Source of the DNA: Leptolyngbya sp. NIES-3755
GTDB taxonomy: Bacteria; Cyanobacteriota; Cyanobacteriia; Leptolyngbyales; Leptolyngbyaceae
NCBI GenBank assembly: GCA_001548435.1
Contig: AP017309.1
Coordinates: 186,001 to 250,000, forward strand
Direction: 5' to 3'
Length of the DNA: 64,000 nucleotides
The position numbers and the translations under genes are program-made. Under the pieces are notes generated by a model. It searched no databases. It had not been told where the DNA came from and was given only the letters and a program-made list of their open reading frames with translations. Of this stretch, positions 1 through 64,000 are shown in pieces; within the stretch, counting starts at the first letter, position 1, and each line of letters begins with the position of its first letter.

Positions 1-787
1 AAGCAACCTCCAGAGATAACAAACGATCGACAATCCGCTGATACGGCTCAATTAGTTTTTCGGTTAAATCATCACGCTCTTTGGTGCTGTGATTTTCTTG
101 AATGTATCGATCAATAGGAATTCCTGCGAGTTGCGATTCCGTAAATTTAATTGAGCGAGGAACCGAATGAAAAAGATCGACACCCTCCACCTTTGACAAT
201 GAAACTAATGCTCCTTTGCTGATGTTAGTGTTGTCAGACATTGTAGGTAACACCCCCAGAATTTCCAATTCAGGGTTGGAGCGCGTTTGTACAGCTTGAA
301 TTGTGCTAAGAAGCTGCTTGTAACCTTTCGCCGAAAAATACTGACATTGAACAGGAATTAAGACGAGATCAGCAGCAGTGAGAGCAGAGTACGTCAAGCG
401 ACCCAACGAAGGCGGACAATCGATAAAAATGTAGTCGTATTGATTCAGCTTGCTGAGTTGCTCTTTGAGCATGAAATGCGAGTCAGGTGTAGCAATTAAC
501 TCTACTTCTTTCTGCGCCAACCCGATGTCAGCAGGAATGAGATCAATTCCCCATTGGGTTGAGAGAATAATGGCATTGGGATTTTGGCGCGTATCCAGGA
601 GATTGTAAGCAGTCAGTTGATCATCTAAAATCTCTCGAACACCGAGTCCATCAGTGCAATTTCCTTGAGGATCTAAGTCGATCGTTAGGCAAGCTTTTTC
701 TTGGCTAATCAACGAGGCAATCGCGAGTGTCGATGAAGTTTTCGCGACTCCTCCCTTCTGATTTGCGATCGCAACAATTTTGGTCAT
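1..787 (-). CDS. parA: ParA-family partition ATPase, C-terminus cut by window edge
   Basis: Reading from ATG at 787 on the minus strand the frame is open to base 1, giving about 262 residues without a stop. The N-terminus reads MTKIVAIANQKGGVAKTSS, a deviant Walker A of ParA/MinD/Soj ATPases with signature lysine K11 and K16-T17. A Walker A' region (TIDLDPQGNCTDGLG) and a Walker B (YDYIFIDCPPSLG) follow at the expected spacing. ParA proteins polymerise or form gradients on nucleoid DNA and move ParB-bound plasmid centromeres. Usual length is 250-300 residues, so only the tail is missing. No parB lies upstream in the window; it would be expected beyond the left edge. Two palindromic sites lie 144-229 bp upstream of the start and may be operators or parS-like sites. 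Confidence 0.93.
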   Translation of the reverse strand, partial: MTKIVAIANQKGGVAKTSSTLAIASLISQEKACLTIDLDPQGNCTDGLGVREILDDQLTAYNLLDTRQNPNAIILSTQWGIDLIPADIGLAQKEVELIATPDSHFMLKEQLSKLNQYDYIFIDCPPSLGRLTYSALTAADLVLIPVQCQYFSAKGYKQLLSTIQAVQTRSNPELEILGVLPTMSDNTNISKGALVSLSKVEGVDLFHSVPRSIKFTESQLAGIPIDRYIQENHSTKERDDLTEKLIEPYQRIVDRLLSLEVA

Positions 788-930
788 ACTTTTGAGGCTC
801 CTATTTCAAACTGCAAATTCGTCGAACAGAACATTATGATTTTGCTCACTTTCTAGCAGAACTGAATTCGGGGAGAAGCTGTATCTTGATAAGCCCTAGA
901 AATTGCGTAAGTTTTCCAAAAATCTTTGTG

Positions 931-1016
931 TACTGACAACGTTATCAGTACGAAGAGCAACGTCTTTTGAACTCAAGTAGCATCATGAAATTTGGGTAAT
1001 GACAACGTTATCAGTA
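931..1016. repeat. Two palindromic sites upstream of parA (operator or parS candidate)
   Basis: TACTGACAACGTTATCAGTA (931-950) is a 20-bp palindrome with one mismatched pair. Its 14-bp core TGACAACGTTATCA recurs at 1000-1013, with the shared right flank GTA. The copies are about 66 bp apart, direct in orientation, in the otherwise gene-free 788-1199 interval. Position and symmetry fit a ParA autoregulatory operator or a ParB site. I infer the role; only the repeat is seen. The rest of 788-1199 holds nothing I recognise. Confidence 0.6.
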
Positions 1017-1199
1017 GAAAAGAAATTTGGTAGAGACGACTCACGTTTCTCAATTTCTTATAGCTGTTGGAATCATAAGGCATTCTGCCATAAATCAGGG
1101 CAGTTGATTACAATTCGGCTGTTTTGCGTCAGGTTGCCCTAGAAATCAAAGAATAGAAGATTCATTACCTTTTCGATGCGGGAGATAGATTTGTTTGAA

Positions 1200-1544
1200 T
1201 CAAGATTTACTCAAATCGAGCTTTTTTCCGACATAACGACTTTTTAGTTTTCCATTTTCCCGCCAGTAAGCGTACCAGTACGGTCTGTGTAATTGTGCAT
1301 TCTTGCCCATGCACTTACAAGTTGGTTTGCCACAGCGAACTCGCTCCAATTGATAAAGTCGGTCATCTAAGTGCTGAACTTGTACAACTTCGCGATCATG
1401 CCGAGGTGAAATAGGTGCTAGAATTTGTTGCTGTTCTAGCTCGTGAATCACTGCTTCCAGTTCACCCTGCAACTGTTTTGCTTGCTCCAGGGTTAAATTA
1501 CCCAGGAGCTGACGAAATTTGGCAAGGGAAGACTGTTTTGGCAT
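1200..1544 (-). CDS. DUF6788-like small protein
   Basis: A 114-residue protein with a helical, probably coiled N-terminal half (LTLEQAKQLQGELEAVIHEL, about residues 17-36). The basic C-terminal part carries CGKPTCKC, HRPYWYAYW and GKLKSRYVGKKL, the pattern of DUF6788 proteins (cysteine cluster, Y/W-rich strand, lysine-rich strand). Function is unknown. The fold pattern looks nucleic-acid binding, but that is inference. The ATG at 1544 lies 2 bp from a TTTCTTATGTACA site, which on the coding strand reads TGTACATAAGAAAC-G-ATG, so the repeat overlaps the ribosome-binding position. It stands downstream of the BREX relic, on the same strand. Confidence 0.75.
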   Translation of the reverse strand: MPKQSSLAKFRQLLGNLTLEQAKQLQGELEAVIHELEQQQILAPISPRHDREVVQVQHLDDRLYQLERVRCGKPTCKCMGKNAQLHRPYWYAYWRENGKLKSRYVGKKLDLSKS

Positions 1545-1546
1545 CG

Positions 1547-1705
1547 TTTCTTATGTACAGTCGCGAGAGTCTTATGTACAAATTGCGGTGAGGCTACGAC
1601 AAATTGAGTTCTTACGTACTCAATACTGTACATAAGAAGTTTATTCAATCATTATAATAACGACTGACCCCACTCATCCCCGATTGTCTAAAACTTCTTA
1701 TGTAC
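1547..1705. repeat. Cluster of TTTCTTATGTACA sites, left flank of BREX relic
   Basis: Five copies or near copies occur in both orientations: 1547-1559 TTTCTTATGTACA, 1571-1580 CTTATGTACA, 1609-1619 TTCTTACGTAC, 1627-1638 TGTACATAAGAA (inverted) and 1695-1705 TTCTTATGTAC. The pair 1609-1638 forms a hairpin-capable dyad. The same site recurs at 5404-5743, on the far side of the BREX relic. The remaining bases to 2094 hold no gene I can support. Confidence 0.85.
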
Positions 1706-2094
1706 GATTAATAAATTCAATAACGTAGATAAGACAAGCTCAAGCGATTTATGATTACCTCTTCAGTCTTCAGCTATACAGCACACTGATTAGAGCAGAG
1801 AGATCCTTGAGCTTCTGTAGGGTTGAGTCTTGCGACAAAGTACTAAGGCTGTGATCCCGCTAGTTGATATTTTTATCCTTATATCAAACGTTTCATACGC
1901 TGCTGGGACAAATCATGCTTTTATGCTGTCGAAGACCGTCATGATTGCTTAGTTGATTTGCCAAGGAGAAAGCGAAGCCGCCATAAGACAGAAAGTATTA
2001 GTCGAAGACATTTTTCAGATGCGATCGCAGCTTCTAGCGCCTGATACATAGCTGCGTATTTCGGAAACCAAACTAAGGTTTGTCGGGACTAAAA

Positions 2095-3085
2095 CTAAGT
2101 TCGCCAACGACTCAAATCACCGGATTGTACTTTCAAGGCTTGAACACAGGTACGAATCAGCAGTTGATCCATGTCTTTAAAGGTGGCAGTCTTATACAAG
2201 GCATCCGGCGTTAAATGGTTGATGACATTTGCAATATTAAGTTCTTCAGACACGGATTGGCTCAATTCTTGCCAGCCTTTAGAATCTTGCTGATCACGCA
2301 TCCATTGTTCGATAAAAGCATAGGCGTGTTGTCCGGGCGTAATGAATGACTTGCCGTTCAAGTTGAGCGGGGAGCGCACCGTGAAGAGACCTTTCAAAAT
2401 GAGTAATTAGTAGGCGGATGAAGAACTTGAGCAGGCTGGGATTCGGATCGTGAAAATCAGTGTAGGTTTGAACCGTCTGCCAGAATGATTGGGCGGACAG
2501 AAATCGAGTCAAGTCTGCCCATAAAGGATTATCTGACTCTAGTAAGCCTGCTTGTAAGACTCGGCGCAGTAAGCTCGGCGCGTCGGGCATCTTTAGGTTG
2601 ACTAACACCGATTGCATCGCGAGGAGTAAATCTCGATCGCTAGTATCGGAAGGCAGTTTCATTGCCAAGAGTGCGTCAAGGTGTTTGCGGCTGTCGAAGA
2701 ATTTGAGGTGGTCTCGAATCGTGGTTTCTAGACTGCGCTGGCGAAAACCGAGTTCGGTGAAGATCAGAGCGGCGCGATCGGCAGAAAAAGACAGGGCGCT
2801 TTTTTGCAAATCCAGTAACTAATTTTCGTGGGGCAGAGGTTCTGGAAACGGGGCATATAAGAGAAAGTTTTGAGTGGGTTCTTGTATCAGCAGACGATAT
2901 TTCGTCATGAATGGGGTGCCTGCGAGTTAAAGTTTTTCGACGTTGGGTAGGGTGAGTTCGTCAAAGGTGTCTTGAAACTGCGCTTCGGGATCGTACCAAA
3001 ATACCACTCGTCGCCCGGAGTGCGCCCAACGGGTTTCATCCTGAAAAAGAGTTTGGAGGCTGGTTTGAATCCTTGCAGTGTTCAT
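2095..3085 (-). pseudogene. pglZ: pglZ (BREX type 1) remnant: two stop codons, one frameshift, truncated
   Basis: Three minus-strand pieces join into the start of a BREX-1 PglZ (alkaline-phosphatase-superfamily component of the phage-resistance complex). ATG at 3085 begins MNTARIQTSLQTLF, followed by RRVVFWYDPEAQF and ELTLPNVEKL, the usual PglZ N-terminus. An in-frame TAA follows EKL. The frame resumes with AGTPFMTKYRLLIQEP and NFLLYAPFPEPLPHEN, then a TAG where PglZ has tryptophan (HEN-W-LLDL), then FSADRAALIFTELGFRQRSL. Near 2400 the frame shifts to KGLFTVRSPLNLNGKSF and ends at 2095. Only about 330 of roughly 850 residues remain and the phosphatase domain is absent. It cannot make a working PglZ. 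The identification is by recognised sequence pattern and by gene order. Confidence 0.8.
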
Positions 3086-3093
3086 CGTTTGGG

Positions 3094-3546
3094 TTATGAC
3101 GCAATGGGCTGAGTGACGGCTGATAGAAACTCGATCAGTTGTTGGATCAGGGGGTGGCGTTGAAGGGCTTGGATCTGGTCGGGGGTGAGACGATCGAGCA
3201 TTTTTATCAGTTCAGTATTATCGACGTGCGATGAGGATAAGATCGACGCGATCGAGGGGGCTGCTAGAAAGACTTTGAACGGAACTTCTGGCGAACTTGC
3301 TGGATAAAGCATTGTATTGGTTAGCTCGATCTTTTCTTGAATCTCAGATCGGTTTTCAGTGTCTGCATCCAACACAATCGCGATCGGGCGATGACGATCG
3401 ATTAGTAGGGTGGCAGCGGCTGAGATGGCGGAGGCATTGCCATCTGCGGCATAAAAGCGAATGTTTTGGGTCAGCGCTGATGGCAGCAGATGTTCTAGGA
3501 TTGCGACATCTGTTGGGCGATCGGTGATTAAAAATGCAGCGGTCAT
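3094..3546 (-). CDS. TOPRIM-like acidic protein paired with the nuclease gene
   Basis: 150 residues, open and intact. The N-terminus (MTAAFLITDRPTDVAIL) and the strand-plus-acidic segment PIAIVLDADTENRSEI (about residues 54-69) resemble TOPRIM or DUF3226-type domains, in which a D-x-D binds metal; here the motif is LDADTE. The first TOPRIM glutamate is not obvious, so the assignment is tentative. The ATG overlaps the last four bases of the upstream nuclease gene, implying translational coupling, and the pglZ remnant begins 9 bp after its stop. The pair therefore looks like an insertion in a BREX operon between pglX and pglZ. Confidence 0.5.
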   Translation of the reverse strand: MTAAFLITDRPTDVAILEHLLPSALTQNIRFYAADGNASAISAAATLLIDRHRPIAIVLDADTENRSEIQEKIELTNTMLYPASSPEVPFKVFLAAPSIASILSSSHVDNTELIKMLDRLTPDQIQALQRHPLIQQLIEFLSAVTQPIAS

Positions 3547-4115
3547 ACGACTTCCTCCAGATCGATGCGATAAAAGGGAATGACTTGTTCAAGACAGATG
3601 CGGTACTTTCGGAGTAAGCTTCGCCGCATCGATTGCTGTCTCAGTGCGTAGTCGATCTCGCTCCCTTGCCAAAGTAAGATGGCTTGATTTGCATTGTACT
3701 GTGCCAGGATTAGGGCTGCTTCGGTGAATCTGGCGGTGCTAAACACAATTCCGATCGCGCCTGCGGGTCTGCGTAAGAGTTGGCTGCGAAGTTTTGCGAC
3801 AGGTTCGATGGCGACGTTGCTGGTTTGGTCTTTGCATTCGACGAGGCAAGAAAGCCCATCGCTGTAAACGGCTCCATCGATTTGCTCAAGGACGGTTCCG
3901 GCGATCGCGGTGGAATAGGGATATGTTACATCGGCTCCTTCGAGTTGAAAGGCGCGGATGATTAGGTATTCGAGGGCTTTGCCGGGTTCCCAATTAGGGA
4001 TGTCGCAGGCTTGGATTTGAGTCCAGAGATCCAGGAGTTGAGCGCGACCCTTGCGGTATCTGCGAAGCAGCGCGTAGGTTTCGATACGGCGTTGATATTC
4101 GGCGGCGGTGGTCAT
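3543..4115 (-). CDS. Mrr-like PD-(D/E)XK restriction endonuclease family protein
   Basis: 190 residues, intact. Residues about 45-100 show the restriction-endonuclease-like core: GKALEYLIIRAFQLEGADV (helix with conserved E), then EQIDGAVYSDGLSCLVECKDQ, where D (of QIDG), E and K (of VECK) form the D...ExK metal-binding triad. A later strand, GAIGIVFSTARFTEAAL, is typical of Mrr/REase proteins acting on DNA. It overlaps the next gene by 4 bp and lies in the BREX relic. Of the relic genes only this pair remains open. It could act as a stand-alone nuclease module or be a passenger; DNA cleavage is expected from the family, not shown. Confidence 0.72.
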   Translation of the reverse strand: MTTAAEYQRRIETYALLRRYRKGRAQLLDLWTQIQACDIPNWEPGKALEYLIIRAFQLEGADVTYPYSTAIAGTVLEQIDGAVYSDGLSCLVECKDQTSNVAIEPVAKLRSQLLRRPAGAIGIVFSTARFTEAALILAQYNANQAILLWQGSEIDYALRQQSMRRSLLRKYRICLEQVIPFYRIDLEEVV

Positions 4116-4142
4116 GCGGAATCGAACTTGTAACTTGTAGAT

Positions 4143-4515
<373 letters not shown>

Positions 4516-4519
<4 letters not shown>

Positions 4520-4900
4520 AGAACGATTCCGTCTTGGCGAATATTTCGCAGCAAGGGTGAGTTTTCGGTTTCAAAGCGCGGTGGCTTCGCCTAGCCGCAG
4601 GCAACGCGGAATGAAGAGTCGAGAAATGAGAAGATTGTGTTCTAGACACAGTTGGGCGATAAATTGGCTGGTGCGATTTAATTCTTCGCTGGCATTAACT
4701 GGATCTTCTAGAACGATGAGGATGTCGATGTCGGAGGCTGCTGTGGCTTCACCTCTTGCCTGGGAGCCGAATAGGACGATTCGATCGAGGCGGTCTTGAT
4801 ATTCGCGCTGAAGATAGTCTCGTAGGGGGGTGAGAATGGTCGTGATTTCGGGGTGAGTTGGGAGCGTAGGACGCTTTGAGTTTGAGGGTTTTGTTTCTAT
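4516..4900 (-). pseudogene. MNT-type nucleotidyltransferase, disrupted by a short repeat insertion
   Basis: The minus-strand frame from about 4900 reads DRLDRIVLFGSQARGEATAA then SDIDILIVLEDPVNASEEL. This is the nucleotidyltransferase signature (GSxARG...SDxD) of small MNT antitoxins that AMPylate HEPN toxins. At about 4576-4610 a GC-rich palindrome-like sequence interrupts the frame; beyond it the protein resumes in another frame as RFETENSPLLRNIRQDGIVL. No ATG is found at the expected start; ATA at 4900 may be a lost ATG. The neighbouring HEPN gene is also broken, so the pair is dead. Confidence 0.75.
4576..4610. repeat. Short GC-rich interspersed element inside the nucleotidyltransferase gene
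   Basis: GCGGTGGCTTCGCC followed by TAGCCGCAGGCAACGC interrupts an otherwise good protein reading frame and shifts it. Such small palindromic GC-rich sequences are common as interspersed repeats in filamentous cyanobacteria. No second copy was found by eye in this window; a similar but unrelated loop-like sequence lies near 5500. Confidence 0.5.
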
Positions 4901-5230
4901 TGTGATTGTCCTGCTTTTTTAACGAGATCGAGTTTCCATTGGGGTTTCTTTTCCAGGTCTGCCATTTTTAGGTCTGCGCCTTCATAGATAATGCCTTTGA
5001 AGCGGGTGTAGTTGTAGGCGACTCCATCGTCGAGATCGAGTTCGATGCGGGCATCGGCAAGGGTTTGGAGTTTGGCTTGGTAGTCGCGGAGTTCGAGTTG
5101 TTGGTCTTGGAAGTCGCGGAGGCAGCGGTTGAGGGATTTTTTGGTGGTGGCGTTGGCGTTGGTGAGTTGGGACTGGAGGCGATCGAGGAATGTCCTTCTC
5201 AAATAACTCAGAAATGTTGATCATGCTCAC
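4897..5230 (-). pseudogene. pglX: C-terminal remnant of BREX adenine methyltransferase PglX
   Basis: ATG at 5230 starts MSMINISELFEKDI. The frame then shifts near 5190-5200 into RTFLDRLQSQLTNANATTKK, KLQTLADARIELDLDDGV and YNYTRFKGIIYEGADL, ending at 4897. The IELDLDDGV...NY..F ending matches the tail of BREX-1 PglX proteins. The whole methyltransferase domain (usually over 1000 residues upstream) is missing. Directly downstream on the same strand come MNT/HEPN, nuclease/TOPRIM and pglZ, matching pglX-pglZ order in type 1 BREX. Identification is moderate because the tail is short. Confidence 0.6.
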
Positions 5231-5403
5231 AGCGATCGCTCCTGTCGAAGAATAAATGGAAAAGCTCGGTAATAATTATTGTCCGTCAATGTATTGAACA
5301 GCCGGAGTTCGTGCCCATCATAGGAGCCTGGAAAAAATATCATTGCTAATAGTTCTAGCTGTATTGCTCTATTAGCAAGCTAGAATTTTACTTGAAGCAC
5401 ATT

Positions 5404-5743
5404 GTCTTATGTAAAAAGTCGATTGTACATAAGAAATCTGAGATTGCTTTAGTAGAAAAGGTAACGATGTCGCGCCGAATATAAGAGTTTCGTAGGCGAC
5501 TGTTGCGCTGCTTCGCAAGCAACTATTCAAGTCCTTCAAGTTAAATTACAGCACCACGCTTGGTCTACCAAACTATGTTTGATAATTTCTTATGTACACA
5601 TAAGGCTTACATAAGAAAGAGGCTGGCTTGAATCCTCCGAATTTGTATCGACTCCGGAGATTTACGAAAGCGTACACTCCTTGATTGAACGAAATGCGAT
5701 CGCTCAATCATTTCTTATGTACAGCCACTTTGTACATAAGAAA
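5404..5743. repeat. TTTCTTATGTACA palindromes, right flank of BREX relic
   Basis: Three dyads. 5711-5743 is perfect: TTTCTTATGTACA, 7-nt spacer, TGTACATAAGAAA. 5586-5618 has arms TTTCTTATGTA and TACATAAGAAA. 5404-5436 is degenerate (GTCTTATGTA...TGTACATAAGAAA). They occupy the gene-free 5231-5771 interval ahead of the plus-strand nuclease gene and behind the minus-strand pglX relic. The sites are the same as at 1547-1705, suggesting one DNA-binding protein recognises both flanks. Confidence 0.88.
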
Positions 5744-5771
5744 CTGAAACGACACAAACGCTGTAAGCTAG

Positions 5772-6935
5772 ATGGGCAGGCTTATCACAGTCAGCATCTT
5801 CACAACACTGCTGTTGAATATGACTGAAACTCCTGGAAATGATTCATCGAATTTAGCAACCGACCGATACGAAGCAGTTTTGGCAGAAGTCAGCGCAATG
5901 CTTGAAGCGGCTCGCCACGAGGCAGCGAGAACGATTAATACCCTGATGACTGCAACCTATTGGGAACTTGGGCGGCGAATTGTTGAGCTAGAACAACAAG
6001 GAGCAGAGCGGGCGGAATACGGCAAGCGGATTGTTGAACGCCTCGCCAAAGATTTGTCCCCAAAGTTCGGACGAGGCTTTAAGAAAAGTAATTTGTTCCA
6101 GATGCGATCGTTTTACCTCGCCTACCCAGATGCGGCTCAATCCCTAGCTGGAGAAGCCACCAACATTTTCCAAACAGTGTCTGGAAAATTCCCGCTGCCC
6201 TGGTCGCATTACGTCAAACTGCTTTCAGTCAAAGACCCACAAGCGAGAGCATTCTATGAGGCAGAAGCGCTTAGGGGCGGCTGGTCGATCCGCCAATTGG
6301 GTCGCCAAATTTCGACGCAATTTTATGAACGAGCGCTCTTGTCACGTAATAAGGCAGCCATGCTAGAAAAATCGACACAACGCGATGCCAGAGACGCGAT
6401 CGCGCCAGAGGATGAACTGAAAGATCCGTTTGTCTTGGAGTTTCTGTCGCTCAAGGACGAATATTCAGAAAATGATTTAGAAGAAGCACTCATTCAACAC
6501 ATTGAGAGCTTTCTACTGGAACTGGGAAATGATTTCGCTTTTTTAGGACGGCAAAAACGGTTACGCATCGGGGATCAGTGGTTCAGAGTAGACTTACTCT
6601 TTTTCCATCGACGGTTACGCTGCCTTGTCATCGTCGAACTGAAATTAGGCGAGTTTTCCTATGCAGACGCTGGACAAATGCACCTGTATCTCAATTATGC
6701 GCGTGAGAATTGGATGTACGCTGACGAAAATCCGCCAGTCGGTTTGATTTTGTGTAATCGAAAAGATGAAGCGATCGCACATTATGCCCTCGAAGGTCTT
6801 CCCAATAAAGTAATGGCAGCCGAATACCAAATGGTGCTTCCCGATGAGAAGCTATTAGCAGCCGAATTAGAGCGCACGCGCAAAGCGTTAGAACAGCGAA
6901 AGCTGACAGAAAATGACCCAAACCAAAATGAGTAG
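5772..6935 (+). CDS. YhcG/DUF1016-type PD-(D/E)XK nuclease family protein
   Basis: 387 residues from 5772; ATG at 5820 (MTETPGNDSS) is an equally likely start because the first 16 residues are hydrophobic and unlike the family. The N-terminal DUF1016 part contains TYWELGRRIVELEQ, AEYGKRIVERLAKDLSPKFG and FKKSNLFQMRSFYLAYP. The C-terminal half holds a nuclease-like core: QKRLRIGDQWFRVDLLFFHR and LVIVELKLGEFSYADAGQM, with D and ExK of the PD-(D/E)XK fold. DUF1016 proteins are often linked to restriction-modification and defence loci. The perfect TTTCTTATGTACA dyad ends 28 bp before the first start, so the gene is probably controlled through it. Confidence 0.85.
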   Translation: MGRLITVSIFTTLLLNMTETPGNDSSNLATDRYEAVLAEVSAMLEAARHEAARTINTLMTATYWELGRRIVELEQQGAERAEYGKRIVERLAKDLSPKFGRGFKKSNLFQMRSFYLAYPDAAQSLAGEATNIFQTVSGKFPLPWSHYVKLLSVKDPQARAFYEAEALRGGWSIRQLGRQISTQFYERALLSRNKAAMLEKSTQRDARDAIAPEDELKDPFVLEFLSLKDEYSENDLEEALIQHIESFLLELGNDFAFLGRQKRLRIGDQWFRVDLLFFHRRLRCLVIVELKLGEFSYADAGQMHLYLNYARENWMYADENPPVGLILCNRKDEAIAHYALEGLPNKVMAAEYQMVLPDEKLLAAELERTRKALEQRKLTENDPNQNE

Positions 6936-6985
6936 TATGATGACTAGAAACTTATCTGTCATCTGGGATCTCTGGCTGTTGACGA

Positions 6986-9073
6986 ATGGCAAAATCATCT
7001 GGTTCAGGTACTTCTAGCGTTTACGATTTTGACCCTGGACATTTGCAGTACCAGGGTGAGCGATACATCACGCTAGAAGCCAATGATGTAGGAGAGGTAG
7101 TTATTCTCTCAGCACAGAAGGGCGAACCTGCTGCTTCTCAAATTCTCAAGCAGGCAAGTCAAGGTTATGACTGGGGCACACTCGTCAGCGAGATTCTGAC
7201 AGCAGATTATTTGTCTAAACTAATCGCCACACTCCGCGACAATTCTGATCTTCCAGAGTTAGTAACAAATCTACTTTTTCAACATTTGGTTAAGGTTTAT
7301 CAATACAAAGTTGAAACGACGTTGCAAAGTGAAGGGATTGATGCGATCGATACGAGTCTGCCTCATTTCAAATTGAATCGAAATCGCAAGCAGCACACCC
7401 AAAAGCTGGAACTTGCTTTTGATGATGAGCGGATCAAGGCGTACTTAAAAAATTCGTTGTCTGAATTCTTTAACCATGTCGGCTTCTGGGAAGAGTTCGC
7501 TAAAGCGATCGGGGCTAACTTGGTCGCGTGGGCAGTCGAACACTTAGAAGAGAAGCTGAGTTCAAGAGCGCTAAAGGCATTATCTCAAGATGAACTGATC
7601 GAGAGAATTAGTCAATTATTGACTGCGCTCAACTCCAAGGTATTACAAGAGAAGATTAGCTTCTTTGGGCAAGTTTACTCGCAGGACATTACTAAGAAGA
7701 TTATTCAAGGATTCAACCTTCCAGACTGTTCGTTACAAGAGATGGATAAGTTGCTGGGAATTAGGCAGCGTCCCTCTTTTAGCAGTAACCGCTCCTTGGA
7801 ATTTGATCCGATCGCAGTGATTCCGACCTCGATTCCGATCGCCAGCAGCATTCGCGCCCAGCTTCGTCCAGATTTGTGGCAGCAAAACTCTGATGATTTA
7901 GCGGTGTTCCAATATCGCAGCCGCTCTAATCCTAACAACTACATCGAACACTTCATTACAAATCCTGGTGATATTGAGATGATGCCGTGGGAAGCAGCAG
8001 AGCAAATCATCAACAAATTCGGATTTGACACGGTTAAATTACAACTTATCTTCGCGGCTCGAACCATGCAAGAAGACGAACCGTGGAACAGCACATTCAC
8101 ATTGAAAGCAACAGACATTGTTCAGCTTTTAGGTTGGGATCGAAATCACAATACAACATTAGCTGAAAAACGTAGCGCAGTTGCTAGTACAGCCTATGCC
8201 TTATCTTGTATGCTCGTAAAATCCGTTTGGGTTGAAGGCAGGGGAAAGAAGAAAGTTGATGCAAGTACACCGATCGGCAGAATGTGGGATGTGCTGATCG
8301 ACATTCATGGGCAGATGGATTGGTTGAGTAGCAAAATCGAAAAGCCGGAGGAAGTTTACATTACCGTTAGCCCTGGCTTATGGACAAAGCACTTTCTCAA
8401 CCGTGCTGGAAGCCGTGCTAAAGAGGCATTGCATCAATTTGGATACCTCGCACAAGACATCCTTAGAATCGACCCATATCACAACGAAATGGCGCTTCGG
8501 TTAGCGATTCAACTGACGCTCGATTCTCGCATTCGAGTCAGAAATCAAAATCCTTACGATTACCAGGTTGTTAGCTTACTGGAAGAAGTATTGCCCAAAC
8601 TTGAAATCGAGAAGGCACTACAAGACAAACACAAAGCGCGTGATCTGAAGAATCGCTGGAACAAGGCTCTAGAACTATTATTGAGTTTGGGATGGCAGAT
8701 TGAGTTTGATCCCAAAACTTATCCTGACTGGCTCCAACCTAGTAGCATTGCACCGAAACCGGACGATTGGCGAAAGATTCGGGTGATCGATCGCTTACTG
8801 CAAGCCAAGTTAACGATCAAACCCCCTCACCCGATTCCGAGTCTTCTTGCAGGAATCAAGGACCCGAAGAAGCCAAAAGCGATCGCTCCAACTCCGGCGC
8901 AAGAGTTGACAGGAGAAGAAATTCGCAAAGCCCGCGAGGAGCAGGGATGGAGCCGTAAAGAGTTGGGCGGATTTATGGATCTCAGTGCAGACTACATCGG
9001 GAAATTAGAACGGGGCGATCGCGTCGTTACACCAGAACTTGAAGCAAGAATCCGCAAACTGTTACGCCTCTGA
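6986..9073 (+). CDS. Large HTH protein beside iterons; candidate replication initiator
   Basis: 695 residues. The C-terminus (about 640-693) is an Xre/Cro-type HTH: EEIRKAREEQGWSRKELGGF then LSADYIGKLERGDRVVTPEL. The middle (about 360-560), with TFTLKATDIVQLLGWD, AEKRSAVASTAYALSCMLVK and IGRMWDVLIDIHGQ, has the helical style of winged-helix plasmid initiators, but I cannot name the family. It lies directly upstream of an iteron array (9168-9930) and a primase-like gene, so initiation or copy control is the best guess. The start is chosen at the first ATG after the YhcG stop (about 50 bp). It could equally be a regulator. Confidence 0.55.
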   Translation: MAKSSGSGTSSVYDFDPGHLQYQGERYITLEANDVGEVVILSAQKGEPAASQILKQASQGYDWGTLVSEILTADYLSKLIATLRDNSDLPELVTNLLFQHLVKVYQYKVETTLQSEGIDAIDTSLPHFKLNRNRKQHTQKLELAFDDERIKAYLKNSLSEFFNHVGFWEEFAKAIGANLVAWAVEHLEEKLSSRALKALSQDELIERISQLLTALNSKVLQEKISFFGQVYSQDITKKIIQGFNLPDCSLQEMDKLLGIRQRPSFSSNRSLEFDPIAVIPTSIPIASSIRAQLRPDLWQQNSDDLAVFQYRSRSNPNNYIEHFITNPGDIEMMPWEAAEQIINKFGFDTVKLQLIFAARTMQEDEPWNSTFTLKATDIVQLLGWDRNHNTTLAEKRSAVASTAYALSCMLVKSVWVEGRGKKKVDASTPIGRMWDVLIDIHGQMDWLSSKIEKPEEVYITVSPGLWTKHFLNRAGSRAKEALHQFGYLAQDILRIDPYHNEMALRLAIQLTLDSRIRVRNQNPYDYQVVSLLEEVLPKLEIEKALQDKHKARDLKNRWNKALELLLSLGWQIEFDPKTYPDWLQPSSIAPKPDDWRKIRVIDRLLQAKLTIKPPHPIPSLLAGIKDPKKPKAIAPTPAQELTGEEIRKAREEQGWSRKELGGFMDLSADYIGKLERGDRVVTPELEARIRKLLRL

Positions 9074-9167
9074 TATTTCAAATCAACATGAGACAAAATA
9101 TTGTCTTTTCTTCATTGCGTCTCTTTGTCAAGCTTCCATCGGTGCAAGGATTTCAGCATTCCTGAAC

Positions 9168-9930
9168 TAAGACAAAGCCCTCCGTATGCTCTCACTTGTT
9201 CTTTGGGGCAGAGTCCATTAAACATAGTAGTATTTGGGATCTCCCCAGCATTAGCGATCGACGTTGAGACAAAAGCCTCCGCATTCTATCACCAGATTCA
9301 GAAGAAGGCAGTTCTATTTTGTCTCATACTTCATTCAAGATTCCTTCTGTAGCAGAGATTTGCAGGCATAAAAGGTAAGACAAGCTGCTCCGTATCGTCT
9401 CACTTTATTGGCGAAGTGAATGGATTCTCTGCTGTATAAGCTTGAGACAAGTTGCTCCGTATCCTCTCACTTGTTTTTTTCTAAAAAGTCTGGTCTACGG
9501 AAGCCTAACTTAAGACAAGTTGGCTCCGTATGTCATCACTGTAGAATGCTTATAAACTCACAAAACTCCGAGTACAAGGGAATTTGAGCGAAATTTGGGT
9601 TAAGACAACGTTGTTTAACGAGATAAATTTGATGAGACAAATCGCTCCGTATCCCGTCACCTTTAGTTCGCTGGAATCTGAAAATTTCAGGGTAATGCAG
9701 ATCGTTGAAATGAGTATGGGATAGCGGTTTGATGAATTTGCCATATTGACACGATCGGGACAACTCAGCCGCTCGCTTGTCTGAATTCGCTTTTGTCTCA
9801 CCTAAAGTTTTTGCTAAAAATTAACTCAAATGCAGATAAGACAAAGATTTTGCAATAAGACAAACTCTTCCGCATCAAGTTACTAGCTTCACCCGATCGC
9901 ATCACTAAATCCTCCGTATCGTATCACTTG
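9168..9930. repeat. Iteron array, candidate plasmid origin (oriV)
   Basis: About eight units resemble TRAGACAAGYTGCTCCGTAT, then about 3 variable bases and TCACTTG. Positions: 9168-9200, 9265-9293, 9376-9407, 9442-9474, 9511-9540, 9633-9663, a weak copy 9856-9885, and a 3' half 9906-9930. Extra GAGACAA or TTTGTCTCA halves occur at 9090, 9317, 9793, 9971 and 10002. Spacing is irregular (65-110 bp for most) with unique sequence between, so it is not CRISPR. The 9074-10120 interval holds no convincing gene. Iterons next to a rep gene are the mark of iteron-controlled origins. Confidence 0.8.
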
Positions 9931-10120
9931 TTGATTTAGAAAAGCTTGTCCTGTATAGCTTTGAGCGACTTGAGACAAGCTAATCAGTCTGATCCATCGC
10001 CTGAGACAAAAATTCAAAATCTGGCAAGATCATCGCGATCTAATTTAGTTAAAACTTCTGTACTCCTCAGACGGGAGGTGCAATATCGTTAACTCTATTT
10101 CAGTCAAACAATTCAGCTAC

Positions 10121-11950
10121 GTGAATGAGTGGGATGATCAATTTCTCGCTCTTTTTCCTCATCGATACGACTATATCAGGGCGAACCATCCTCGCCCTGA
10201 TACGAAAGTTGAGTGGCAAACCGAGACTCGCCACCCGCTTAGTGATCGCTTAATTCGTCAAGGTGGTTATCTCTACGGCGTTCGCTTCGGTGCGGAAACG
10301 CAGTATTGTCTGATTGATATTGACGCTGGAAGCCCTTATCACCCAAATCATGACCCGTTTGCTATCTCTCGCATCGTTGGAGCGTTGGAGCCGCTTGGAC
10401 TGGTCGAGTATATGATCTGCACATCAAGCTACAGTGGTGGACTACACCTTTATTTTCCGTTCTCAAAGGCGCAGAGCAGTTGGCAGTTGGCGATCGCGGT
10501 TGCCACCCTGCTCGAAAACTCTGGCTTCAAACTCGTTCCTGGACAGCTTGAAGCGTTTCCCAATCCGAAGCCTTACGTTGCAGATGGAACACCGAGTCTC
10601 TTCAACGCTCACCGTTTACCGCTACAAACCGGGTCCTATTTGCTCAACGACGAATTTCAACCGATCTGGAGTACCCAGCAAACATTTGTTCAGCAGTGGC
10701 AGTTTGCTCAGGGTCGCAATGACTTAGATACCAAAACGCTAAAGCAAATTCTCAAGCAGGCAAAGCGGCGACTGTATCAGGTCTCCGGTAAGGCAGAAAA
10801 ATTTATCAATGACCTAAATGCAGAAATTGAACTGGGTTGGACAGGGTACGGGCAAACTAACCGGCTGTTGGGACGCATTACGATGCGATCGTACATCTTT
10901 CATCATGTTCTATCTGGCGGGCAGCCATTAGCAGGAAATGCACTTGTTGAAGAAGTTGTCGAAACAGCGAGGTCACTTCCGGGTTATCAAGAATGGTGTC
11001 GCCATCAGCATGAGATCGAACATCGTGCAGCAGAATGGGCACGCTGCATCGAATCAAGCCATTATTTTCATTACGGAGATCGGAAAGGAAAATTTAAGGC
11101 AAAGTCTGAAGAATTAGAAAGCGCGATCGATCAGTCTCCCTCTTGGAATCAACAACAATCAGAGTCTGCACGCGATCGAATTAGAAGTGCGATCGCTGAT
11201 CTGCTAGAAAAAGGAACTCTTCCAAGTCAAGCGACTCAAAGGTTCAAGGTTTTACTTCAATACAAGATTGGAGGTGGATCTCTTTACCGTCATCGAGATC
11301 TTTGGCATCCTCAATTTCTCATGGATGATTCTCTAGGCTATTTGGAACAATTAGAGCTAGAAAATAGCCCTCAAAATTCTACAAGCTTATTACCTAGTGA
11401 TGGCGGTAATAATACTTCCAGCAATCATTCTAGCGATTCTATAGTTCAGAATTCTGACTCAACAGGCGGTAATTCACTGATTCATCAAGGTTTTTGCCCT
11501 GTTACCGCAGACAATCAGGATAAATCTATTTCGCAAGCCCTAATTCAGGCTCAAGCACAGCGAGAAGCTTGTGAGACAGCGATTCAACTTGCTGCTAACT
11601 GTCAAGCGCAGGACAATGTGCCAAGTCAGAAACAGATCGATCGAATGCAGCAATATTTGGATTCTGGCGACCCGATTCTGATAGCAGAAGCAACGGCTTG
11701 GGCGCGGTATAATCCAGGTGTTTTAGACCTGAATGGTGTCCGATCGTCGTTCGCATCTCCCGAAGCAATTTCCATTTACGATTGGTCTGATATTCTCGCC
11801 GCAATCTCAGTTCAAGTGCAGCGCCTTAACTGGTCACAGCAAGCTGTCTCTGAGCAGCTTCAGCGACGATTTAACAAGCCTCAGCAATCGCTGTTAACCG
11901 ATACCGAACTGATGGACTGGCTAGAGTGGTTGGAGCAGCAAAATCTCTAG
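10121..11950 (+). CDS. Primase-polymerase-like (AEP) plasmid replication protein
   Basis: 609 residues. The N-terminal region resembles archaeo-eukaryotic primase cores: YCLIDIDAGSPYHP gives the D66-x-D68 metal pair, and TSSYSGGLHLYFPF gives the sGG-x-H motif (S105 to H109). GTPSLFNAHRLPLQTGSYLL follows, as in cyanobacterial plasmid primase-like replicases. The region after about residue 340 is low in recognisable motifs and serine-rich near 420-450. The gene begins about 190 bp after the last iteron, supporting a role in plasmid replication. ATG at 10121 has no strong Shine-Dalgarno. Family assignment rests on motifs only. Confidence 0.7.
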   Translation: MNEWDDQFLALFPHRYDYIRANHPRPDTKVEWQTETRHPLSDRLIRQGGYLYGVRFGAETQYCLIDIDAGSPYHPNHDPFAISRIVGALEPLGLVEYMICTSSYSGGLHLYFPFSKAQSSWQLAIAVATLLENSGFKLVPGQLEAFPNPKPYVADGTPSLFNAHRLPLQTGSYLLNDEFQPIWSTQQTFVQQWQFAQGRNDLDTKTLKQILKQAKRRLYQVSGKAEKFINDLNAEIELGWTGYGQTNRLLGRITMRSYIFHHVLSGGQPLAGNALVEEVVETARSLPGYQEWCRHQHEIEHRAAEWARCIESSHYFHYGDRKGKFKAKSEELESAIDQSPSWNQQQSESARDRIRSAIADLLEKGTLPSQATQRFKVLLQYKIGGGSLYRHRDLWHPQFLMDDSLGYLEQLELENSPQNSTSLLPSDGGNNTSSNHSSDSIVQNSDSTGGNSLIHQGFCPVTADNQDKSISQALIQAQAQREACETAIQLAANCQAQDNVPSQKQIDRMQQYLDSGDPILIAEATAWARYNPGVLDLNGVRSSFASPEAISIYDWSDILAAISVQVQRLNWSQQAVSEQLQRRFNKPQQSLLTDTELMDWLEWLEQQNL

Positions 11951-12018
11951 GGATAACGAGATTCAGCGCTCAGAAATTTCATGGGATAATCAGCAAGACC
12001 TGCAAGCAAGTAACGGTG

Positions 12019-12654
12019 ATGTCGAAGTCAAAGGGGTTTGGTGTCTCATCTTCTGCTCATCGCGCTCCAAAGCAATCCCGCGCGACTAACGCACAGGAAT
12101 GGCGAGAGATGCCTGTGCTTGATTTAGAAACGCGCATAAAGCTCTGGCAAGCAGGATTACTCAGATTGTGCCTTCCTGATGGAATGCAACCACGATCGCT
12201 CACTCAAGAAGAAAAACGTTGGACCGATCGTGCAGCCGCAGCCGAATACATTTCGCCTGAGAACAAAGGACTTTCCGCCATTTTCTACACTTCACCGCCT
12301 CCAGAATTTCGTTTAGACTGCGCGGATTGGTATCTTTGCCCGAATGATTACTGGAATCGTCCGCCTGTCTCTCTCAGTACGATCGTTCAAACTTTTCCTG
12401 CTGATTTGTTTCAACTCGCACAAGGGAATCAACCTCCTGCCTTTTATCCAGAGCGCACACCTAACTACACGCAGGCACAAGAAGCTGTAATGCGATCGAT
12501 CTTTCGAGAAACGGTACGGCTCGGATGGTCATTGCCTGAGTACAAATGGTTTATTTTAGAACACCTTCGGAAGACTACGGCACAAGTAACACACGACGAA
12601 GCAGTTCAAGTGCTGACGCTATTGGGACAAATGGAGAGTGAGTCCGAAGATTGA
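12019..12654 (+). CDS. Hypothetical protein downstream of the primase-like gene
   Basis: 211 residues from ATG 12019 (MSKSKGFGVSSSAHRAPKQS). The open frame reaches back to 11926 inside the end of the primase-like gene, but the N-terminal style changes at 12019. Contains FRLDCADWYLCPNDYWNRPP and a C-terminal helical part (AVMRSIFRETVRLGWSLPEYKW). No domain recognised. It is co-directional with and 68 bp after the primase-like gene, so probably co-transcribed and plasmid-specific. Confidence 0.6.
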   Translation: MSKSKGFGVSSSAHRAPKQSRATNAQEWREMPVLDLETRIKLWQAGLLRLCLPDGMQPRSLTQEEKRWTDRAAAAEYISPENKGLSAIFYTSPPPEFRLDCADWYLCPNDYWNRPPVSLSTIVQTFPADLFQLAQGNQPPAFYPERTPNYTQAQEAVMRSIFRETVRLGWSLPEYKWFILEHLRKTTAQVTHDEAVQVLTLLGQMESESED

Positions 12655-12664
12655 GTCTTTTTGC

Positions 12665-12698
12665 TTTCTTGTCGCTTCGTTTGTTAACCGACAAGAAA
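12665..12698. promoter_or_regulatory. Inverted repeat TTTCTTGTCG/CGACAAGAAA before hsdR
   Basis: Perfect 10-bp arms at 12665-12674 and 12689-12698 with a 14-nt spacer, in the 218-bp gap before hsdR. A near copy (arms TTCTTGTC/GACAAGAA) lies at 18618-18648 after hsdS. Likely an operator pair for the restriction-modification island, or end markers. It could also act as a terminator for the preceding gene, but the second copy argues for protein binding. Confidence 0.7.
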
Positions 12699-12872
12699 AA
12701 TAGGAGCTGGTGCAAGTTCAAGCATCGTTGATCGCCTTTCCCTACGAATTGGCAAGAGGAATCTCCTATTTGAGGTGTAAAACGATACCTTTACGTCTGC
12801 CGTAGACCATAATGGGTGCAAGGGAAAATTCTGATTTGGCGGCACTGAAGCATAGAGGAACAAAGCACGATT

Positions 12873-15259
12873 ATGCTGAACGAGGCGGACACTTGCCGAA
12901 AGTACGTTCTTCCCAAACTCAAAGCCTGGGAAGAATGCCCTGACCATCCTCACCTATTTACGGAGCAGTACCCAATCGATGCGGGTCGAATTCTGACGAA
13001 TGGAGGACGGACACGACGGAGACGCAAAAAGTTCGCGGATTATTTGCTTTGCTACACTCGTGATTTTCCGTTGGCAGTGGTTGAAGCGAAACGCAAACAT
13101 AAATCGCCCCAGGATGGCTTGGAGCAAGCCAAGAATTATGCAGAACTGTTAGGTCTGAAATTTGCTTATTCGACCAATGGAGCGGGGATCGTTAGTTTGA
13201 CTACACGACGGGATTGATCACGCGGATGGATTCGTTCCCCAGTCCGCAAGAACTTTGGGCGCGATGGAGAAAGTCTGAGGGGTTGAGCGATGAGATTGCT
13301 GACAACTTACTTACGCCTTTTGATTTAACAGGTGGTAAGATTCCTCGCTATTATCAGCGCATTGCGATTAATCGAACCGTCCAAGCCATTCTTCAGGGAC
13401 AAACTCGATCACTGTTGACGATGGCAACCGGAACTGGGAAAACGACCGTCGCCTTCCAGATTTGTCAGAAGCTCTGGACGATGGGCTGGAATACGGCTGG
13501 AGAACACCGCAAACCTAAAGTCCTGTTTTTGGCAGACCGTAATATTTTGGTTGATGATCCAATGCTGAAGGATTTTTCAACCTTTGATGAGGACGTTCTA
13601 CATAAGATTCAGGGCGAAGTAGTCAAGAGCCGCGAAATTTACTTTGCGATTTACCAAGCGATCGCAAAAGATAAAAATCGCCCCGGATTGTATCGCCAAT
13701 ACAGCCCTGGCTTTTTTGACCTAATCGTCGTGGATGAATGCCACCGAGGAAGCGCACGAGATGAAAGCAACTGGCGTGAGATTCTAGAGTATTTCCAGCC
13801 AGCCTATCAACTTGGACTGACTGCCACTCCGTTAAGGGACGACAACGTTAATACTTATCGGTATTTCAAACAACCGCTCTACACTTACTCGCTCAAGGAT
13901 GGCATTAATGATGGTTTTCTAGCGCCGTATAAAGTGCATCGCGTGACGACCACTTATGACGCATTGGGATGGCGACCTAGCCCGGATGATCTCGATCGCT
14001 ACGGTCGCACAATTCCTGATGAGGAGTACCAGACCGGAGATTTTGATCGAGCGGTGGCACTCAAAGCCAGAACAACAGCGATCGCACGTCACATTACCAA
14101 TTTTCTGAAGAAGAGCGATCGCTTTGCCAAAACGATCGTGTTCTGTGTGGATGAAGAACACGTTTTAGAAATGGTAGAAGCGCTGAATAACCTCAACAGC
14201 GATTTGGTACAGCAGTATCCGGACTATGTTTGCCGAGTGACATCGGCGGCTGGAGATGTAGGGAAAGAGCAGCTTTATAAGTTCAAGGACGTTTTGACGC
14301 GATCGCCCGTGATTGCGGTGACTTCTAAGCTGTTAAGTACCGGGGTTGACATTCCCACCTGCAAGAATGTGATTTTGGTGCGGGTTGTGAAATCGATGAC
14401 GGATTTTAAACAGATTATCGGGCGTGGGACGCGCGTTTATGAGGACGATGGAAAGCTTTCGTTCACAATTTTGGATTACACGACGAGTACGCGATTGTTC
14501 GCCGATCCAGCGTTTGATGATGACCCGACTCGAATCGAGATTGAAGCGATCGATGATGAAGGCGAAACGGTTGACGGAAGTGAGGAAGTCATTGAGCCGG
14601 AGCAACCGGAGATCGAAGAGAGGGATTTTGAGGACGATGCCCCCACTGGTTTTACAGGCATTCCAGAAGATGATGACCTGCTGCCCCGCAAATATTACTT
14701 TGATGGGGGACAGTGTGAAGTGATCGGGGAGATTGTTTATGAGCTTGATCCAAATGGCAATCAACTGCGGACATTCAAGCTGATCGATTACACCGGGGAG
14801 CAGGTTCGGACGCTTTATCGATCGACATTGGAGATCCAGCAGCGTTGGGCGAATTCTGAGCAGCGATCGGAGATTGTGCAGCAGCTTGGCGATCGTGGCA
14901 TTGATTTTGAGGATCTCAAAGCGGTGACAAATCAGCCGGACGCAGACCCGTTTGATTTGCTGTGTCATATTGCGTTTGATGCGCCCATTATGACTTACAA
15001 GCAACGGGCGGAACGATTACGCCGTCAGCGGAAAGACTTTTTTGAGCAGTATGGCAACGATGCGCGAGAAATCCTGGAAATTCTGGTAGAGAGTTATGCT
15101 CAGGGCGGAATCGAGCAGCTTGCGCTTCCGGCTGCCCTTAAGGTAAAAGCAGTAGAGGAGAAATATGGTAACGTTCGTGAGGTTGCCGAATGCTTTGGCG
15201 GAATTGATCAACTCAAGCAGGCGGTAGACCAGTTACAAATTCTCTTGTACACCGCATAG
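12873..15259 (+). pseudogene. hsdR: hsdR, type I restriction subunit, split by one frameshift
   Basis: The first 107 or so codons (12873 to about 13190) give the N-terminal nuclease part: DYLLCYTRDFPLAVVEAKRK with catalytic D and E-x-K, then QAKNYAELLGLKFAYSTNGA. At about 13193 one base appears lost: adding it restores GIVEFDYTTGLITRMDSFPS in one frame through to 15259. The rest is the helicase motor (TMATGTGKTTVAFQIC Walker A, VVDECHRG motif II, TKLLSTGVDIPTCKN, QIIGRGTRVYED) and a C-terminal HsdM-contact region. As read, the nuclease and motor are separate ORFs overlapping by 4 bp (13214-13217), so ATP-dependent DNA cleavage is probably lost unless recoding occurs. A sequencing error is possible. 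Confidence 0.85.
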
Positions 15260-15267
15260 GTTGATTC

Positions 15268-17084
15268 ATGGCAAAGCGCACGACGAGCAATAACAGTAAG
15301 CCTCAAACGACCGCTCAACGTTTGGGGAGCGTGATTAAGTCAGCGCGGGACATCATGCGGAAGGATAAAGGGCTGAACGGGGAATTAGACCGTTTGCCGC
15401 AGTTGACGTGGATTCTGTTTCTCAAACTGCTTGATGATGTCGAGAAGATTCGTGAGGAAGAGGCGTTTTTGGCGGGAACGATCGACAAATACAAACCGAC
15501 GATCGAATCGCCTTATCGCTGGCGGGATTGGGCGGCGAATGATGAAGGCATCAGTGGGGAGGAATTGCAGCGGTTTATTAGTAGCGATGAAGTGACGCTC
15601 CGCGATGGGACGAAGTGCGCTGGATTGTTTCCTTATTTGCGAAGCCTTCAGAGTAAGACGGGACGCGATCGCCAAGATGTGATTCGGGAAGTGTTTAAGG
15701 GCATTAGCAACCGCATGGAAAGCGGGGCACTGCTGCGGGATGTGGTCAATAAAGTGAATGAGATTCACTTTGATAAGTCTGAGGAAGTGAATATTCTCAG
15801 CGATTTTTATGAGTCGATGCTGAAGGAGATGCGGGACGCGGCGGGGGATTCTGGGGAGTTTTATACGCCGCGTGCAGTGGTCGCGTTTATGGTGAAAGCG
15901 ATCGCGCCGCAAGTGGGCGAAACGATTCATGATCCGGCTTGTGGAACGGCTGGTTTTTTGGTTGCGGCTTACAAATATCTCAGAGAGAAGTGTCAGCCGA
16001 AAGACTGGAAAATTTTGCAGTCGAGTTTGTCTGGAATCGAGGCGAAATCATGCCGTATATGCTGGCTCAGATGAATTTGCTGCTGAACGGGGTGGAATAT
16101 CCAGATGTTGAGCGGAAGAACTCGCTATCGAATCCGATTAATCAGATTGGGGTGAAAGATCAAGTCGATATTGTTTTAGCAAATCCGCCATTCGGGGGCG
16201 AGGAAGAAGCGAAGATCAAGGATAATTTTGACCCGAAGATGCAAACCTCAGAGACGGCATTGCTGTTTCTTCAGTTGATTATGCGCTTGCTCAAGTCACA
16301 GCCAAAACCGGGACGAGCCGGAATTGTTGTTCCGAATGGGACGCTGTTTGGCGATGGGGTTGCTGCCAAGATCAAAGAGAAATTGCTGACGGAATATAAC
16401 TTGCATACGATTGTGCGGTTGCCGAATGGGGTGTTTGCGCCTTACACTTCGATTCCTACGAATTTGCTGTTTTTCGATGCGTCGGGGGCAACGGAAGAGA
16501 TTTGGTATTACGAAGTGCCGTTACCAGAGGGGCGCAAGAGTTTTAGTAAAACGAAGCCGATGCAGGAAAGCGATTTCGATGGCTGCTTTGCATGGTGGAA
16601 CGATCGAACAGAGAATGAGCAGGCTTGGAAGTATCATTTTGGAGAAGCGTATCGTAAAGCGAAATCGGAAGCGCAACCGCACTGGGATGCAGCGAGAAAA
16701 GCAGAAGCGAATGCAAATCGGAACGCTAAGAGAATGAAAGAATTAGAAACAGAAATTCAAAATATCAATTCTTCCTTGCTCGATTTTGCACCGGATCAGC
16801 AACAAGCCCAAATCAAACAGCGAATTCAAGAACTAAAAGACGAACAGAAACAGGTTCAGGCAGAAGAGCGACAACAACGAGAAATCGCTAGACAAGAACA
16901 AGCAAGAGGAGATTCGCTCTACTGGTACATTTACAATTTGGATCAGAAAAATCCTAATGCTCAGAACGATTTTGAGCATTTGCCGCCAGAACAGTTAGTT
17001 GCTGATATCTGGAGCAAAGAGCAGCGAATTTTAGAGATTTTGGGAGAGATCAAAGATGTGCTTCAAGCAAGAGTACCAAGCTAA
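15268..17084 (+). pseudogene. hsdM: hsdM, type I N6-adenine methyltransferase, split by one frameshift
   Basis: 15268-16050 gives the HsdM N-terminal helical domain (NGELDRLPQLTWILFLKLLD), SGEFYTPRAVVAFMV and the SAM motif HDPACGTAGFLVAAY. At 16047-16051 the frame changes (GIEAKS to MPYMLAQMNLLLNGVEYP), then continues to 17084 with motif IV IVLANPPFGG and the C-terminal coiled region (KELETEIQNINSSL, QELKDEQKQVQAEERQQ). Breaking between motif I and motif IV destroys the catalytic domain. The gene sits 8 bp after hsdR and 33 bp before hsdS, in one operon. Confidence 0.87.
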
Positions 17085-17117
17085 ACGAACAGTATTTACT
17101 CTCGATGAATTGGTGAT

Positions 17118-18482
17118 ATGAAACATTTGAACGCAGCAGAGGAAAGATTTCTTAAGAACGCAGTGATTTTAGCAGCGCAAGCTTCTGTTTTCAGGTCACT
17201 ATCGGCTCGTTATGGGCTTGGAGCTAAGTTAGTTAAACAATGTACAAAAATTGGTAGTGGATCAACTCCGAGAGGGGGAAAGTCAGTTTACGTATCTGAT
17301 GGCATTCCATTTGTTAGAAGCCTTAACGTTCGCCATTATGAGTTTCAGGAGGAGAATTTGGTCAAAATTCCTCATGAAGTAGGTGAATCCATGCCAAACA
17401 CCCGTGTACTTGCTGGTGATGTATTCTTAAATATTACTGGAGCTTCTATTGGTCGTTCTTGTGTTGCTCCAGAAAAAATATGTCCTGCGAATGTTAATCA
17501 GCACGTTACTATTCTCCGTCCGATTCCAGAAATTTTAGACTCACGATTTCTGATGTATTGGCTCAACGATAGCAACACTCAAGAGGAGATTGACACGATC
17601 CAGAGAGGCGCAACTCGACAAGCGCTTACTAAAAAACAAATTGAGAATTTTAGACTTCCTGCGGTTCCACTTGAAGAACAAAAGCAGGTTATACGATTTC
17701 TTGAAGCAGTAAGACTTAAGCAAGATTTTACTGATATCGAGCTTCCACAACATCTAAAGCAGATTCCCTCTACTGTAGTTCTAATTAGAGATTTGGCATC
17801 TAAGGTGGAGGAGGCGCGGGGGTTGCGATCGGAAACTGTCAGGGAAGCTAGAGCTTTACTAATTTCTGGTCGAGCAAAAGTTTTTAAAAAGGCTGCTAAA
17901 CAGAAAACTGTGCATTTTAGCGATTTAGCAAATCTTGAAAGAGGGAAGTTCTCTCATCGACCAAGAAACGATTCTCGATTCTTTGGTGGAGATCATCCCT
18001 GGATTCAAATTGCTGAGATAGAAGCTTCGGGAAAACATATTCGCCATTGGTCTCAAACTCTAAATGATGAGGGACTTGCTATTAGCCGCAAATTCCCAAA
18101 AGGCACATTATTGATTAGCATCGCTGCGACTATTAGAGCAGTAGGAATCTTAGATTTCGATTGCTGTGTTCCTGATAGCATTGTCGCTGTTATACCCAAG
18201 CCAGAAATTAATAGTGAATATATTTACCATTACCTTTGCTATCTTCGTACTAACCTTGAGAACATTGCTCCACAAAACGCCCAAAAGAACATCAACCTAA
18301 AAATTCTTGAACCACTACCTATTCCTAATTTGTCATTTTCTGAGCAGGGTCAGATTGTTACTTATCTCGATACTCTCCAGGAGAAAGTAGACGAACTTGA
18401 ACAACTGCAATTTGAGACAGAAGACGAACTTAACGCTTTATTGCCTTCCATCCTGAGCAAAGCCTTTAAAGGAGAGTTGTAG
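17118..18482 (+). CDS. hsdS: HsdS, type I specificity subunit
   Basis: 454 residues, open. Two target-recognition halves: the first, about 40-205 (GSGSTPRGGKSVYVSDGIPF, FLNITGASIGRSCVAP, LTKKQIENFRLPAVPLEEQK); the second, about 265-440 (FSDLANLERGKFSHRPRND, GTLLISIAATIRAVGILD, ILEPLPIPNLSFSEQGQIV). They are separated by the conserved helix ASKVEEARGLRSETVREAR and closed by a C-terminal helix ending LPSILSKAFKGEL. It would set the bipartite DNA target of the HsdMS methylase. It remains intact although its partners are frameshifted. Confidence 0.92.
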   Translation: MKHLNAAEERFLKNAVILAAQASVFRSLSARYGLGAKLVKQCTKIGSGSTPRGGKSVYVSDGIPFVRSLNVRHYEFQEENLVKIPHEVGESMPNTRVLAGDVFLNITGASIGRSCVAPEKICPANVNQHVTILRPIPEILDSRFLMYWLNDSNTQEEIDTIQRGATRQALTKKQIENFRLPAVPLEEQKQVIRFLEAVRLKQDFTDIELPQHLKQIPSTVVLIRDLASKVEEARGLRSETVREARALLISGRAKVFKKAAKQKTVHFSDLANLERGKFSHRPRNDSRFFGGDHPWIQIAEIEASGKHIRHWSQTLNDEGLAISRKFPKGTLLISIAATIRAVGILDFDCCVPDSIVAVIPKPEINSEYIYHYLCYLRTNLENIAPQNAQKNINLKILEPLPIPNLSFSEQGQIVTYLDTLQEKVDELEQLQFETEDELNALLPSILSKAFKGEL

Positions 18483-18617
18483 ATTGCCTTATTGGGTTTT
18501 TCTCCTTCTGCAATTGCTTTGATATGCTTTTCAGCGATCGCTCATTTAGCGCAGCTTTACAGATTGTATTTTTTCCTGTTGGTAAAAAGTTCGATCGACA
18601 AGCAGTTTCGCCTGTAT

Positions 18618-18648
18618 TCTTGTCTGTGCAAATTTCAACCGACAAGAA
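18618..18648. promoter_or_regulatory. Inverted repeat TTCTTGTC/GACAAGAA after hsdS
   Basis: Arms 18618-18625 and 18641-18648 with a 15-nt spacer; an extra half-site CGACAAG lies near 18595. The right arm ends 3 bp before the GTG start at 18652, reading GACAAGAAACA-GTG, so it overlaps the ribosome-binding region exactly as TGTACATAAGAAACG-ATG does at 1544. It is a near copy of the 12665-12698 site. Confidence 0.72.
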
Positions 18649-18651
18649 ACA

Positions 18652-18990
18652 GTGAGTGAGCATCTATTTGCCGAACGGGAACGCCTTCTGACCCTCATCG
18701 CAGAGATCAGAAACTCCGGCGCTGTCGCTCCCGCAAACGTCTGGATTAGTCCTAACTTCCAGAACAAAGGCGGCAAAATCTATGAATACTACAAACTCAC
18801 CAGCGAAAACCCTGAAGTGAAGCATCAAAGCTTAGGCAAGATCGGCAGTGAGAAATATCGAGATTGGCTTGCTAGAATTCAACGACGTGACGCGATTGTA
18901 GAACTCGAACAACAACTTTCGATGCTGCAAGCTTTAATCGATCGACAACAAACAAAGATTCTCGAACTCCCCGATGAAGAATCTAGTTAA
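18652..18990 (+). CDS. Small Tyr-rich protein closing the type I RM island
   Basis: 112 residues from GTG 18652. Core WISPNFQNKGGKIYEYYKLT then VKHQSLGKIGSEKYRDWLAR, followed by a coiled C-terminal helix (VELEQQLSMLQALIDRQQTK). The Y-x-Y-Y then K...LGK pattern resembles the YWYAYW...YVGK part of the 114-residue protein at 1200-1544, and both genes start right on their local palindrome. I do not recognise a named family with certainty. Candidate DNA-binding regulator of the flanking inverted repeats, by position only. Confidence 0.6.
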   Translation: MSEHLFAERERLLTLIAEIRNSGAVAPANVWISPNFQNKGGKIYEYYKLTSENPEVKHQSLGKIGSEKYRDWLARIQRRDAIVELEQQLSMLQALIDRQQTKILELPDEESS

Positions 18991-19009
18991 TACTGCCTCG
19001 ATTGAAGAA

Positions 19010-19426
19010 TTAGGACAGCGATCGAATCTGTTCAAGTCCTCTGAGCTTGGCATCAAACGTAACCGTCTCAGTACATTCCTGCTGCTGATTTAACTCAACG
19101 ATAAGATAGTCAGAAAAATCAGCGTTCCCTTGTTTCATCTGCAAAACCGCTCTTTGTACAGCAAGTTTATCTTCAAAAATAAAAGTACTGACTCTGAGCA
19201 ACCTTTCTAGCGTATCAATCAAATCACTGCGACTGACCTTGTAACGCGATCGTAATACCCAGATCAATTCGCAAAGGACAATATTGTTGATAAAGCAAGT
19301 TTCGCCTGCCTCTGTAGCCTCGCTGATTAGATCATTTACAATCCGCCACTGTTCCTCATCGTCCCGTGTCAAATAGCGTACCAACACATTTGTATCTAGC
19401 CCGATCAAACCGACTCTCCTGCACAT
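19010..19426 (-). CDS. PIN-domain toxin (VapC-like)
   Basis: 138 residues; GLIGLDTNVLVRYLTRDDEEQ at the N-terminus gives the first PIN acidic residue (D11). INNIVLCELIWVLRSRYKV supplies the conserved E, and GNADFSDYLIVELNQQ with VTFDAKLRGLEQ supply the remaining acidic positions. PIN toxins are Mg-dependent ribonucleases, commonly cutting tRNA or rRNA. The frame overlaps the upstream antitoxin by 22 bp; a start nearer LIGLDTN is possible. The pair forms a typical VapBC-type module stabilising plasmids. Confidence 0.88.
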   Translation of the reverse strand: MCRRVGLIGLDTNVLVRYLTRDDEEQWRIVNDLISEATEAGETCFINNIVLCELIWVLRSRYKVSRSDLIDTLERLLRVSTFIFEDKLAVQRAVLQMKQGNADFSDYLIVELNQQQECTETVTFDAKLRGLEQIRSLS

Positions 19427-19650
19427 TCCGCAATTGCAGCATCCATCTCTTCTAACGAAATAGGCTTTCGATCTGGTTGGTAGAGCATTCCAGACAACTC
19501 GCGTGCATCGATCGCGGCAGGCTGCACATACACTTTGCCATCGTTTGTGATCACAAAATCGATTTGATCTCCTGGTTGCAAATTCAGTAACTGTTGTACT
19601 GGCTCTGGAATCAGTGCTTTTCCTTCAGCCGTAATTGTAGATTTCAACAT
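19405..19650 (-). CDS. AbrB/MazE-like antitoxin (VapB)
   Basis: 81 residues. MLKSTITAEGKALIPEPVQQ then LLNLQPGDQIDFVI is a swapped-hairpin AbrB/SpoVT DNA-binding domain. The tail (PISLEEMDAAIAECAGESV) is the expected toxin-binding segment. It would neutralise the PIN toxin encoded by the overlapping gene and repress the operon. Confidence 0.88.
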   Translation of the reverse strand: MLKSTITAEGKALIPEPVQQLLNLQPGDQIDFVITNDGKVYVQPAAIDARELSGMLYQPDRKPISLEEMDAAIAECAGESV

Positions 19651-19714
19651 CTTCGCTCAAATATCTCCTAGCTCTTCTACTTCAAGGCTAACGCAGATCA
19701 ATATGCACATTATT

Positions 19715-20320
19715 CTACTGCTGCTTTGGGTGAATATAGCGGTAATAGGTGGACTGGGAAATTTTTAACGATCGACAGATATCTTCTACCGTTTGCGTCG
19801 GATCGGCTGCCATCATTTTACCGATCCGAATTTGTTGAGGACTAAGTGATGGTTTACGTCCTCCTTTTTTGCCTCTGGCTTTCGCTCGCTTCAGACCAAT
19901 TCGCGTCTTTTCTGCAATTACCTGCTGCTCAGATTTCACGAGCGCTCTTAAGACTCGTAGCGTCTCAGCTCGATCGTAGTTTCGCGTATCTAAGTCCTCT
20001 TCAAGACTTTTGAAGCCAATGCCTCGATCGTTCAAATCAGCCACAAATTCAAGTAGCTGCTTCAGTGGTTTACCCACTCTATCTAATCGCCACACCGTTA
20101 AAACATCACCGGGACGCAAATATGCGATCGCTTCATTGAGTCCAGTTTGTTCTGTATCTGGCTCAGTTGTGATGTCCGTAAAGATTCTGCTGCACCCTAC
20201 CTGATTTAGAGCTTCAGTTTGAAGATCCAAGGTTTGGTCATTAGGCGAAATTCGTCTGTAGCCAGTCAACATGCACCAGTATCTGTAACCTTTCGTAATC
20301 TCTTCGGGCAAAGGAGACAA
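19715..20320 (-). CDS. Serine recombinase (resolvase/invertase family)
   Basis: 201 residues; the true start may be MLTGYRRISPNDQTLDLQ, about 16 codons in. YRRIS supplies the catalytic serine in its usual R-x-S context; GDVLTVWRLDRVGKPLKQL matches the conserved L-x-V-x-x-LDR segment, with a proline where resolvases usually have serine. A basic linker (RAKARGKKGGRKPSLSPQQ) leads to a C-terminal HTH (TVEDICRSLKISQSTYYRY). It is likely a multimer-resolution or element-specific recombinase. Its start faces the long AT-rich gap before the conjugation operon, where a res site could lie. Confidence 0.88.
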   Translation of the reverse strand: MSPLPEEITKGYRYWCMLTGYRRISPNDQTLDLQTEALNQVGCSRIFTDITTEPDTEQTGLNEAIAYLRPGDVLTVWRLDRVGKPLKQLLEFVADLNDRGIGFKSLEEDLDTRNYDRAETLRVLRALVKSEQQVIAEKTRIGLKRAKARGKKGGRKPSLSPQQIRIGKMMAADPTQTVEDICRSLKISQSTYYRYIHPKQQ

Positions 20321-21002
20321 TTAACCGGAAGAATTACGATAATGATTTTGAAAGCTATTTTGACAAACTGAAAAAATAGCTTCTAGAACCTGGACAGATT
20401 GCTTTTGATATTCTCAAAATCCTCCCTTTTTGGAAGGCACAAGTAGTACTAAATGCACGGAAATAGAAGATAAAGACAATCTAAAGAAAGCGATTAAATG
20501 ACCGCAGCAACATAGACTCACTCGGTCAAATCTATTACATCATTTAAAACAATACCCGATAAACTACGTAAGATAAAAATATGCTTATAGATATAGTTTC
20601 AGCAGAGCTATATTCGTCAAAATAGCGGAAGGTGGATTACTGAAAGCTTGAAAACTAGCTGATTCGGAATTGATGAACACTTAATATCAGAAGCGAAAAA
20701 AGTTTTTAAACTCTTCGATTAAAAATAGGACAGCCATTCAGTTATTTATTGTTGTAGGTACGTACTATTTTGGAATTTCGCGTACAAAGTTTTTCGCAGC
20801 AATACAAGTAGCTCCATATTATTGCAAAGTTTTAACTCTCTCCAGACGTTGACTTCTGCCCATAAGATGATTTTGTTACGAGGTTTGCACAACTAATTCA
20901 ATCAGGGTCACACTCCAAACTCGTAGTCTGGACAATTAACAAAGACTCGTTCGCTAATTCACCTACCAACATTTCACCCTCAAGAATAAGGATTAACTTG
21001 CG
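20321..21002. other. AT-rich intergenic region ahead of conjugation operon
   Basis: About 680 bp without a credible gene on either strand. It separates the divergent recombinase and virB operon and must hold their promoters. I see no clear repeat, hairpin or operator by eye. A res site for the recombinase would be expected here but I could not identify one. Confidence 0.5.
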
Positions 21003-21593
21003 ATGGAATTTCCTTCGTCGTACTCCCGCTCGGCTCAACCACTTCAATCGAGCAAGAGACATCTATTGACCCAATTCATTCCATTTGTTACCTGTCTAGG
21101 GCTAACCGCTTTGCTAGTGATCACTCACTTCCCGGTTTCCATTTGGTTCATGATTGCCCTAGCAGCTTTGGTCATCCGGTTTTTCCAGTGGGTTCCGCTC
21201 CTCACTGCCCATCCTTGGTTTCGACAATGTGGAGGATGGAGAATGTTTAGCGCGATCGTCGGTGCATTGTTTTTTGCAGGCATTACTCTTAGCTCTGATC
21301 CTGCGTCGGCTCAACTCTTTAATTCTGCTGAAGAGCAAGCAACCACCATTTTTGGAGCATACATCGATAGTGGCATCATCACGTTTCTATTTGGCTTGCT
21401 CAGAATTGTGGTTTGGGTGACTGCGGTTGGTTTTGTCTTATTCGCTGTTTATCAAGCGCAACGTGGGGAACAGTGGCAACCCCTAATGCAGAACGCATTC
21501 ATTGTTGTCGCTGCTGTTGTCGTCGTAGAAGGGCTAAGTGCAATGTTCTTCGGTGGAGGTAAGACAACTGCCACACCAACACCCAAAACATAG
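21003..21593 (+). CDS. VirB2-like pilin precursor / membrane protein
   Basis: 196 residues. An N-terminal part with two hydrophobic segments (about 25-62) precedes MFSAIVGALFFAGITLSSDPASAQLF, which looks like an internal signal segment with an AxA-Q site near residue 104. Two membrane helices follow (IITFLFGLLRIVVWVTAVGF, NAFIVVAAVVVVEGLSAMFF), the arrangement of VirB2/TrbC pilins. First gene of the operon, followed without gap by a VirB3-like gene. The long N-terminus is unusual for VirB2. Confidence 0.6.
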   Translation: MEFPSSYSRSAQPLQSSKRHLLTQFIPFVTCLGLTALLVITHFPVSIWFMIALAALVIRFFQWVPLLTAHPWFRQCGGWRMFSAIVGALFFAGITLSSDPASAQLFNSAEEQATTIFGAYIDSGIITFLFGLLRIVVWVTAVGFVLFAVYQAQRGEQWQPLMQNAFIVVAAVVVVEGLSAMFFGGGKTTATPTPKT

Positions 21594-21932
21594 GTGGTTA
21601 TGACTGAACGAGATCGTGCTAATCAATTCCGTTCCGTCAACCAGAGCTTAGGAAAGCAACCTAGCTTAGGCCCGATTCCAGCCGCTTTACTCGCCCCGTC
21701 TCTGGTCATCTTGGTCGGTTCCTATTTTCTAGTCCACGTTGTACTGTCACTCGGATTCCTATGGTTTCTGCTTGTCAGTGCCTGGGGTCTAAGTACTTGG
21801 TGGCTTGTCGTTGGCGAAAGAACCTGGAGATTTACGAATAAGTTCGTCTCACCTCCCGACTGGAATCGAGGCTATGTTCAGTACACCAGTTGTTTAGAGC
21901 AAGAACATGACGAAGAAACGAGTCAGCACTAA
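21594..21932 (+). CDS. VirB3-like small membrane protein
   Basis: 112 residues with a hydrophobic hairpin (IPAALLAPSLVILVGSYFLV, LGFLWFLLVSAWGLSTWWLV) and a charged C-terminus. Size, topology and position between the pilin-like gene and the VirB4 ATPase are those of VirB3. The start codon (GTG or the ATG at 21600) adjoins the preceding stop; its end overlaps virB4 by 26 bp. Function is inferred from context. Confidence 0.6.
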   Translation: MVMTERDRANQFRSVNQSLGKQPSLGPIPAALLAPSLVILVGSYFLVHVVLSLGFLWFLLVSAWGLSTWWLVVGERTWRFTNKFVSPPDWNRGYVQYTSCLEQEHDEETSQH

Positions 21933-24741
21933 GCACTATCATTTCAAACCCTTTGAAAATGAATCTCATCTTGAGTTCGTTTGTAGTCTAGAGTTACGAG
22001 GTCGGAATGTCGGCGCGTATTTGCTCAAGAAGGGACGCAAATACTCATTCGTGTTTGGCTTTCAAGTAGCTGGAATTCATACTTTGTTAGCCAGCGGTCA
22101 AGCAGAGAGCGTTCTTACTCGATTGGAAGAAGGATTAAAAGGGTTACGTCCGGGCGATCGACTCCGCATTCATCTACGATCGTTTGCCAATGATGTCGAT
22201 CGTCAACAAGAGCTAGAACATCTCATCAACTCGACTGAAAGTTTAGAAACTCAGTTTCTACTCCTGGCACAGCAAAGATCAACACGAGAATTAACCCTGC
22301 GAGGTGAACGACAACCCAAGCGGATTCATCTATTCGCAACCTATACGATCGAGCCAGGACGAGGAACCAGTAAAGATCGAACTGAAAAGCTCTTAGCTTG
22401 GCTTGTCGATCAATACGAAACACTCAAGGGCATGAAGGAATCAAAGGAAAAAGCGCATTATCTAGAGCTTCTAACTCAAGCCTTCACCGATGGCTATTTG
22501 TATTGGGAGCAGCAAATTAACACCCGTATGGGGCTTCACGGAATCCCAATGACTGCCATTGGTCTATGGAATTATGCGTGGAGTGAGTTCAATACTCGAC
22601 AATCAGTACCTTTACCTCAATGCTTGACTCTTGGAGAAACTGCGGGAACTGTTAGTTTAAGGGAAGAGATCCAAGAACCTTATCATGCGCTCAGTGTGCT
22701 AATTCGTGGGGAAAATGGCAGACCAAGCCACCCAAAAGCCGATCGAGAGTGGGCATGGGTTAAAGGCAGATATGTAGGAGCGATCGCGTTAGAAACGAAA
22801 CCGCCTGGATTTGCTTCACCCGAACACCAGCTTTACTATCTTTGGAAAGTGTTTTCTCAGTTTCCAGACTGCGAGTTTGTCTGTGAATTAGCGGCTGCCG
22901 ATCGCATGATGACTCGGATCACCCTGCAACGGCTCACAAAGCAGAACTACACTGCCACTTATCGAGCCGCTGAACTGAAAAACGTTGATGTTCTTTCACA
23001 GATGCGAATGAAAAAGGGGGTGGAAGCTCAGGAGAAAATCTATGAAGGTGCGATGCCAATATGGGTTTCGGTCATGGCACTCATCTATCGGAATGACCCG
23101 CATACGCTTTCTGAAGCTTGTCAAAAGTTGACGAACACCTTTCCGCAAGGTGACTTTATTCGAGAGACTGAGATTGCTTGGTCTTTATGGTTAAGGTCAT
23201 TACCGATCGTCGATGATTGGTTGTTGGGTGACGAGCGTAAACAACTCTATCTCACCAACGAAGCACCGGGATTAATGCCCCTTGCCTGTACCAAACCTGT
23301 CGATTCACGCGGAATTGAGTTCATTACTCGTGAGGGCAATGCACCGCTTCTAATTGACTTCATCACCAAGCATCGCGGTATCTTCATCATGGGAGAAACC
23401 CGTAGTGGAAAGTCGGTTTTGATGTCTGATATTTTCACTTGCGGAATTGCCAACGGAATGCACGTTATCTCGCTTGACTATCCAAAAGCTGACGGGACAA
23501 CCACTTACACGGATTTAGTAAAGTTCTTCGGTGATCAAGGTGCTTACTTTGATATCGGGTCAGAGGCAAACAACTTATTTCAGATTCCAGATGTTCGTCA
23601 TCTTCCTGAGAAACAGCAAGCTGAACGGCTCGACGATTACAAGGAGTTCCTTGTTAAGGCTCTCAACATCATGGTGATGGGAACCGAGACAGAGGGACAA
23701 CTTGGCAAACGAGTTCACACGGTTCTATGGCAAGCGATCGCTGCATTCTTCAATGATCTACAAATTCAAGCTCGATATGATGCCGCCTTTGAGCAGGGAT
23801 TCGGAAGCGAAGCCTGGTTTAAGATGCCAACTCTCGTTGACTTCATCAAATTGGTGACGCATTTAGATTTAGAGATTGAATCTGAGATGATCTCCGAAGC
23901 GATCGCGACGATCCTACTGGAGCTAAAAGGCTGGCTCACCAGTCGGGTTGGAAAAGCTATTTCTCAACCCAGTACGATTCGCACCGATGCCAAATTCATT
24001 GTGTTTGCATTGCGGAATGTCGGTGACAACATTGAAGCCGCAGTGTTAGCACTATCGGCTCAGTCAATGGCATTTAGAAAAGCGTTGGAGGTGACAGATA
24101 GTATTCTCGCGATCGATGAAAGTCCGATTCTATTCAAATACAACGGCATTGCTCAGATTATTGGACAAGTCTGTGCCAACGGTGCAAAATCAGGAATTCG
24201 CCCGATTATTAGCGGACAAGACCCTGATACGATCGCCAATTCGGTTGCTGGATCTCAAATTCTACAAAACCTTAACACCCGCATTGTTGGCGCGATCCAA
24301 CCAAATTCGCTTGCTTCGTATCAACGCTTTTTTGGCTATGACCCCAGTGTATTGATGCGAAACACAGATGAATCTTTCCGAACCGACCCTGCGCGGTTAT
24401 GCTCTCACTGGCTTGTAGATGCTGATGCTCGATTAACCGAGTGTAGTCATCACCCGTCGCCAGAGTTACTGGCAGCCGTTGCTAATAATCAGAAAGAACA
24501 ACGGGCAAGGCATCGGGTGTTAGCTCAGTACGGCAATAAATTTCAAGGATACTCCGCCTTTTCTAAGCTGTATGCCGAGGCAGTTCGAGCAGGTCGATCG
24601 ATGGATACGATCGCTCCATCTCCCGAAAAAATCGTTCCGGAAAACATCTTGCAGACGGAAGACACGTTGATTTCTAATGCTGCAACAACTGAAGATTTGA
24701 CCCACATCAACAACGGACACAAAGCAATGTCATTGACGTAA
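21907..24741 (+). CDS. virB4: VirB4/TraC-type conjugation ATPase
   Basis: 944 residues, the size of VirB4-class ATPases that energise pilus assembly and substrate transfer. Walker A FIMGETRSGKSVLM lies at about 494-507 (K502), preceded by the typical LIDFITKHRGI strand. Walker B SILAIDESPILF has D737-E738. HVISLDYPKADGTTTYTDLV and GIRPIISGQDPDTIAN fit later motifs. N-terminal half (about 1-450) is the VirB4 domain that contacts VirB3/B6. Fully open, between virB3-like and virB5-like genes. Confidence 0.88.
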   Translation: MTKKRVSTKHYHFKPFENESHLEFVCSLELRGRNVGAYLLKKGRKYSFVFGFQVAGIHTLLASGQAESVLTRLEEGLKGLRPGDRLRIHLRSFANDVDRQQELEHLINSTESLETQFLLLAQQRSTRELTLRGERQPKRIHLFATYTIEPGRGTSKDRTEKLLAWLVDQYETLKGMKESKEKAHYLELLTQAFTDGYLYWEQQINTRMGLHGIPMTAIGLWNYAWSEFNTRQSVPLPQCLTLGETAGTVSLREEIQEPYHALSVLIRGENGRPSHPKADREWAWVKGRYVGAIALETKPPGFASPEHQLYYLWKVFSQFPDCEFVCELAAADRMMTRITLQRLTKQNYTATYRAAELKNVDVLSQMRMKKGVEAQEKIYEGAMPIWVSVMALIYRNDPHTLSEACQKLTNTFPQGDFIRETEIAWSLWLRSLPIVDDWLLGDERKQLYLTNEAPGLMPLACTKPVDSRGIEFITREGNAPLLIDFITKHRGIFIMGETRSGKSVLMSDIFTCGIANGMHVISLDYPKADGTTTYTDLVKFFGDQGAYFDIGSEANNLFQIPDVRHLPEKQQAERLDDYKEFLVKALNIMVMGTETEGQLGKRVHTVLWQAIAAFFNDLQIQARYDAAFEQGFGSEAWFKMPTLVDFIKLVTHLDLEIESEMISEAIATILLELKGWLTSRVGKAISQPSTIRTDAKFIVFALRNVGDNIEAAVLALSAQSMAFRKALEVTDSILAIDESPILFKYNGIAQIIGQVCANGAKSGIRPIISGQDPDTIANSVAGSQILQNLNTRIVGAIQPNSLASYQRFFGYDPSVLMRNTDESFRTDPARLCSHWLVDADARLTECSHHPSPELLAAVANNQKEQRARHRVLAQYGNKFQGYSAFSKLYAEAVRAGRSMDTIAPSPEKIVPENILQTEDTLISNAATTEDLTHINNGHKAMSLT

Positions 24742-24758
24742 TAGCAGAGGAATTGGAA

Positions 24759-25562
24759 ATGAAAAAATCGCGAATTATCAGACGATTCATGATTGGAACG
24801 GGTACAGTTATTCCATTACTGGTCGCTGGTGTTGCTACTGCCTCCTTTATGCCGGGAGGAATTGGTGATGAGGTACAGCAATGGGTTTTGAATAACTATC
24901 TCAACCCCCTCGCTCGAATTCAACAGCAATTCAGCGAATTTGATCCCATCTTTGACACCATGATGAAGGTTGCAATGGGAGGCGCATGGAACGAGCTTGA
25001 AACAACGACTGGCTCTAGCTCACCCGATCCCTACAAAGTTCGGACAACACAAACGGAAATTAATCCTGGTGTGTTAACCACAAACCCGGTTGTACGTCAG
25101 CGAGACTTAGCCAATCTCTACGATCAGGAATTAGCAAGATCCATGTCTGCTCTGATGCTTGGAGAAACTGGAAAAACAACGATTCAAAAAGAAGCCGATC
25201 GAACCTCAAAGATTGTTGAAACCAGCCAAAAAGGATATCAGGAAACCCAAAAACTGGCTCAACAAGCGAAATCTCTCACAGTTACTCAGGATGTTATGAA
25301 GAACAATGCTGAGATCAATGCAGCACTAGCAGGAATTGTGACAAATCAAGCTCAATTGACTGCTGATAATCACACTGCATTGCTGCAAATTCAGCAGCTT
25401 GATAGCGCGATCGCAGAACTCTCCGCTAATACCAGCGAGGGCATTGATGAATCGAATCGTCGCGATCGTGTTGCTCGCCAGTTAGAAATCGGTGGCGCAA
25501 CTCGCACTGAATTTTATATTCCTGGTCTTTACGGCACTCAGGACAATTCGACGAAGAGGTAG
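24759..25562 (+). CDS. VirB5-like exported coiled-coil protein
   Basis: 267 residues from ATG 24759, chosen for AGAGGA 9 bases upstream. A signal peptide (FMIGTGTVIPLLVAGVATAS) is followed by a helical, glutamine-rich body with heptad-like stretches (SQKGYQETQKLAQQAKSLTV, NHTALLQIQQLDSAIAELSA). VirB5/TrbJ proteins have this make-up and sit between VirB4 and VirB6, as here. They are minor pilus components. No sequence signature is decisive. Confidence 0.6.
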   Translation: MKKSRIIRRFMIGTGTVIPLLVAGVATASFMPGGIGDEVQQWVLNNYLNPLARIQQQFSEFDPIFDTMMKVAMGGAWNELETTTGSSSPDPYKVRTTQTEINPGVLTTNPVVRQRDLANLYDQELARSMSALMLGETGKTTIQKEADRTSKIVETSQKGYQETQKLAQQAKSLTVTQDVMKNNAEINAALAGIVTNQAQLTADNHTALLQIQQLDSAIAELSANTSEGIDESNRRDRVARQLEIGGATRTEFYIPGLYGTQDNSTKR

Positions 25563-25564
25563 TT

Positions 25565-26665
25565 ATGATCACGCTGGCTCAAGTGACAGGGGCAAAGACT
25601 ATCATTGAAGATAGCATCAGTCAAATTGAGAAAGTTCAAGGAGCTTGGGATGCTCGATGGACGGATATCTTCAACGGAGCAAATGGACTTTACAACGGCA
25701 TTAACGTTTTTGCTGCCACAATTGTTGTCGGTGCTTTTGTCTTTTTTGCAGTCGGTTGGGTCAAGGATGCGATCGAGCGCGGCATCTTTCCGGCATTACC
25801 AGATATAATTTGGGTATTTGTCATTTTTGCATTGCTCTTTAACAACGGAGCTATGTTAGGATCAATGACATTAGGAATCCGAAACATCATCAATGACCAA
25901 ACCCGAAAAGTACTAGAAGTACAGATCGGCGAGGTCTCAATGCTAGAAGCACTCAACGATGTCGTTGTCTCCCAACAGGCAAAAGCCTTGATTCAGCAAC
26001 AATATACTGAATGCGAAGCCAAAGAGGGACAAGCACAAATTGACTGTTTTCGCGAAGCAGGTAAACGAGCCGAAGCCTTGTTGACTCAGGAATATCAGCA
26101 AAAAGGCTGGATGACAGTCGGGGTGCAAAGACTCTGGGAACGGTTACGAGCGATCAACGAACGATTGAGCCAAGAGTATCAAAAACAAGACGCGGCAGGC
26201 AAAGTCTTAACGGCTCCGGGCTTGCTGACCAACTTTATTCGAGAAGGACTGATCGCCACCGCAGGTCAAGCTGTTGCTCAACAAATTCTCAAGGGGCTTC
26301 AGTGGGCATTTGCGAATCTGATTGAACTCTCCATGCTATTGACCGGATTAATGGGACCGATTGCTGTTGCTGGATCAGTCATTCCGCTCCAAGGTCGTCC
26401 GCTTTGGGCATGGTTAATCGGCTTCTTTAGCTTAGGACTTGCCAAGTTTTCCTACAATGTTGTCGTTGGGCTTGCTGCTACTGTGGTTGTCGCGGCTGAT
26501 GCTCAATCATCATCAGACATTGGATTTCTCTTACTCATTGGTGTTTTATCACCTGTCTTAGCATTGGCTCTCGCGGGTGGTGGCGGAATGGCAGTATTTC
26601 GCGCCGTTTCCGGCGGTGTTTCTCGAATCATTGCAATCGGTACTTCAACCCTGCCCATCAAATAA
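25565..26665 (+). CDS. VirB6/TrbL-like inner-membrane channel protein
   Basis: 366 residues, 2 bp after the virB5-like stop. Multiple membrane spans: about 45-65 (VFAATIVVGAFVFFAVGWV), 80-100 (IIWVFVIFALLFNNGAMLGS), and a C-terminal group (ELSMLLTGLMGPIAVAGSVI, LWAWLIGFFSLGLAKFSYNV, IGFLLLIGVLSPVLALALAG). A soluble central loop is rich in Q/E. The topology and position are those of VirB6/TrbL, which form part of the inner-membrane channel. Confidence 0.7.
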   Translation: MITLAQVTGAKTIIEDSISQIEKVQGAWDARWTDIFNGANGLYNGINVFAATIVVGAFVFFAVGWVKDAIERGIFPALPDIIWVFVIFALLFNNGAMLGSMTLGIRNIINDQTRKVLEVQIGEVSMLEALNDVVVSQQAKALIQQQYTECEAKEGQAQIDCFREAGKRAEALLTQEYQQKGWMTVGVQRLWERLRAINERLSQEYQKQDAAGKVLTAPGLLTNFIREGLIATAGQAVAQQILKGLQWAFANLIELSMLLTGLMGPIAVAGSVIPLQGRPLWAWLIGFFSLGLAKFSYNVVVGLAATVVVAADAQSSSDIGFLLLIGVLSPVLALALAGGGGMAVFRAVSGGVSRIIAIGTSTLPIK

Positions 26666-26689
26666 CTTAGGCATTCATTCAACACAGTT

Positions 26690-27460
26690 ATGCAGATTTC
26701 TGATTTAAAGCGAAAAAGTCAGCGATTCAAGCTGGACTCCACAGACATTTTGCCCGTAGCATTTGCAGGACTGTCGCTTGGCGTTTTCATTCTTGCGATC
26801 GTCACTTTCTGGTTAGCCGTCTCATTCTCGAAACTATCGAATCAAAAACCGCCGACGCTCGTACAGCAGGTTGATGGACACGCTTTTACAGCCCGCTCCA
26901 CGGATTATCAATATCGTGAGCCTGAAGTGATTCGGCGCACAGTATCAAATTGGGCGGTTATGACCTTCACCTGGGGCAAACTACCTGGACAAAACAAAAC
27001 GCAGCTTGATGCAGGAAAAGAGGTTGCAGTAGATTCAGCAAGTCGGCGCAGCGATCGCAGACGAATCCCAACCAGTGCTTGGGAAGCTTCTTTTCTATTA
27101 GCCCCTGACTTTCGGGATGCGTTTTTACAAAAACTTGCAGCCGATATTGTGCCTGAAGGCGTGTTTCGTGGACAAGTTGCCGCCGTTCTCGTTCCCCAAA
27201 ACTTCTCAGCGCCGGAATTAACCGGAGAAGGACAATGGCGGATTCACATGATTGCGACTCGCATTGTTTTCGATGATGCAAATCCCGCAGGACAAACGAT
27301 TCCGTTTAATCGCACGATTTACGTTAAAGCCGTTGAGCCGCCGCAGAACCCGCTCGGACAAAACACAACCGACTACCAGCGTTTGGTGTATTCGATGTTG
27401 GAAAGTGGCTTACAGATTCAAGAGATTCGCCCGCTAGAGCGTGAGGACTTAGCAAAATGA
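26690..27460 (+). CDS. VirB8/TrbF-like protein
   Basis: 256 residues. One N-terminal membrane helix (VAFAGLSLGVFILAIVTFWLA, about residues 23-43), then a periplasmic domain with RRTVSNWAVMTFTWG, WEASFLLAPDFRDAFLQKL and GQWRIHMIATRIVF, the alternating pattern of VirB8-type NTF2-like domains. It overlaps virB10 by 4 bp (ATGA). Expected to bridge inner-membrane and core complexes. Confidence 0.65.
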   Translation: MQISDLKRKSQRFKLDSTDILPVAFAGLSLGVFILAIVTFWLAVSFSKLSNQKPPTLVQQVDGHAFTARSTDYQYREPEVIRRTVSNWAVMTFTWGKLPGQNKTQLDAGKEVAVDSASRRSDRRRIPTSAWEASFLLAPDFRDAFLQKLAADIVPEGVFRGQVAAVLVPQNFSAPELTGEGQWRIHMIATRIVFDDANPAGQTIPFNRTIYVKAVEPPQNPLGQNTTDYQRLVYSMLESGLQIQEIRPLEREDLAK

Positions 27461-28968
27461 ATGGACAATCACACGAAAAGATTACGACTGAGGATTTGAA
27501 AGCAATCACCCAAGCTCCCACAGTCGAAGAACCATTAGTGAATGAGAGCGAGTTTCCGGTTAAATTAGCACGATCGAGCCGTCCGGTTTGGACAAAACCT
27601 GTCCCAAAACTCGCGCTAATCGGATTGCTTCTCATTCCTGTATTTGGCTTTGCTGCCCTATTTTTAGCAGGCGGTGGACGCTTCAAACAAGCTCAGAAGA
27701 ATTCACCGCAACCAACTACGACCGAAACAGCATCACAGCCAGAAACTCCTTCAGATGAACTCGCAAGACTGCGGGAAGAAAATGGCAAGCTCAAGGCAAA
27801 TGCAGCGATCGGCGATCAAACTAACCTACAGAATCGTTTAGCGAAAAACGGGAAACCTGAGCAGAAACCACCCCGCATTCCGGTTAAACCGACAGCCAAT
27901 GCAACTGATTCACCCAAACCCGTCGCCGTTGCCTCTGCGCCACCTCGAATCGTTAGCCAAACCAGTCCACCTAGATTAGTATCTTCTCCGGTCAGTTTGC
28001 CTGCAAGCAGCTATACTTCTGTTGCGCGATCGATGGCAGCAAAAGAACCAACGGCTCAAGCTAAGGTTGACATTCAACCTGATGATTCAATGCAGCAGTG
28101 GCAGCAGCTTGCTCAATTAGGCAGCTATGGCTCTTCTCGTTCAGAACAATCGTCTGATAGCGAATGGTCGAACGCCAGTAGCTCTCAGGGCAACTCACTT
28201 CGAGAACGAGCGCAAATGACTCAAGCCGAAGATTCTTTGCAATCGACTCCAACTGCTCGAATTGCACCGACATCAGCCGTACAAGCAGATGCTGAAATGG
28301 TAGTAGATACCGATCAAATGGCGAGAACATCTGATCAACTTAACATCGAGCAAACTGACGAACCAACACGAGAAGAGCAGACAACATCAAAAAGAACGAT
28401 CGCAGAAATACAACCAGAACCCCAGTTCGCAACTCAAAGCCCAACAACAGAGCCTCCTGTTTTGAAAGATGCTGAAGCAGCAATTCTACAAGAACAGATT
28501 CGGCAACACTCGCTAATTGCAGGAGAAAGTACACCAGGGATTTTAGCGACCCCCGTGACCTTGAGTAGTTTTAGAAGCGCGGAAGCAACTAGGAAGACTA
28601 ACTCTGATCAATTTACGATCGTACTCGCGCAACCGCTTAAGGATTCAACAGGACAAGTAGCGATTCCTAGTGGAGCGCACTTGCTGGCTCAAGTTGAGCA
28701 GTTCTCTCAAACTGGGCAAGTTCAACTATCAGCTACAACGGCTGTGTGGGATGAAAACGGTTTGCAAAAAGAACTCACTTTACCCACTGGTGCAATTCAG
28801 ATACGTGGAGAAAATGGCAAACCACTTGTTGCAAAACAATTGGAAGATCGAGGTAAAGAAATTGCAGCAATGGACGCAGGGCAATTTTTGTTAGGAGCAG
28901 TGCGGCGATCGGCACAATTGTTTACTCGTTCTAATAGCCAAATTCAGACCGGAAATGGTGCGACAGTC

Positions 28969-29826
28969 GGTAGTGCTATTTAGGAAATGACGTAGAAAAA
29001 AGCGTGAGCGAGAATGGAGAAGTAGCCTAACCTTGCCTGCTGACACAACGCTGATGATCAAACCCTTACTGACCTGTCCGAACTGTGGCTCTCATGACAT
29101 CAACAAAAATGGCACGACTCGCCACGGGAACCAGAACTACAAATGTCGCGATTGTGGACGGCAGTTCGTCGAGAATCCAAAATGGAAACGGATTGGCGAT
29201 GATACCAAGTCCACAATCGAGCGAATGCTGCTCGAAAAGATTCCGCTTGCTGGTATCGCTCGAAGCTTGCAAGTCAGCGAAAGCTGGTTGCAGCAATACG
29301 TGAATGCTTACTATCAAACCGTTCCTCGCTCAGTGCAAGTGCAACCAAAACCCCGGAAACGCTTGAATGTGCAGATGGACGAGTTATGGTCGTTCGTCGA
29401 TGACAAAGGCAATGAGCAATGGGTGTGGTTAGCGCTCGATGTTGAAACTCGCGAAGTTGTCGGGTGTTATGTTGGAGACCGTTCGAGTGAATCAGCAACT
29501 GCGCTCTGGCAATCTTTGCCTGCGGTCTATCGTCAATGCGCCGTTTGCTATACCGATTTCTGGGTTTCTTATCCACCTGCCCTCCCAAGTTCACGTCATC
29601 GACCTGTAGACAAAAGCAGTGGTTTGACGAGCTACATTGAGCGCTTTAACAATACCTTACGGCAACGAGTGTCTCGATTAGTGCGAAAAACCTTGTCATT
29701 CTCGAAGAAAGTTGACAATCACATTGCTGCTATCTGGAACTTCATTCATCACTATAACGAACAACAGTCAAGTATCCTCGTCTAAAATCAGCATATTTTC
29801 TTCATCCTTTCCTTAATAGCACTACC
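28969..29826 (+). mobile_element. IS1-family insertion sequence, copy 1 (858 bp)
   Basis: Ends GGTAGTGCTATTTAGGAAA (left) and, inverted, GGTAGTGCTATTAAGGAAA (right): about 19-bp terminal inverted repeats with one mismatch. Target duplication CGACAGTC at 28961-28968 and 29827-29834. It carries one transposase ORF. It appears identical base for base to the second copy at 36430-37287, so it transposed recently. Confidence 0.95.
29054..29785 (+). CDS. IS1-family transposase (single ORF), copy 1
   Basis: 243 residues from ATG 29054; the frame also allows TTG at 29033. N-terminal zinc-finger-like region CPNCGSHDINKNG and CRDCGRQF, an HTH (IARSLQVSESWLQQYVNAYY), then the DDE catalytic part: MDELWSFVDDKGNEQWVW (first D), CYTDFWVSYPP (second D) and TSYIERFNNTLRQRVSRLVR (E). 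One continuous ORF, unlike classical IS1, which needs a frameshift between insA and insB. It catalyses transposition of its element. Confidence 0.93.
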   Translation: MIKPLLTCPNCGSHDINKNGTTRHGNQNYKCRDCGRQFVENPKWKRIGDDTKSTIERMLLEKIPLAGIARSLQVSESWLQQYVNAYYQTVPRSVQVQPKPRKRLNVQMDELWSFVDDKGNEQWVWLALDVETREVVGCYVGDRSSESATALWQSLPAVYRQCAVCYTDFWVSYPPALPSSRHRPVDKSSGLTSYIERFNNTLRQRVSRLVRKTLSFSKKVDNHIAAIWNFIHHYNEQQSSILV

Positions 29827-30059
29827 CGACAGTCATTACCGAAAGCAATCCCAAACCGAATGTGGTAGCTGGGGCATTGGAGGGTGGAGCAGATGCTGTT
29901 TTAGGTTCAATTGAAGAGCGCAATAAACAAGCAATCAAAGAGATAGAGCAACGTCCAAACTCTCTCTTTATTGCATCTGGTAGCCCAGTCCAAGTGTTTG
30001 TGAATCAATCGATGCTACTGCCGAACTAATCAACGTTTCACAAAGCTTACCATCGCAAT

Positions 30060-30761
30060 ATGAAGCATTTACTTTTAGCTGTTGGCGTTTCAATATTTGC
30101 CATAGGAGCAATGTCACCTGCTCAGGCACAAACCCGCAGCGATCGCTTAAATTCTCCTGTCTCAACGACTCAGCAAAGCTCATTAACCACGATCGAGCTT
30201 TACGCAGGTCATGGCGTGTCACTAGATTTTCGTCCCACTCGCGAGACCATTCGCAAAGCTTGGCTCGATGATCCATCACAAGTCACACTTGACTTTGATG
30301 ATGCCAATTGCCAAAGCGCAAATCGGCAAAGTTCATGCGCTGCTAATGTCATTCATCTACGTCGAATTCAGCGTTTGAAGTTTCCCAACTTGCCTACGAC
30401 GGCGACAACCCTACTAACAGTAATGAGCGATCGCGCTCTTTACACCTTTCGCTTGACCTTCCCAAATTCTGGTAGTCCTCGTTACTCTGCGATAGCCATT
30501 CAGCCAAATCGAATGACTTCAACATCTGTTTCCAGTGGAATTCGAGGGCGCTCAGGAGCAGAGTTAATTGAGCAAGGCTTACAAATTGCTGCGGCGCGAC
30601 GGTTGATCTCGCGGCGAGATGCACTATGGAATCGTTTAGAATCCCTAATCACTTTGGTTAGAAACGGAGTCCAGGTTGCTGATGCTGCAAGACAAGTGGG
30701 TGTCTCCCAACAGCTAGTCGCACGACTCGTTGAAATGGGATTGAAAACACAGTCGGTATAG
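30060..30761 (+). CDS. VirB9/TrbG-like outer-membrane secretion protein
   Basis: 233 residues. Signal peptide (LLLAVGVSIFAIGAMSPAQAQ, cleavage near residue 24). Then IELYAGHGVSLDFRPTRETI, AWLDDPSQVTLDFDD, VIHLRRIQRLKFPNLP and TTLLTVMSDRALYTFRLTFP, the strand pattern of the VirB9 N-terminal domain (DPS, then T-x-L-x-V, then YxFxL). The C-terminus is an HTH-like helix (AARQVGVSQQLVARLVEMG), odd for VirB9. It lies immediately after virB10, its usual partner. Confidence 0.65.
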   Translation: MKHLLLAVGVSIFAIGAMSPAQAQTRSDRLNSPVSTTQQSSLTTIELYAGHGVSLDFRPTRETIRKAWLDDPSQVTLDFDDANCQSANRQSSCAANVIHLRRIQRLKFPNLPTTATTLLTVMSDRALYTFRLTFPNSGSPRYSAIAIQPNRMTSTSVSSGIRGRSGAELIEQGLQIAAARRLISRRDALWNRLESLITLVRNGVQVADAARQVGVSQQLVARLVEMGLKTQSV

Positions 30762-30777
30762 TCATTGAAATCGAACC

Positions 30778-33060
30778 ATGATTAGCACGGGTGGAATCCG
30801 ACGAATTACGCTTCTAAAATCACTCATCATTGGGCTTACGATCGTTTGCATCACCCTACTCTTTCCAGCAAGCGTTGCCGCTAGTCCAGATGCTGAGACA
30901 ACACTACCGATTGCTTCGGTCGAGTGGGATGGGCAATATGCTCGAATTCCTGATTGGTCAGAAATTACGCTTCATTCGCTTCCACCCATTCTCGAAGATG
31001 GTGAGTTTACTGCGCCTTCGGACTTGAATCAAGCTCTGGGTTATGATCTTTCCCGCCGTTGGAGAGCAGGGCAAACCGCAGATAGTTACCTGAAGCTAGG
31101 AGACTTTCAAACGAGTCTTTATCCTCAGTTTTTCAATTTGTACACGGTCTCTCAACTTACTCGACTCGACCTAAAACAAGTCGCCTTATCCAACTTCAAG
31201 GCTGCAACCCAGCAAACCCTTAATCAATTGATTACTGCGATTCCTGGTCTGGGTAGCTATCGACTAAATCAGGTTCCTGCAATCGCAGCATTATTTGATC
31301 AAAAGTTTCCAGGAACACCTGGATTTAACCCAAGTTCTGATAACACGATCGCAGAAATTCTAAGCGCGAATCCTCAGTTTGGGCAATTAAATTTAGGGCA
31401 ACTTGGGCAGAAACTAGATCAATTTTCAATCGCGGACATTCCCAATCTACAGAACGTTCCACTACAGAATTTAGCGAATTGGGAGAATAGCTTAATTTCA
31501 GAAGTACCAGGATTAGGAAATGTACCGCTGGCTCAGATGCCAAATCCTGTTCAAGCAACGGGAATGATTGGGATTGTTGATGTCGTGTACGGAACAGCAG
31601 AAAGCGATCGACGTAATACGATTTCAGGTAGCGATCGCGAAGGCTTTCAAGTTTCCTGCAAAGAGAACTGTGCTTACATTGAACTTGCTGGCGCACCTCC
31701 TTTGTATGGCAAACAATGGATTTCTGGCAAATATCAGAAAGTAAAAGGTGGCTCTGGGATTTTAGGCGCAGTTAATGGCGGTAAAGAACCGACAGGGCGA
31801 CATCCATTCGGTGATGCCTTCAAAGTTTCGGTTTGGGATGTGGACGAAAGTACAGGAACTATTTCAACAGCGCTGCATTTCCGAATTTGTAAACGTGGAC
31901 TTCCTGATTTGGGATGTACACCCTATTTCTTAGGTCCGGTTCCATTCCTGAACTATCACGAGAAAGAACCTATCTTCACAGGTTTACTCGATAGTCAGGG
32001 CGGTGCATCGAGTGGAGCATCGATTCCTGAAGGAGTCATCGATCGAGCCAGGGCAATGGGCATTCCCGCAGAAGCATTACCAGGCTATCAAGAAGCAGTA
32101 TTTGGCGATGACGGAGAAATTTGTGGAATCGGGGCAGGCAATGTCGATTTCAAAGCCCTTGCCGCAGCATTTTCGAGCATTGAAGGGAATTACGGATCGG
32201 CAGGTAGCTTTGTCTGCGATGGCGATGGCAATTGTGGACGGGGACTAGGACGCTATCAATATATGTCCTACCGCTCTGATGTGCGGGCATCAATTCAACG
32301 ACAAGAAGGCGGGACGGCTTTTCTCGCCAAGGCAGATTCTGGGGCATCGATTAGCGAAGCAGAAATTACCCGCTTCTTTCCAGCTTCGGCTCAAGACAGC
32401 ATTTTCAAGGCTGACCAAACTCGCAATATTCAACAAGCTCAACGCGAAGGCTTTTCGGGAGATCGCTTAATCGAGCGAGTCGGGCAAATTCACTTCGGCG
32501 GTCCTTATGCTCCAATTGATGGCAATGCAACTGATGGAAACGGACGATTAACACTCAAAACTTACGGTCAAGAGCTTGCCAGGAACTATAAGTCTGCTGC
32601 CAAGCGTAGTGGTGATTGTGCTAAATCAGCTAATGTAAAATCATCTGGACACTTGATTAATCCTGCACCCGGATACTCAATTACGAGTGACTTCGGAGCG
32701 CGTGAGAGTCCTTGTGCAGGATGCAGCAGTTTTCATCGCGGACTCGATCTTGGCGCACCTGAAGGAACTTCAGTTCGTGCAGCAGATGGCGGTAAAGTCG
32801 TTTATGCAGGTTGGGCAGAGGGCTACGGTAATGTAGTCATCATTGAGCATAGTAACGGAATGCAAACTCGGTATGCTCACCTGTCCGAAATGACGACTCA
32901 GGTAGGAACATCCGTTGGTCAAGGACAGATAATTGCTCGAAGTGGACATAGCGGAGTTGGCACAGGACCGCACTTACATTTTGAAGTTCGTACTGGCGCA
33001 ACGCCAGGACAGCCCTTTAGTGGAACAGCAGCCGATCCAAGAAAATATCTCAGTTTGTAG
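30778..33060 (+). CDS. Exported cell-wall hydrolase: transglycosylase-like plus M23 peptidase (VirB1-like role)
   Basis: 760 residues. Signal or anchor segment at about 15-38. A helical middle (about 100-265) with NLG-type short repeats; a segment with SSIEGNYGSAGSFVCDGD and GRGLGRYQYMSYRSDVRAS (about 460-510) resembles lytic transglycosylase/lysozyme-like folds. The C-terminal 130 residues are LytM/M23: SSFHRGLDLGAPEGTSVRAA, VIIEHSNGMQTRYAHLSEM and GTGPHLHFEVRTG carry the zinc ligands (HxxxD, HxH). Such bifunctional proteins open peptidoglycan for pilus assembly. The gene lies inside the virB operon. Confidence 0.85.
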   Translation: MISTGGIRRITLLKSLIIGLTIVCITLLFPASVAASPDAETTLPIASVEWDGQYARIPDWSEITLHSLPPILEDGEFTAPSDLNQALGYDLSRRWRAGQTADSYLKLGDFQTSLYPQFFNLYTVSQLTRLDLKQVALSNFKAATQQTLNQLITAIPGLGSYRLNQVPAIAALFDQKFPGTPGFNPSSDNTIAEILSANPQFGQLNLGQLGQKLDQFSIADIPNLQNVPLQNLANWENSLISEVPGLGNVPLAQMPNPVQATGMIGIVDVVYGTAESDRRNTISGSDREGFQVSCKENCAYIELAGAPPLYGKQWISGKYQKVKGGSGILGAVNGGKEPTGRHPFGDAFKVSVWDVDESTGTISTALHFRICKRGLPDLGCTPYFLGPVPFLNYHEKEPIFTGLLDSQGGASSGASIPEGVIDRARAMGIPAEALPGYQEAVFGDDGEICGIGAGNVDFKALAAAFSSIEGNYGSAGSFVCDGDGNCGRGLGRYQYMSYRSDVRASIQRQEGGTAFLAKADSGASISEAEITRFFPASAQDSIFKADQTRNIQQAQREGFSGDRLIERVGQIHFGGPYAPIDGNATDGNGRLTLKTYGQELARNYKSAAKRSGDCAKSANVKSSGHLINPAPGYSITSDFGARESPCAGCSSFHRGLDLGAPEGTSVRAADGGKVVYAGWAEGYGNVVIIEHSNGMQTRYAHLSEMTTQVGTSVGQGQIIARSGHSGVGTGPHLHFEVRTGATPGQPFSGTAADPRKYLSL

Positions 33061-33081
33061 TCGTTAGCCAGGAGTTAAAGT

Positions 33082-33582
33082 ATGACGCACAAGTTTCTCA
33101 AAAAGCCACTGTTTGTTAAAATCGCGGTACTGCTATTTGTTGGGTGGATAATCCTTAAAGTTGCGCCTTCCTTCGCTCAATCAAACAATATTCCTGCGGC
33201 TGTCAATTCCTGTATTCCTAAAGCTCAAGTGGCTGGTACTGAACCGATTGGTTCCACCGTAGCGCAAGGTAAAAACTATTATCTACTCGCTGCCTATGAG
33301 CAAGGCGATCCGATTGCCAGTGATTTGATTATCTCGATCGCTAAGAAAAGCTGTCGAAGAGAATTTTACAATCCGACTGGCGATCGACTAGCACTAGCAA
33401 GTGCAGTTCCGCAAATAGTTGCGCGTCAATTGACCCTACAACGTTATCAAAGAGAAATCAAACGCATCGATAGAACTGCGTTTGAGCAACAAGTCAAACA
33501 ATCGAGAAGCGATCGCTGGTTTGACGAAGAAGCTTGGGCGTTGCAACAGCTACACATTCGTTCAGGAAAAGCTAGTCAGTAG
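33082..33582 (+). CDS. Exported small protein of the conjugation operon
   Basis: 166 residues. An N-terminal hydrophobic segment (IAVLLFVGWIILKVAPSFAQ, residues 14-33) ending in a signal-peptidase-like site predicts export. The body has CIPKAQVAGTEPIGSTVAQG and YYLLAAYEQGDPIASDLIIS, with two cysteines. No family recognised. It is 21 bp after the hydrolase gene, preceded by AGGAG, so co-translated with it. Confidence 0.6.
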   Translation: MTHKFLKKPLFVKIAVLLFVGWIILKVAPSFAQSNNIPAAVNSCIPKAQVAGTEPIGSTVAQGKNYYLLAAYEQGDPIASDLIISIAKKSCRREFYNPTGDRLALASAVPQIVARQLTLQRYQREIKRIDRTAFEQQVKQSRSDRWFDEEAWALQQLHIRSGKASQ

Positions 33583-33594
33583 GAGAAGAGAGTT

Positions 33595-34146
33595 ATGCGG
33601 CTCAGATTTCGATTGATTGCATTCGTGAGTTTAATTCTTGTAGGTACGATCGCAGTTCTCGCCATGAAAAGTGCATCAACTGAAACGGGTTGGCAAGAAG
33701 CGGCTCGATCTGCACCTCCAGGTCTGATGCAGCAAGTTGTTAAAGAGAACCTAAGTCCTGACTTTGCGGGTGACGTTGAACGAATGAAGGTTTGGAAGAT
33801 TTTTCAATCCGGGCAATCTAAGCCGCTCTTTCTTATTGATACGCGCAGCATGAACGAGGCAACCCATCCACATGAAAATCCTTTATGTGGCGCATTAGGT
33901 TGCAAATTCTTAGGTTATGTCTCCACGACTAAAGATCGATATCAACAAGTTCTTGATCACTACCTTAAGCCACAACTCCCTCCCAAAGTTTCTCTCATCG
34001 AGCCGTCTTTCACAATTCGGAACGGGCTACCGACCCTGAAGGTTAATCAATTAAACGGCAAACAGATTAAACAATCGACGTTTGCTTTCAACGGCAAAGG
34101 ATATGAAGTTGTAGAAATTCAGGTGTTACCTAAAGTGTATGAGTGA
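33595..34146 (+). CDS. Exported or membrane-anchored protein before the coupling protein
   Basis: 183 residues; one N-terminal hydrophobic helix (FRLIAFVSLILVGTIAVLAM) and a periplasmic body with CGALGCKFLGYV and FTIRNGLPTLKVNQLNGK. AGGAGAAGAG precedes the ATG. The 3' end overlaps virD4 by 8 bp, implying coupled expression. Function unknown; a VirB7- or entry-exclusion-like role cannot be judged. Confidence 0.6.
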   Translation: MRLRFRLIAFVSLILVGTIAVLAMKSASTETGWQEAARSAPPGLMQQVVKENLSPDFAGDVERMKVWKIFQSGQSKPLFLIDTRSMNEATHPHENPLCGALGCKFLGYVSTTKDRYQQVLDHYLKPQLPPKVSLIEPSFTIRNGLPTLKVNQLNGKQIKQSTFAFNGKGYEVVEIQVLPKVYE

Positions 34147-35911
34147 TGTCAATGTTAAGCAAAACAATCAAGGCAATATCACTGAGATCAGCCATGCTGC
34201 ATCAACAACGTTACTCAATACAACTCAGGCTTTAATGAAGTCAGGAATGGGACTTTTATTAGTCGGATTGTGTCTCTTCAGCATTAGTATGAATCTCTTG
34301 AATTCTAAAAAAGGCAAAATTTCGACGGGACGGCTCGGCGGTCGTGCAGAAAAACGAGTTGCAAGAACGATCGCGCATCGACAACGGAAACAGAGAAAAC
34401 ACAATCGAGTTACATTGAGAGCAGGAACTCTAGAAGTTCCCGAAATGCAGCAGGGTATTGCGGTATGCGGTGCGCCCAATAGCGGCAAGACTTACAGCAT
34501 TATTGATCCAATGATTCGAGACGCGATCGCGCAAGGACTCGCGATCGTCGTCTACGATTTCAAAGGGGCACAAATTGAGGCTCATGCCGCTTACGCTGCG
34601 GCGCAAGGATATCGTGTTCATGTATTTGCACCTGGTTTCCCTTATACCGGAGTTTGTAATCCGCTCGATTTTGTGCGTGATCCGGCAGATTCGCTCATGG
34701 CAGGACAGCTTGCTGAGGTCATCTACAAAAATACCCGTCGCGGCAGCAATGCCAGCGAAAATGACTTCTTTTCTAGCGCTGGGCAAAAGCTAGTCGAAGC
34801 TGTGATGCTATTAGCAAAAACTACTCTGTACCCAGATTTGCTAATGGCAAAAAAGATCTTGAATTTGCCCAACTTACCGACGCGCATTAAACAAGCAGGG
34901 GAAGCAAACAAGATTCCAACTTGGACGTTAGAAAGCTTTAGTCAACTGCTGTCGTCGGAGGATGCTGAAAAACAAGTCGCAGGAATTGTCGCAACGGCCC
35001 AACGCACTTTCGACAAATTTATCGGTAAAGATCTGATTGCCAGCTTCGTCGGAGAGACAACAATTCCGCTTGATCTAACTGGAAAGCAAATTTTATTTCT
35101 CCAGGTCGATACTCAGAAGCGCGATGTGGTTGCGCCTCTACTTGCTGCAATGCTGCATTTGATTGTTGCCCGAAACTTTTCTCAACCGCGAAAAGAGCCT
35201 CTCGTTGTTAGTTTAGATGAGTTGCCCACATTGTATTTGGATGGTTTACCGAAGTGGATTAACGAGTTTCGTTCCTATGGTCTTTGTGCAATTCTAGGCT
35301 ATCAAAACTTCGCTCAACTACAACACACCTATGGGCGAGAACTATCGAAGGCGATCTTTGCTGCTTGTGGAACGAAAGTGTTTTTTAACCCGCGTGATGA
35401 CGAAACGGCTGCCTTAGTTTCGCGGTATTTAGGGGAAAAAGAAGTTCGGCTACATACGCGATCGCATAGTTATGGAATGCAGCGCAGCACAAGTCGAAAT
35501 GAGCAGTATCAAAAGGTTTCGTTGCTAACTGTCGATGAAATTCTCAAGCTCGATCAGGGTGAATGTGTTTTCATTAATCCAGCTTACAAAGGTCAGGGTG
35601 AGGCTTCGGTTCCTCTAAAGCTAAAGCTGAAAATCCCTAAATGCGAAGATGAGCTTCAGCAGGCAAGTGAGAAGTTATGGCGTAAAACGGTGCGCGATCG
35701 TCTAGCCGAGCGAATGGCGAAGCTACAAATTACAGAAGCCGAACTTGATGCAGAAGCAGAAAAACGACAACAGATCGCAGAAAGCCAATTTCCACTTCAA
35801 TCGGGCGATGAGGTTGCTAAAGATGACGTTGAGGGTGATTACCAAAATATAGATACTCAAGACACAGCTACTGATGATTCGTACAACGCAGATGATTACA
35901 CCGAGTATTAA
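34139..35911 (+). CDS. virD4: VirD4/TraG-type coupling protein
   Basis: 590 residues. An N-terminal membrane segment (MGLLLVGLCLFSISMNLL), then Walker A AVCGAPNSGKTYSII (G111-T118), AIVVYDFKGAQIEAHAAYAA, the TraG-type NPLDFV segment, Walker B PLVVSLDELPTLYL and the late motif CAILGYQNFAQLQ. These ATPases bring the relaxase-DNA complex to the secretion channel. The acidic C-terminal tail (after about 540) may bind the relaxosome. Fully open. Confidence 0.92.
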   Translation: MSDVNVKQNNQGNITEISHAASTTLLNTTQALMKSGMGLLLVGLCLFSISMNLLNSKKGKISTGRLGGRAEKRVARTIAHRQRKQRKHNRVTLRAGTLEVPEMQQGIAVCGAPNSGKTYSIIDPMIRDAIAQGLAIVVYDFKGAQIEAHAAYAAAQGYRVHVFAPGFPYTGVCNPLDFVRDPADSLMAGQLAEVIYKNTRRGSNASENDFFSSAGQKLVEAVMLLAKTTLYPDLLMAKKILNLPNLPTRIKQAGEANKIPTWTLESFSQLLSSEDAEKQVAGIVATAQRTFDKFIGKDLIASFVGETTIPLDLTGKQILFLQVDTQKRDVVAPLLAAMLHLIVARNFSQPRKEPLVVSLDELPTLYLDGLPKWINEFRSYGLCAILGYQNFAQLQHTYGRELSKAIFAACGTKVFFNPRDDETAALVSRYLGEKEVRLHTRSHSYGMQRSTSRNEQYQKVSLLTVDEILKLDQGECVFINPAYKGQGEASVPLKLKLKIPKCEDELQQASEKLWRKTVRDRLAERMAKLQITEAELDAEAEKRQQIAESQFPLQSGDEVAKDDVEGDYQNIDTQDTATDDSYNADDYTEY

Positions 35912-35953
35912 TTTCTAAAAACACTGATTTTGAGAACACTGAGAGGAACTGAC

Positions 35954-36334
35954 ATGGTACAGACATTCAAAGCGCAAGACATTCAGGCTTTGCTACAAGA
36001 GTGGGAGTTATCCGAAACAGCGATCGCAGTTCTCGCCAAAGAACCCGAAATCGTTACTGAACTCATTCACGCTAGACATCTACCCCTTTTGCCTCCTGGC
36101 TATGTTCCAACGGTTGTCGAACTGTTATTTGATGATGTTCCCTATGTTCGCTCTGAGAAAGGACAACTCGTTTACCTGCGGTATTGCGAACCAGATTATC
36201 AGCCTCCGTTTGTTGAATATCGCTTTGATGGACAAATGGCTGTCTTTCAAGTAGGTGGAGAGTACGTGGTGAATCGGGTTGAAGGAATGGCTCAAGCGAT
36301 CGCGCTACAAGGATTGCTGCACAAGGAGGATTAA
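35954..36334 (+). CDS. Hypothetical protein following virD4
   Basis: 126 residues from ATG 35954, preferred over an upstream start because GAGAGGA stands 7-13 bases before it. Begins MVQTFKAQDIQALLQEWELS; central ELLFDDVPYVRSEKGQLVYL; ends VEGMAQAIALQGLLHKED. No known domain. Co-directional with virD4 and the following interrupted gene, and conserved-looking in codon use. Confidence 0.6.
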   Translation: MVQTFKAQDIQALLQEWELSETAIAVLAKEPEIVTELIHARHLPLLPPGYVPTVVELLFDDVPYVRSEKGQLVYLRYCEPDYQPPFVEYRFDGQMAVFQVGGEYVVNRVEGMAQAIALQGLLHKED

Positions 36335-36337
36335 TCA

Positions 36338-36429
36338 TGGTTTTTACCGTCAATCCCGCAGAAGCACAGGCAATGCAAGAAGATCAGGCTCAATTGTTGA
36401 GCGCGATCATGCAAGCCACACGCGGAATG
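36338..36429 (+). pseudogene. 5' end of a 657-codon gene cut off by IS1 copy 2
   Basis: ATG 36338 begins MVFTVNPAEAQAMQEDQAQL and reaches ...MQATRGM at the IS. Into the element the frame adds Gly-Ser-Ala-Ile and stops. Joined across the IS, with one duplication removed, it continues exactly in frame into the 627-residue ORF at 37293, so the intact gene was about 657 codons long. AAGGAGG precedes this start. Confidence 0.88.
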
Positions 36430-37287
36430 GGTAGTGCTATTTAGGAAATGACGTAGAAAAAAGCGTGAGCGAGAATGGAGAAGTAGCCTAACCTTGCCTG
36501 CTGACACAACGCTGATGATCAAACCCTTACTGACCTGTCCGAACTGTGGCTCTCATGACATCAACAAAAATGGCACGACTCGCCACGGGAACCAGAACTA
36601 CAAATGTCGCGATTGTGGACGGCAGTTCGTCGAGAATCCAAAATGGAAACGGATTGGCGATGATACCAAGTCCACAATCGAGCGAATGCTGCTCGAAAAG
36701 ATTCCGCTTGCTGGTATCGCTCGAAGCTTGCAAGTCAGCGAAAGCTGGTTGCAGCAATACGTGAATGCTTACTATCAAACCGTTCCTCGCTCAGTGCAAG
36801 TGCAACCAAAACCCCGGAAACGCTTGAATGTGCAGATGGACGAGTTATGGTCGTTCGTCGATGACAAAGGCAATGAGCAATGGGTGTGGTTAGCGCTCGA
36901 TGTTGAAACTCGCGAAGTTGTCGGGTGTTATGTTGGAGACCGTTCGAGTGAATCAGCAACTGCGCTCTGGCAATCTTTGCCTGCGGTCTATCGTCAATGC
37001 GCCGTTTGCTATACCGATTTCTGGGTTTCTTATCCACCTGCCCTCCCAAGTTCACGTCATCGACCTGTAGACAAAAGCAGTGGTTTGACGAGCTACATTG
37101 AGCGCTTTAACAATACCTTACGGCAACGAGTGTCTCGATTAGTGCGAAAAACCTTGTCATTCTCGAAGAAAGTTGACAATCACATTGCTGCTATCTGGAA
37201 CTTCATTCATCACTATAACGAACAACAGTCAAGTATCCTCGTCTAAAATCAGCATATTTTCTTCATCCTTTCCTTAATAGCACTACC
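36430..37287 (+). mobile_element. IS1-family insertion sequence, copy 2 (858 bp)
   Basis: Same ends, length and orientation as the copy at 28969-29826, offset by exactly 7461 bp. Target duplication GCGGAATG at 36422-36429 and 37288-37295. The two direct copies could recombine and delete the 7.46 kb between them, which holds virB9, the hydrolase and virD4. Confidence 0.95.
36515..37246 (+). CDS. IS1-family transposase, copy 2
   Basis: Identical in sequence to the protein at 29054-29785, with the same zinc-finger, HTH and DDE motifs. It is intact, so either copy could supply transposase for both elements. Confidence 0.93.
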   Translation: MIKPLLTCPNCGSHDINKNGTTRHGNQNYKCRDCGRQFVENPKWKRIGDDTKSTIERMLLEKIPLAGIARSLQVSESWLQQYVNAYYQTVPRSVQVQPKPRKRLNVQMDELWSFVDDKGNEQWVWLALDVETREVVGCYVGDRSSESATALWQSLPAVYRQCAVCYTDFWVSYPPALPSSRHRPVDKSSGLTSYIERFNNTLRQRVSRLVRKTLSFSKKVDNHIAAIWNFIHHYNEQQSSILV

Positions 37288-37292
37288 GCGGA

Positions 37293-39176
37293 ATGGTTAG
37301 TGCTTTAGACCGTTCTCGCTCCCAACTCCAAGAAAAGCCTCAAACCATGCGGATTCAAATGGGACGGCGTTTAGTATATGGGCTAATGGCGCGAGGCGAG
37401 TTCCGTAATGAATTAACTCCGGATCGTCTTAAAACAATTTTTGATGCCTTGCAAAGACCCGCAAGCGAAGACGTTGACTTGAAAAAGTATCAAGGAAAAA
37501 TTCCAGCGATCGAAATCAAGGACGGTGACACTGTTCTATTTCGCGAAGAAAGCGACGGAGTTGTAACCGCTAATCAGATTGCGTTTCAAGTTCAACGACA
37601 AACTCAATCTGAGAAAAACAATTTAACTGCTGAGAACACAAATACTGAGAAACAAACTCAAGCACCTGAGACGAAAAGCTTACAATCACAATCTAATTTG
37701 ACTGAGCATCAACAGCGACTACAGCAAGCACAACAGCTTAGAGTTCTGGCTCAATCTGTTTTGGATCTACAAGGAGTCACAACACCAATCGGAAATCGTC
37801 AATATCAGTCTAAAAACTTTACCATCATTGAGAATGCAGAAAATGACACGCTAACGATTGCGTCTCAAGACAAAACTGTGCTTCAAACGACTCGTGAAGG
37901 GCAAATCTTAGTTGTAGCTCCGAATGATATTCCGACTGCTCTTGATGAAATTAGCGAAGCATACAAGCAAGCGGAAGAACTGCAATGGCGCACGGAATCG
38001 AACGAGCCACCTCCAGAAGATCTCAGCTTAGATTGGCAAGCTCAGAATATTCAGGCACAAGATATTGCACATACGGCTCAGTTTCTACTGAATCCTTTAG
38101 GGGATGAAAAGCCGATGTATGATACGGTTGCAATTACAGATTACAAAATTGCTCAGGATGCGGACGGCTTAACGATCACACGCGGCAACGATGAGATAGT
38201 TCTCATCGTGCGAGAGGGTCAAGTTTGGGACTATGGATCAACCGAGCAAGATTGGCAAGCCTTTCAACGCTTTCAGCCTCAGAGATCAAATCTCAATGAG
38301 CAGGAGACACAAACCGATCGAGTCCATTTAACGGCTGATTTTACCCCGATGTTAGCAGAGGGTGAAAACACACTTCCCGCGATCGCGGTTGCCCAGAGAG
38401 AGGTCGCTAAACTCCCGGATGGAGCAACAAAACAACTGCTTCAGGCAACCCATCAAGATTGGAAACAGCAAGTTCTTCAAGGATTAGGGCAAGGCTTACG
38501 AGAAACGATGAGTTGGTTAGGGTCACGTCCAGAAACAATGCGCGATCAAAGCATTGCCCGATCGTCATTAGAACTCTTTCATCGAGGCTATCTTCGCACC
38601 AGCGAGAAAGCGTATGAAGTGGGCAATTTCAAAGTTAGTTTACAAGGAGCAAATATCTATATCGTCAGTGATGCAACCGGGGAGTTAATGCGATTCAAAG
38701 CAACGAAATCCCCTATACCTGGAATCCATCAGCAAAGCATTCAAGTTCTCTCGAAAAGCGATCAGTTAACCTCTGCACATCAAGCTGTTTTTCAGCAGAT
38801 GCGACAAGATAAATCTCTAACGCCAGTGGGAGAGTTAGATGTAGAAGCGCGGTATGGTGCGAAAACCCAGCGAGTCGAGCAAACGGTTCGAGCCTTTCTC
38901 CAGTCCCAAAATGCCAGAGTTTGGGACAAAGAAAAAGGTCGATTCAAATTTGAAATCGGTGAAGACAATTTTCTCAAAATCACGGATAAGCGCGATGGTC
39001 GAGGCGTGGTTTATCGCCGCGACAATGGGCGCGTAATGTCGCGGCTACAGCCAAACGATTTCGCTCATTTCGACCGCTTGGCGGCTCAACTGCAACCTTC
39101 TGAACGTCAGCAAGATGCGTCTCAGGAGAAAACCCGCTCCAATCAAAAGCAGTCGTCTGGAATGGAGTTGAGCTAG
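37293..39176 (+). CDS. Large helical plasmid protein, now starting within the IS target duplication
   Basis: 627 residues from ATG 37293, which is created by the duplicated GCGGAATG; it was codon 31 before insertion. Domain-poor: residues about 145-235 (LRVLAQSVLDLQG, YQSKNFTIIENAENDTLTIA) and 430-500 (KAYEVGNFKVSLQGANIYIV) look like repeated mixed strands containing Q-rich linkers, with a similar unit near 265-315 (MYDTVAITDYKIAQDADGLT). This suggests a three-fold internal repeat of a small domain. It lies between virD4 and the polyvalent protein, so may act with transferred DNA or in host takeover. Expression now depends on read-through or an IS promoter. Confidence 0.6.
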   Translation: MVSALDRSRSQLQEKPQTMRIQMGRRLVYGLMARGEFRNELTPDRLKTIFDALQRPASEDVDLKKYQGKIPAIEIKDGDTVLFREESDGVVTANQIAFQVQRQTQSEKNNLTAENTNTEKQTQAPETKSLQSQSNLTEHQQRLQQAQQLRVLAQSVLDLQGVTTPIGNRQYQSKNFTIIENAENDTLTIASQDKTVLQTTREGQILVVAPNDIPTALDEISEAYKQAEELQWRTESNEPPPEDLSLDWQAQNIQAQDIAHTAQFLLNPLGDEKPMYDTVAITDYKIAQDADGLTITRGNDEIVLIVREGQVWDYGSTEQDWQAFQRFQPQRSNLNEQETQTDRVHLTADFTPMLAEGENTLPAIAVAQREVAKLPDGATKQLLQATHQDWKQQVLQGLGQGLRETMSWLGSRPETMRDQSIARSSLELFHRGYLRTSEKAYEVGNFKVSLQGANIYIVSDATGELMRFKATKSPIPGIHQQSIQVLSKSDQLTSAHQAVFQQMRQDKSLTPVGELDVEARYGAKTQRVEQTVRAFLQSQNARVWDKEKGRFKFEIGEDNFLKITDKRDGRGVVYRRDNGRVMSRLQPNDFAHFDRLAAQLQPSERQQDASQEKTRSNQKQSSGMELS

Positions 39177-39184
39177 GAGGCATT

Positions 39185-39565
39185 ATGTTCAGTTTCCTCA
39201 AACTATGCGCGATCGTCATGGTAGTTGCATTTCCGCTTTTCATCTGGATTGGAATTGAGCAAGGAAATACACCACCAGAGAAGATTATTTCTCACCCTAA
39301 AACTGCCAATGAGTATCTGAATCGAGGCAAGCTTTACGAGAAAAACGGCAACTACGAAAAGGCACTACAGGACTACACCCAAGTCGTTGCTCTTCGTCCT
39401 AACGATGAAGATGGTTATATTCGCCAGGGTCTTGCATTGGAAGGGCTAAATCGTCCTCAAGATGCCTTGCAGAAGTATCAAAAAGCAAAAGAAATTGCAC
39501 AAGGCGATCGCAACGAAATTCAAACCATAGATCTCTTAATTCAAAAATTGAACCAAAGGAAATAA
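39185..39565 (+). CDS. TPR-repeat protein with N-terminal anchor
   Basis: 126 residues. An N-terminal hydrophobic helix (FLKLCAIVMVVAFPLFIWIG), then tetratricopeptide repeats: ANEYLNRGKLYEKNGNYEKA and GYIRQGLALEGLNRPQDALQ with canonical W/L/G/Y/A spacing. Probably a membrane-attached adaptor. It begins 8 bp after the previous stop with AGGAGG upstream. Confidence 0.75.
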   Translation: MFSFLKLCAIVMVVAFPLFIWIGIEQGNTPPEKIISHPKTANEYLNRGKLYEKNGNYEKALQDYTQVVALRPNDEDGYIRQGLALEGLNRPQDALQKYQKAKEIAQGDRNEIQTIDLLIQKLNQRK

Positions 39566-39569
39566 AACA

Positions 39570-39782
39570 ATGCGAAATCATTTGACCGAACTTTCTCGAT
39601 GGCTTGAGTTAATTTTTTGTCTTGCATTCATCGCGATCACAGCAGTAATGCTTGTATTTCACCAAATTTATTTAGGGCTGCTTTACCTCGGACTTGCAGC
39701 GCTACTCTCTCCGATCCCTATCCTGCGTCGTTTACCTCCAGAGATCCGATTTTGCGCTGTCTTGATCGGAGTGTTTCTGTAG
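39570..39782 (+). CDS. Small membrane protein
   Basis: 70 residues with two or three hydrophobic helices (LIFCLAFIAITAVMLVFHQI, LGLLYLGLAALLSPIPIL, RFCAVLIGVFL). Starts 4 bp after the TPR gene stop, in the same operon. No family recognised. Confidence 0.55.
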   Translation: MRNHLTELSRWLELIFCLAFIAITAVMLVFHQIYLGLLYLGLAALLSPIPILRRLPPEIRFCAVLIGVFL

Positions 39783-39827
39783 CATTTTCAGTTTATTCAA
39801 AAGATTTCGTTTGGGAGGCTCTGATCA

Positions 39828-42800
39828 GTGAGCAATCCACAACTTGTCAGTTATTTTGCCACTCATTTTAGTAAGGGAGGTAGTTTTTCAACGATCGTTG
39901 CGGCTCGACAGCAAGCCTCGCTCATCCTCAATCAACCTGTTTCACCTGGAACAGCATTAGCAAAATTGGTGGATGAATCCGTTGAAGCTGGCATTATTCG
40001 AGCGGCTCGGCAAATCGTTGAAACTTCAGGCACAATCCACGAGGCTTATGATCGCTTGGTCAAGCTACACGATCGTCAACCCGTTCTAAATGTTCGATCG
40101 TCTACAAGTATCCTTCAGCAAGCATACAGTACGCCGATTCCGATCGCATTTCTTGCTTCCGTATTAGCCAAAATCGATGGAGAGACAAGCGTATACGAAC
40201 CCACAGCCGGACATGGGGCACTGCTGATTTCAGCAAATCCTGCAAACGCAACGGTGAATGAAATCAATCCAGAGCGAGCTGCTGATCTGCGATCGCAAGG
40301 GTTTACGGTGACAGAACACGATGCAACCGAGTATCAACCTCATCGAGCGCACGATCGGGTCATTTGCAATCCACCCTTTGGCGTGGTCAAAATCGAAGGT
40401 CAAACAAAACGATTTCAACTTCCAGGCAATCCTAAAAGAACTCCGCAAGTCGATCAAGCAATCGCGCTACTTGCCTTGCAATCTCTCAAAGATGACGGTC
40501 GAGCAGTTTTAATTCTCGGTGGCAAGCTTGGGGACGAGGAGGAGACGCGATCCAATCGGTACAACACCCTAGAATCTCGCAACTTCTACGCCACGCTCTA
40601 TGAGCAATACAACGTCACCCAGCATCTTTCAATTTGGGGGTCACTCTACCGTAAACAAGGCGCAGGATTTCCAATCGATCTCATTGTGATTGAGGGACGA
40701 GGACGATCTCAACAAATGCTTCCTGCTGCGGCAGTTCCAACCATTTATAAATCATTTTCTCAACTCAAGGAGTTAATTCGCGATGAACAATTACGCAAAC
40801 TATCCCCAAATCTGGAAACCTCTTCAGACGGACGCTTGGGAGTTGTTCATCATCAAACTTCCAGCCGAAATGAGCCAACTAACCCGATCGCAATACAAGA
40901 TTTTTCTAGCCGAACGCATCATTTGGCTGATCCAAACTTGGATGGAACAGACTCAAGAAACTCAGGAACAAACGCATCGCAGATTGACGATCGCACTGCA
41001 CGATCTCTTGTCCTATCAAGAAGCACCGAGACTAACCGAGTTAGATACTGGGGAACCCGTTTCGCTGCCGGAGTGGATGGACGACTGGGCAGAGACGTTT
41101 ATCGAACGCAACGAAACGCTGATGCAGAAATTATCAGTAGACTTCCCGATCACGCTACCAGCGATCGAGCCACAGACGCAGAAAGTGTGGCTGAACGAAC
41201 ACAACAGAATCACCTTAGAGAACTGGTTAGCAACCCTGACTTACGGCATGAGTACAGACTTTTAGCAATCGGAACTGAAGCAATGGTAGAACAAGCTTTT
41301 TCTAACAATCCCATTGAATCGAATGTACCAACTCAATCCTTTGACATTCCTTACATTCCTCGATCAAAGGGACAGTCGGCACAGAATCTGATTCCAACTA
41401 ACATGGCAGCCGCTGCTCAAATTGCGCTCGATCATCTTGAACAAAACGTAGGCAACATTGATGAATTCGTTGCTCAACGGTTAGGCTATAACTCCACAGA
41501 GCAGATGTGGCAGTACCTTTATGCAGAGCAAATCGATGCGATCGCGTTTGCTTTTCACCAACGCGATCGCGGCAATATTTTTCTGAATGGCGATAAGACT
41601 GGGAACGGCAAGGGACGATTTGGAGCCGCAAACATTGTTGATGCGGCAAGACAAGGTTACATCCCAGTATTTGTGACGCAAAAAGCGAACCTCTACACTT
41701 CGATGCTCACTGATTTAGCAGATATCGGTAAGCCTGGAATGCGCGTTTTTGCGACCGATAACAAGCTGGGGCTAGACCTCGAAGATGGTAGAAAATTAGT
41801 TACGGGGGATGCTGCCGCTCAAGAAGATCAGATGCGGCGCATCATGCAGCAGGGACTCGGCAACTACAACGCTATTTTTACAACGTATACCCAGCTTCAA
41901 ACGGTACAGCAGAAAGAACCCTTCCGACGAGAATTCTTTCGTACGATCGCACCCCAAGCCGTTTTCATTTTTGACGAATCTCACGAAGCTGGAGGCAGAA
42001 GCGATAAATCTCAAGACGATGGCAGCATTTATCCGAGTCGAGCGGAATTTGTGCGGGAATTGGTTGATACCAGTGCTGGCGCAACGTTTATGTCTGCTAC
42101 TGCGATTAAAAATGCAGGTGTGGTGGATCTTTATGCACGACGCAGCGATGCTCGGTACGCTGTCGATAATCTCTACAGTTTAGAAACGATTCTCAAAGAT
42201 GGCGGAGTTCCGCTTCAGCAGATGTTTGCCACGAAGTTTGTTGCATCCGGGCAAATGCTCCGGCGCAGTCGCTCGATGGAAGGCATTTCATTTACAGCAA
42301 AAGTCGTTCCAGTCGATCGAGACATTGCAGAAGGCATTTCTGCTGTGATGAGAGCAATTAACGATTTCGATGACGCAAAACAAGCTGGACTCAACAAACT
42401 CAAAAAACGCCTAAAAGCCGAAGCGAAAGCCCTAAGTGAGGACGGCACAACCGGAGCCGCCGGAGCGAGATCAACAAACTTCACCTCGCTAATGCACAAT
42501 GCAATCGATCAAAGCCTACTCGCGCAAAAAGCAGAAGTAGCCGTCCAAGAAGCGATCGCGGCAATCGAGCGCGGCGAAAAACCGTTGATTGGGGTTGCCA
42601 ACACGATGGATAGTTTTATCGAGTGGTACACCGAGGAAAATAACATTGATCCAGGACAATCGATTGAAATCACCTTTGGAGATGTATTAGACCGCTACTT
42701 GGAACGCTCTAGAGATGTGATTGAAAGCGATCGTTGGGGCAAGAAAACTCGTCGCCGCTTAACCGATGAAGAAATCGGACCTGATGCTGTCGCCGCCTAC

Positions 42801-45800
42801 GAAGAAGCTCAAGATTTAATCGAAGAAACCGATTTATCCAGCATTCCACTTAGCTCGATCGACTATATTCGCTGGCGTTTGACCGAAGAAGGCTACCGAG
42901 TCGATGAAATTACCGGACGCAGCAATATTGTCGAGTACAGTCATGCCGGAGACACAAGCTATGGACTCCGACCCAGCAGCGAAACCAGTCCTCAAGCACG
43001 AGTCGATATCATCAATCGCTTCAATCGAGGGGATTTAGATGTCATCATTCTCAATCGCTCTGGAGCCACAGGAATCAATCTTCATGCCTCTGAAAAGTTT
43101 GCTGACCAACGCCCACGACGACTAATTATTGCTCAAGCAGAACGAGACATTAATCTCGTCATGCAGTTGTTTGGTCGCATTGATCGCTATGGGCAAGTCG
43201 TCAAACCCAGTTTCGATTTGTTGATGAGCGACTTACCAGCCGAAAAACGGCTAGGGGCATTACTGGCAAAGAAGATGGCAGAACTCAACGCCAATGTCAC
43301 TGCTTCGCGTGACTCTCAGATGTCGGTTGCGAATGTCGTCGATTTCATGAATGTCTACGGGGAAGAAGTGGTTCGAGAACTACTCGAAGAAGATTATGAA
43401 CTGCAAGCGAAACTCAGTTATCCGCTCGATGTTGGCAGCGACGACTCCGACATTGCCGTAATCAAGCGGGTGACTGGACGAATTCCTCTACTCACGATTC
43501 AGGAGCAGGAAGAACTCTACACCTTGATTGAAACAGAAACGAGAGAACTCATCGTCCAAAAAGAAGCAATGGGTGAGAGTGTCTTGAAAGCAGATCAACT
43601 CGATTTAGATGCTCGAACGATCGCACAAATGGAAGTCATTCCCGACGAGAGTGGCGTTAAAAGTGAGTTTACAGGGGCAGTTGCGCTAGAAGTCGTAGAT
43701 GCCAAAGTTCCAGTCAAGCCCTTCAGCCAACTTCAAGTCATCAATGCAATCCGGCAAAGTCTTGAACTCCCCGCAGTCGAGAATGTTGCCGATCATGATT
43801 TTGAAGCCGTCACGCAAATTGCCAATCAGCGATCGCAAGAGCTATTAACCAATCTGCGAGAAGAAACGCGATCGTACCGTCGAGAAATGTTGCCCACTAA
43901 ACATACTCCGGGCGCAAAAGACCGATTCGACGACAAGCTCAAAGACCAATTCAAGCATCTTACAAAAGTCCTGCGACAAACGCCTCCAGGAACGCCTGTG
44001 CGAGTCGTTTCGCCTGAAGGTAATGTGTTCTATGGTGTGATTATCCGCATCAGCCAGAAAGGACATAAAGGCAGTCCGATCGCGCCGACCAATTGGAAAG
44101 CTCAAATTCTTGTTGATCATCGCTGTCAACAATTGACGATTCCGCTTTCAAAATTCAATCGCGGCAAAGATGATGCAATGACGCGAGTAACGCAACAAGC
44201 CACTAACTGGAACGAAGAAGATATCTACGCAGCCTTTGATCTGCGCCAACAGCAAAACCAGCGCACCGAAATGCAGATTTTCACGGGCAATCCTATTCGC
44301 GCTTACGAGAAATACCCAAACGGCAGATTTCTCAACTACACCAACGATCGTGGCAATGTCGTACAAGGGCTGATCATGCCTGCGGGCTTTGATATTCAAG
44401 AAGCACTGAGAGCGGAACCTGTGGCGTTCAAAGAACCAGCTCAAGTAAAAGCATTTTTAACAGATGCAACACGACATCAAGCATCAGTGAAAACGCTAGA
44501 CGAATTACTCACGATTCGGACTCAAGCATCAATGCGACTAGGTAGCGGAAACGCAACTGGATTCGTTCTACAAACGCCAAAATCAGGAGCCGGAGATCAG
44601 TATTCACTCGATACGGACATTATTACAGCCGCAGGCACTGAGTTTTATTCGGTTGCTGAACGAATGGAACTGATTGTGCCCCACGATCGCATTGACCAAG
44701 TTCTCTCGGTCATTCTTCAGGAGAAGCGGTGGACATTAGCGGCATTCGATTACAAGGAGCAGGCGCGAGATTTACTGGACATTAAATTACCGGAGTTAAC
44801 GGTTGTCCAACCCGTTCAAAATGAAGCTCGACAAGAATTGATCTCAACACCAGAGAAAGTCAAAGACCAAACAGCAAGCCCCGAAACGGATCAGACGATT
44901 CCGCTAATTCTGGTTGAGCCGATTCTTGATGACTTTTCGCGGCAGCCTCAATCGATGCCTGAACAGGAAGACCGTTCATCACTGCGAGTAGTTGCCGCAA
45001 AAAATCAGTCTGGACGAGCAGAGAAAAACATTGCAAGATTTCTGGAGCAAGCTGGGCTAAGTGATGCAGTGATGGCAGACTCAGAGTTTTATCTGCAAAT
45101 TGAAAACTCACCCTACATTCCATTGACGATCGAACGCCATGATGCAGCCCTGCACTTCATTCATTGGCTCGAAGATAGCTACGGCGACCTCTTCATTGAT
45201 TCTGAAATGATTTTTGAGATGAATCAGACCGGGCACTTAACGTTTCGGGAAGTCGCGGTACAGAATCCAGTCAGAGGCGGAGAGTTACGATCGCCTGATC
45301 GCAGCTTTGCTCAATTATTTTCCCGCAACATTCTCGATCAAGGATTTGCAGAAGCAGCCCGTCAAATGGAAACGTCTCAAACAGTACAGCCAGCCGAAGT
45401 GTTATCAGAAGCTGCAAGTGACCTGACCGAACCAAGGCAAGATAATTTACTGCTTAAGTTCGGAGATGGCAATACCGTTCGACTAGAACCAGAAGAAGTT
45501 GATGCGATCGCAAGGGCTTTTTACACCTACACTTCTGACGAACTCTTACACGAACGTTTAGCTGAAATCCTAGAACCCGTTGTTGGCAAAAGAAACATCG
45601 GGTTAGCGGTTCAAGCAGTGATCGAGAATTACCAGCAGTCTTCAGAGTCTCATTCAGAAACAGAAATTTCACAAAGCTCAAAGCTAATCCATGATACACA
45701 GCAAGCGAATCGTGCGAATCTTGCACCGTTTGCGATCGAGTACTTGAACGTTAAAGATCAGCATCCGAATGATTTAGTTTTTCAACGCTGTGCTTCTGGC

Positions 45801-47564
45801 GATTTTTACACTGCTTACTTCGATGATGCAACGACGATCGCGACCGCATTAGATTTAACGCTAACGAGCCGAGACGCAGGCGGAACGGTAGGGCGAGTTC
45901 CATCGATCTCAATTCCAGCATGGTCAGGAGCGATTGAGCGGTTCATAACTTATTTGAAATCACAAGGGCACAGCGTTATTGTCGATCAAGGAATACACCA
46001 ATCAGAAGCAGCACTGAATGATGTCGAAACAACCTTGAATGAACAGTCGAACGAGCCAAGCCAAACACCTGAGCTAGAACAAGAATCTGAAGCGATCGCA
46101 GAATCAACTACCCTTTTTGATTTAAGAGATTACTCTGAAGCTGAGAGGGACTATCAGGTAGATGTTCAAGGACATGATCCAACCTGGGAGAGTGATGCTA
46201 ACAATGCTTCACGAAGTTCCGAAGTATTGACTTCGACGGAACCGGATTTAGAAACTCAAATTACCACCAGAGATCAAGCTACATCTCCCGATTCCTCGGT
46301 TCAACCTCGAACAGATATTACTCCATCGAACTCGATCGACGTTTCAGCACTCACTAATGAGGTGAGAAATTTTGATTTAGAAGCTGTGGCAGCCAGTTTG
46401 GGACTTCAGAAAGACCGACGTGATAAAAACAAATGGAAAGATGCAGGTCACACGGTTAGCATCAACGACGGAAAATTCATGGACTGGCTAGCTGATAAGG
46501 GCGGCGGAGGCGCGATCGATTTGGTGATGCACGTCCGCAAAGTCGAGTTTAAAGAAGCAGTTCAATGGCTTTCAGGACAAACGCTGTCTTCTCCTGCTCG
46601 ATCTCAATCATTTTCCGTACCAAAAGAGCCTCGTCCCCTTGAATTACCACCCCACAATGAAGAATACTGGGCAACGGTGCGACAGTACTTGGTCGAAACA
46701 CGGGGGCTGCCTACAACCTGGATCGATCGCTTTCATGAGACAGGATTGATTTACGCGGATGACTATCGCAACGCCGTTTTTCTGCGATACAGCGATCGAC
46801 ACAACGAGCAAGCTTGGTCGCGCCACGAAGCCACAGGCGCAAGTCTACGAGGCACTCGTGACTCGGAACACGCTTTTCATGGATTAGCACCAGGCTCTTG
46901 CCGAGAAAACGGCTGGTTTTGGTTGCGATCAACAAATGGCGAAGTTAACCGAGCTGTTTTGACTGAATCGCCGATCGATGCCATTTCCCTAGCCGTGCTG
47001 GAAAAAGAAAAATCTCCGAACGCAACAACCGTCTCTGTTTACCTCTCAACCGACGGCTCCGGCGCAATTCCAACAACTGCTCTCCAAGCGGTGCTAGACA
47101 AACGTGGGCAGGTGATTGCTGCATTTGATGCCGATAAACCGGGTGAGAAAATGGCGTGGCGCATTGCGGAAATGCTACCCGGCATTACGCGCATGACTCC
47201 AGCGCAGGGAAAAGACTGGAACGATCGCCTTTTAATCGAGCATCATTCCGAGCAGGCGAAAACCGGAGAATACGAACGAGGCGACAAGGAGACGCTGCGA
47301 TCGCTGTGGAAATGGCATCGAGTCGCTGGAGAGCTAGGACGATCGCCCGCCTATCTCAAGCGAATTACGGAAGTTGCCAGAGCAGTTGTCGATGGTGAAC
47401 CTTTATCCGATAAAGCAGTCTCCGCTATGCAGCAAGATTTTCAGACTTATAAGCAGCAAGTTCATACTCGCTCAACGGTTCGCCCGAATCTCCAAACTTC
47501 AGAAGTGCCTCAAGCACAAACAGCGCAAGCAAAAAAGTCTTACCAGGGAGTTGAAATGGGATGA
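39828..47564 (+). CDS. Giant polyvalent protein: methyltransferase, Strawberry-notch-like helicase, DUF3991/TOPRIM
   Basis: 2578 residues from GTG 39828. Order: a DNA adenine-methyltransferase-like domain (YEPTAGHGALL about 123-133, motif IV CNPPFG at 180-185); a low-complexity stretch about 320-485; an SNO/SF2 helicase with FLNGDKTGNGKGRFG (about 585-599), IFDESHEAGGRS (about 714-725), DVIILNRSGATGINLHA and LVMQLFGRIDRYGQ; several linker and small domains to about 2150; and a C-terminal zinc-finger-less primase part (about 2180-2480) with GGGGAIDLVMHVRKVEFKEA, LTESPIDAISLAV (E2380) and VIAAFDADKPGEKMA (D2434, D2436), i.e. DUF3991 plus TOPRIM. Such polyvalent proteins of phages and conjugative elements enter the recipient cell and protect or process incoming DNA; phage P1 DarB is a related idea. 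Fully open, no lesion. Confidence 0.88.
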   Translation: MSNPQLVSYFATHFSKGGSFSTIVAARQQASLILNQPVSPGTALAKLVDESVEAGIIRAARQIVETSGTIHEAYDRLVKLHDRQPVLNVRSSTSILQQAYSTPIPIAFLASVLAKIDGETSVYEPTAGHGALLISANPANATVNEINPERAADLRSQGFTVTEHDATEYQPHRAHDRVICNPPFGVVKIEGQTKRFQLPGNPKRTPQVDQAIALLALQSLKDDGRAVLILGGKLGDEEETRSNRYNTLESRNFYATLYEQYNVTQHLSIWGSLYRKQGAGFPIDLIVIEGRGRSQQMLPAAAVPTIYKSFSQLKELIRDEQLRKLSPNLETSSDGRLGVVHHQTSSRNEPTNPIAIQDFSSRTHHLADPNLDGTDSRNSGTNASQIDDRTARSLVLSRSTETNRVRYWGTRFAAGVDGRLGRDVYRTQRNADAEIISRLPDHATSDRATDAESVAERTQQNHLRELVSNPDLRHEYRLLAIGTEAMVEQAFSNNPIESNVPTQSFDIPYIPRSKGQSAQNLIPTNMAAAAQIALDHLEQNVGNIDEFVAQRLGYNSTEQMWQYLYAEQIDAIAFAFHQRDRGNIFLNGDKTGNGKGRFGAANIVDAARQGYIPVFVTQKANLYTSMLTDLADIGKPGMRVFATDNKLGLDLEDGRKLVTGDAAAQEDQMRRIMQQGLGNYNAIFTTYTQLQTVQQKEPFRREFFRTIAPQAVFIFDESHEAGGRSDKSQDDGSIYPSRAEFVRELVDTSAGATFMSATAIKNAGVVDLYARRSDARYAVDNLYSLETILKDGGVPLQQMFATKFVASGQMLRRSRSMEGISFTAKVVPVDRDIAEGISAVMRAINDFDDAKQAGLNKLKKRLKAEAKALSEDGTTGAAGARSTNFTSLMHNAIDQSLLAQKAEVAVQEAIAAIERGEKPLIGVANTMDSFIEWYTEENNIDPGQSIEITFGDVLDRYLERSRDVIESDRWGKKTRRRLTDEEIGPDAVAAYEEAQDLIEETDLSSIPLSSIDYIRWRLTEEGYRVDEITGRSNIVEYSHAGDTSYGLRPSSETSPQARVDIINRFNRGDLDVIILNRSGATGINLHASEKFADQRPRRLIIAQAERDINLVMQLFGRIDRYGQVVKPSFDLLMSDLPAEKRLGALLAKKMAELNANVTASRDSQMSVANVVDFMNVYGEEVVRELLEEDYELQAKLSYPLDVGSDDSDIAVIKRVTGRIPLLTIQEQEELYTLIETETRELIVQKEAMGESVLKADQLDLDARTIAQMEVIPDESGVKSEFTGAVALEVVDAKVPVKPFSQLQVINAIRQSLELPAVENVADHDFEAVTQIANQRSQELLTNLREETRSYRREMLPTKHTPGAKDRFDDKLKDQFKHLTKVLRQTPPGTPVRVVSPEGNVFYGVIIRISQKGHKGSPIAPTNWKAQILVDHRCQQLTIPLSKFNRGKDDAMTRVTQQATNWNEEDIYAAFDLRQQQNQRTEMQIFTGNPIRAYEKYPNGRFLNYTNDRGNVVQGLIMPAGFDIQEALRAEPVAFKEPAQVKAFLTDATRHQASVKTLDELLTIRTQASMRLGSGNATGFVLQTPKSGAGDQYSLDTDIITAAGTEFYSVAERMELIVPHDRIDQVLSVILQEKRWTLAAFDYKEQARDLLDIKLPELTVVQPVQNEARQELISTPEKVKDQTASPETDQTIPLILVEPILDDFSRQPQSMPEQEDRSSLRVVAAKNQSGRAEKNIARFLEQAGLSDAVMADSEFYLQIENSPYIPLTIERHDAALHFIHWLEDSYGDLFIDSEMIFEMNQTGHLTFREVAVQNPVRGGELRSPDRSFAQLFSRNILDQGFAEAARQMETSQTVQPAEVLSEAASDLTEPRQDNLLLKFGDGNTVRLEPEEVDAIARAFYTYTSDELLHERLAEILEPVVGKRNIGLAVQAVIENYQQSSESHSETEISQSSKLIHDTQQANRANLAPFAIEYLNVKDQHPNDLVFQRCASGDFYTAYFDDATTIATALDLTLTSRDAGGTVGRVPSISIPAWSGAIERFITYLKSQGHSVIVDQGIHQSEAALNDVETTLNEQSNEPSQTPELEQESEAIAESTTLFDLRDYSEAERDYQVDVQGHDPTWESDANNASRSSEVLTSTEPDLETQITTRDQATSPDSSVQPRTDITPSNSIDVSALTNEVRNFDLEAVAASLGLQKDRRDKNKWKDAGHTVSINDGKFMDWLADKGGGGAIDLVMHVRKVEFKEAVQWLSGQTLSSPARSQSFSVPKEPRPLELPPHNEEYWATVRQYLVETRGLPTTWIDRFHETGLIYADDYRNAVFLRYSDRHNEQAWSRHEATGASLRGTRDSEHAFHGLAPGSCRENGWFWLRSTNGEVNRAVLTESPIDAISLAVLEKEKSPNATTVSVYLSTDGSGAIPTTALQAVLDKRGQVIAAFDADKPGEKMAWRIAEMLPGITRMTPAQGKDWNDRLLIEHHSEQAKTGEYERGDKETLRSLWKWHRVAGELGRSPAYLKRITEVARAVVDGEPLSDKAVSAMQQDFQTYKQQVHTRSTVRPNLQTSEVPQAQTAQAKKSYQGVEMG
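40783..41265 (+). CDS. Nested gene in another frame of the polyvalent protein gene
   Basis: 160 residues from ATG 40783, reading one frame over inside the giant gene. MNNYANYPQIWKPLQTDAWE, SQYKIFLAERIIWLIQTWME and SLPEWMDDWAETFIERNETL read like a real soluble helical protein with eight tryptophans and ordinary codon choice. The overlapped part of the giant protein is a Ser/Arg/Thr/Asp-rich linker with no domain. No family recognised. Either a true overprinted gene or an ancestral separate gene whose second frame became fused. Confidence 0.6.
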   Translation: MNNYANYPQIWKPLQTDAWELFIIKLPAEMSQLTRSQYKIFLAERIIWLIQTWMEQTQETQEQTHRRLTIALHDLLSYQEAPRLTELDTGEPVSLPEWMDDWAETFIERNETLMQKLSVDFPITLPAIEPQTQKVWLNEHNRITLENWLATLTYGMSTDF

Positions 47565-47603
47565 GCGTCCTTTTCAACTCCCTGTATGCACCCACACAGC
47601 ATG

Positions 47604-47693
47604 ATTCGTCTCCGATTCGTGCTGTTCGGCATAGTTCTAGCTTAATAAAATTACTTATAAACTAGAACTTTTAACGAATTACGAATGCCGAAC
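47604..47693. repeat. Extended dyad after the polyvalent gene
   Basis: Nested arms: GTTCGGCAT (47624-47632) with ATGCCGAAC (47685-47693), and AGTTCTAG (47633-47640) with CTAGAACT (47662-47669). In addition ATTCGT occurs twice on the left (47604, 47615) and ACGAAT twice on the right (47674, 47681). No U-tract follows, so it is a poor terminator. It may be a protein-binding site. The rest of 47565-48014 has no gene; TTCTAGAATAA occurs at 47833. Confidence 0.6.
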
Positions 47694-48014
47694 GAACTGC
47701 CAAAATGGTGATACGGAAAGGAGTCGGGTAATAAGCCAAACGCAATTTCAAGCAGCACTCGCAAAGGGACGATCGTGGTTTGGATTGAACCCACTCTAAT
47801 CAATGGCTAGCCACCCTTCCAAAAATTTGTAATTCTAGAATAAAGTTTTGAAATTTCAACAACTGAAACTTTGATGCTGCCGTAACAACATAAACCCAAG
47901 CATAAGAATAAAGTCCTGGAATCAAGCGGTTTCGCTCGGTTTAATGATAACGGATTGAAAGAATCAAGTTTTAGAGTGTCTCATGACACAGACCGAGGAA
48001 CATCCAGCTTGATC

Positions 48015-48815
48015 TTAGGCTGGTGTTATCAAGTTCGTTGTACTGCTTGACTGATGCTGGTGTAGAGAGTTACGTAGTGTAATAACCACAAGAATGGCAA
48101 CAACCGTTAAGTAAATTCGTTGCAGCCACACATTGCTCAAGCGTAGGGAAAGCTTTCCACCAATTACGCCACCAACAAACATCGCAAGACCAAGGATCAG
48201 ACCAAGTGAGTAGTTGATGATACCCTGATGAGCAAAAATGCAGGTAGCGATCAGCGAGGAAAAAACATTAATCAGCTTCGTCGTCGCGATGGCTTGAATA
48301 AAGGTCATCCGAAAGAGAACGACATAAGCAGCCGTCAGCAGCGTCACATAGCCGCCACTGAAAAAACCGCCATAAATCCCCAAGATAAATGTAGCTGCAT
48401 ACCCACAAAACTCCGCAAGTCGTGAAGAGTCTCCTTCTACGGGAATCAGTCCAGCATCTCGGTTCACGAATGAGAATAGCGCTACCGCAATCATTGAAAC
48501 CGAAATAATCAACGGCATAGATCTCGATGGAACGACAAGCACCAGCAATGCTCCCAAGACTGAGCCGATCAGGGTCAAACCAATGAGCAAGGGTAATCGT
48601 CTGGTGTCGATGATGCTCCTGCCCACAAATGGCAAGGTGCTGCCGATGCTCATTAATGTTAGTCCCATCATATTTGTTGCAATGGCAATATGAGGTTCAA
48701 TGCCAAACGCCAGCATGACCGGAACCGTAATCAGTGAGGTGCTTCCAGAAATGACGCTAATCACGCTAGATGCGAAGAAAACCCCTGTAAGAATCAGAAC
48801 CTGTAAAGATATCAC
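48015..48815 (-). CDS. TauE/SafE-family membrane permease
   Basis: 266 residues, about eight membrane spans in two repeats: VLILTGVFFASSVISVISGS then TSLITVPVMLAFGIEPHIAI at the N-terminus, and YGGFFSGGYVTLLTAAYVVL starting the second half. These are the TauE/SafE (DUF81) half-motifs of exporters for sulfite, sulfoacetate or related organosulfur anions. The substrate here is unknown. It is a cargo gene, transcribed against the flanking conjugation genes and flanked by imperfect inverted repeats (AATAAAGTCC type) at 47907-47925 and 48892-48908. Confidence 0.85.
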   Translation of the reverse strand: MISLQVLILTGVFFASSVISVISGSTSLITVPVMLAFGIEPHIAIATNMMGLTLMSIGSTLPFVGRSIIDTRRLPLLIGLTLIGSVLGALLVLVVPSRSMPLIISVSMIAVALFSFVNRDAGLIPVEGDSSRLAEFCGYAATFILGIYGGFFSGGYVTLLTAAYVVLFRMTFIQAIATTKLINVFSSLIATCIFAHQGIINYSLGLILGLAMFVGGVIGGKLSLRLSNVWLQRIYLTVVAILVVITLRNSLHQHQSSSTTNLITPA

Positions 48816-49000
48816 TAGATAATTTGCCTCACCTGCTCCCTGGGTCTAACACTACTTTGCTTTGTGCCAACTATTCCAGAACTTGACTTTAAATTCTAGG
48901 ACTTTATTGCAAAGGGATAAAACTAATTAAACTCCGCTAGTCGTAATTCAGCAATAGTTCTAGAATAATTTTGTAACTTTGAAGCTAGAACCGTACAGCC

Positions 49001-49705
49001 ATGCCTAGAAAAACCTGTGGATTTGGCTTTTCCTGTGCTGCAATGATGATGCAACCCGGTCTTGAGCCGCAAGATTGTCCAAATATCAAGACTTGCGGAT
49101 TAGTTACAACGCTTACACCCGAAGAAGAAGTCGAACTGATTCGGGTACGAGAAATTCAATGGCAACAAGCTCAAGAAGAACGGCGACGGGTGGAAGAACG
49201 CATCTGGGTGACTCGCCATCGTGCCGCGATCATGATGTTGATGGCACGAGGTTGTTCTCAAACGCTGGAGAGTCTTGGAATAACCGAACCCATTGCCGAG
49301 ATCGCTACTCACCTCGAAACCCTGCGATCGCACCTCCAGCACTTTCAGGGAAAGTACATTGCTCCAGAAGCCTGTGAAATTCATCGATATAGTGTTAAAC
49401 GTCCCTATGGAAAGTATGGATATAACAAACTAACGGCTGAAACTGCCATCTTCGAGCCGTCCGAGAAAGAAACGAAAGTTAGGGTAATTCATCTGAGCCA
49501 CGATGATGACCCGCGCAATTTGGAAGGACAACGCGGAATCGATCGACGCAATTCTCTAACTCAAATTCGCACTCAACTGAAACTCGCAGAAGCCGCTCTC
49601 GCTCAAGCGGTTGCCCTCGCCTCGGTCGCTGTGGAGGGCGAGGAGGTTCTAGCTATGAATTTAGAAGAGCAGCTAGAACTCTTTCCGATTCTCGAAGGCG
49701 ATTAG
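49001..49705 (+). CDS. Hypothetical Cys-containing protein
   Basis: 234 residues. The N-terminus has a cysteine group (CGFGFSC, CPNIKTCG) that could bind a metal. A helical middle follows (LIRVREIQWQQAQEERRRVE), then EIHRYSVKRPYGKYGYNKLT. The end is convergent with the relaxase gene and overlaps it by 4 bp. Likely a cyanobacterial plasmid accessory protein; no named family. Confidence 0.6.
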   Translation: MPRKTCGFGFSCAAMMMQPGLEPQDCPNIKTCGLVTTLTPEEEVELIRVREIQWQQAQEERRRVEERIWVTRHRAAIMMLMARGCSQTLESLGITEPIAEIATHLETLRSHLQHFQGKYIAPEACEIHRYSVKRPYGKYGYNKLTAETAIFEPSEKETKVRVIHLSHDDDPRNLEGQRGIDRRNSLTQIRTQLKLAEAALAQAVALASVAVEGEEVLAMNLEEQLELFPILEGD

Positions 49706-51519
49706 ATTTCCAGATTCAGCGATCGTTGCTTCTGCTGTTTTCGCTGGTGCTGCTGTTCTTTCTGGCAAGCCTCTTGAACGGTTCGACGAATGTAATTCTG
49801 AATTTTCTCTGAACTCTTGTGTTTCTGAATCATTTCTTGCACAAATGGACTATGGTGCAGCATTCGAGCGATCGCTTGCGGAGATTGCCCATCTTCAAAA
49901 GCCCGTCTCGCCACCATTGCATTTAGCTTCACTGTGTTGCTGGCTTGAACCCCTAAGCTATAGCGTTGCCACCGTTGCTGATCCTCGTTAGAACTTATTT
50001 CTTTTGCGGCTGAATGCCCAGTTTTTCCAAGATTTGCTGCTGTCCCTGTTCGAGACGTTCGAGCCGAATCTCGTTGCTGTTGACCAGTTGGTGAACTCGA
50101 TTCTGATTGGTTGGGGGTAGCAGTTGAAGCAAAATCCAGACGATCGCTGCTACCAGCACTCCGGAGAAGGTTAGCGTCCCCAGAATTCCTCGATACGTCA
50201 CGACTTCCCCGCTCAGAAATAGCTTCAGAGGAAAAGCTGTTTTGTTCGGAATCGCTTGCTGAATTTTCTCTGTCTGTTATGTCAGTGTCGCTAAGCGTTG
50301 TCCCGTCTTGTCTTCGAGGTTGGTCAGCCGCTCCTGCAAAATTAGGAACGATTGGTTGAAGTCGTGGAACGATCGATGAATCACTCCCTGATTCTGTCCT
50401 ACTGCGATCGTCTCGTTCTTCAGCAACGCCAGTTCTTGACTCAGGCGGGTTAGCTGCTCTAACTGGTTGCTGTCGATCTGAGCCTGATGAGCGAGATGTT
50501 GATTCATCTGGGCTAAATGAGTGTTCGTCTGTTGCTGACTCTGGCTCTGCTGATTTAAAAATTGTTGGCAGTTGACCAATTCTTGATGAAGCTGTTGCAG
50601 ATAACTCAGATATTGCTTGGTTTCGATCAATTCCGTTTCCAGGCTGTGCGATCGCAGTTCCAAAGCGTTCAGCGAGTCGCTCAAACTCTGCAACAACGTT
50701 TGCATCAAGTCTTGGCTCTGGTGCGGTTGTGTCTGCTGCTTGGCAAGTTGCCTCAAATTCTGTGGCGTGGTCATAGTGAAGTCCTTTGTGCTTTTGAAGT
50801 CCTGGAAACGTATAAGCTCTGCCGAGTTTGCTACCACTGAAGGCAATGCCATTCAAGCTGTAGCTAATGCCTGTAATCCGTTGGTTTTGAGCGATGCGAA
50901 GCCGGATGCTGATGCCTTGAGCTTTTAATTGATTGATCAATTGCGCGATCAACTTATTTCCCTCAGCCGCAGCATCAATCTGAGCTTGCAGTCGGACTCG
51001 AATCGGGAGTTCTCCGGTTCGCTCAAATCGCCGCATTTCTCCAGTAGTGGGAGCAGTTTCGAGTTTCTCCCAACTCGGTTGAACAGGTTCTAGCTGATAT
51101 TGCTGCTCTAGCGAGCGAATCAGCGTTTCGGCTCTGCGCTTTTCCCAGGAGTCACTAACCGTTGAACCATTCGTTGAACGAATCCGGCTAATGGCAAGGT
51201 GAACGTGATCGTGGTCTTGATCGTGATGGCGATACACCACGTATTGACAGTCCTCGTAACCCATTCCAATTACGTAATCTGCTGCGATCGCTAACCATTG
51301 AGAATCGTCTAACTGCTCGTGTTTGGGTAAAGACAATGAGACATGGCAAACCGCTTTTTTCAACCGCCGATTTAATTCTCTCGACACTCGGAACTCTGCG
51401 GCTAACTCACGCGGAGTTTCTCCCGCCATATTGCCACCGATACACCGTGCCTCTTCTTTACTGTGCAAGTAATTCAAAAGTCCTCGAAAGCTCTTTCCTT
51501 GAACAATTTTGCCAATCAC
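49702..51519 (-). CDS. mobA: Relaxase / mobilisation nuclease (MobA/VirD2-type)
   Basis: 605 residues from GTG 51519, overlapping mobC by 4 bp (GTGA). Relaxase signatures: GKSFRGLLNYLHSKEEA (candidate catalytic tyrosine Y17), KKAVCHVSLSLPKHEQLDD (motif II style) and VVYRHHDQDHDHVHLAISRI (H98-H107, three-histidine metal motif). It nicks oriT and pilots the strand through the secretion channel. After about residue 280 the protein is a Ser/Arg/Glu-rich linker that encodes two other ORFs in a second frame; the last 90 residues (QRWQRYSLGVQASNTVKLN, ARMLHHSPFVQEMI) are helical. No lesion seen. Confidence 0.92.
   Translation of the reverse strand: MIGKIVQGKSFRGLLNYLHSKEEARCIGGNMAGETPRELAAEFRVSRELNRRLKKAVCHVSLSLPKHEQLDDSQWLAIAADYVIGMGYEDCQYVVYRHHDQDHDHVHLAISRIRSTNGSTVSDSWEKRRAETLIRSLEQQYQLEPVQPSWEKLETAPTTGEMRRFERTGELPIRVRLQAQIDAAAEGNKLIAQLINQLKAQGISIRLRIAQNQRITGISYSLNGIAFSGSKLGRAYTFPGLQKHKGLHYDHATEFEATCQAADTTAPEPRLDANVVAEFERLAERFGTAIAQPGNGIDRNQAISELSATASSRIGQLPTIFKSAEPESATDEHSFSPDESTSRSSGSDRQQPVRAANPPESRTGVAEERDDRSRTESGSDSSIVPRLQPIVPNFAGAADQPRRQDGTTLSDTDITDRENSASDSEQNSFSSEAISERGSRDVSRNSGDANLLRSAGSSDRLDFASTATPNQSESSSPTGQQQRDSARTSRTGTAANLGKTGHSAAKEISSNEDQQRWQRYSLGVQASNTVKLNAMVARRAFEDGQSPQAIARMLHHSPFVQEMIQKHKSSEKIQNYIRRTVQEACQKEQQHQRKQQKQRSLNLEI
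49995..50201 (-). CDS. Second nested ORF in mobA: small membrane protein
   Basis: 68 residues: an N-terminal membrane helix (ILGTLTFSGVLVAAIVWILL) and a charged C-terminal coil (NSNEIRLERLEQGQQQILEK). Same alternative frame as the coiled-coil ORF, 75 bp downstream of its stop. A membrane-bound partner of the relaxosome, like MobB of RSF1010, is one possible role. Confidence 0.5.
   Translation of the reverse strand: MTYRGILGTLTFSGVLVAAIVWILLQLLPPTNQNRVHQLVNSNEIRLERLEQGQQQILEKLGIQPQKK
50277..50774 (-). CDS. Nested coiled-coil ORF within mobA (MobB/MbeB-like arrangement)
   Basis: 165 residues from ATG 50774 (MTTPQNLRQLAKQQTQPHQS); the frame is open back to 50852. Almost entirely coiled coil: SLSDSLNALELRSHSLETEL, IETKQYLSYLQQLHQELVNC, SNQLEQLTRLSQELALLKNE. 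It lies wholly inside mobA, in a different frame. ColE1 mbeB/mbeD and RSF1010 mobB are likewise nested in mobA and encode helical relaxosome proteins, so this is a plausible functional parallel rather than homology. Confidence 0.6.
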   Translation of the reverse strand: MTTPQNLRQLAKQQTQPHQSQDLMQTLLQSLSDSLNALELRSHSLETELIETKQYLSYLQQLHQELVNCQQFLNQQSQSQQQTNTHLAQMNQHLAHQAQIDSNQLEQLTRLSQELALLKNETIAVGQNQGVIHRSFHDFNQSFLILQERLTNLEDKTGQRLATLT

Positions 51520-51911
51520 AATTCCATCTCGTCAGCATCTTCAATATCGACTGTTGCAGCAATGACTTCTAAGCGAATTTTTCTGATTGCCACAACTGAA
51601 TCTTCAATCTCATTTGTATCCACATCACAGCTTCGACCATTTTGAACCGCGACGTGACAAGCCTTTGCAATTTGATTGAGATGACCGCTGATTTTTCCTA
51701 GTTCTACATACGTTAACCGATTGACTTCGGGAACGCGCAATCGTTGTCGTCGCTGAGGAACAGACTGTCCTAATCCTGCTGTTAACAGATACTCGCTCAG
51801 ACTTAAAGAGCCAGCTTTGTCCTGAATACACTGTTGCTCAGTTGGACTCATGTGAACCCGAACTGCTTGAGTTCTGGCTTCTCCAGTCGGCGATTTGCGT
51901 TTTCTTGGCAT
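51516..51911 (-). CDS. mobC: MobC-like relaxosome accessory protein
   Basis: 131 residues. A basic N-terminus (MPRKRKSPTGEARTQAVRV), a ribbon-helix-helix-like region (VHMSPTEQQCIQDKAGSLSL) and ELGKISGHLNQIAKACHVAV, the conserved 'NQIA..' segment of MobC proteins. MobC binds and melts oriT for the relaxase. It is immediately upstream of and overlapping mobA, and the oriT candidate lies 90-140 bp upstream of its start. Confidence 0.82.
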   Translation of the reverse strand: MPRKRKSPTGEARTQAVRVHMSPTEQQCIQDKAGSLSLSEYLLTAGLGQSVPQRRQRLRVPEVNRLTYVELGKISGHLNQIAKACHVAVQNGRSCDVDTNEIEDSVVAIRKIRLEVIAATVDIEDADEMEL

Positions 51912-52000
51912 CGATCGCTCCTCTGCTTTAGTAAATTGATCAAGTTGGAAGAATTTCTTAGAAGTCTGGTTTCCGTGTCAGAAACACTGCTTGCTCCTCG

Positions 52001-52053
52001 CCTCGAAGGACTCAAACTAAAGTTCCGCTTTGGTCGTTGAGTCCTTCGAGGCT
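52001..52053. other. oriT: Candidate origin of transfer: perfect 16-bp inverted repeat
   Basis: GCCTCGAAGGACTCAA (52001-52016) and its exact complement TTGAGTCCTTCGAGGC (52038-52053) flank 21 nt. An inner AAAG...CTTT lies in the spacer. Location beside divergent mobCA and the parM operon is where oriT normally is. No U-tract argues against a terminator. The nic site is not determined. Confidence 0.65.
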
Positions 52054-52100
52054 GCGACTTTCAATTTTAGTCGATGCTTTAGCTCAATTTTCACGTCTGT

Positions 52101-52158
52101 TACCTATCTTTGAACTTTATCTACCTATTTTTTACCTTAATTTACCTACTAAATACCT
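52101..52158. repeat. parC: Helically phased TACCT repeats, candidate parC centromere
   Basis: TACCT starts at 52101, 52122, 52133, 52143 and 52154, i.e. spaced 21, 11, 10 and 11 bp, one helical turn each. ParR proteins bind arrays of about 11-bp direct repeats located just before parM. The array ends about 220 bp before the parM start. The remaining sequence to 52375 holds no gene. Confidence 0.6.
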
Positions 52159-52375
52159 GCTCACTCTTGAAACTGGATTCGATTCACGGTAGGGTAGTGC
52201 AAAGACAGCAATCACTCCACTCTTCGCAGCGTTTGCTACCTTCATTCGACCTTTTATCTGTCACCAAGCAACTCAAAACGATCAGGGTCTACCTACGATT
52301 CGGTTTGACCATTCCTGTGAGAGGACAACTGAATTGAGCCATTCATAGCAGCAGATTTAATCAAAGGAAAATACA

Positions 52376-53404
52376 ATGACCGCTTCACAGCCAGACATTA
52401 TTTTGACGATCGACACCGGAACCTCTCAGAGCAAAGTGTTTTGGAAACGCTGGTCGCAGGGCAACACTGAGCTTTTATTGATGGGTTCAGAGTTTCTAGA
52501 AATTTCTCCTGATGATCTGATCGACACCGGACTTTCAGGAGGCAGACCAGAGAACGATGCGTTCATCGAGCTTTTCAATGGAAAAATTTACGTTTTGGGC
52601 ATGAAGGCGCAGCAGATGCGCGGGAAACCACCAGCCGGACTAAGCAAGTACGAATTTGCTGCTTACAAAGCGTTGGCAATCATTGGCGCGATCGCAGAAA
52701 CCGCAAATTTACCAGAACAATTCACGATCGCGCTTTCGGCTCTGCTGCCCTACAAAGAATATCAAGACCGCAAAGCCTTTCATGATCTCCTGAGTCACAA
52801 TCTCACTGGCTTCAATTTCCGAGGTCGGCGCTACATTGTTTCGCCGCTGGTTCTAGAAGTGAAACCAGAAGGAGCCGGACTCGCTCAAAGTCGTCGCAAC
52901 GATGCACCTCAATCGTTCAATCACAAAAACATTCTCGTGACGATGATCGGTCAGCGGGATGCGTCGTTACTGCCGTTTAAGCAAGGCACACCTCAGAGTG
53001 GTCACGGCATTCGATTGGGATTCGAGCAATTGATCGATGCGATCGTGGCTCGTGCCTCTCTGAATCTTGATGCGAAAAATACTGGACGATTAACCGAGTA
53101 TATTTTTCAAGCCCAACAGAACCCAAAACTACTAGATCGGATCGCTCGGATGGTTGTGACTGAAGCCGAAGTCGAGCGCAAAATCGAACAGCTTCAAGAC
53201 GCGATCGCGCAATCTCGAAATCGATATCTACGCGATTTGTTGGATTGGATGAAATCAACTCTGGGGCAAGATCTCTATGAATTTGACGAAGTGATTATTT
53301 CTGGAGGCACAGCACTATATTTCAAAGATGAGTTAGAAGACTTTTTTGCACAGTACGACTTAGAGGTGTCATGGGCGATGAACCTACAAGAGCAAATTCA
53401 CTGA
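52376..53404 (+). CDS. parM: ParM/StbA-like actin-type partition ATPase with premature TGA
   Basis: 342 residues as read. Actin-fold motifs: IILTIDTGTSQSKVFWK (phosphate 1) and DEVIISGGTALYFKDEL (adenosine motif). AAAGGA precedes the ATG. The same frame continues after the TGA at 53402-53404 as SLTNPTDPVLACRVSDAFGV then FKLLGGKVSRLTEGMTIAR, to a second stop at 53522-53524; this is the usual ParM/StbA ending. So the protein probably lost about 39 C-terminal residues by a nonsense change, for example CGA to TGA. Filament function of the short form is uncertain. Partner gene follows at 53535. Confidence 0.82.
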   Translation: MTASQPDIILTIDTGTSQSKVFWKRWSQGNTELLLMGSEFLEISPDDLIDTGLSGGRPENDAFIELFNGKIYVLGMKAQQMRGKPPAGLSKYEFAAYKALAIIGAIAETANLPEQFTIALSALLPYKEYQDRKAFHDLLSHNLTGFNFRGRRYIVSPLVLEVKPEGAGLAQSRRNDAPQSFNHKNILVTMIGQRDASLLPFKQGTPQSGHGIRLGFEQLIDAIVARASLNLDAKNTGRLTEYIFQAQQNPKLLDRIARMVVTEAEVERKIEQLQDAIAQSRNRYLRDLLDWMKSTLGQDLYEFDEVIISGGTALYFKDELEDFFAQYDLEVSWAMNLQEQIH

Positions 53405-53534
53405 TCGCTAACGAATCCGACCGATCCAGTTCTCGCTTGCCGGGTCTCCGATGCGTTTGGCGTATTCAAGCTGTTGGGCGGCAAAGTCAGTAGACTGACA
53501 GAAGGAATGACGATCGCACGTTGAGGATGGCTGA

Positions 53535-54068
53535 ATGTCTACGAAAAAGTTCGATTACCGAGTCAGAATTCAAGTTGCGGCAGAAAGTCCCGATGGAATT
53601 TTGCTGGATTGCATTAAAAACGAGCGCCACCAGTCGTACTCGCATAAAGAGATGCTGCTATGGGCATTGCGAGCGTATTGGATGCCGATCGCGTATCAGC
53701 TTCGTCGCGAACAAGGAGAAGTGACGCTCTCTGATGCTCAAATGAAGCGGATTGCTCAAGATGCAGTTCACCAACTGCGGCAGCAAATTGCCTATCTTCA
53801 GTCAACCTTCGACATTGACCAAAATTCAGCACCAGAAGGATCAGTAGGAGCAATGGCAGCCCATCCCTCTCAACAATTGCTGTCCCTTCTTGCTGCTAAT
53901 CGAACAATGGGAGCGGGCAACTTAGATCAAACCATTGCAATACCGACAGCATCAACGGCTGATTCAAGCAGTTCAAAAGCGGAGGTAACTTCAACAGATA
54001 AAGCATCCGACCAACAACAGAAAGAGCAATGGTACGACGGTGAAGACTTATTTGATTCCGAGATTTAG
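53535..54068 (+). CDS. ParR-like adaptor partner of ParM
   Basis: 177 residues. The N-terminal half (FDYRVRIQVAAESPDGILLD, YSHKEMLLWALRAYWMPIAY) suggests a small helical DNA-binding domain; the C-terminal half is acidic and Ser/Thr-rich, ending WYDGEDLFDSEI, as expected for an actin-contacting tail. It starts 11 bp after the second parM stop, in operon. ParR sequences diverge strongly, so the call rests on position, size and layout. Confidence 0.6.
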   Translation: MSTKKFDYRVRIQVAAESPDGILLDCIKNERHQSYSHKEMLLWALRAYWMPIAYQLRREQGEVTLSDAQMKRIAQDAVHQLRQQIAYLQSTFDIDQNSAPEGSVGAMAAHPSQQLLSLLAANRTMGAGNLDQTIAIPTASTADSSSSKAEVTSTDKASDQQQKEQWYDGEDLFDSEI

Positions 54069-54268
54069 CGATCGTCAACAGCAGCGGAAAGCGTGGATTA
54101 AATTTTGATGTAGCTTAGGCGTTTCCGTGGTTATATTCTGGACTTTGATATCAATTGCTGTTGCTACTCTCCGTCTTTGCGACCTTCTAAACTGCAAGAT
54201 TCATCAGGAATAGAGAGACATTTAGCAAGCTACAATCTGCTTTTCTTAAAGCAGTTTTAATAGCTTCC

Positions 54269-55361
54269 CTAACTTAGTTCATATTCAACGTGATTAAAGT
54301 CTAGCCTAGCCAAGAACTGCTCTTGTTCTGCTGTCAAAGCAATCTTTAGATGAGGATTCTTAATGATTATTGGACGACTTGCTCTCTCTGTCCATCTATT
54401 CCATCCCTCTAGTTCATTGCGGATTGTCACAATCACGACAGCAGAAAGCAACTCAGATCCATCGACTTGTTGGCTATAGAGTTTATCAGGGAAAGAACGA
54501 TTGTCTGTGAGGTTTAATACGTTCGTCCAACTCCATCGTTTTACGTCAGCTAATGCTGAGTACACTGCTTTCTCAAGCTGCCTTAGAGAAAATTGATTCT
54601 CAGCATTCATTCGGTGTAGCCCTTTGGATGCACCGATAACTAGAACAAGAGGCTGATAGTTTCCTCCCGCACGATTCCACTTTTGCGCCTGCTCTGATTT
54701 TTTCCCAATAGTGCGATAGATGAGATTATCTGTCGCTTGTTCTGGAACACCTAAAGCTGGAAATGATGCAGAAACATATTGCCCTTGCTCAACTCCTTCA
54801 GCCTTAACGACCAAATTGCTATCCCTCAAAATCCAACACGCTGGAAGATTGTTCGATAGAACCTTTTCTACAAATAAGTTCCACGATTCCTGGTTGAGTA
54901 AATTTTCCCAACGCTTACACGGTGGTACTTCAATCTCGTGCTGAGTATCACCGGGTTTTGGCTCAAGCCTTATACGAAGCGAACTTGCAAAAGCAATGCC
55001 TCTTTTGTTCAATTGTTCCCTTACCCAACGGATAAAGTGTATGACTTCCGAATCTGGCTTGCGTGGCATAACATATGCTGCCTCTACCCAAAATGACTGA
55101 TCATTGAGTCGCAAAGCTATATCAGGCGTTCCATCTGCTGATTCAGGTACGATTTCAATTGAAGAATGCTTCTTCGATTGAGCGTACTAGTTCTTTAAGG
55201 AGAGAATTTCATACAGTACAATAAGTTCCCATAAGTGAGCTTCTTGAGTTGCTTTGTCTTTTTGGAGAGAGGCTCGAAGTCTACTCAGTTTCTTGCCCAA
55301 CTGTGATTCACATTCACTCAGTAATAGTTGCTTTTGGCTCTCGTTTATCAAAATTCAATTC
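54269..55361 (-). pseudogene. Unknown protein interrupted by an in-frame TAG
   Basis: From TTG about 55361 the frame gives INESQKQLLLSECESQLGKK and AHLWELIVLYEILSLKN, then TAG at 55190-55188. The same frame then runs on as YAQSKKHSSIEIVPESADGT and PDIALRLNDQSFWVEAAYVM to 54269. The 281-residue part can start only at TTG 55114 or further in, so the gene probably lost its 5' part by nonsense mutation. The body (VLVIGASKGLHRMNAENQFS, KRWSWTNVLNLTDNR) has no family I recognise. Gap 54069-54268 holds nothing notable. Confidence 0.6.
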
Positions 55362-55421
55362 TCTCCCAGGGGTAGGTGCTGATGGTAGGTGAGTATCTAG
55401 ATTTGTAGTGACAGAATTTTA

Positions 55422-56096
55422 TTACCATTCACAGTCAACCTTACAAAATCCTCGAATTAAGCCCATGAAAACGCCTTGGATTTCGACTGCTGCTGCTGGA
55501 ACAGTAGTATCGGAGTAATTTGGGTTTGCAGGCTTTAGGATAACCTGTCCATCTTTACGGTAAAAATACTTTAGCGTAGTTTGTGTTCCCACTCTAGCGG
55601 CAACGATCGCACCATTCTTAACCGTATCAGCATTCGGCTCCGGCTTGAGAATCACAAAATCGTTGTGGTCAATTAGAGCATCGATCATGCTGTCTCCCCA
55701 AACTCGCAAAACAAACCACTTCTCAATGCCTGGAGCCTTGCTTCCGGGAAATAGTGGAAAATCAAGCCATTCAATTTCATTGTCAGAGACAACTTCAACC
55801 AAACTGTGAGCCGCGATCGTGCCAACGATCGGAAGTCGTAGTGATAATGGATTAGCTTGGTTGCTCTGTTGTTGCCTCAGCCATTGTTCCGTAAAGCGAA
55901 TCGTTCGCGCTGATTTTTCTACCCGAATAATGACTCCCTTTTGCTCTAGCTTGTCGAGAAGAGATTGTATCGGCGCAGAAGAAGTGTAGCTTAATCCAAT
56001 TCTCATTTCCCTGATGAGTGGACTATAGCTAAACTCATGAATATAAGCCGTGATCCAATCTGCAAGGCGTTGCTGCTTAGGAGTGAGTACAATCAT
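55422..56096 (-). CDS. lexA: LexA-like S24 repressor
   Basis: 224 residues. N-terminal winged-helix (LTPKQQRLADWITAYIHEFS, LIREMRIGLSYTSSAPIQSL) and C-terminal S24 peptidase: FVLRVWGDSMIDALIDHND (nucleophile S136) and VAARVGTQTTLKYFYR (K176). The self-cleavage site in the linker reads VGTIAAHS, i.e. Ala-Ala rather than Ala-Gly, near residue 95. A cyanobacterial-type LexA box lies 13 bp upstream of the start. Plasmid-borne LexA paralogues typically control SOS-linked plasmid genes. Confidence 0.9.
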   Translation of the reverse strand: MIVLTPKQQRLADWITAYIHEFSYSPLIREMRIGLSYTSSAPIQSLLDKLEQKGVIIRVEKSARTIRFTEQWLRQQQSNQANPLSLRLPIVGTIAAHSLVEVVSDNEIEWLDFPLFPGSKAPGIEKWFVLRVWGDSMIDALIDHNDFVILKPEPNADTVKNGAIVAARVGTQTTLKYFYRKDGQVILKPANPNYSDTTVPAAAVEIQGVFMGLIRGFCKVDCEW

Positions 56097-56108
56097 CAGA
56101 TATCTGTA

Positions 56109-56124
56109 TAGAGCATTTGTTCTA
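56109..56124. promoter_or_regulatory. LexA-box-like operator upstream of lexA
   Basis: TAGAGCATTTGTTCTA is a 16-bp interrupted palindrome resembling cyanobacterial LexA boxes (AGTAC-N-GTTC type). It lies 13-28 bp before the minus-strand lexA start, consistent with autorepression. Confidence 0.6.
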
Positions 56125-56190
56125 CTCTACACGAATATTAGGTTCAGAAATATTAAAAAATTCCGGCTCCGTCGCTGCTTCAATCTCGAA

Positions 56191-56445
56191 TCACCCACCG
56201 AACCGCAAGTCATCTAACGCTTCTTGAATAATTTGCTGAAGATTTTCCTGCCTCCACACGACTCGCTTTATAACTGAATTTGCAACGGTGAGAATTTCAC
56301 TAGCATGAATCGGAGTGTTCTCTGAGTCGATCGCAGTCTGCTCAATGTAAGTTAGCAGCCGATTTATTTCACTAAGCTCATCAGCGCTAAATTCAGAGTT
56401 TCTTGAAGGAATGATCGATCGTTGAGATGAGTTCTGGTTCATCAT
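56191..56445 (-). CDS. Small hypothetical helical protein
   Basis: 84 residues, helical (FSADELSEINRLLTYIEQTA, RVVWRQENLQQIIQEALDDL). It lies 10 bp after the PP-loop gene's stop on the same strand, hence probably its operon partner. No family recognised. Confidence 0.55.
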   Translation of the reverse strand: MMNQNSSQRSIIPSRNSEFSADELSEINRLLTYIEQTAIDSENTPIHASEILTVANSVIKRVVWRQENLQQIIQEALDDLRFGG

Positions 56446-56455
56446 TTCTCTGTAC

Positions 56456-57625
56456 CTAAAACAAACTTAACTGGACGGATTCACAGGGATTCACTAACGC
56501 TGACCACTGTTGACCGAAAGCTTTGGAATTTCGACATTTATCTTTTGCCAGCCTGGGAGCGACGACGTAAAACTCTTCAAAGGCAGGATAGCAACCCTCA
56601 CTCCGGCGATGAATGTAAAACCGCTTGCCGTATAACTCTTCAATTGCCGCGTTTTGCTCCTGCGCGGTCGCTTCTAAGTTGCCTTCCATTTCTGATTTCT
56701 GTCCTTGAGCGATGATCTCAACTTTACGATCTGCGTTCACATAGGGCTTACCATTCTTCCCGATCAATTGCTTGTAAATCCGCTGGATATGATAAATTGC
56801 CCACTCAGTTCGATCGAGCAAGCATTTCAGTTCAGCGATTGCTGCCAGATTTCCGCTTTCAACGATGAGATCATACGCTGTACCTGAAGAAAACAAGTGC
56901 ATTCGCGGGTTGAATGCAAGCGCGTTTAGTTCCATGAGTAGGGCAAAGCCACCCGCTTTTGGATCACGGTAGTAACGCTCGATCGCTGCATTTTTTTGCT
57001 GGAACGGACAGTACGCACAGGCGCTTTTACGCCATAGCACTCCAAACACACGGTATAGATATTCAATGCAATCATCCCGCGTCCAGCGCCATTCGATTAA
57101 TGGGTAAATGAACTGATGACCTTGGCAAGTGTAGCCATCTGCTTTCCCTGCACGTTTGAGTTCATCAGCGTTATACCCCAAGTAGGGACGAAACGCTTCA
57201 CTGACATGATCGCTAATCCAAGCATCGAGAACTTCGCCTTTCCACCTTTGAGCGCAAATATGAGGTCGTCCCAGCCGTGGAACTGTGCCGGATTGCATCA
57301 AATCCCAACTGAGCTTGAAATTACCTTCAGTATGCAACTCGGTAGGCTCTGCCGTATCACTTAAGATTACGTATCCGTCGAGCTTACTCGCAGTGGTTTT
57401 TGCGACCTGTACTAATTGAATGCAATGCTGTCGTAGCAGAGGAAGCAGATAAGTTTCACAAAGCAATTTTGTTTCAGATACCTCATCTCCAGTTTGTGCC
57501 GTCAGTACAATGAGGTCTTCAAAGGATGAGAAGGGGCGAGTGTTAGGCTCTAAAATCCAGCGCACTAGGATCGCTGTGCTTTCAACACCCATGCCCCAGT
57601 TCAGCAAATGTAATTTGGAGGTCAT
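56456..57625 (-). CDS. PAPS-reductase-like PP-loop protein
   Basis: 389 residues. N-terminal LHLLNWGMGVESTAILVRWI is a modified PP-loop (SxGxxS replaced by WGMGVES); DLIVLTAQTGDEVSETK matches the second strand of adenine-nucleotide alpha-hydrolases. GRPHICAQRWKGEVLDAWI and WRKSACAYCPFQQKNAAIER hold cysteines as in PAPS reductase/DndC-like proteins. It probably activates or reduces a sulfur-linked nucleotide substrate; whether for DNA or RNA modification is unknown. A strong hairpin (57640-57674) precedes its start. Confidence 0.78.
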   Translation of the reverse strand: MTSKLHLLNWGMGVESTAILVRWILEPNTRPFSSFEDLIVLTAQTGDEVSETKLLCETYLLPLLRQHCIQLVQVAKTTASKLDGYVILSDTAEPTELHTEGNFKLSWDLMQSGTVPRLGRPHICAQRWKGEVLDAWISDHVSEAFRPYLGYNADELKRAGKADGYTCQGHQFIYPLIEWRWTRDDCIEYLYRVFGVLWRKSACAYCPFQQKNAAIERYYRDPKAGGFALLMELNALAFNPRMHLFSSGTAYDLIVESGNLAAIAELKCLLDRTEWAIYHIQRIYKQLIGKNGKPYVNADRKVEIIAQGQKSEMEGNLEATAQEQNAAIEELYGKRFYIHRRSEGCYPAFEEFYVVAPRLAKDKCRNSKAFGQQWSALVNPCESVQLSLF

Positions 57626-57639
57626 GATTAGTAATGAAA

Positions 57640-57674
57640 GTATTTCCCTGAATTAAGCACTCAGGGAAATACTT
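57640..57674 (-). terminator. Perfect 13-bp hairpin between two minus-strand genes
   Basis: AGTATTTCCCTGA (57640-57652) and TCAGGGAAATACT (57662-57674) with a 9-nt loop. On the minus strand the stem is followed by TTTCATTACT, a weak U-tract. It may terminate or attenuate transcription from the upstream 85-residue gene. Confidence 0.6.
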
Positions 57675-57695
57675 TGAGAGGTGTGACTTGGAATG

Positions 57696-57953
57696 CTAAC
57701 GACGATCTAGACTGCGAATCTGGTCAAATTTCCACCAAACAGCACCTAGCTTGGTTAACCCATCCAGCAGATAAAGCCACTCCTCGTTCTGGTTTTCAGA
57801 TTGCTCGCTGCTAGAGTCGTATTTCATACCAACGATCGTGGCGATTTCTCCGGTTAACTTTACTTTCACCACTTGGAAAAAAGCAAACTGTGGCAACGTA
57901 ACTTGTGAATTGAGAACCGGAATACTGTAGGGCTGATCCGAAGTGTTACTCAT
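57696..57953 (-). CDS. Small hypothetical protein with SH3-like strand pattern
   Basis: 85 residues. VTLPQFAFFQVVKVKLTGEI, ATIVGMKYDSSSE and EEWLYLLDGLTK suggest a small beta-barrel of the kind seen in cyanobacterial 'conserved hypothetical' proteins. Function unknown. Transcribed with the neighbouring minus-strand genes. Confidence 0.55.
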   Translation of the reverse strand: MSNTSDQPYSIPVLNSQVTLPQFAFFQVVKVKLTGEIATIVGMKYDSSSEQSENQNEEWLYLLDGLTKLGAVWWKFDQIRSLDRR

Positions 57954-58027
57954 GATTCAAACTCTAAAAAATTTCTCCCAAGTTGCGACTTGAGAGGATG
58001 AACAGAAATGACCAAATGTTTAGCAAC

Positions 58028-58918
58028 TTAGAATTCCTGCATATAAGGAAAGTCTTCGTCAACGTCGTACTCTGGGGAAGTTGTCGGCTCAGTTGCGTGC
58101 TGTTGGGGGGATCGAGATGGAGCTTCATCGTAAATACGACCAAAACCCTCCCACTGCTCGAACTCGGTCAGTAGTTTGTCTTTGAGTTCTTTGTTATAGC
58201 CGACAAAGAAGTTTTGCCAATTCTGTGCGGTAGGCTGTCCGTGATGTGCGATCGAGCAAACCCAAGACTTTAACTTCTTCCCTTTGAGTTCGGGCTGCAC
58301 TTGTACAGCAAAAACTGACAGTGCAAGAAATCTTTCTCCTCGTGCTTTCTGCGCTCCAGTCGCTTGCGTATAGGCTTGGCTCATCTCACGACGGAAATTG
58401 CGGTAAGAGTCACCAAATGAACCACAGAATGTTGATTTGGTTGTAAACAGCAACGGGGTGTGATGCAGCAGTTGTTTCTGCTTGTTCACTAGATAAACTA
58501 AGTAGCGAGTTTTGAGCAGCATCGTATCGCGGTTATAGCATTGCGAGTTGAACACACTGATAAAGTTTTCCTCCTCGCGATCGAACATCAGCAACGGTGA
58601 TTTCCGTAGAATCAAGAACCGAGCCGTCAAGCTGCGATATCCTTCAACTATTGTTCCGCTTGCAAATGTAGTCGTGTGCGATAACCACTCTCCAGCAGGG
58701 TCAGCAAAACTGACAGCATCAGCATTCTCTTGCGTGATGAAGAAGCCAGATCGCTCAGAGCTTTGGTGGTTGAGCATTTGCAGATAAGGCAGTGTCTCAT
58801 GTTCACCTTCAAACTCAGGCGTATCGAATTCATCAGTAGCTTCTTGAGAAAGTTCTTGTACGGGACGTTCTAACGTCAGACTCGTCGTTACCGATTGACC
58901 ATTGGAATCGAATGTCAT
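58028..58918 (-). CDS. DUF5895-like cyanobacterial plasmid protein
   Basis: 296 residues from ATG 58918, chosen for GGAG about 8 bases upstream; the frame could start 12 codons earlier. LPYLQMLNHQSSERSGFFIT, GYRSLTARFLILRKSPLLMF and RETLLKT-like segments match the DUF5895 style, a family almost restricted to cyanobacteria and often on plasmids. Function unknown. Charged, probably disordered C-terminal tail (SRSPQQHATEPTTSPEYDVD). Confidence 0.62.
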   Translation of the reverse strand: MTFDSNGQSVTTSLTLERPVQELSQEATDEFDTPEFEGEHETLPYLQMLNHQSSERSGFFITQENADAVSFADPAGEWLSHTTTFASGTIVEGYRSLTARFLILRKSPLLMFDREEENFISVFNSQCYNRDTMLLKTRYLVYLVNKQKQLLHHTPLLFTTKSTFCGSFGDSYRNFRREMSQAYTQATGAQKARGERFLALSVFAVQVQPELKGKKLKSWVCSIAHHGQPTAQNWQNFFVGYNKELKDKLLTEFEQWEGFGRIYDEAPSRSPQQHATEPTTSPEYDVDEDFPYMQEF

Positions 58919-58940
58919 TTTTAAACTCTCCAAAAGGAAA

Positions 58941-58964
58941 GGGTCGAGGTGCAATCCTCGACCC
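58941..58964 (-). terminator. Intrinsic terminator
   Basis: GGGTCGAGG and CCTCGACCC (9-bp perfect stem, 6-nt loop), followed on the minus strand by TTTCCTTTT. It lies between the 92-residue gene and the DUF5895-like gene. Confidence 0.75.
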
Positions 58965-58978
58965 TGATGAACATTGGT

Positions 58979-59257
58979 TTAGAAATCGTCGTTGTAGTAA
59001 GCCGGATTCGGGGTGTCAACGTAGCCGAACGCAAAGTGTTGAGTCGGAGAATAGTGCTTGATGCGTCCGTCTTCGTTTTTGGGCAACTGTTTCAATTTTG
59101 TCAGATAGCCCTCTAAATACACCTCGTCTTGATACTGTGGCAACTGGGCAAAAGCAGCATCATTTGTGCCTTGAAGATAGCGATCGTAGAGCGCATCGCG
59201 AGTTTTAGCATCGCGTCGATCGCGCTCATCTGCCAAACAATCATCAATGAATGCCAT
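58979..59257 (-). CDS. Small acidic hypothetical protein
   Basis: 92 residues: MAFIDDCLADERDRRDAKTR at the N-terminus, then QLPQYQDEVYLEGYLTKLKQ and HFAFGYVDTPNPAYYNDDF. No family recognised. Its stop lies 15 bp before the terminator; an 11-bp inverted repeat lies upstream of its start. Confidence 0.55.
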   Translation of the reverse strand: MAFIDDCLADERDRRDAKTRDALYDRYLQGTNDAAFAQLPQYQDEVYLEGYLTKLKQLPKNEDGRIKHYSPTQHFAFGYVDTPNPAYYNDDF

Positions 59258-59280
59258 AATTTCATGTACTCCTAGTGAGT

Positions 59281-59320
59281 CAAGAGAGTGCTTGTGATTG
59301 CGAGTCCGGGCACTCTCTTG
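59281..59320. repeat. Inverted repeat in the divergent region
   Basis: CAAGAGAGTGC (59281-59291) and GCACTCTCTTG (59310-59320), perfect, with an 18-nt spacer. It is upstream of the minus-strand 92-residue gene. No U-tract of note. Candidate operator or RNA stem. Confidence 0.55.
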
Positions 59321-59443
59321 TGATTTACAGAATTTTGAACAAATAAATTTCGTAACGGCTGGGTTATCGCTTTGCAGCGTTCATGACCAGTTCTGCGGTA
59401 TCAGCAGGTTCCCCGTACTTCTTGGCTCCGGTGTCCGATCTGC

Positions 59444-59564
59444 TATATCTATATTGTCTACGATTATATCTGTATTGTCAACACTTGAATTTAAGAAAGT
59501 GGCACAATGTACTGGTCTTTCGACGATTTCCCCAATTACGCAGTACATTGACAATAGAGATATA
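59444..59564. promoter_or_regulatory. Three 17-bp operator-like repeats before the basic-protein gene
   Basis: TATATCTATATTGTCTA (59444-59460), TATATCTGTATTGTCAA (59465-59481) and, inverted, TTGACAATAGAGATATA (59548-59564). Consensus TATATCTNTATTGTCWA. The inverted copy ends 9 bp before the ATG at 59574, so a bound protein would block initiation. Confidence 0.75.
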
Positions 59565-59573
59565 GGCGTTCGC

Positions 59574-60020
59574 ATGGACGATTCTGAAATGCCGAAGGAA
59601 GCGACAGAAAAAGCGATCGATCGTTACCGCGCCAGTGAGAAAGGCAAAGCGGCACAACGTCGATCGCAAAGAAACTATGCTGAAACCGAGAAGGGTGTAG
59701 CAGCACGGAAACGGGCATCACAGAAGTTTGAATCCGAAAATGCAGACGCTCGGCGGGAATACAAGCGCAAAAAGCAAGCAGAATATCGAGCTAAGCAGAA
59801 ACAGCGACAGAATTCGACATCAAGCTCTGAGACAACGATCGAGGAACAAAACAATCTCGCCGTTGAACCCGTCGTTTCTTTTCCAGAAGGTTGTGTCGTT
59901 CAAACTAAGACAGGTCAAATCGGTCAAGTTGTAGCAGTTGAATACACAGTCAAGTTTGAAGATGGATCAACCCAAACTTTTCCGGGGTATGAATTAACGC
60001 GGCACGATTCGCATCAGTAG
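59574..60020 (+). CDS. Highly basic repeat protein with C-terminal SH3-like domain
   Basis: 148 residues from ATG 59574. The open frame extends to 59298, but that part runs through the operator repeats and lacks protein-like composition. Residues about 10-75 are Lys/Arg/Ala/Glu-rich with repeating units (ASEKGKAAQRRSQRNYAETE, KGVAARKRASQKFESENADA), as in helical nucleic-acid-binding or phage-head-like proteins. The C-terminus (GCVVQTKTGQIGQVVAVEYT, FEDGSTQTFPGYEL) looks like a small SH3-like barrel. It may regulate itself through the upstream repeats. Confidence 0.6.
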   Translation: MDDSEMPKEATEKAIDRYRASEKGKAAQRRSQRNYAETEKGVAARKRASQKFESENADARREYKRKKQAEYRAKQKQRQNSTSSSETTIEEQNNLAVEPVVSFPEGCVVQTKTGQIGQVVAVEYTVKFEDGSTQTFPGYELTRHDSHQ

Positions 60021-60031
60021 AACCGCATCGA

Positions 60032-60904
60032 TTAGCCGAGTTCAAATGTAGTCACGCCAAACCAACGATCGCTCTTGAACACAGGGGGTTCTCCCCGGTA
60101 CATCCGTGCGGTCTCAAATACAGGTGTCATTCCGAACTTTTCTGCTAAATGAACGGCGGCTGGGTTAGTTTCCGGTACATCTAAGTAGACAGATTCATCG
60201 CAAGCTTTGCTCCACATAGTGTTCGCTACCTTCGCTTTCAGCGCTAAAAACAGGACTTCTGCAATTTCGTCCTGATCCGCAAACAATGGACCAATCTTAT
60301 ACCCAGAACGGCAAGCTCTGATTACGCCATAACCCATCAACTCATTGCCCTGCCAATAACCGAGCGCAGTGCTTCCAAGTTGAGTGATCCACCGATGCAA
60401 GAATACACTGCGATCGTCAGGAAAGAAGGCGCGATCGTACTTCACCACCTGCTCGAATGGCACTTGCGATAATTCGACAAGATTGACATCGTTTGGAACA
60501 GTTCCTCCACCTGTGCCGCCATAGCGAATATTGCGATGTGCGAGTTGAAAACCTGAGCGTTGGTAGTTCTGTTGTTGCGCCACCACACCATCTAGCCCAA
60601 TTGTTCTCGGTTGCAATTGATCGATAGCTTCATTCCAAATTTGAATTCCAAACCCTTGATTGCGGTAGTTCGGTTTCACAATGTAGAAGCCAATGAAGCC
60701 AAAGGAGCTGCCATACTTGACCGCAGAAATGGTCGCGATCGGTTCATTTTCAAGAAGTCCCACCAAAAACCCAGTTGAATCGGCAATAGAAAAGCAGTCG
60801 GCATCATGCAACCCTGGATTCCAGCCTTCTGCGGCTGCCCAGTCAATTGCGATCGCAACTTCTTCCGGTCGCATCGGTCGAATCGTGAAGGGTCTGGCTA
60901 ACAT
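60032..60904 (-). CDS. GNAT-family N-acetyltransferase (two-domain)
   Basis: 290 residues. The N-terminal GNAT domain holds MRPEEVAIAIDWAAAEGWNP, FIGFYIVKPNYRNQGFGIQI (acetyl-CoA loop RxxGxG/A) and GLDGVVAQQQNYQRSGFQLA. The C-terminal domain of about 130 residues (GYWQGNELMGYGVIRACRSG, YLDVPETNPAAVHLAEKFGM) matches DUF1248-type acetyltransferases. Substrate unknown, perhaps a small metabolite or aminoglycoside-like amine. Confidence 0.88.
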   Translation of the reverse strand: MLARPFTIRPMRPEEVAIAIDWAAAEGWNPGLHDADCFSIADSTGFLVGLLENEPIATISAVKYGSSFGFIGFYIVKPNYRNQGFGIQIWNEAIDQLQPRTIGLDGVVAQQQNYQRSGFQLAHRNIRYGGTGGGTVPNDVNLVELSQVPFEQVVKYDRAFFPDDRSVFLHRWITQLGSTALGYWQGNELMGYGVIRACRSGYKIGPLFADQDEIAEVLFLALKAKVANTMWSKACDESVYLDVPETNPAAVHLAEKFGMTPVFETARMYRGEPPVFKSDRWFGVTTFELG

Positions 60905-60915
60905 CGCTTGCTTAA

Positions 60916-61242
60916 TTATGCTGCATCAAGATGATACGCCTCAAAGTTGTGGCTGATGACGATCGCTAACTCCGCATCAGGTTCACAAGCCTGCCAGAGT
61001 TGAGAGAGTTGATCATCCCACGGATCAACTACAATCAGCGGATCAGCTTCGTAAGCATGGAATTGTTGCAGCACGATCGCCCAAACGTCTCCTGCTGAAT
61101 CACTGATAAACCTCGGCGCATCAAACCCCAAAGATTCAGACAGCTTCAACACTTCAAACGCTCGATCGCCAAGTTGAGTTAAACATAGCGCCACGCGGAA
61201 CTCTCCAGGTTGAGATCGAAGTGGTTCAAATTGATCGCTCAT
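60916..61242 (-). CDS. Hypothetical protein
   Basis: 108 residues: GEFRVALCLTQLGDRAFEVL, GFDAPRFISDSAGDVWAIVL. No family recognised. It overlaps the lipoprotein gene upstream by 4 bp and precedes the acetyltransferase by 11 bp, so one operon. Confidence 0.55.
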   Translation of the reverse strand: MSDQFEPLRSQPGEFRVALCLTQLGDRAFEVLKLSESLGFDAPRFISDSAGDVWAIVLQQFHAYEADPLIVVDPWDDQLSQLWQACEPDAELAIVISHNFEAYHLDAA

Positions 61243-61613
61243 CGCCGCTCACCTCCAAATGGCTCTATCCGAATAGTACAACTATATCGTCCAGTCGTTT
61301 TAGTCATTCTGCGACATCCGAGACATTGAACGATCGCACCCTCACTTCTAGCGCGTGCGACGTTCTCACATTTTTGTTGTGCCTGCGTTGCCGAATCTGC
61401 ATAAACGGTAATGTTTTCATCAAACACATTTTCCGGGTCTTGGATCATCGGGTGTTGATGAGTCGCAGGTGGAGCCATCGGAGTTTGAACCGGACGACTG
61501 GGGGCTGAATATCCTCCACTCCCACCGCTGGGAAATGCAGGGGCAGGGATGGTGAATTCATTTCTCTCGCATGACACAAGGAGAACTAAGCTGATCAAAA
61601 GAAGTTGTTTCAT
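61239..61613 (-). CDS. Small lipoprotein
   Basis: 124 residues. MKQLLLISLVLLVSCERNEF is a lipoprotein signal with lipobox LVSC, C15 being lipidated. A Pro/Gly-rich linker (PAPAFPSGGSGGYSAPSRPV) leads to a domain with four cysteines (QKCENVARARSEGAIVQCLG, TTGRYSCTIRIE). It overlaps its neighbours by 4 bp on both sides. Resembles small exported cyanobacterial proteins of unknown function. Confidence 0.65.
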   Translation of the reverse strand: MKQLLLISLVLLVSCERNEFTIPAPAFPSGGSGGYSAPSRPVQTPMAPPATHQHPMIQDPENVFDENITVYADSATQAQQKCENVARARSEGAIVQCLGCRRMTKTTGRYSCTIRIEPFGGERR

Positions 61614-62143
61614 CGCACGAAGTCCACTGAAACAACCCGCGATACCTTGTCTTGCCGCTTATATTTGACCGCAATCCTACCGTCTGCCGTGTCGTAATAG
61701 TCTGACATCTTTTTCTGGCTTGATGAATTGGGGTAACCTACGCGCCGGAGAACGACTCGACCTGGAGTACCAGGCGCAATTTTGAATAGTTCGATCGCAA
61801 TCGGGTCAGTTAAGTTAGTTTCATCATTGCCAACTTGTACCAGCCGATCACTGGGTAATGTCGATTTAACAGGTGTAGATTGAATAGGCACAGGTTGTAG
61901 TTCTGGACATTGTGAGCGTTGCCACGCTTCAATCCGGCGCTGAAGTTGTTGCGCCGGTTTATCAGGCGATGTCAGCTTTTTGTATTGGTCGTTAATTGAG
62001 TCTCTCATCCATTCTCCTAAATCAAATGCGATCGCACTCCGCAGCGTCGAAACGTAACCGATGAAAAGACTTGCCGCAATAATCGCAACGCTCACTTTCA
62101 GTGGTATTTTGGCAAGGTTCGGAAGTAGATTCCTCATACTCAT
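61610..62143 (-). CDS. Exported or membrane-anchored protein
   Basis: 177 residues. An N-terminal hydrophobic helix (VSVAIIAASLFIGYVSTLRS), then a helix (QLQRRIEAWQRSQCPELQPV) and a C-terminal beta-rich domain (TPGRVVLRRVGYPNSSSQKK, DGRIAVKYKRQDKVSRVVSV). First gene of the four-gene minus-strand operon that includes a lipoprotein and an acetyltransferase. Function unknown. Confidence 0.55.
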   Translation of the reverse strand: MSMRNLLPNLAKIPLKVSVAIIAASLFIGYVSTLRSAIAFDLGEWMRDSINDQYKKLTSPDKPAQQLQRRIEAWQRSQCPELQPVPIQSTPVKSTLPSDRLVQVGNDETNLTDPIAIELFKIAPGTPGRVVLRRVGYPNSSSQKKMSDYYDTADGRIAVKYKRQDKVSRVVSVDFVR

Positions 62144-62325
62144 AAACCGTTCTGCGATGGTGAACAGCAGGACAAACGTTGTTGCAAACTAGCCAATTTG
62201 CGACTATCACGATTGATTTTTGAAATCTATAGAAGCGCTTCCAGCATGAGAACTCTGTGAATTTCCAAACCTCCTGCATCTAGCTAAAAGTTCTGGAAAT
62301 TCTTGAGTTTCTATCACCCTGAAAG

Positions 62326-62440
62326 CATACACACATTTTCAAGATGAATCAATAGATCTTCTGAAAAGATGTGTATATGTTTCCTTTGCTGTAAGAGACG
62401 ATCTAAAGTGTGTGGATACCTACAGAAAGCGTGTGTATGT
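62326..62440. promoter_or_regulatory. Repeated GAAA...TGTGTAT operators before the RHH gene
   Basis: GAAAAGATGTGTATATG (62363-62379) and GAAAGCGTGTGTATGTG (62425-62441) are direct repeats; the complement of 62326-62340 gives GAAAATGTGTGTATG, an inverted copy. A fourth weaker TGTGTGGATA lies at 62409. They end at the start codon of the RHH protein, which is a likely autorepressor. Confidence 0.65.
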
Positions 62441-62444
62441 GATC

Positions 62445-62660
62445 ATGAATCAGCCTGCACATCATGACCCAATGCCCAGAGTCAAAGGCGTTCCCGCCGA
62501 TCGAGATGAAATTAAAGAACGCCATAACGTGATGGTGAGTCCTTCTGCTTGGGAAGGATTAGACACGATCGCGAAAGAGTTAGGCTACAAGTCCCGCTCG
62601 GATTTGATTGAAGCGGTCGGGCGGCGTGAAGTGAAATTGGAAAAATTGGATGAGCGATAA
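62445..62660 (+). CDS. Ribbon-helix-helix (CopG-like) regulator
   Basis: 71 residues from ATG 62445; an upstream GTG would run through the operator repeats. ERHNVMVSPSAWEGLDTIAK, ELGYKSRSDLIEAVGRREVK has the strand-helix-helix of CopG/RHH proteins (beta strand HNVMVS, then two helices). Solo RHH genes control plasmid copy number or act as antitoxins; no toxin gene is adjacent. Confidence 0.72.
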   Translation: MNQPAHHDPMPRVKGVPADRDEIKERHNVMVSPSAWEGLDTIAKELGYKSRSDLIEAVGRREVKLEKLDER

Positions 62661-62809
62661 CAATCAATATTTTTTGAGATAGACTCTCGAAACTGATTCG
62701 CTTTGACTTTCTCAGCACGTTCTTGGAGTTAATTGACGAGATCAGTTTTGCTCTCGTTCATGCTAAAGCTTATCTCACTGCTCTAAGTTGATCACAATCG
62801 CGATCACTC

Positions 62810-63118
62810 TCAATCCCTACGATTCTCCAAGCATCGTCCCTCACAATTCCGACGACTGCGAATGCAGCCGCTCTGGGCAAATCGCTGCCCATGCTTTCTC
62901 ACAGTTGGATACGCTAGCCATTGAAGCGGAATTCCGGTCAACCTCCAAGCCAGCCGACCGAGAGAATGACAGACATCCCAAGCTTCTTCCGCACTCGGCT
63001 CCACGATAAACTCTTCCAGTTCTGCCCGAAATGCTGACCACTGCGATTGCATTGTGGGAGGGTGACAGAAATCGTAGGCTTTCATACTAATGCGGTATTG
63101 CTGGAAAATCTCAAACAT
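62810..63118 (-). CDS. Small hypothetical protein
   Basis: 102 residues: MFEIFQQYRISMKAYDFCHP, then WDVCHSLGRLAWRLTGIPLQ and a basic C-terminus. The Trp/helix-rich middle is protein-like. No family recognised. Another reading on the opposite strand is possible but lacks such composition. Confidence 0.4.
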   Translation of the reverse strand: MFEIFQQYRISMKAYDFCHPPTMQSQWSAFRAELEEFIVEPSAEEAWDVCHSLGRLAWRLTGIPLQWLAYPTVRKHGQRFAQSGCIRSRRNCEGRCLENRRD

Positions 63119-63296
63119 CGCTCATCCTTTTCGATCACCCGATCGCATGATTTCTTTCACTTAACCCGGAATGTCCTCGCCGCCGCTTGTGGATGCAATC
63201 ATCCCACGAATCGCTGCATACTCTTTCAAGCTCAACCGTATAACTCAGTATCAGAGAACGCTACATCGCTCTACACAAACCTTTAGGAGATCGATC

Positions 63297-63584
63297 ATGT
63301 TGCACCTCACTCTCCACAAATTCATTGCTTCCCTCGTTCAATCGATCGCTCAAAAACTCGATGCCATCGAAATTCACAGTTCAAAGGTCGCCCATTTCTT
63401 CTGTCGCCTGATTCCAGCTCAATGTCCCTTTGAAAGAGATGTTCAGTGCTTTGGTCGTATTCTATTTCACATTCCCCCAATGTGCAAACTCAACCCGTTC
63501 TATGAACAACTCATCGGCTTGCGGTTCAAGGCGCTTTGCTACTTGGCGGATGTGTGCGGAGAAGATATTGCTGTTTACTGTTAA
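63297..63584 (+). CDS. Mo-dependent nitrogenase C-terminal-like protein
   Basis: 95 residues from ATG 63297 with AGGAGA 7 bases upstream. AHFFCRLIPAQCPFERDVQC, FGRILFHIPPMCKLNPFYEQ and LIGLRFKALCYLADVCGEDI match the small cyanobacterial proteins annotated as Mo-dependent nitrogenase C-terminus (Mo-nitro_C). They carry conserved cysteines. Despite the name no nitrogenase function is implied. No linked nif gene is present. Confidence 0.75.
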   Translation: MLHLTLHKFIASLVQSIAQKLDAIEIHSSKVAHFFCRLIPAQCPFERDVQCFGRILFHIPPMCKLNPFYEQLIGLRFKALCYLADVCGEDIAVYC

Positions 63585-63663
63585 CTATTCAGAAACTCTC
63601 GATAGATTGTGTGTTTGATTAAAAGATCGAATTCTTGATGCTGCACCAGTTTAGAAAGGGAAG

Positions 63664-64000
63664 CTAGACATTAAAGGAATTTATCCAGCCGATCGCAGTT
63701 TGCACCAGTAACCAAGCATTTAATCCGATAATTACTACAGCAACCGCCCACGATGCGATTTTCAACCAACCAGGATTGACAAACTCACCCATCAAGCGGC
63801 GATCGCTCGTAAACATCACCAGCGGAACCACAGCAAACGATAGCTGTAAGCTGAGAATCACTTGACTGAATACCAGTAAGCTTCCCGTACTTTGTTCGCC
63901 AAAAAAGACGATCGCGATGAGTGCTGGAATAATCGCAAGCAAGCGAGTGGCTAAACGACGAATCCACGGTGGTAATTTGATTTGTAGAAAGCCTTCCATT
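63664..64000 (-). CDS. NRAMP-family divalent metal transporter, 5' part beyond window
   Basis: The C-terminal 112 or so codons. GFLQIKLPPWIRRLATRLLA, IIPALIAIVFFGEQSTGSLL, VFSQVILSLQLSFAVVPLVM and FTSDRRLMGEFVN are typical of the last helices of MntH/NRAMP manganese importers. The frame is open at base 64000, so the gene continues to the right of the window. A final helix (WAVAVVIIGLNAWLLVQTAI) ends the protein. Expected role: proton-coupled Mn2+ or Fe2+ uptake. Confidence 0.88.
   Translation of the reverse strand, partial: MEGFLQIKLPPWIRRLATRLLAIIPALIAIVFFGEQSTGSLLVFSQVILSLQLSFAVVPLVMFTSDRRLMGEFVNPGWLKIASWAVAVVIIGLNAWLLVQTAIGWINSFNV

Follow-up and report, generated by a model that had tools for sequence, protein, structure and literature searches.

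By sequence comparison, the two overlapping genes described here are a widespread two-gene module rather than a part of the BREX locus whose remains surround them. They lie in a 64,000-nucleotide stretch of the Leptolyngbya sp. NIES-3755 genome (contig AP017309.1, positions 186,001 to 250,000), which is called the window below. With moderate confidence, we interpret the pair as a horizontally moving module in which an active, potentially self-harming Mrr-type nuclease would be restrained, largely by non-catalytic means, by a protein with a TOPRIM fold. The interpretation draws on the distribution of the two genes, on the direction in which pairs decay and on the conservation of the two active sites.

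The gene pair and its surroundings

A preliminary description of this DNA had recognized an open reading frame for an Mrr-like nuclease and, overlapping it, an open TOPRIM-like frame. Both were recovered in our reading of the ORFs of the window: they have 190 and 150 codons, respectively, are located on the minus strand and share the four nucleotides ATGA (Table 1). With such an overlap, translational coupling of the two genes is likely. The Mrr protein matches the Pfam family Mrr_cat (PF04471) with an E-value of 7.1e-9 and a score of 36.2 bits, which is above the cut-off of 21, and it has the catalytic residues E49, D80, E93 and K95. Its predicted structure, calculated from a three-row alignment, had a mean pLDDT of 42.9 and this model was left unused.

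Table 1. Features of the window around the gene pair (positions counted from the first nucleotide of the window)
Feature	Position	Strand	Basis or remark
ParA ORF, open	2-787		runs off the window
DUF6788 ORF, open	1200-1544
pglZ wreck, three open pieces within the first ~325 of 855 model positions	2095..3085 (pieces 2927-3085, 2294-2809, 2095-2397)	-	PADLOC PDLC02564; downstream of the pair
Gene 2, TOPRIM-fold protein of OLD/GajA kind, 150 aa, short form	3094..3546	-	predicted fold
ATGA overlap, gene 1 stop and gene 2 start	3543..3546	-	same overlap in relatives
Gene 1, Mrr-type PD-(D/E)XK nuclease, 190 aa	3543..4115	-	Pfam Mrr_cat and catalytic residues
24-nt (8-codon) in-frame insertion of a short dispersed repeat, gene 1	4043..4070	-	N-terminal to the catalytic core
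HEPN remnant, frame-broken	4321..4494	-	Pfam HEPN E 9.8e-8 on a 58-aa open piece
Nucleotidyltransferase remnant (MNT of MNT/HEPN pair)	4574..4918	-	Pfam NTP_transf_2 E 7.4e-12
pglX C-terminal remnant, last ~70 residues	4897..5202	-	PADLOC PglX E 4.4e-14, model positions 1101-1168 of 1174; upstream of the pair
YhcG-type nuclease ORF, open	5772-6935		PADLOC PDC-S02
695-aa ORF, open	6986-9073		C-terminal HTH

Every neighbor of the pair had been thought to be broken. This is correct for the flanking pglZ, pglX and MNT/HEPN genes, and the window pglZ contains four stops when it is read in the frame of its intact relative. The ParA, DUF6788, YhcG-type and 695-aa ORFs, however, are all open. The latter two follow one another beside the BREX wreck (5772-9073).

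The pair itself had been termed intact, which is true of its frames but not of everything within them: gene 1 carries the in-frame repeat listed in Table 1, and the TOPRIM-like protein has Asp9 and Ala100 at two of its acidic positions. In the alignment, the repeat appears as eight residues near the N-terminus of the window Mrr that are absent from its relatives. The 22-base core of the insertion is found at five places in the genome, including the window's own, with at most two mismatches, and the reversed control gave 0. The BREX locus that encloses the module in the window is dead, and the module, too, may be failing.

Other copies of the Mrr gene show small rearrangements as well. Two Mrr copies of this same genome contain short repeat-like insertions, the one in the window being in frame and that of L013 (about 13540-13557) frame-breaking. 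At L103 (9471-9833), an in-frame deletion has removed the catalytic E-x-K strand of Mrr, and the TOPRIM partner is open.

Fold of the gene 2 product

In sequence searches, the gene 2 product of the window gave nothing above a cut-off, with a weak DUF3226 match in Pfam (E 0.056). Among 29 family members examined at E-values up to 0.1, DUF3226 was matched by 11, OLD-like_TOPRIM by seven and Toprim_3 by three. None of the 10 proteins submitted to an NCBIfam scan reached a cut-off, and neither window protein matched a PADLOC model at E-values up to 1. Family members gave weak PADLOC matches, with best E-values of 2.5e-7 for HEC-01B, 0.0026 for AbiLii and 0.00031 for MAD4.

Because this sequence evidence for a TOPRIM domain was weak, we took the route of structure prediction. 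The ColabFold model of gene 2, calculated from five sequences, had a mean pLDDT of 85.4. Its top Foldseek match was the OLD nuclease of Thermus scotoductus (Ts OLD) with an E-value of 6.6e-4. Comparison of the model with Ts OLD (6p74) in VIA-align resulted in a Z-score of 12.4 and an rmsd of 2.9 for 133 aligned residues, followed by Bp/Xcc OLD with Z-scores of 11.3-11.9 and GajA (8j4t) with 10.1, whereas the rows for other folds started at 9.1, below the OLD and GajA rows. The prediction for gene 2 is hence a TOPRIM fold like that of the OLD and GajA proteins. The TOPRIM-like identity assigned earlier is only a weak hint if the sequence of the window protein is considered alone, and it is upheld by the family members and by the confident predicted fold, which matches OLD nucleases.

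The closeness of the fold to the OLD and GajA nucleases, together with the weak PADLOC matches to HEC-01B, AbiLii and MAD4, speaks for a rival explanation, in which the Mrr and TOPRIM proteins form one effector complex of a defense unit, both of them cut nucleic acid, like GajA or AriB, and gene 2 is the main effector. We return to it with the active sites below.

Occurrence and genomic neighborhoods

The TOPRIM profile matched in 37 of the 388 genomes of the class and the Mrr profile in 39 of the 388, a few of the latter matches being distant, longer proteins. In the family of genome G195, the corresponding numbers were 56 and 49 of 217 genomes (in many genomes of these searches, scoring was limited to the best 8-15 candidates). 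Among 52 rows with a TOPRIM match, of which L028 and L063 are one locus, an Mrr ORF match was located directly upstream in 42, and in 36 of these 42 the two ORFs overlapped by four nucleotides. Among the 52 loci in this comparison, a third gene cluster was shared by 12 at most.

A plasmid of Rhizobium beringeri also carries the pair (L137). Its Mrr is 41.8% identical, and its TOPRIM partner, which was detected only beside this Mrr, matches profile positions 2-100 only. Plasmid records searched with Mrr yielded one match, and when one TOPRIM member was used as the query there was none. The preliminary description had suggested that the two genes form a self-sufficient module and had proposed to look for it elsewhere, both in and out of BREX loci. 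The recurrence of the pair in many cyanobacteria and on the Rhizobium plasmid, mostly with the 4-nt overlap and with no constant third gene, agrees with this suggestion, and the pair is not peculiar to the window.

A phage-borne origin was considered and rejected, as none of 50,697 phage records was matched with Mrr as the query, and a search of viral contigs with the Mrr alignment brought up no relative that could be confirmed.

The genome of the window, which consists of four contigs with the window on the 326-kb one, has four copies of the pair. Copy C1 is beside TnsB/TniB/TniQ-type and PbeC/DndD-like genes, copy C2 is near a pAgo gene and a SIR2 gene, and copy C4 adjoins an ORF of 748 aa as well as one that falls into a cluster with the YhcG-type ORF of the window. 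Each of the three copies outside the window combines a broken Mrr frame with an open TOPRIM frame.

Defense-type genes are neighbors of the pair at some loci, namely BREX, pAgo with SIR2, PbeC/DndD with Tn7-like genes, a type I methylase and AriAB. When 20 chosen neighbors were compared with PADLOC, six had convincing defense matches (PglZ, type I REase, type I MTase, AriAB, pAgo and PbeC), two matched other models (GlgB-like and HEAT-repeat) and 12 had no match at an E-value of 1e-5; some of the 20 had been picked on suspicion of a defense role, and hence these counts are not a measure of enrichment.

The surroundings of three loci deserve a separate mention. At L083 (8499-10913), an Mrr remnant and a complete TOPRIM ORF are immediately preceded by a fused AriAB (PARIS) gene. 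At L013 (9350-12312), which is on the contig of the window, genes for a Class II-type pAgo and a SIR2-domain protein adjoin each other near another copy of the pair. At L014 (10848-19064), a copy of the pair stands alongside TnsB-, TniB- and TniQ-type genes, which have a helicase and a PbeC/DndD-like gene as neighbors, and this copy is possibly Tn7-like cargo.

Relationship to BREX

The position of the pair in the window, between remnants of pglX and pglZ, had led to the proposal that it rides in BREX loci between these two genes. In LEGE 13415 (G003), the closest relative of the window's genome, the pair adjoins a complete pglZ of 848 aa. Restriction endonucleases and TOPRIM/OLD nucleases are among the auxiliary effectors of BREX loci, the TOPRIM proteins being tied to OLD-ABC ATPases (PMC12839542). 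These observations would fit a pair that serves as a backup effector of the BREX locus. Its distribution argues against such a role, which we regard as highly improbable. The PglZ model PDLC02564, the one PglZ model searched genome-wide, matched in five of the 37 pair-bearing genomes, and it adjoins the pair in only two of the 37, the genome of the window and LEGE 13415. In the remaining three, the pglZ gene is about 100 kb away from the pair or on another contig. A BREX partnership as a rule, and with it the general form of the earlier proposal, is not supported by these counts from one PglZ model. In the window, the pair was formerly within a BREX operon, and BREX is one of its many homes.

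One-sided gene loss

Both proteins were searched for in the same 388 and 217 genomes, and 99 loci were classed by profile coverage in one frame with the help of one automatic rule. Mrr and TOPRIM were both complete in 53 of the 99. In another 34, the TOPRIM ORF was complete and Mrr was incomplete or absent. Seven of the 34 were dropped: L063, which is the same locus as L028; L065, L069 and L102, which are at contig ends; and the doubtful L095, L179 and L199, where Mrr is open from profile position 18-36 onward and is perhaps functional. This left 27 loci. A complete Mrr with an incomplete TOPRIM was found once, in L085, which runs off its contig; apart from this contig end, the 99 classified loci contain 0 cases of a complete Mrr with a broken or missing TOPRIM. 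Neither a complete TOPRIM nor a complete Mrr was present in the other 11 (L032, L033, L072, L073, L074, L190, L208, L209, L211, L212 and L213). The Rhizobium pair L137, the Mrr pieces near contig ends in L135 and L162, and the fragments G548:C265 and G549:C1124 were left out of the tally.

On a quick TOPRIM tree, the status of Mrr changes at least 22 times by parsimony, and the number is the same with 28 or 27 lost loci (L199 was still counted as lost, giving 28, in the first tree count, in the dN/dS comparison and in the residue survey). Parsimony is blind to the difference between gain and loss, and we read these changes as losses because many of the loci retain Mrr remnants. If each gene had equal odds of being lost, the probability that none of 22 losses hits gene 2 would be 2 to the minus 22, which is a rough estimate as some branches of the tree are weak.

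This one-sided pattern favors an addiction unit over plain defense. The one-sided loss could also be explained by a separate useful role of gene 2. If the TOPRIM protein had an independent function and Mrr were dispensable cargo, with no antidote relation between the two, one would understand why TOPRIM persists at 27 loci that have no complete Mrr, with a dN/dS of about 0.27 among these orphans. Dispensable cargo, however, should also occur on its own, yet all 53 complete Mrr genes are accompanied by gene 2, the 54th being the contig end. We consider this explanation quite unlikely.

Active site conservation

The Mrr residues E49, D80, E93 and K95 are invariant in all 53 complete members of the family. 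The corresponding analysis of gene 2 used acidic positions 9, 13, 60, 62 and 100, which align with E377, D381, D431, D433 and E480 of Ts OLD by motif and spacing rather than by residue-level superposition. The five Ts OLD residues are at metal-ligand positions (PMC7049728). Among the 53 TOPRIM partners of a complete Mrr, 33 keep all five acidic positions and 20 have at least one of them missing. At least one of Glu9, Asp60 and Asp62 is absent from 17 of the 53; in two of these 17 (L064 and L030), the substitution is a mild Asp62 to Glu, and Ala100 is present in addition. The window protein has Asp9 and Ala100 where Glu is usual and keeps D13, D60 and D62. In the aligned sequences, the cutting residues of Mrr are always kept in whole pairs, whereas those of the TOPRIM site are not.

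These numbers bear on the explanation in which both proteins cut. As 33 of the 53 partners keep five acids, catalysis by gene 2 may be relevant in most lineages, and this count is in line with a nuclease role of the TOPRIM protein. On the other hand, at least one acid is dispensed with by 20 partners of a complete Mrr. Furthermore, were gene 2 the dangerous effector, one would expect many losses of gene 2 and few of gene 1, and the opposite is seen (27 losses of gene 1 versus 0 of gene 2). A defense unit of two nucleases is, in our opinion, unlikely. The asymmetry of gene loss and the asymmetry of the active sites agree with each other, and for this reason we assign the probably dangerous part to Mrr and the putative protective part to gene 2.

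Selection and the state of the window copy

When the window pair is compared with LEGE 13415, the 150 codons of TOPRIM give a dN/dS of 0.11 and the 136 codons of Mrr one of 0.03. Values near 1, which had been named earlier as an indication of drift, were therefore not found, but the wrecked pglZ is equally low at 0.087, so that the low values are no sign of present selection. In the window, dN/dS cannot separate constraint from drift because the breakage is too recent. The dS values for the same two loci (L063 is that of LEGE 13415) are 0.10 for Mrr, 0.39 for TOPRIM and 0.48 for pglZ. The jump inside the pair may be due to local recombination or gene conversion.

Across the family, the median TOPRIM dN/dS is 0.273 for orphan-orphan comparisons (27 pairs), 0.236 for intact-intact comparisons (190 pairs) and 0.255 for mixed comparisons (146 pairs), where the pairs are not independent of each other and the orphan value spans a long shared history in which many of the Mrr losses are perhaps recent.

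It is conceivable that the window pair is drifting and that its open frames are just a matter of time, a situation that is compatible with our main explanation. The repeat in Mrr and Ala100 in the TOPRIM protein point in this direction, as do the three other copies in the genome with an already broken Mrr and the dN/dS of the wrecked pglZ, which is as low as that of the pair. Nevertheless, both frames are open while the flanking genes carry stops, and the Asp9/Ala100 combination predates the decay of this locus because it is common to the window, LEGE 13415 and L012. On balance, we find drift of the window copy doubtful.

Comparison with known systems

Gene 1 is similar to the type IV restriction nucleases of the Mrr family (PF04471) in its catalytic domain and PD-(D/E)XK residues. 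It differs from them in that the protein is short (about 180 aa) and has a TOPRIM-fold partner at 53 of 53 complete copies. Gene 2 is similar to the OLD nucleases and to GajA of the Gabija system in its fold and, for most members, in its acidic residues. In contrast to these proteins, its 150 aa are filled by the TOPRIM fold with no ATPase domain, its partner is an Mrr nuclease and no helicase is involved, and with Asp9 and Ala100 the window protein does not have the catalytic Glu set of OLD-type TOPRIM domains.

The pair also resembles AriB of PARIS and HEC-01B, AbiLii and MAD4, whose small TOPRIM proteins belong to operons of two or a few genes. In phage-defense systems such as PARIS and Gabija, the TOPRIM protein is considered to be a nuclease effector. 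The partner of AriB, however, is an OLD-ABC ATPase, whereas here the partner is an Mrr nuclease and, judging by the pattern of gene loss, the TOPRIM protein looks protective.

In toxin-antitoxin and restriction-modification pairs, it is the nuclease that disappears and the protector that is retained. The pair described here resembles these systems in that its two genes are small, mobile and tightly linked and one of them is lost alone (27 versus 0), but its presumed protector has a TOPRIM fold instead of a known antitoxin fold or a methylase, and its toxicity is putative.

AriB pairs with its ATPase and both are needed (PMC12839542, PMC9122126), and in PARIS, the closest tested two-gene TOPRIM system, deletion of either gene is non-toxic and abolishes defense (PMC9122126), a behavior that speaks against restraint of Mrr by gene 2. 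We found no description of a stand-alone Mrr and TOPRIM gene pair in the accessible portions of the open-licence literature (PMC12839542, PMC10853773, PMC7159879, PMC7049728, PMC3710099, PMC8649781, PMC10568477, PMC2701414, PMC9122126, PMC5512222). Two other combinations are different from this pair: one N-terminal domain is joined either to TOPRIM or, in other proteins, to an Mrr-like domain (PMC3710099), and an Mrr_cat effector is fused to a STAND NTPase (PMC9122126). E. coli YbjD is reported not to need its Toprim domain for its anti-phage effect (PMC13261556), and by analogy YbjD would be a partial precedent for a non-catalytic TOPRIM. We infer that the pair is a nuclease and guardian module with an unusual guardian, the nuclease-guardian principle being a known one.

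Proposed mechanism and its implications

In our explanation of a restrained Mrr nuclease, gene 1 would encode the active and probably dangerous part of the module, a DNA nuclease of the Mrr-type PD-(D/E)XK class. The gene 2 product, translated from the overlapping start codon, would restrain Mrr, probably through binding. The TOPRIM fold would then serve mainly as a scaffold, and its metal site would be dispensable in many copies. Mrr would be freed only upon a trigger, which could be foreign DNA or the loss of gene 2 or of the operon, and the outcome would be either defense against a phage or plasmid, or addiction. What we observed are the linkage of the two genes, their wide spread, the predicted fold and the one-sidedness of both gene loss and active-site conservation. 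The harm done by unrestrained Mrr, the binding of the two proteins to each other and the outcome in defense or addiction are parts of this mechanism that we infer from the comparisons described above.

We further propose, as a tentative idea, that the module represents a new class of nuclease immunity, in which a TOPRIM fold, known from phage defense as a nuclease domain, has become the antidote of an Mrr-type nuclease and retains its role in binding, whereas its active site can decay freely. A TOPRIM-fold protein that acts as the protective partner of another nuclease would broaden the roles of this fold, and the pair is a simple one to test. In addition, finding out which gene of a pair dies first would offer a way to assign roles ahead of experiment. 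If the idea is true, the orphan TOPRIM genes would be anti-addiction or cross-immunity genes directed against incoming or sister Mrr copies. Such a role would be suggested by the genome of the window, which has four copies of the pair, of which one has a complete Mrr.
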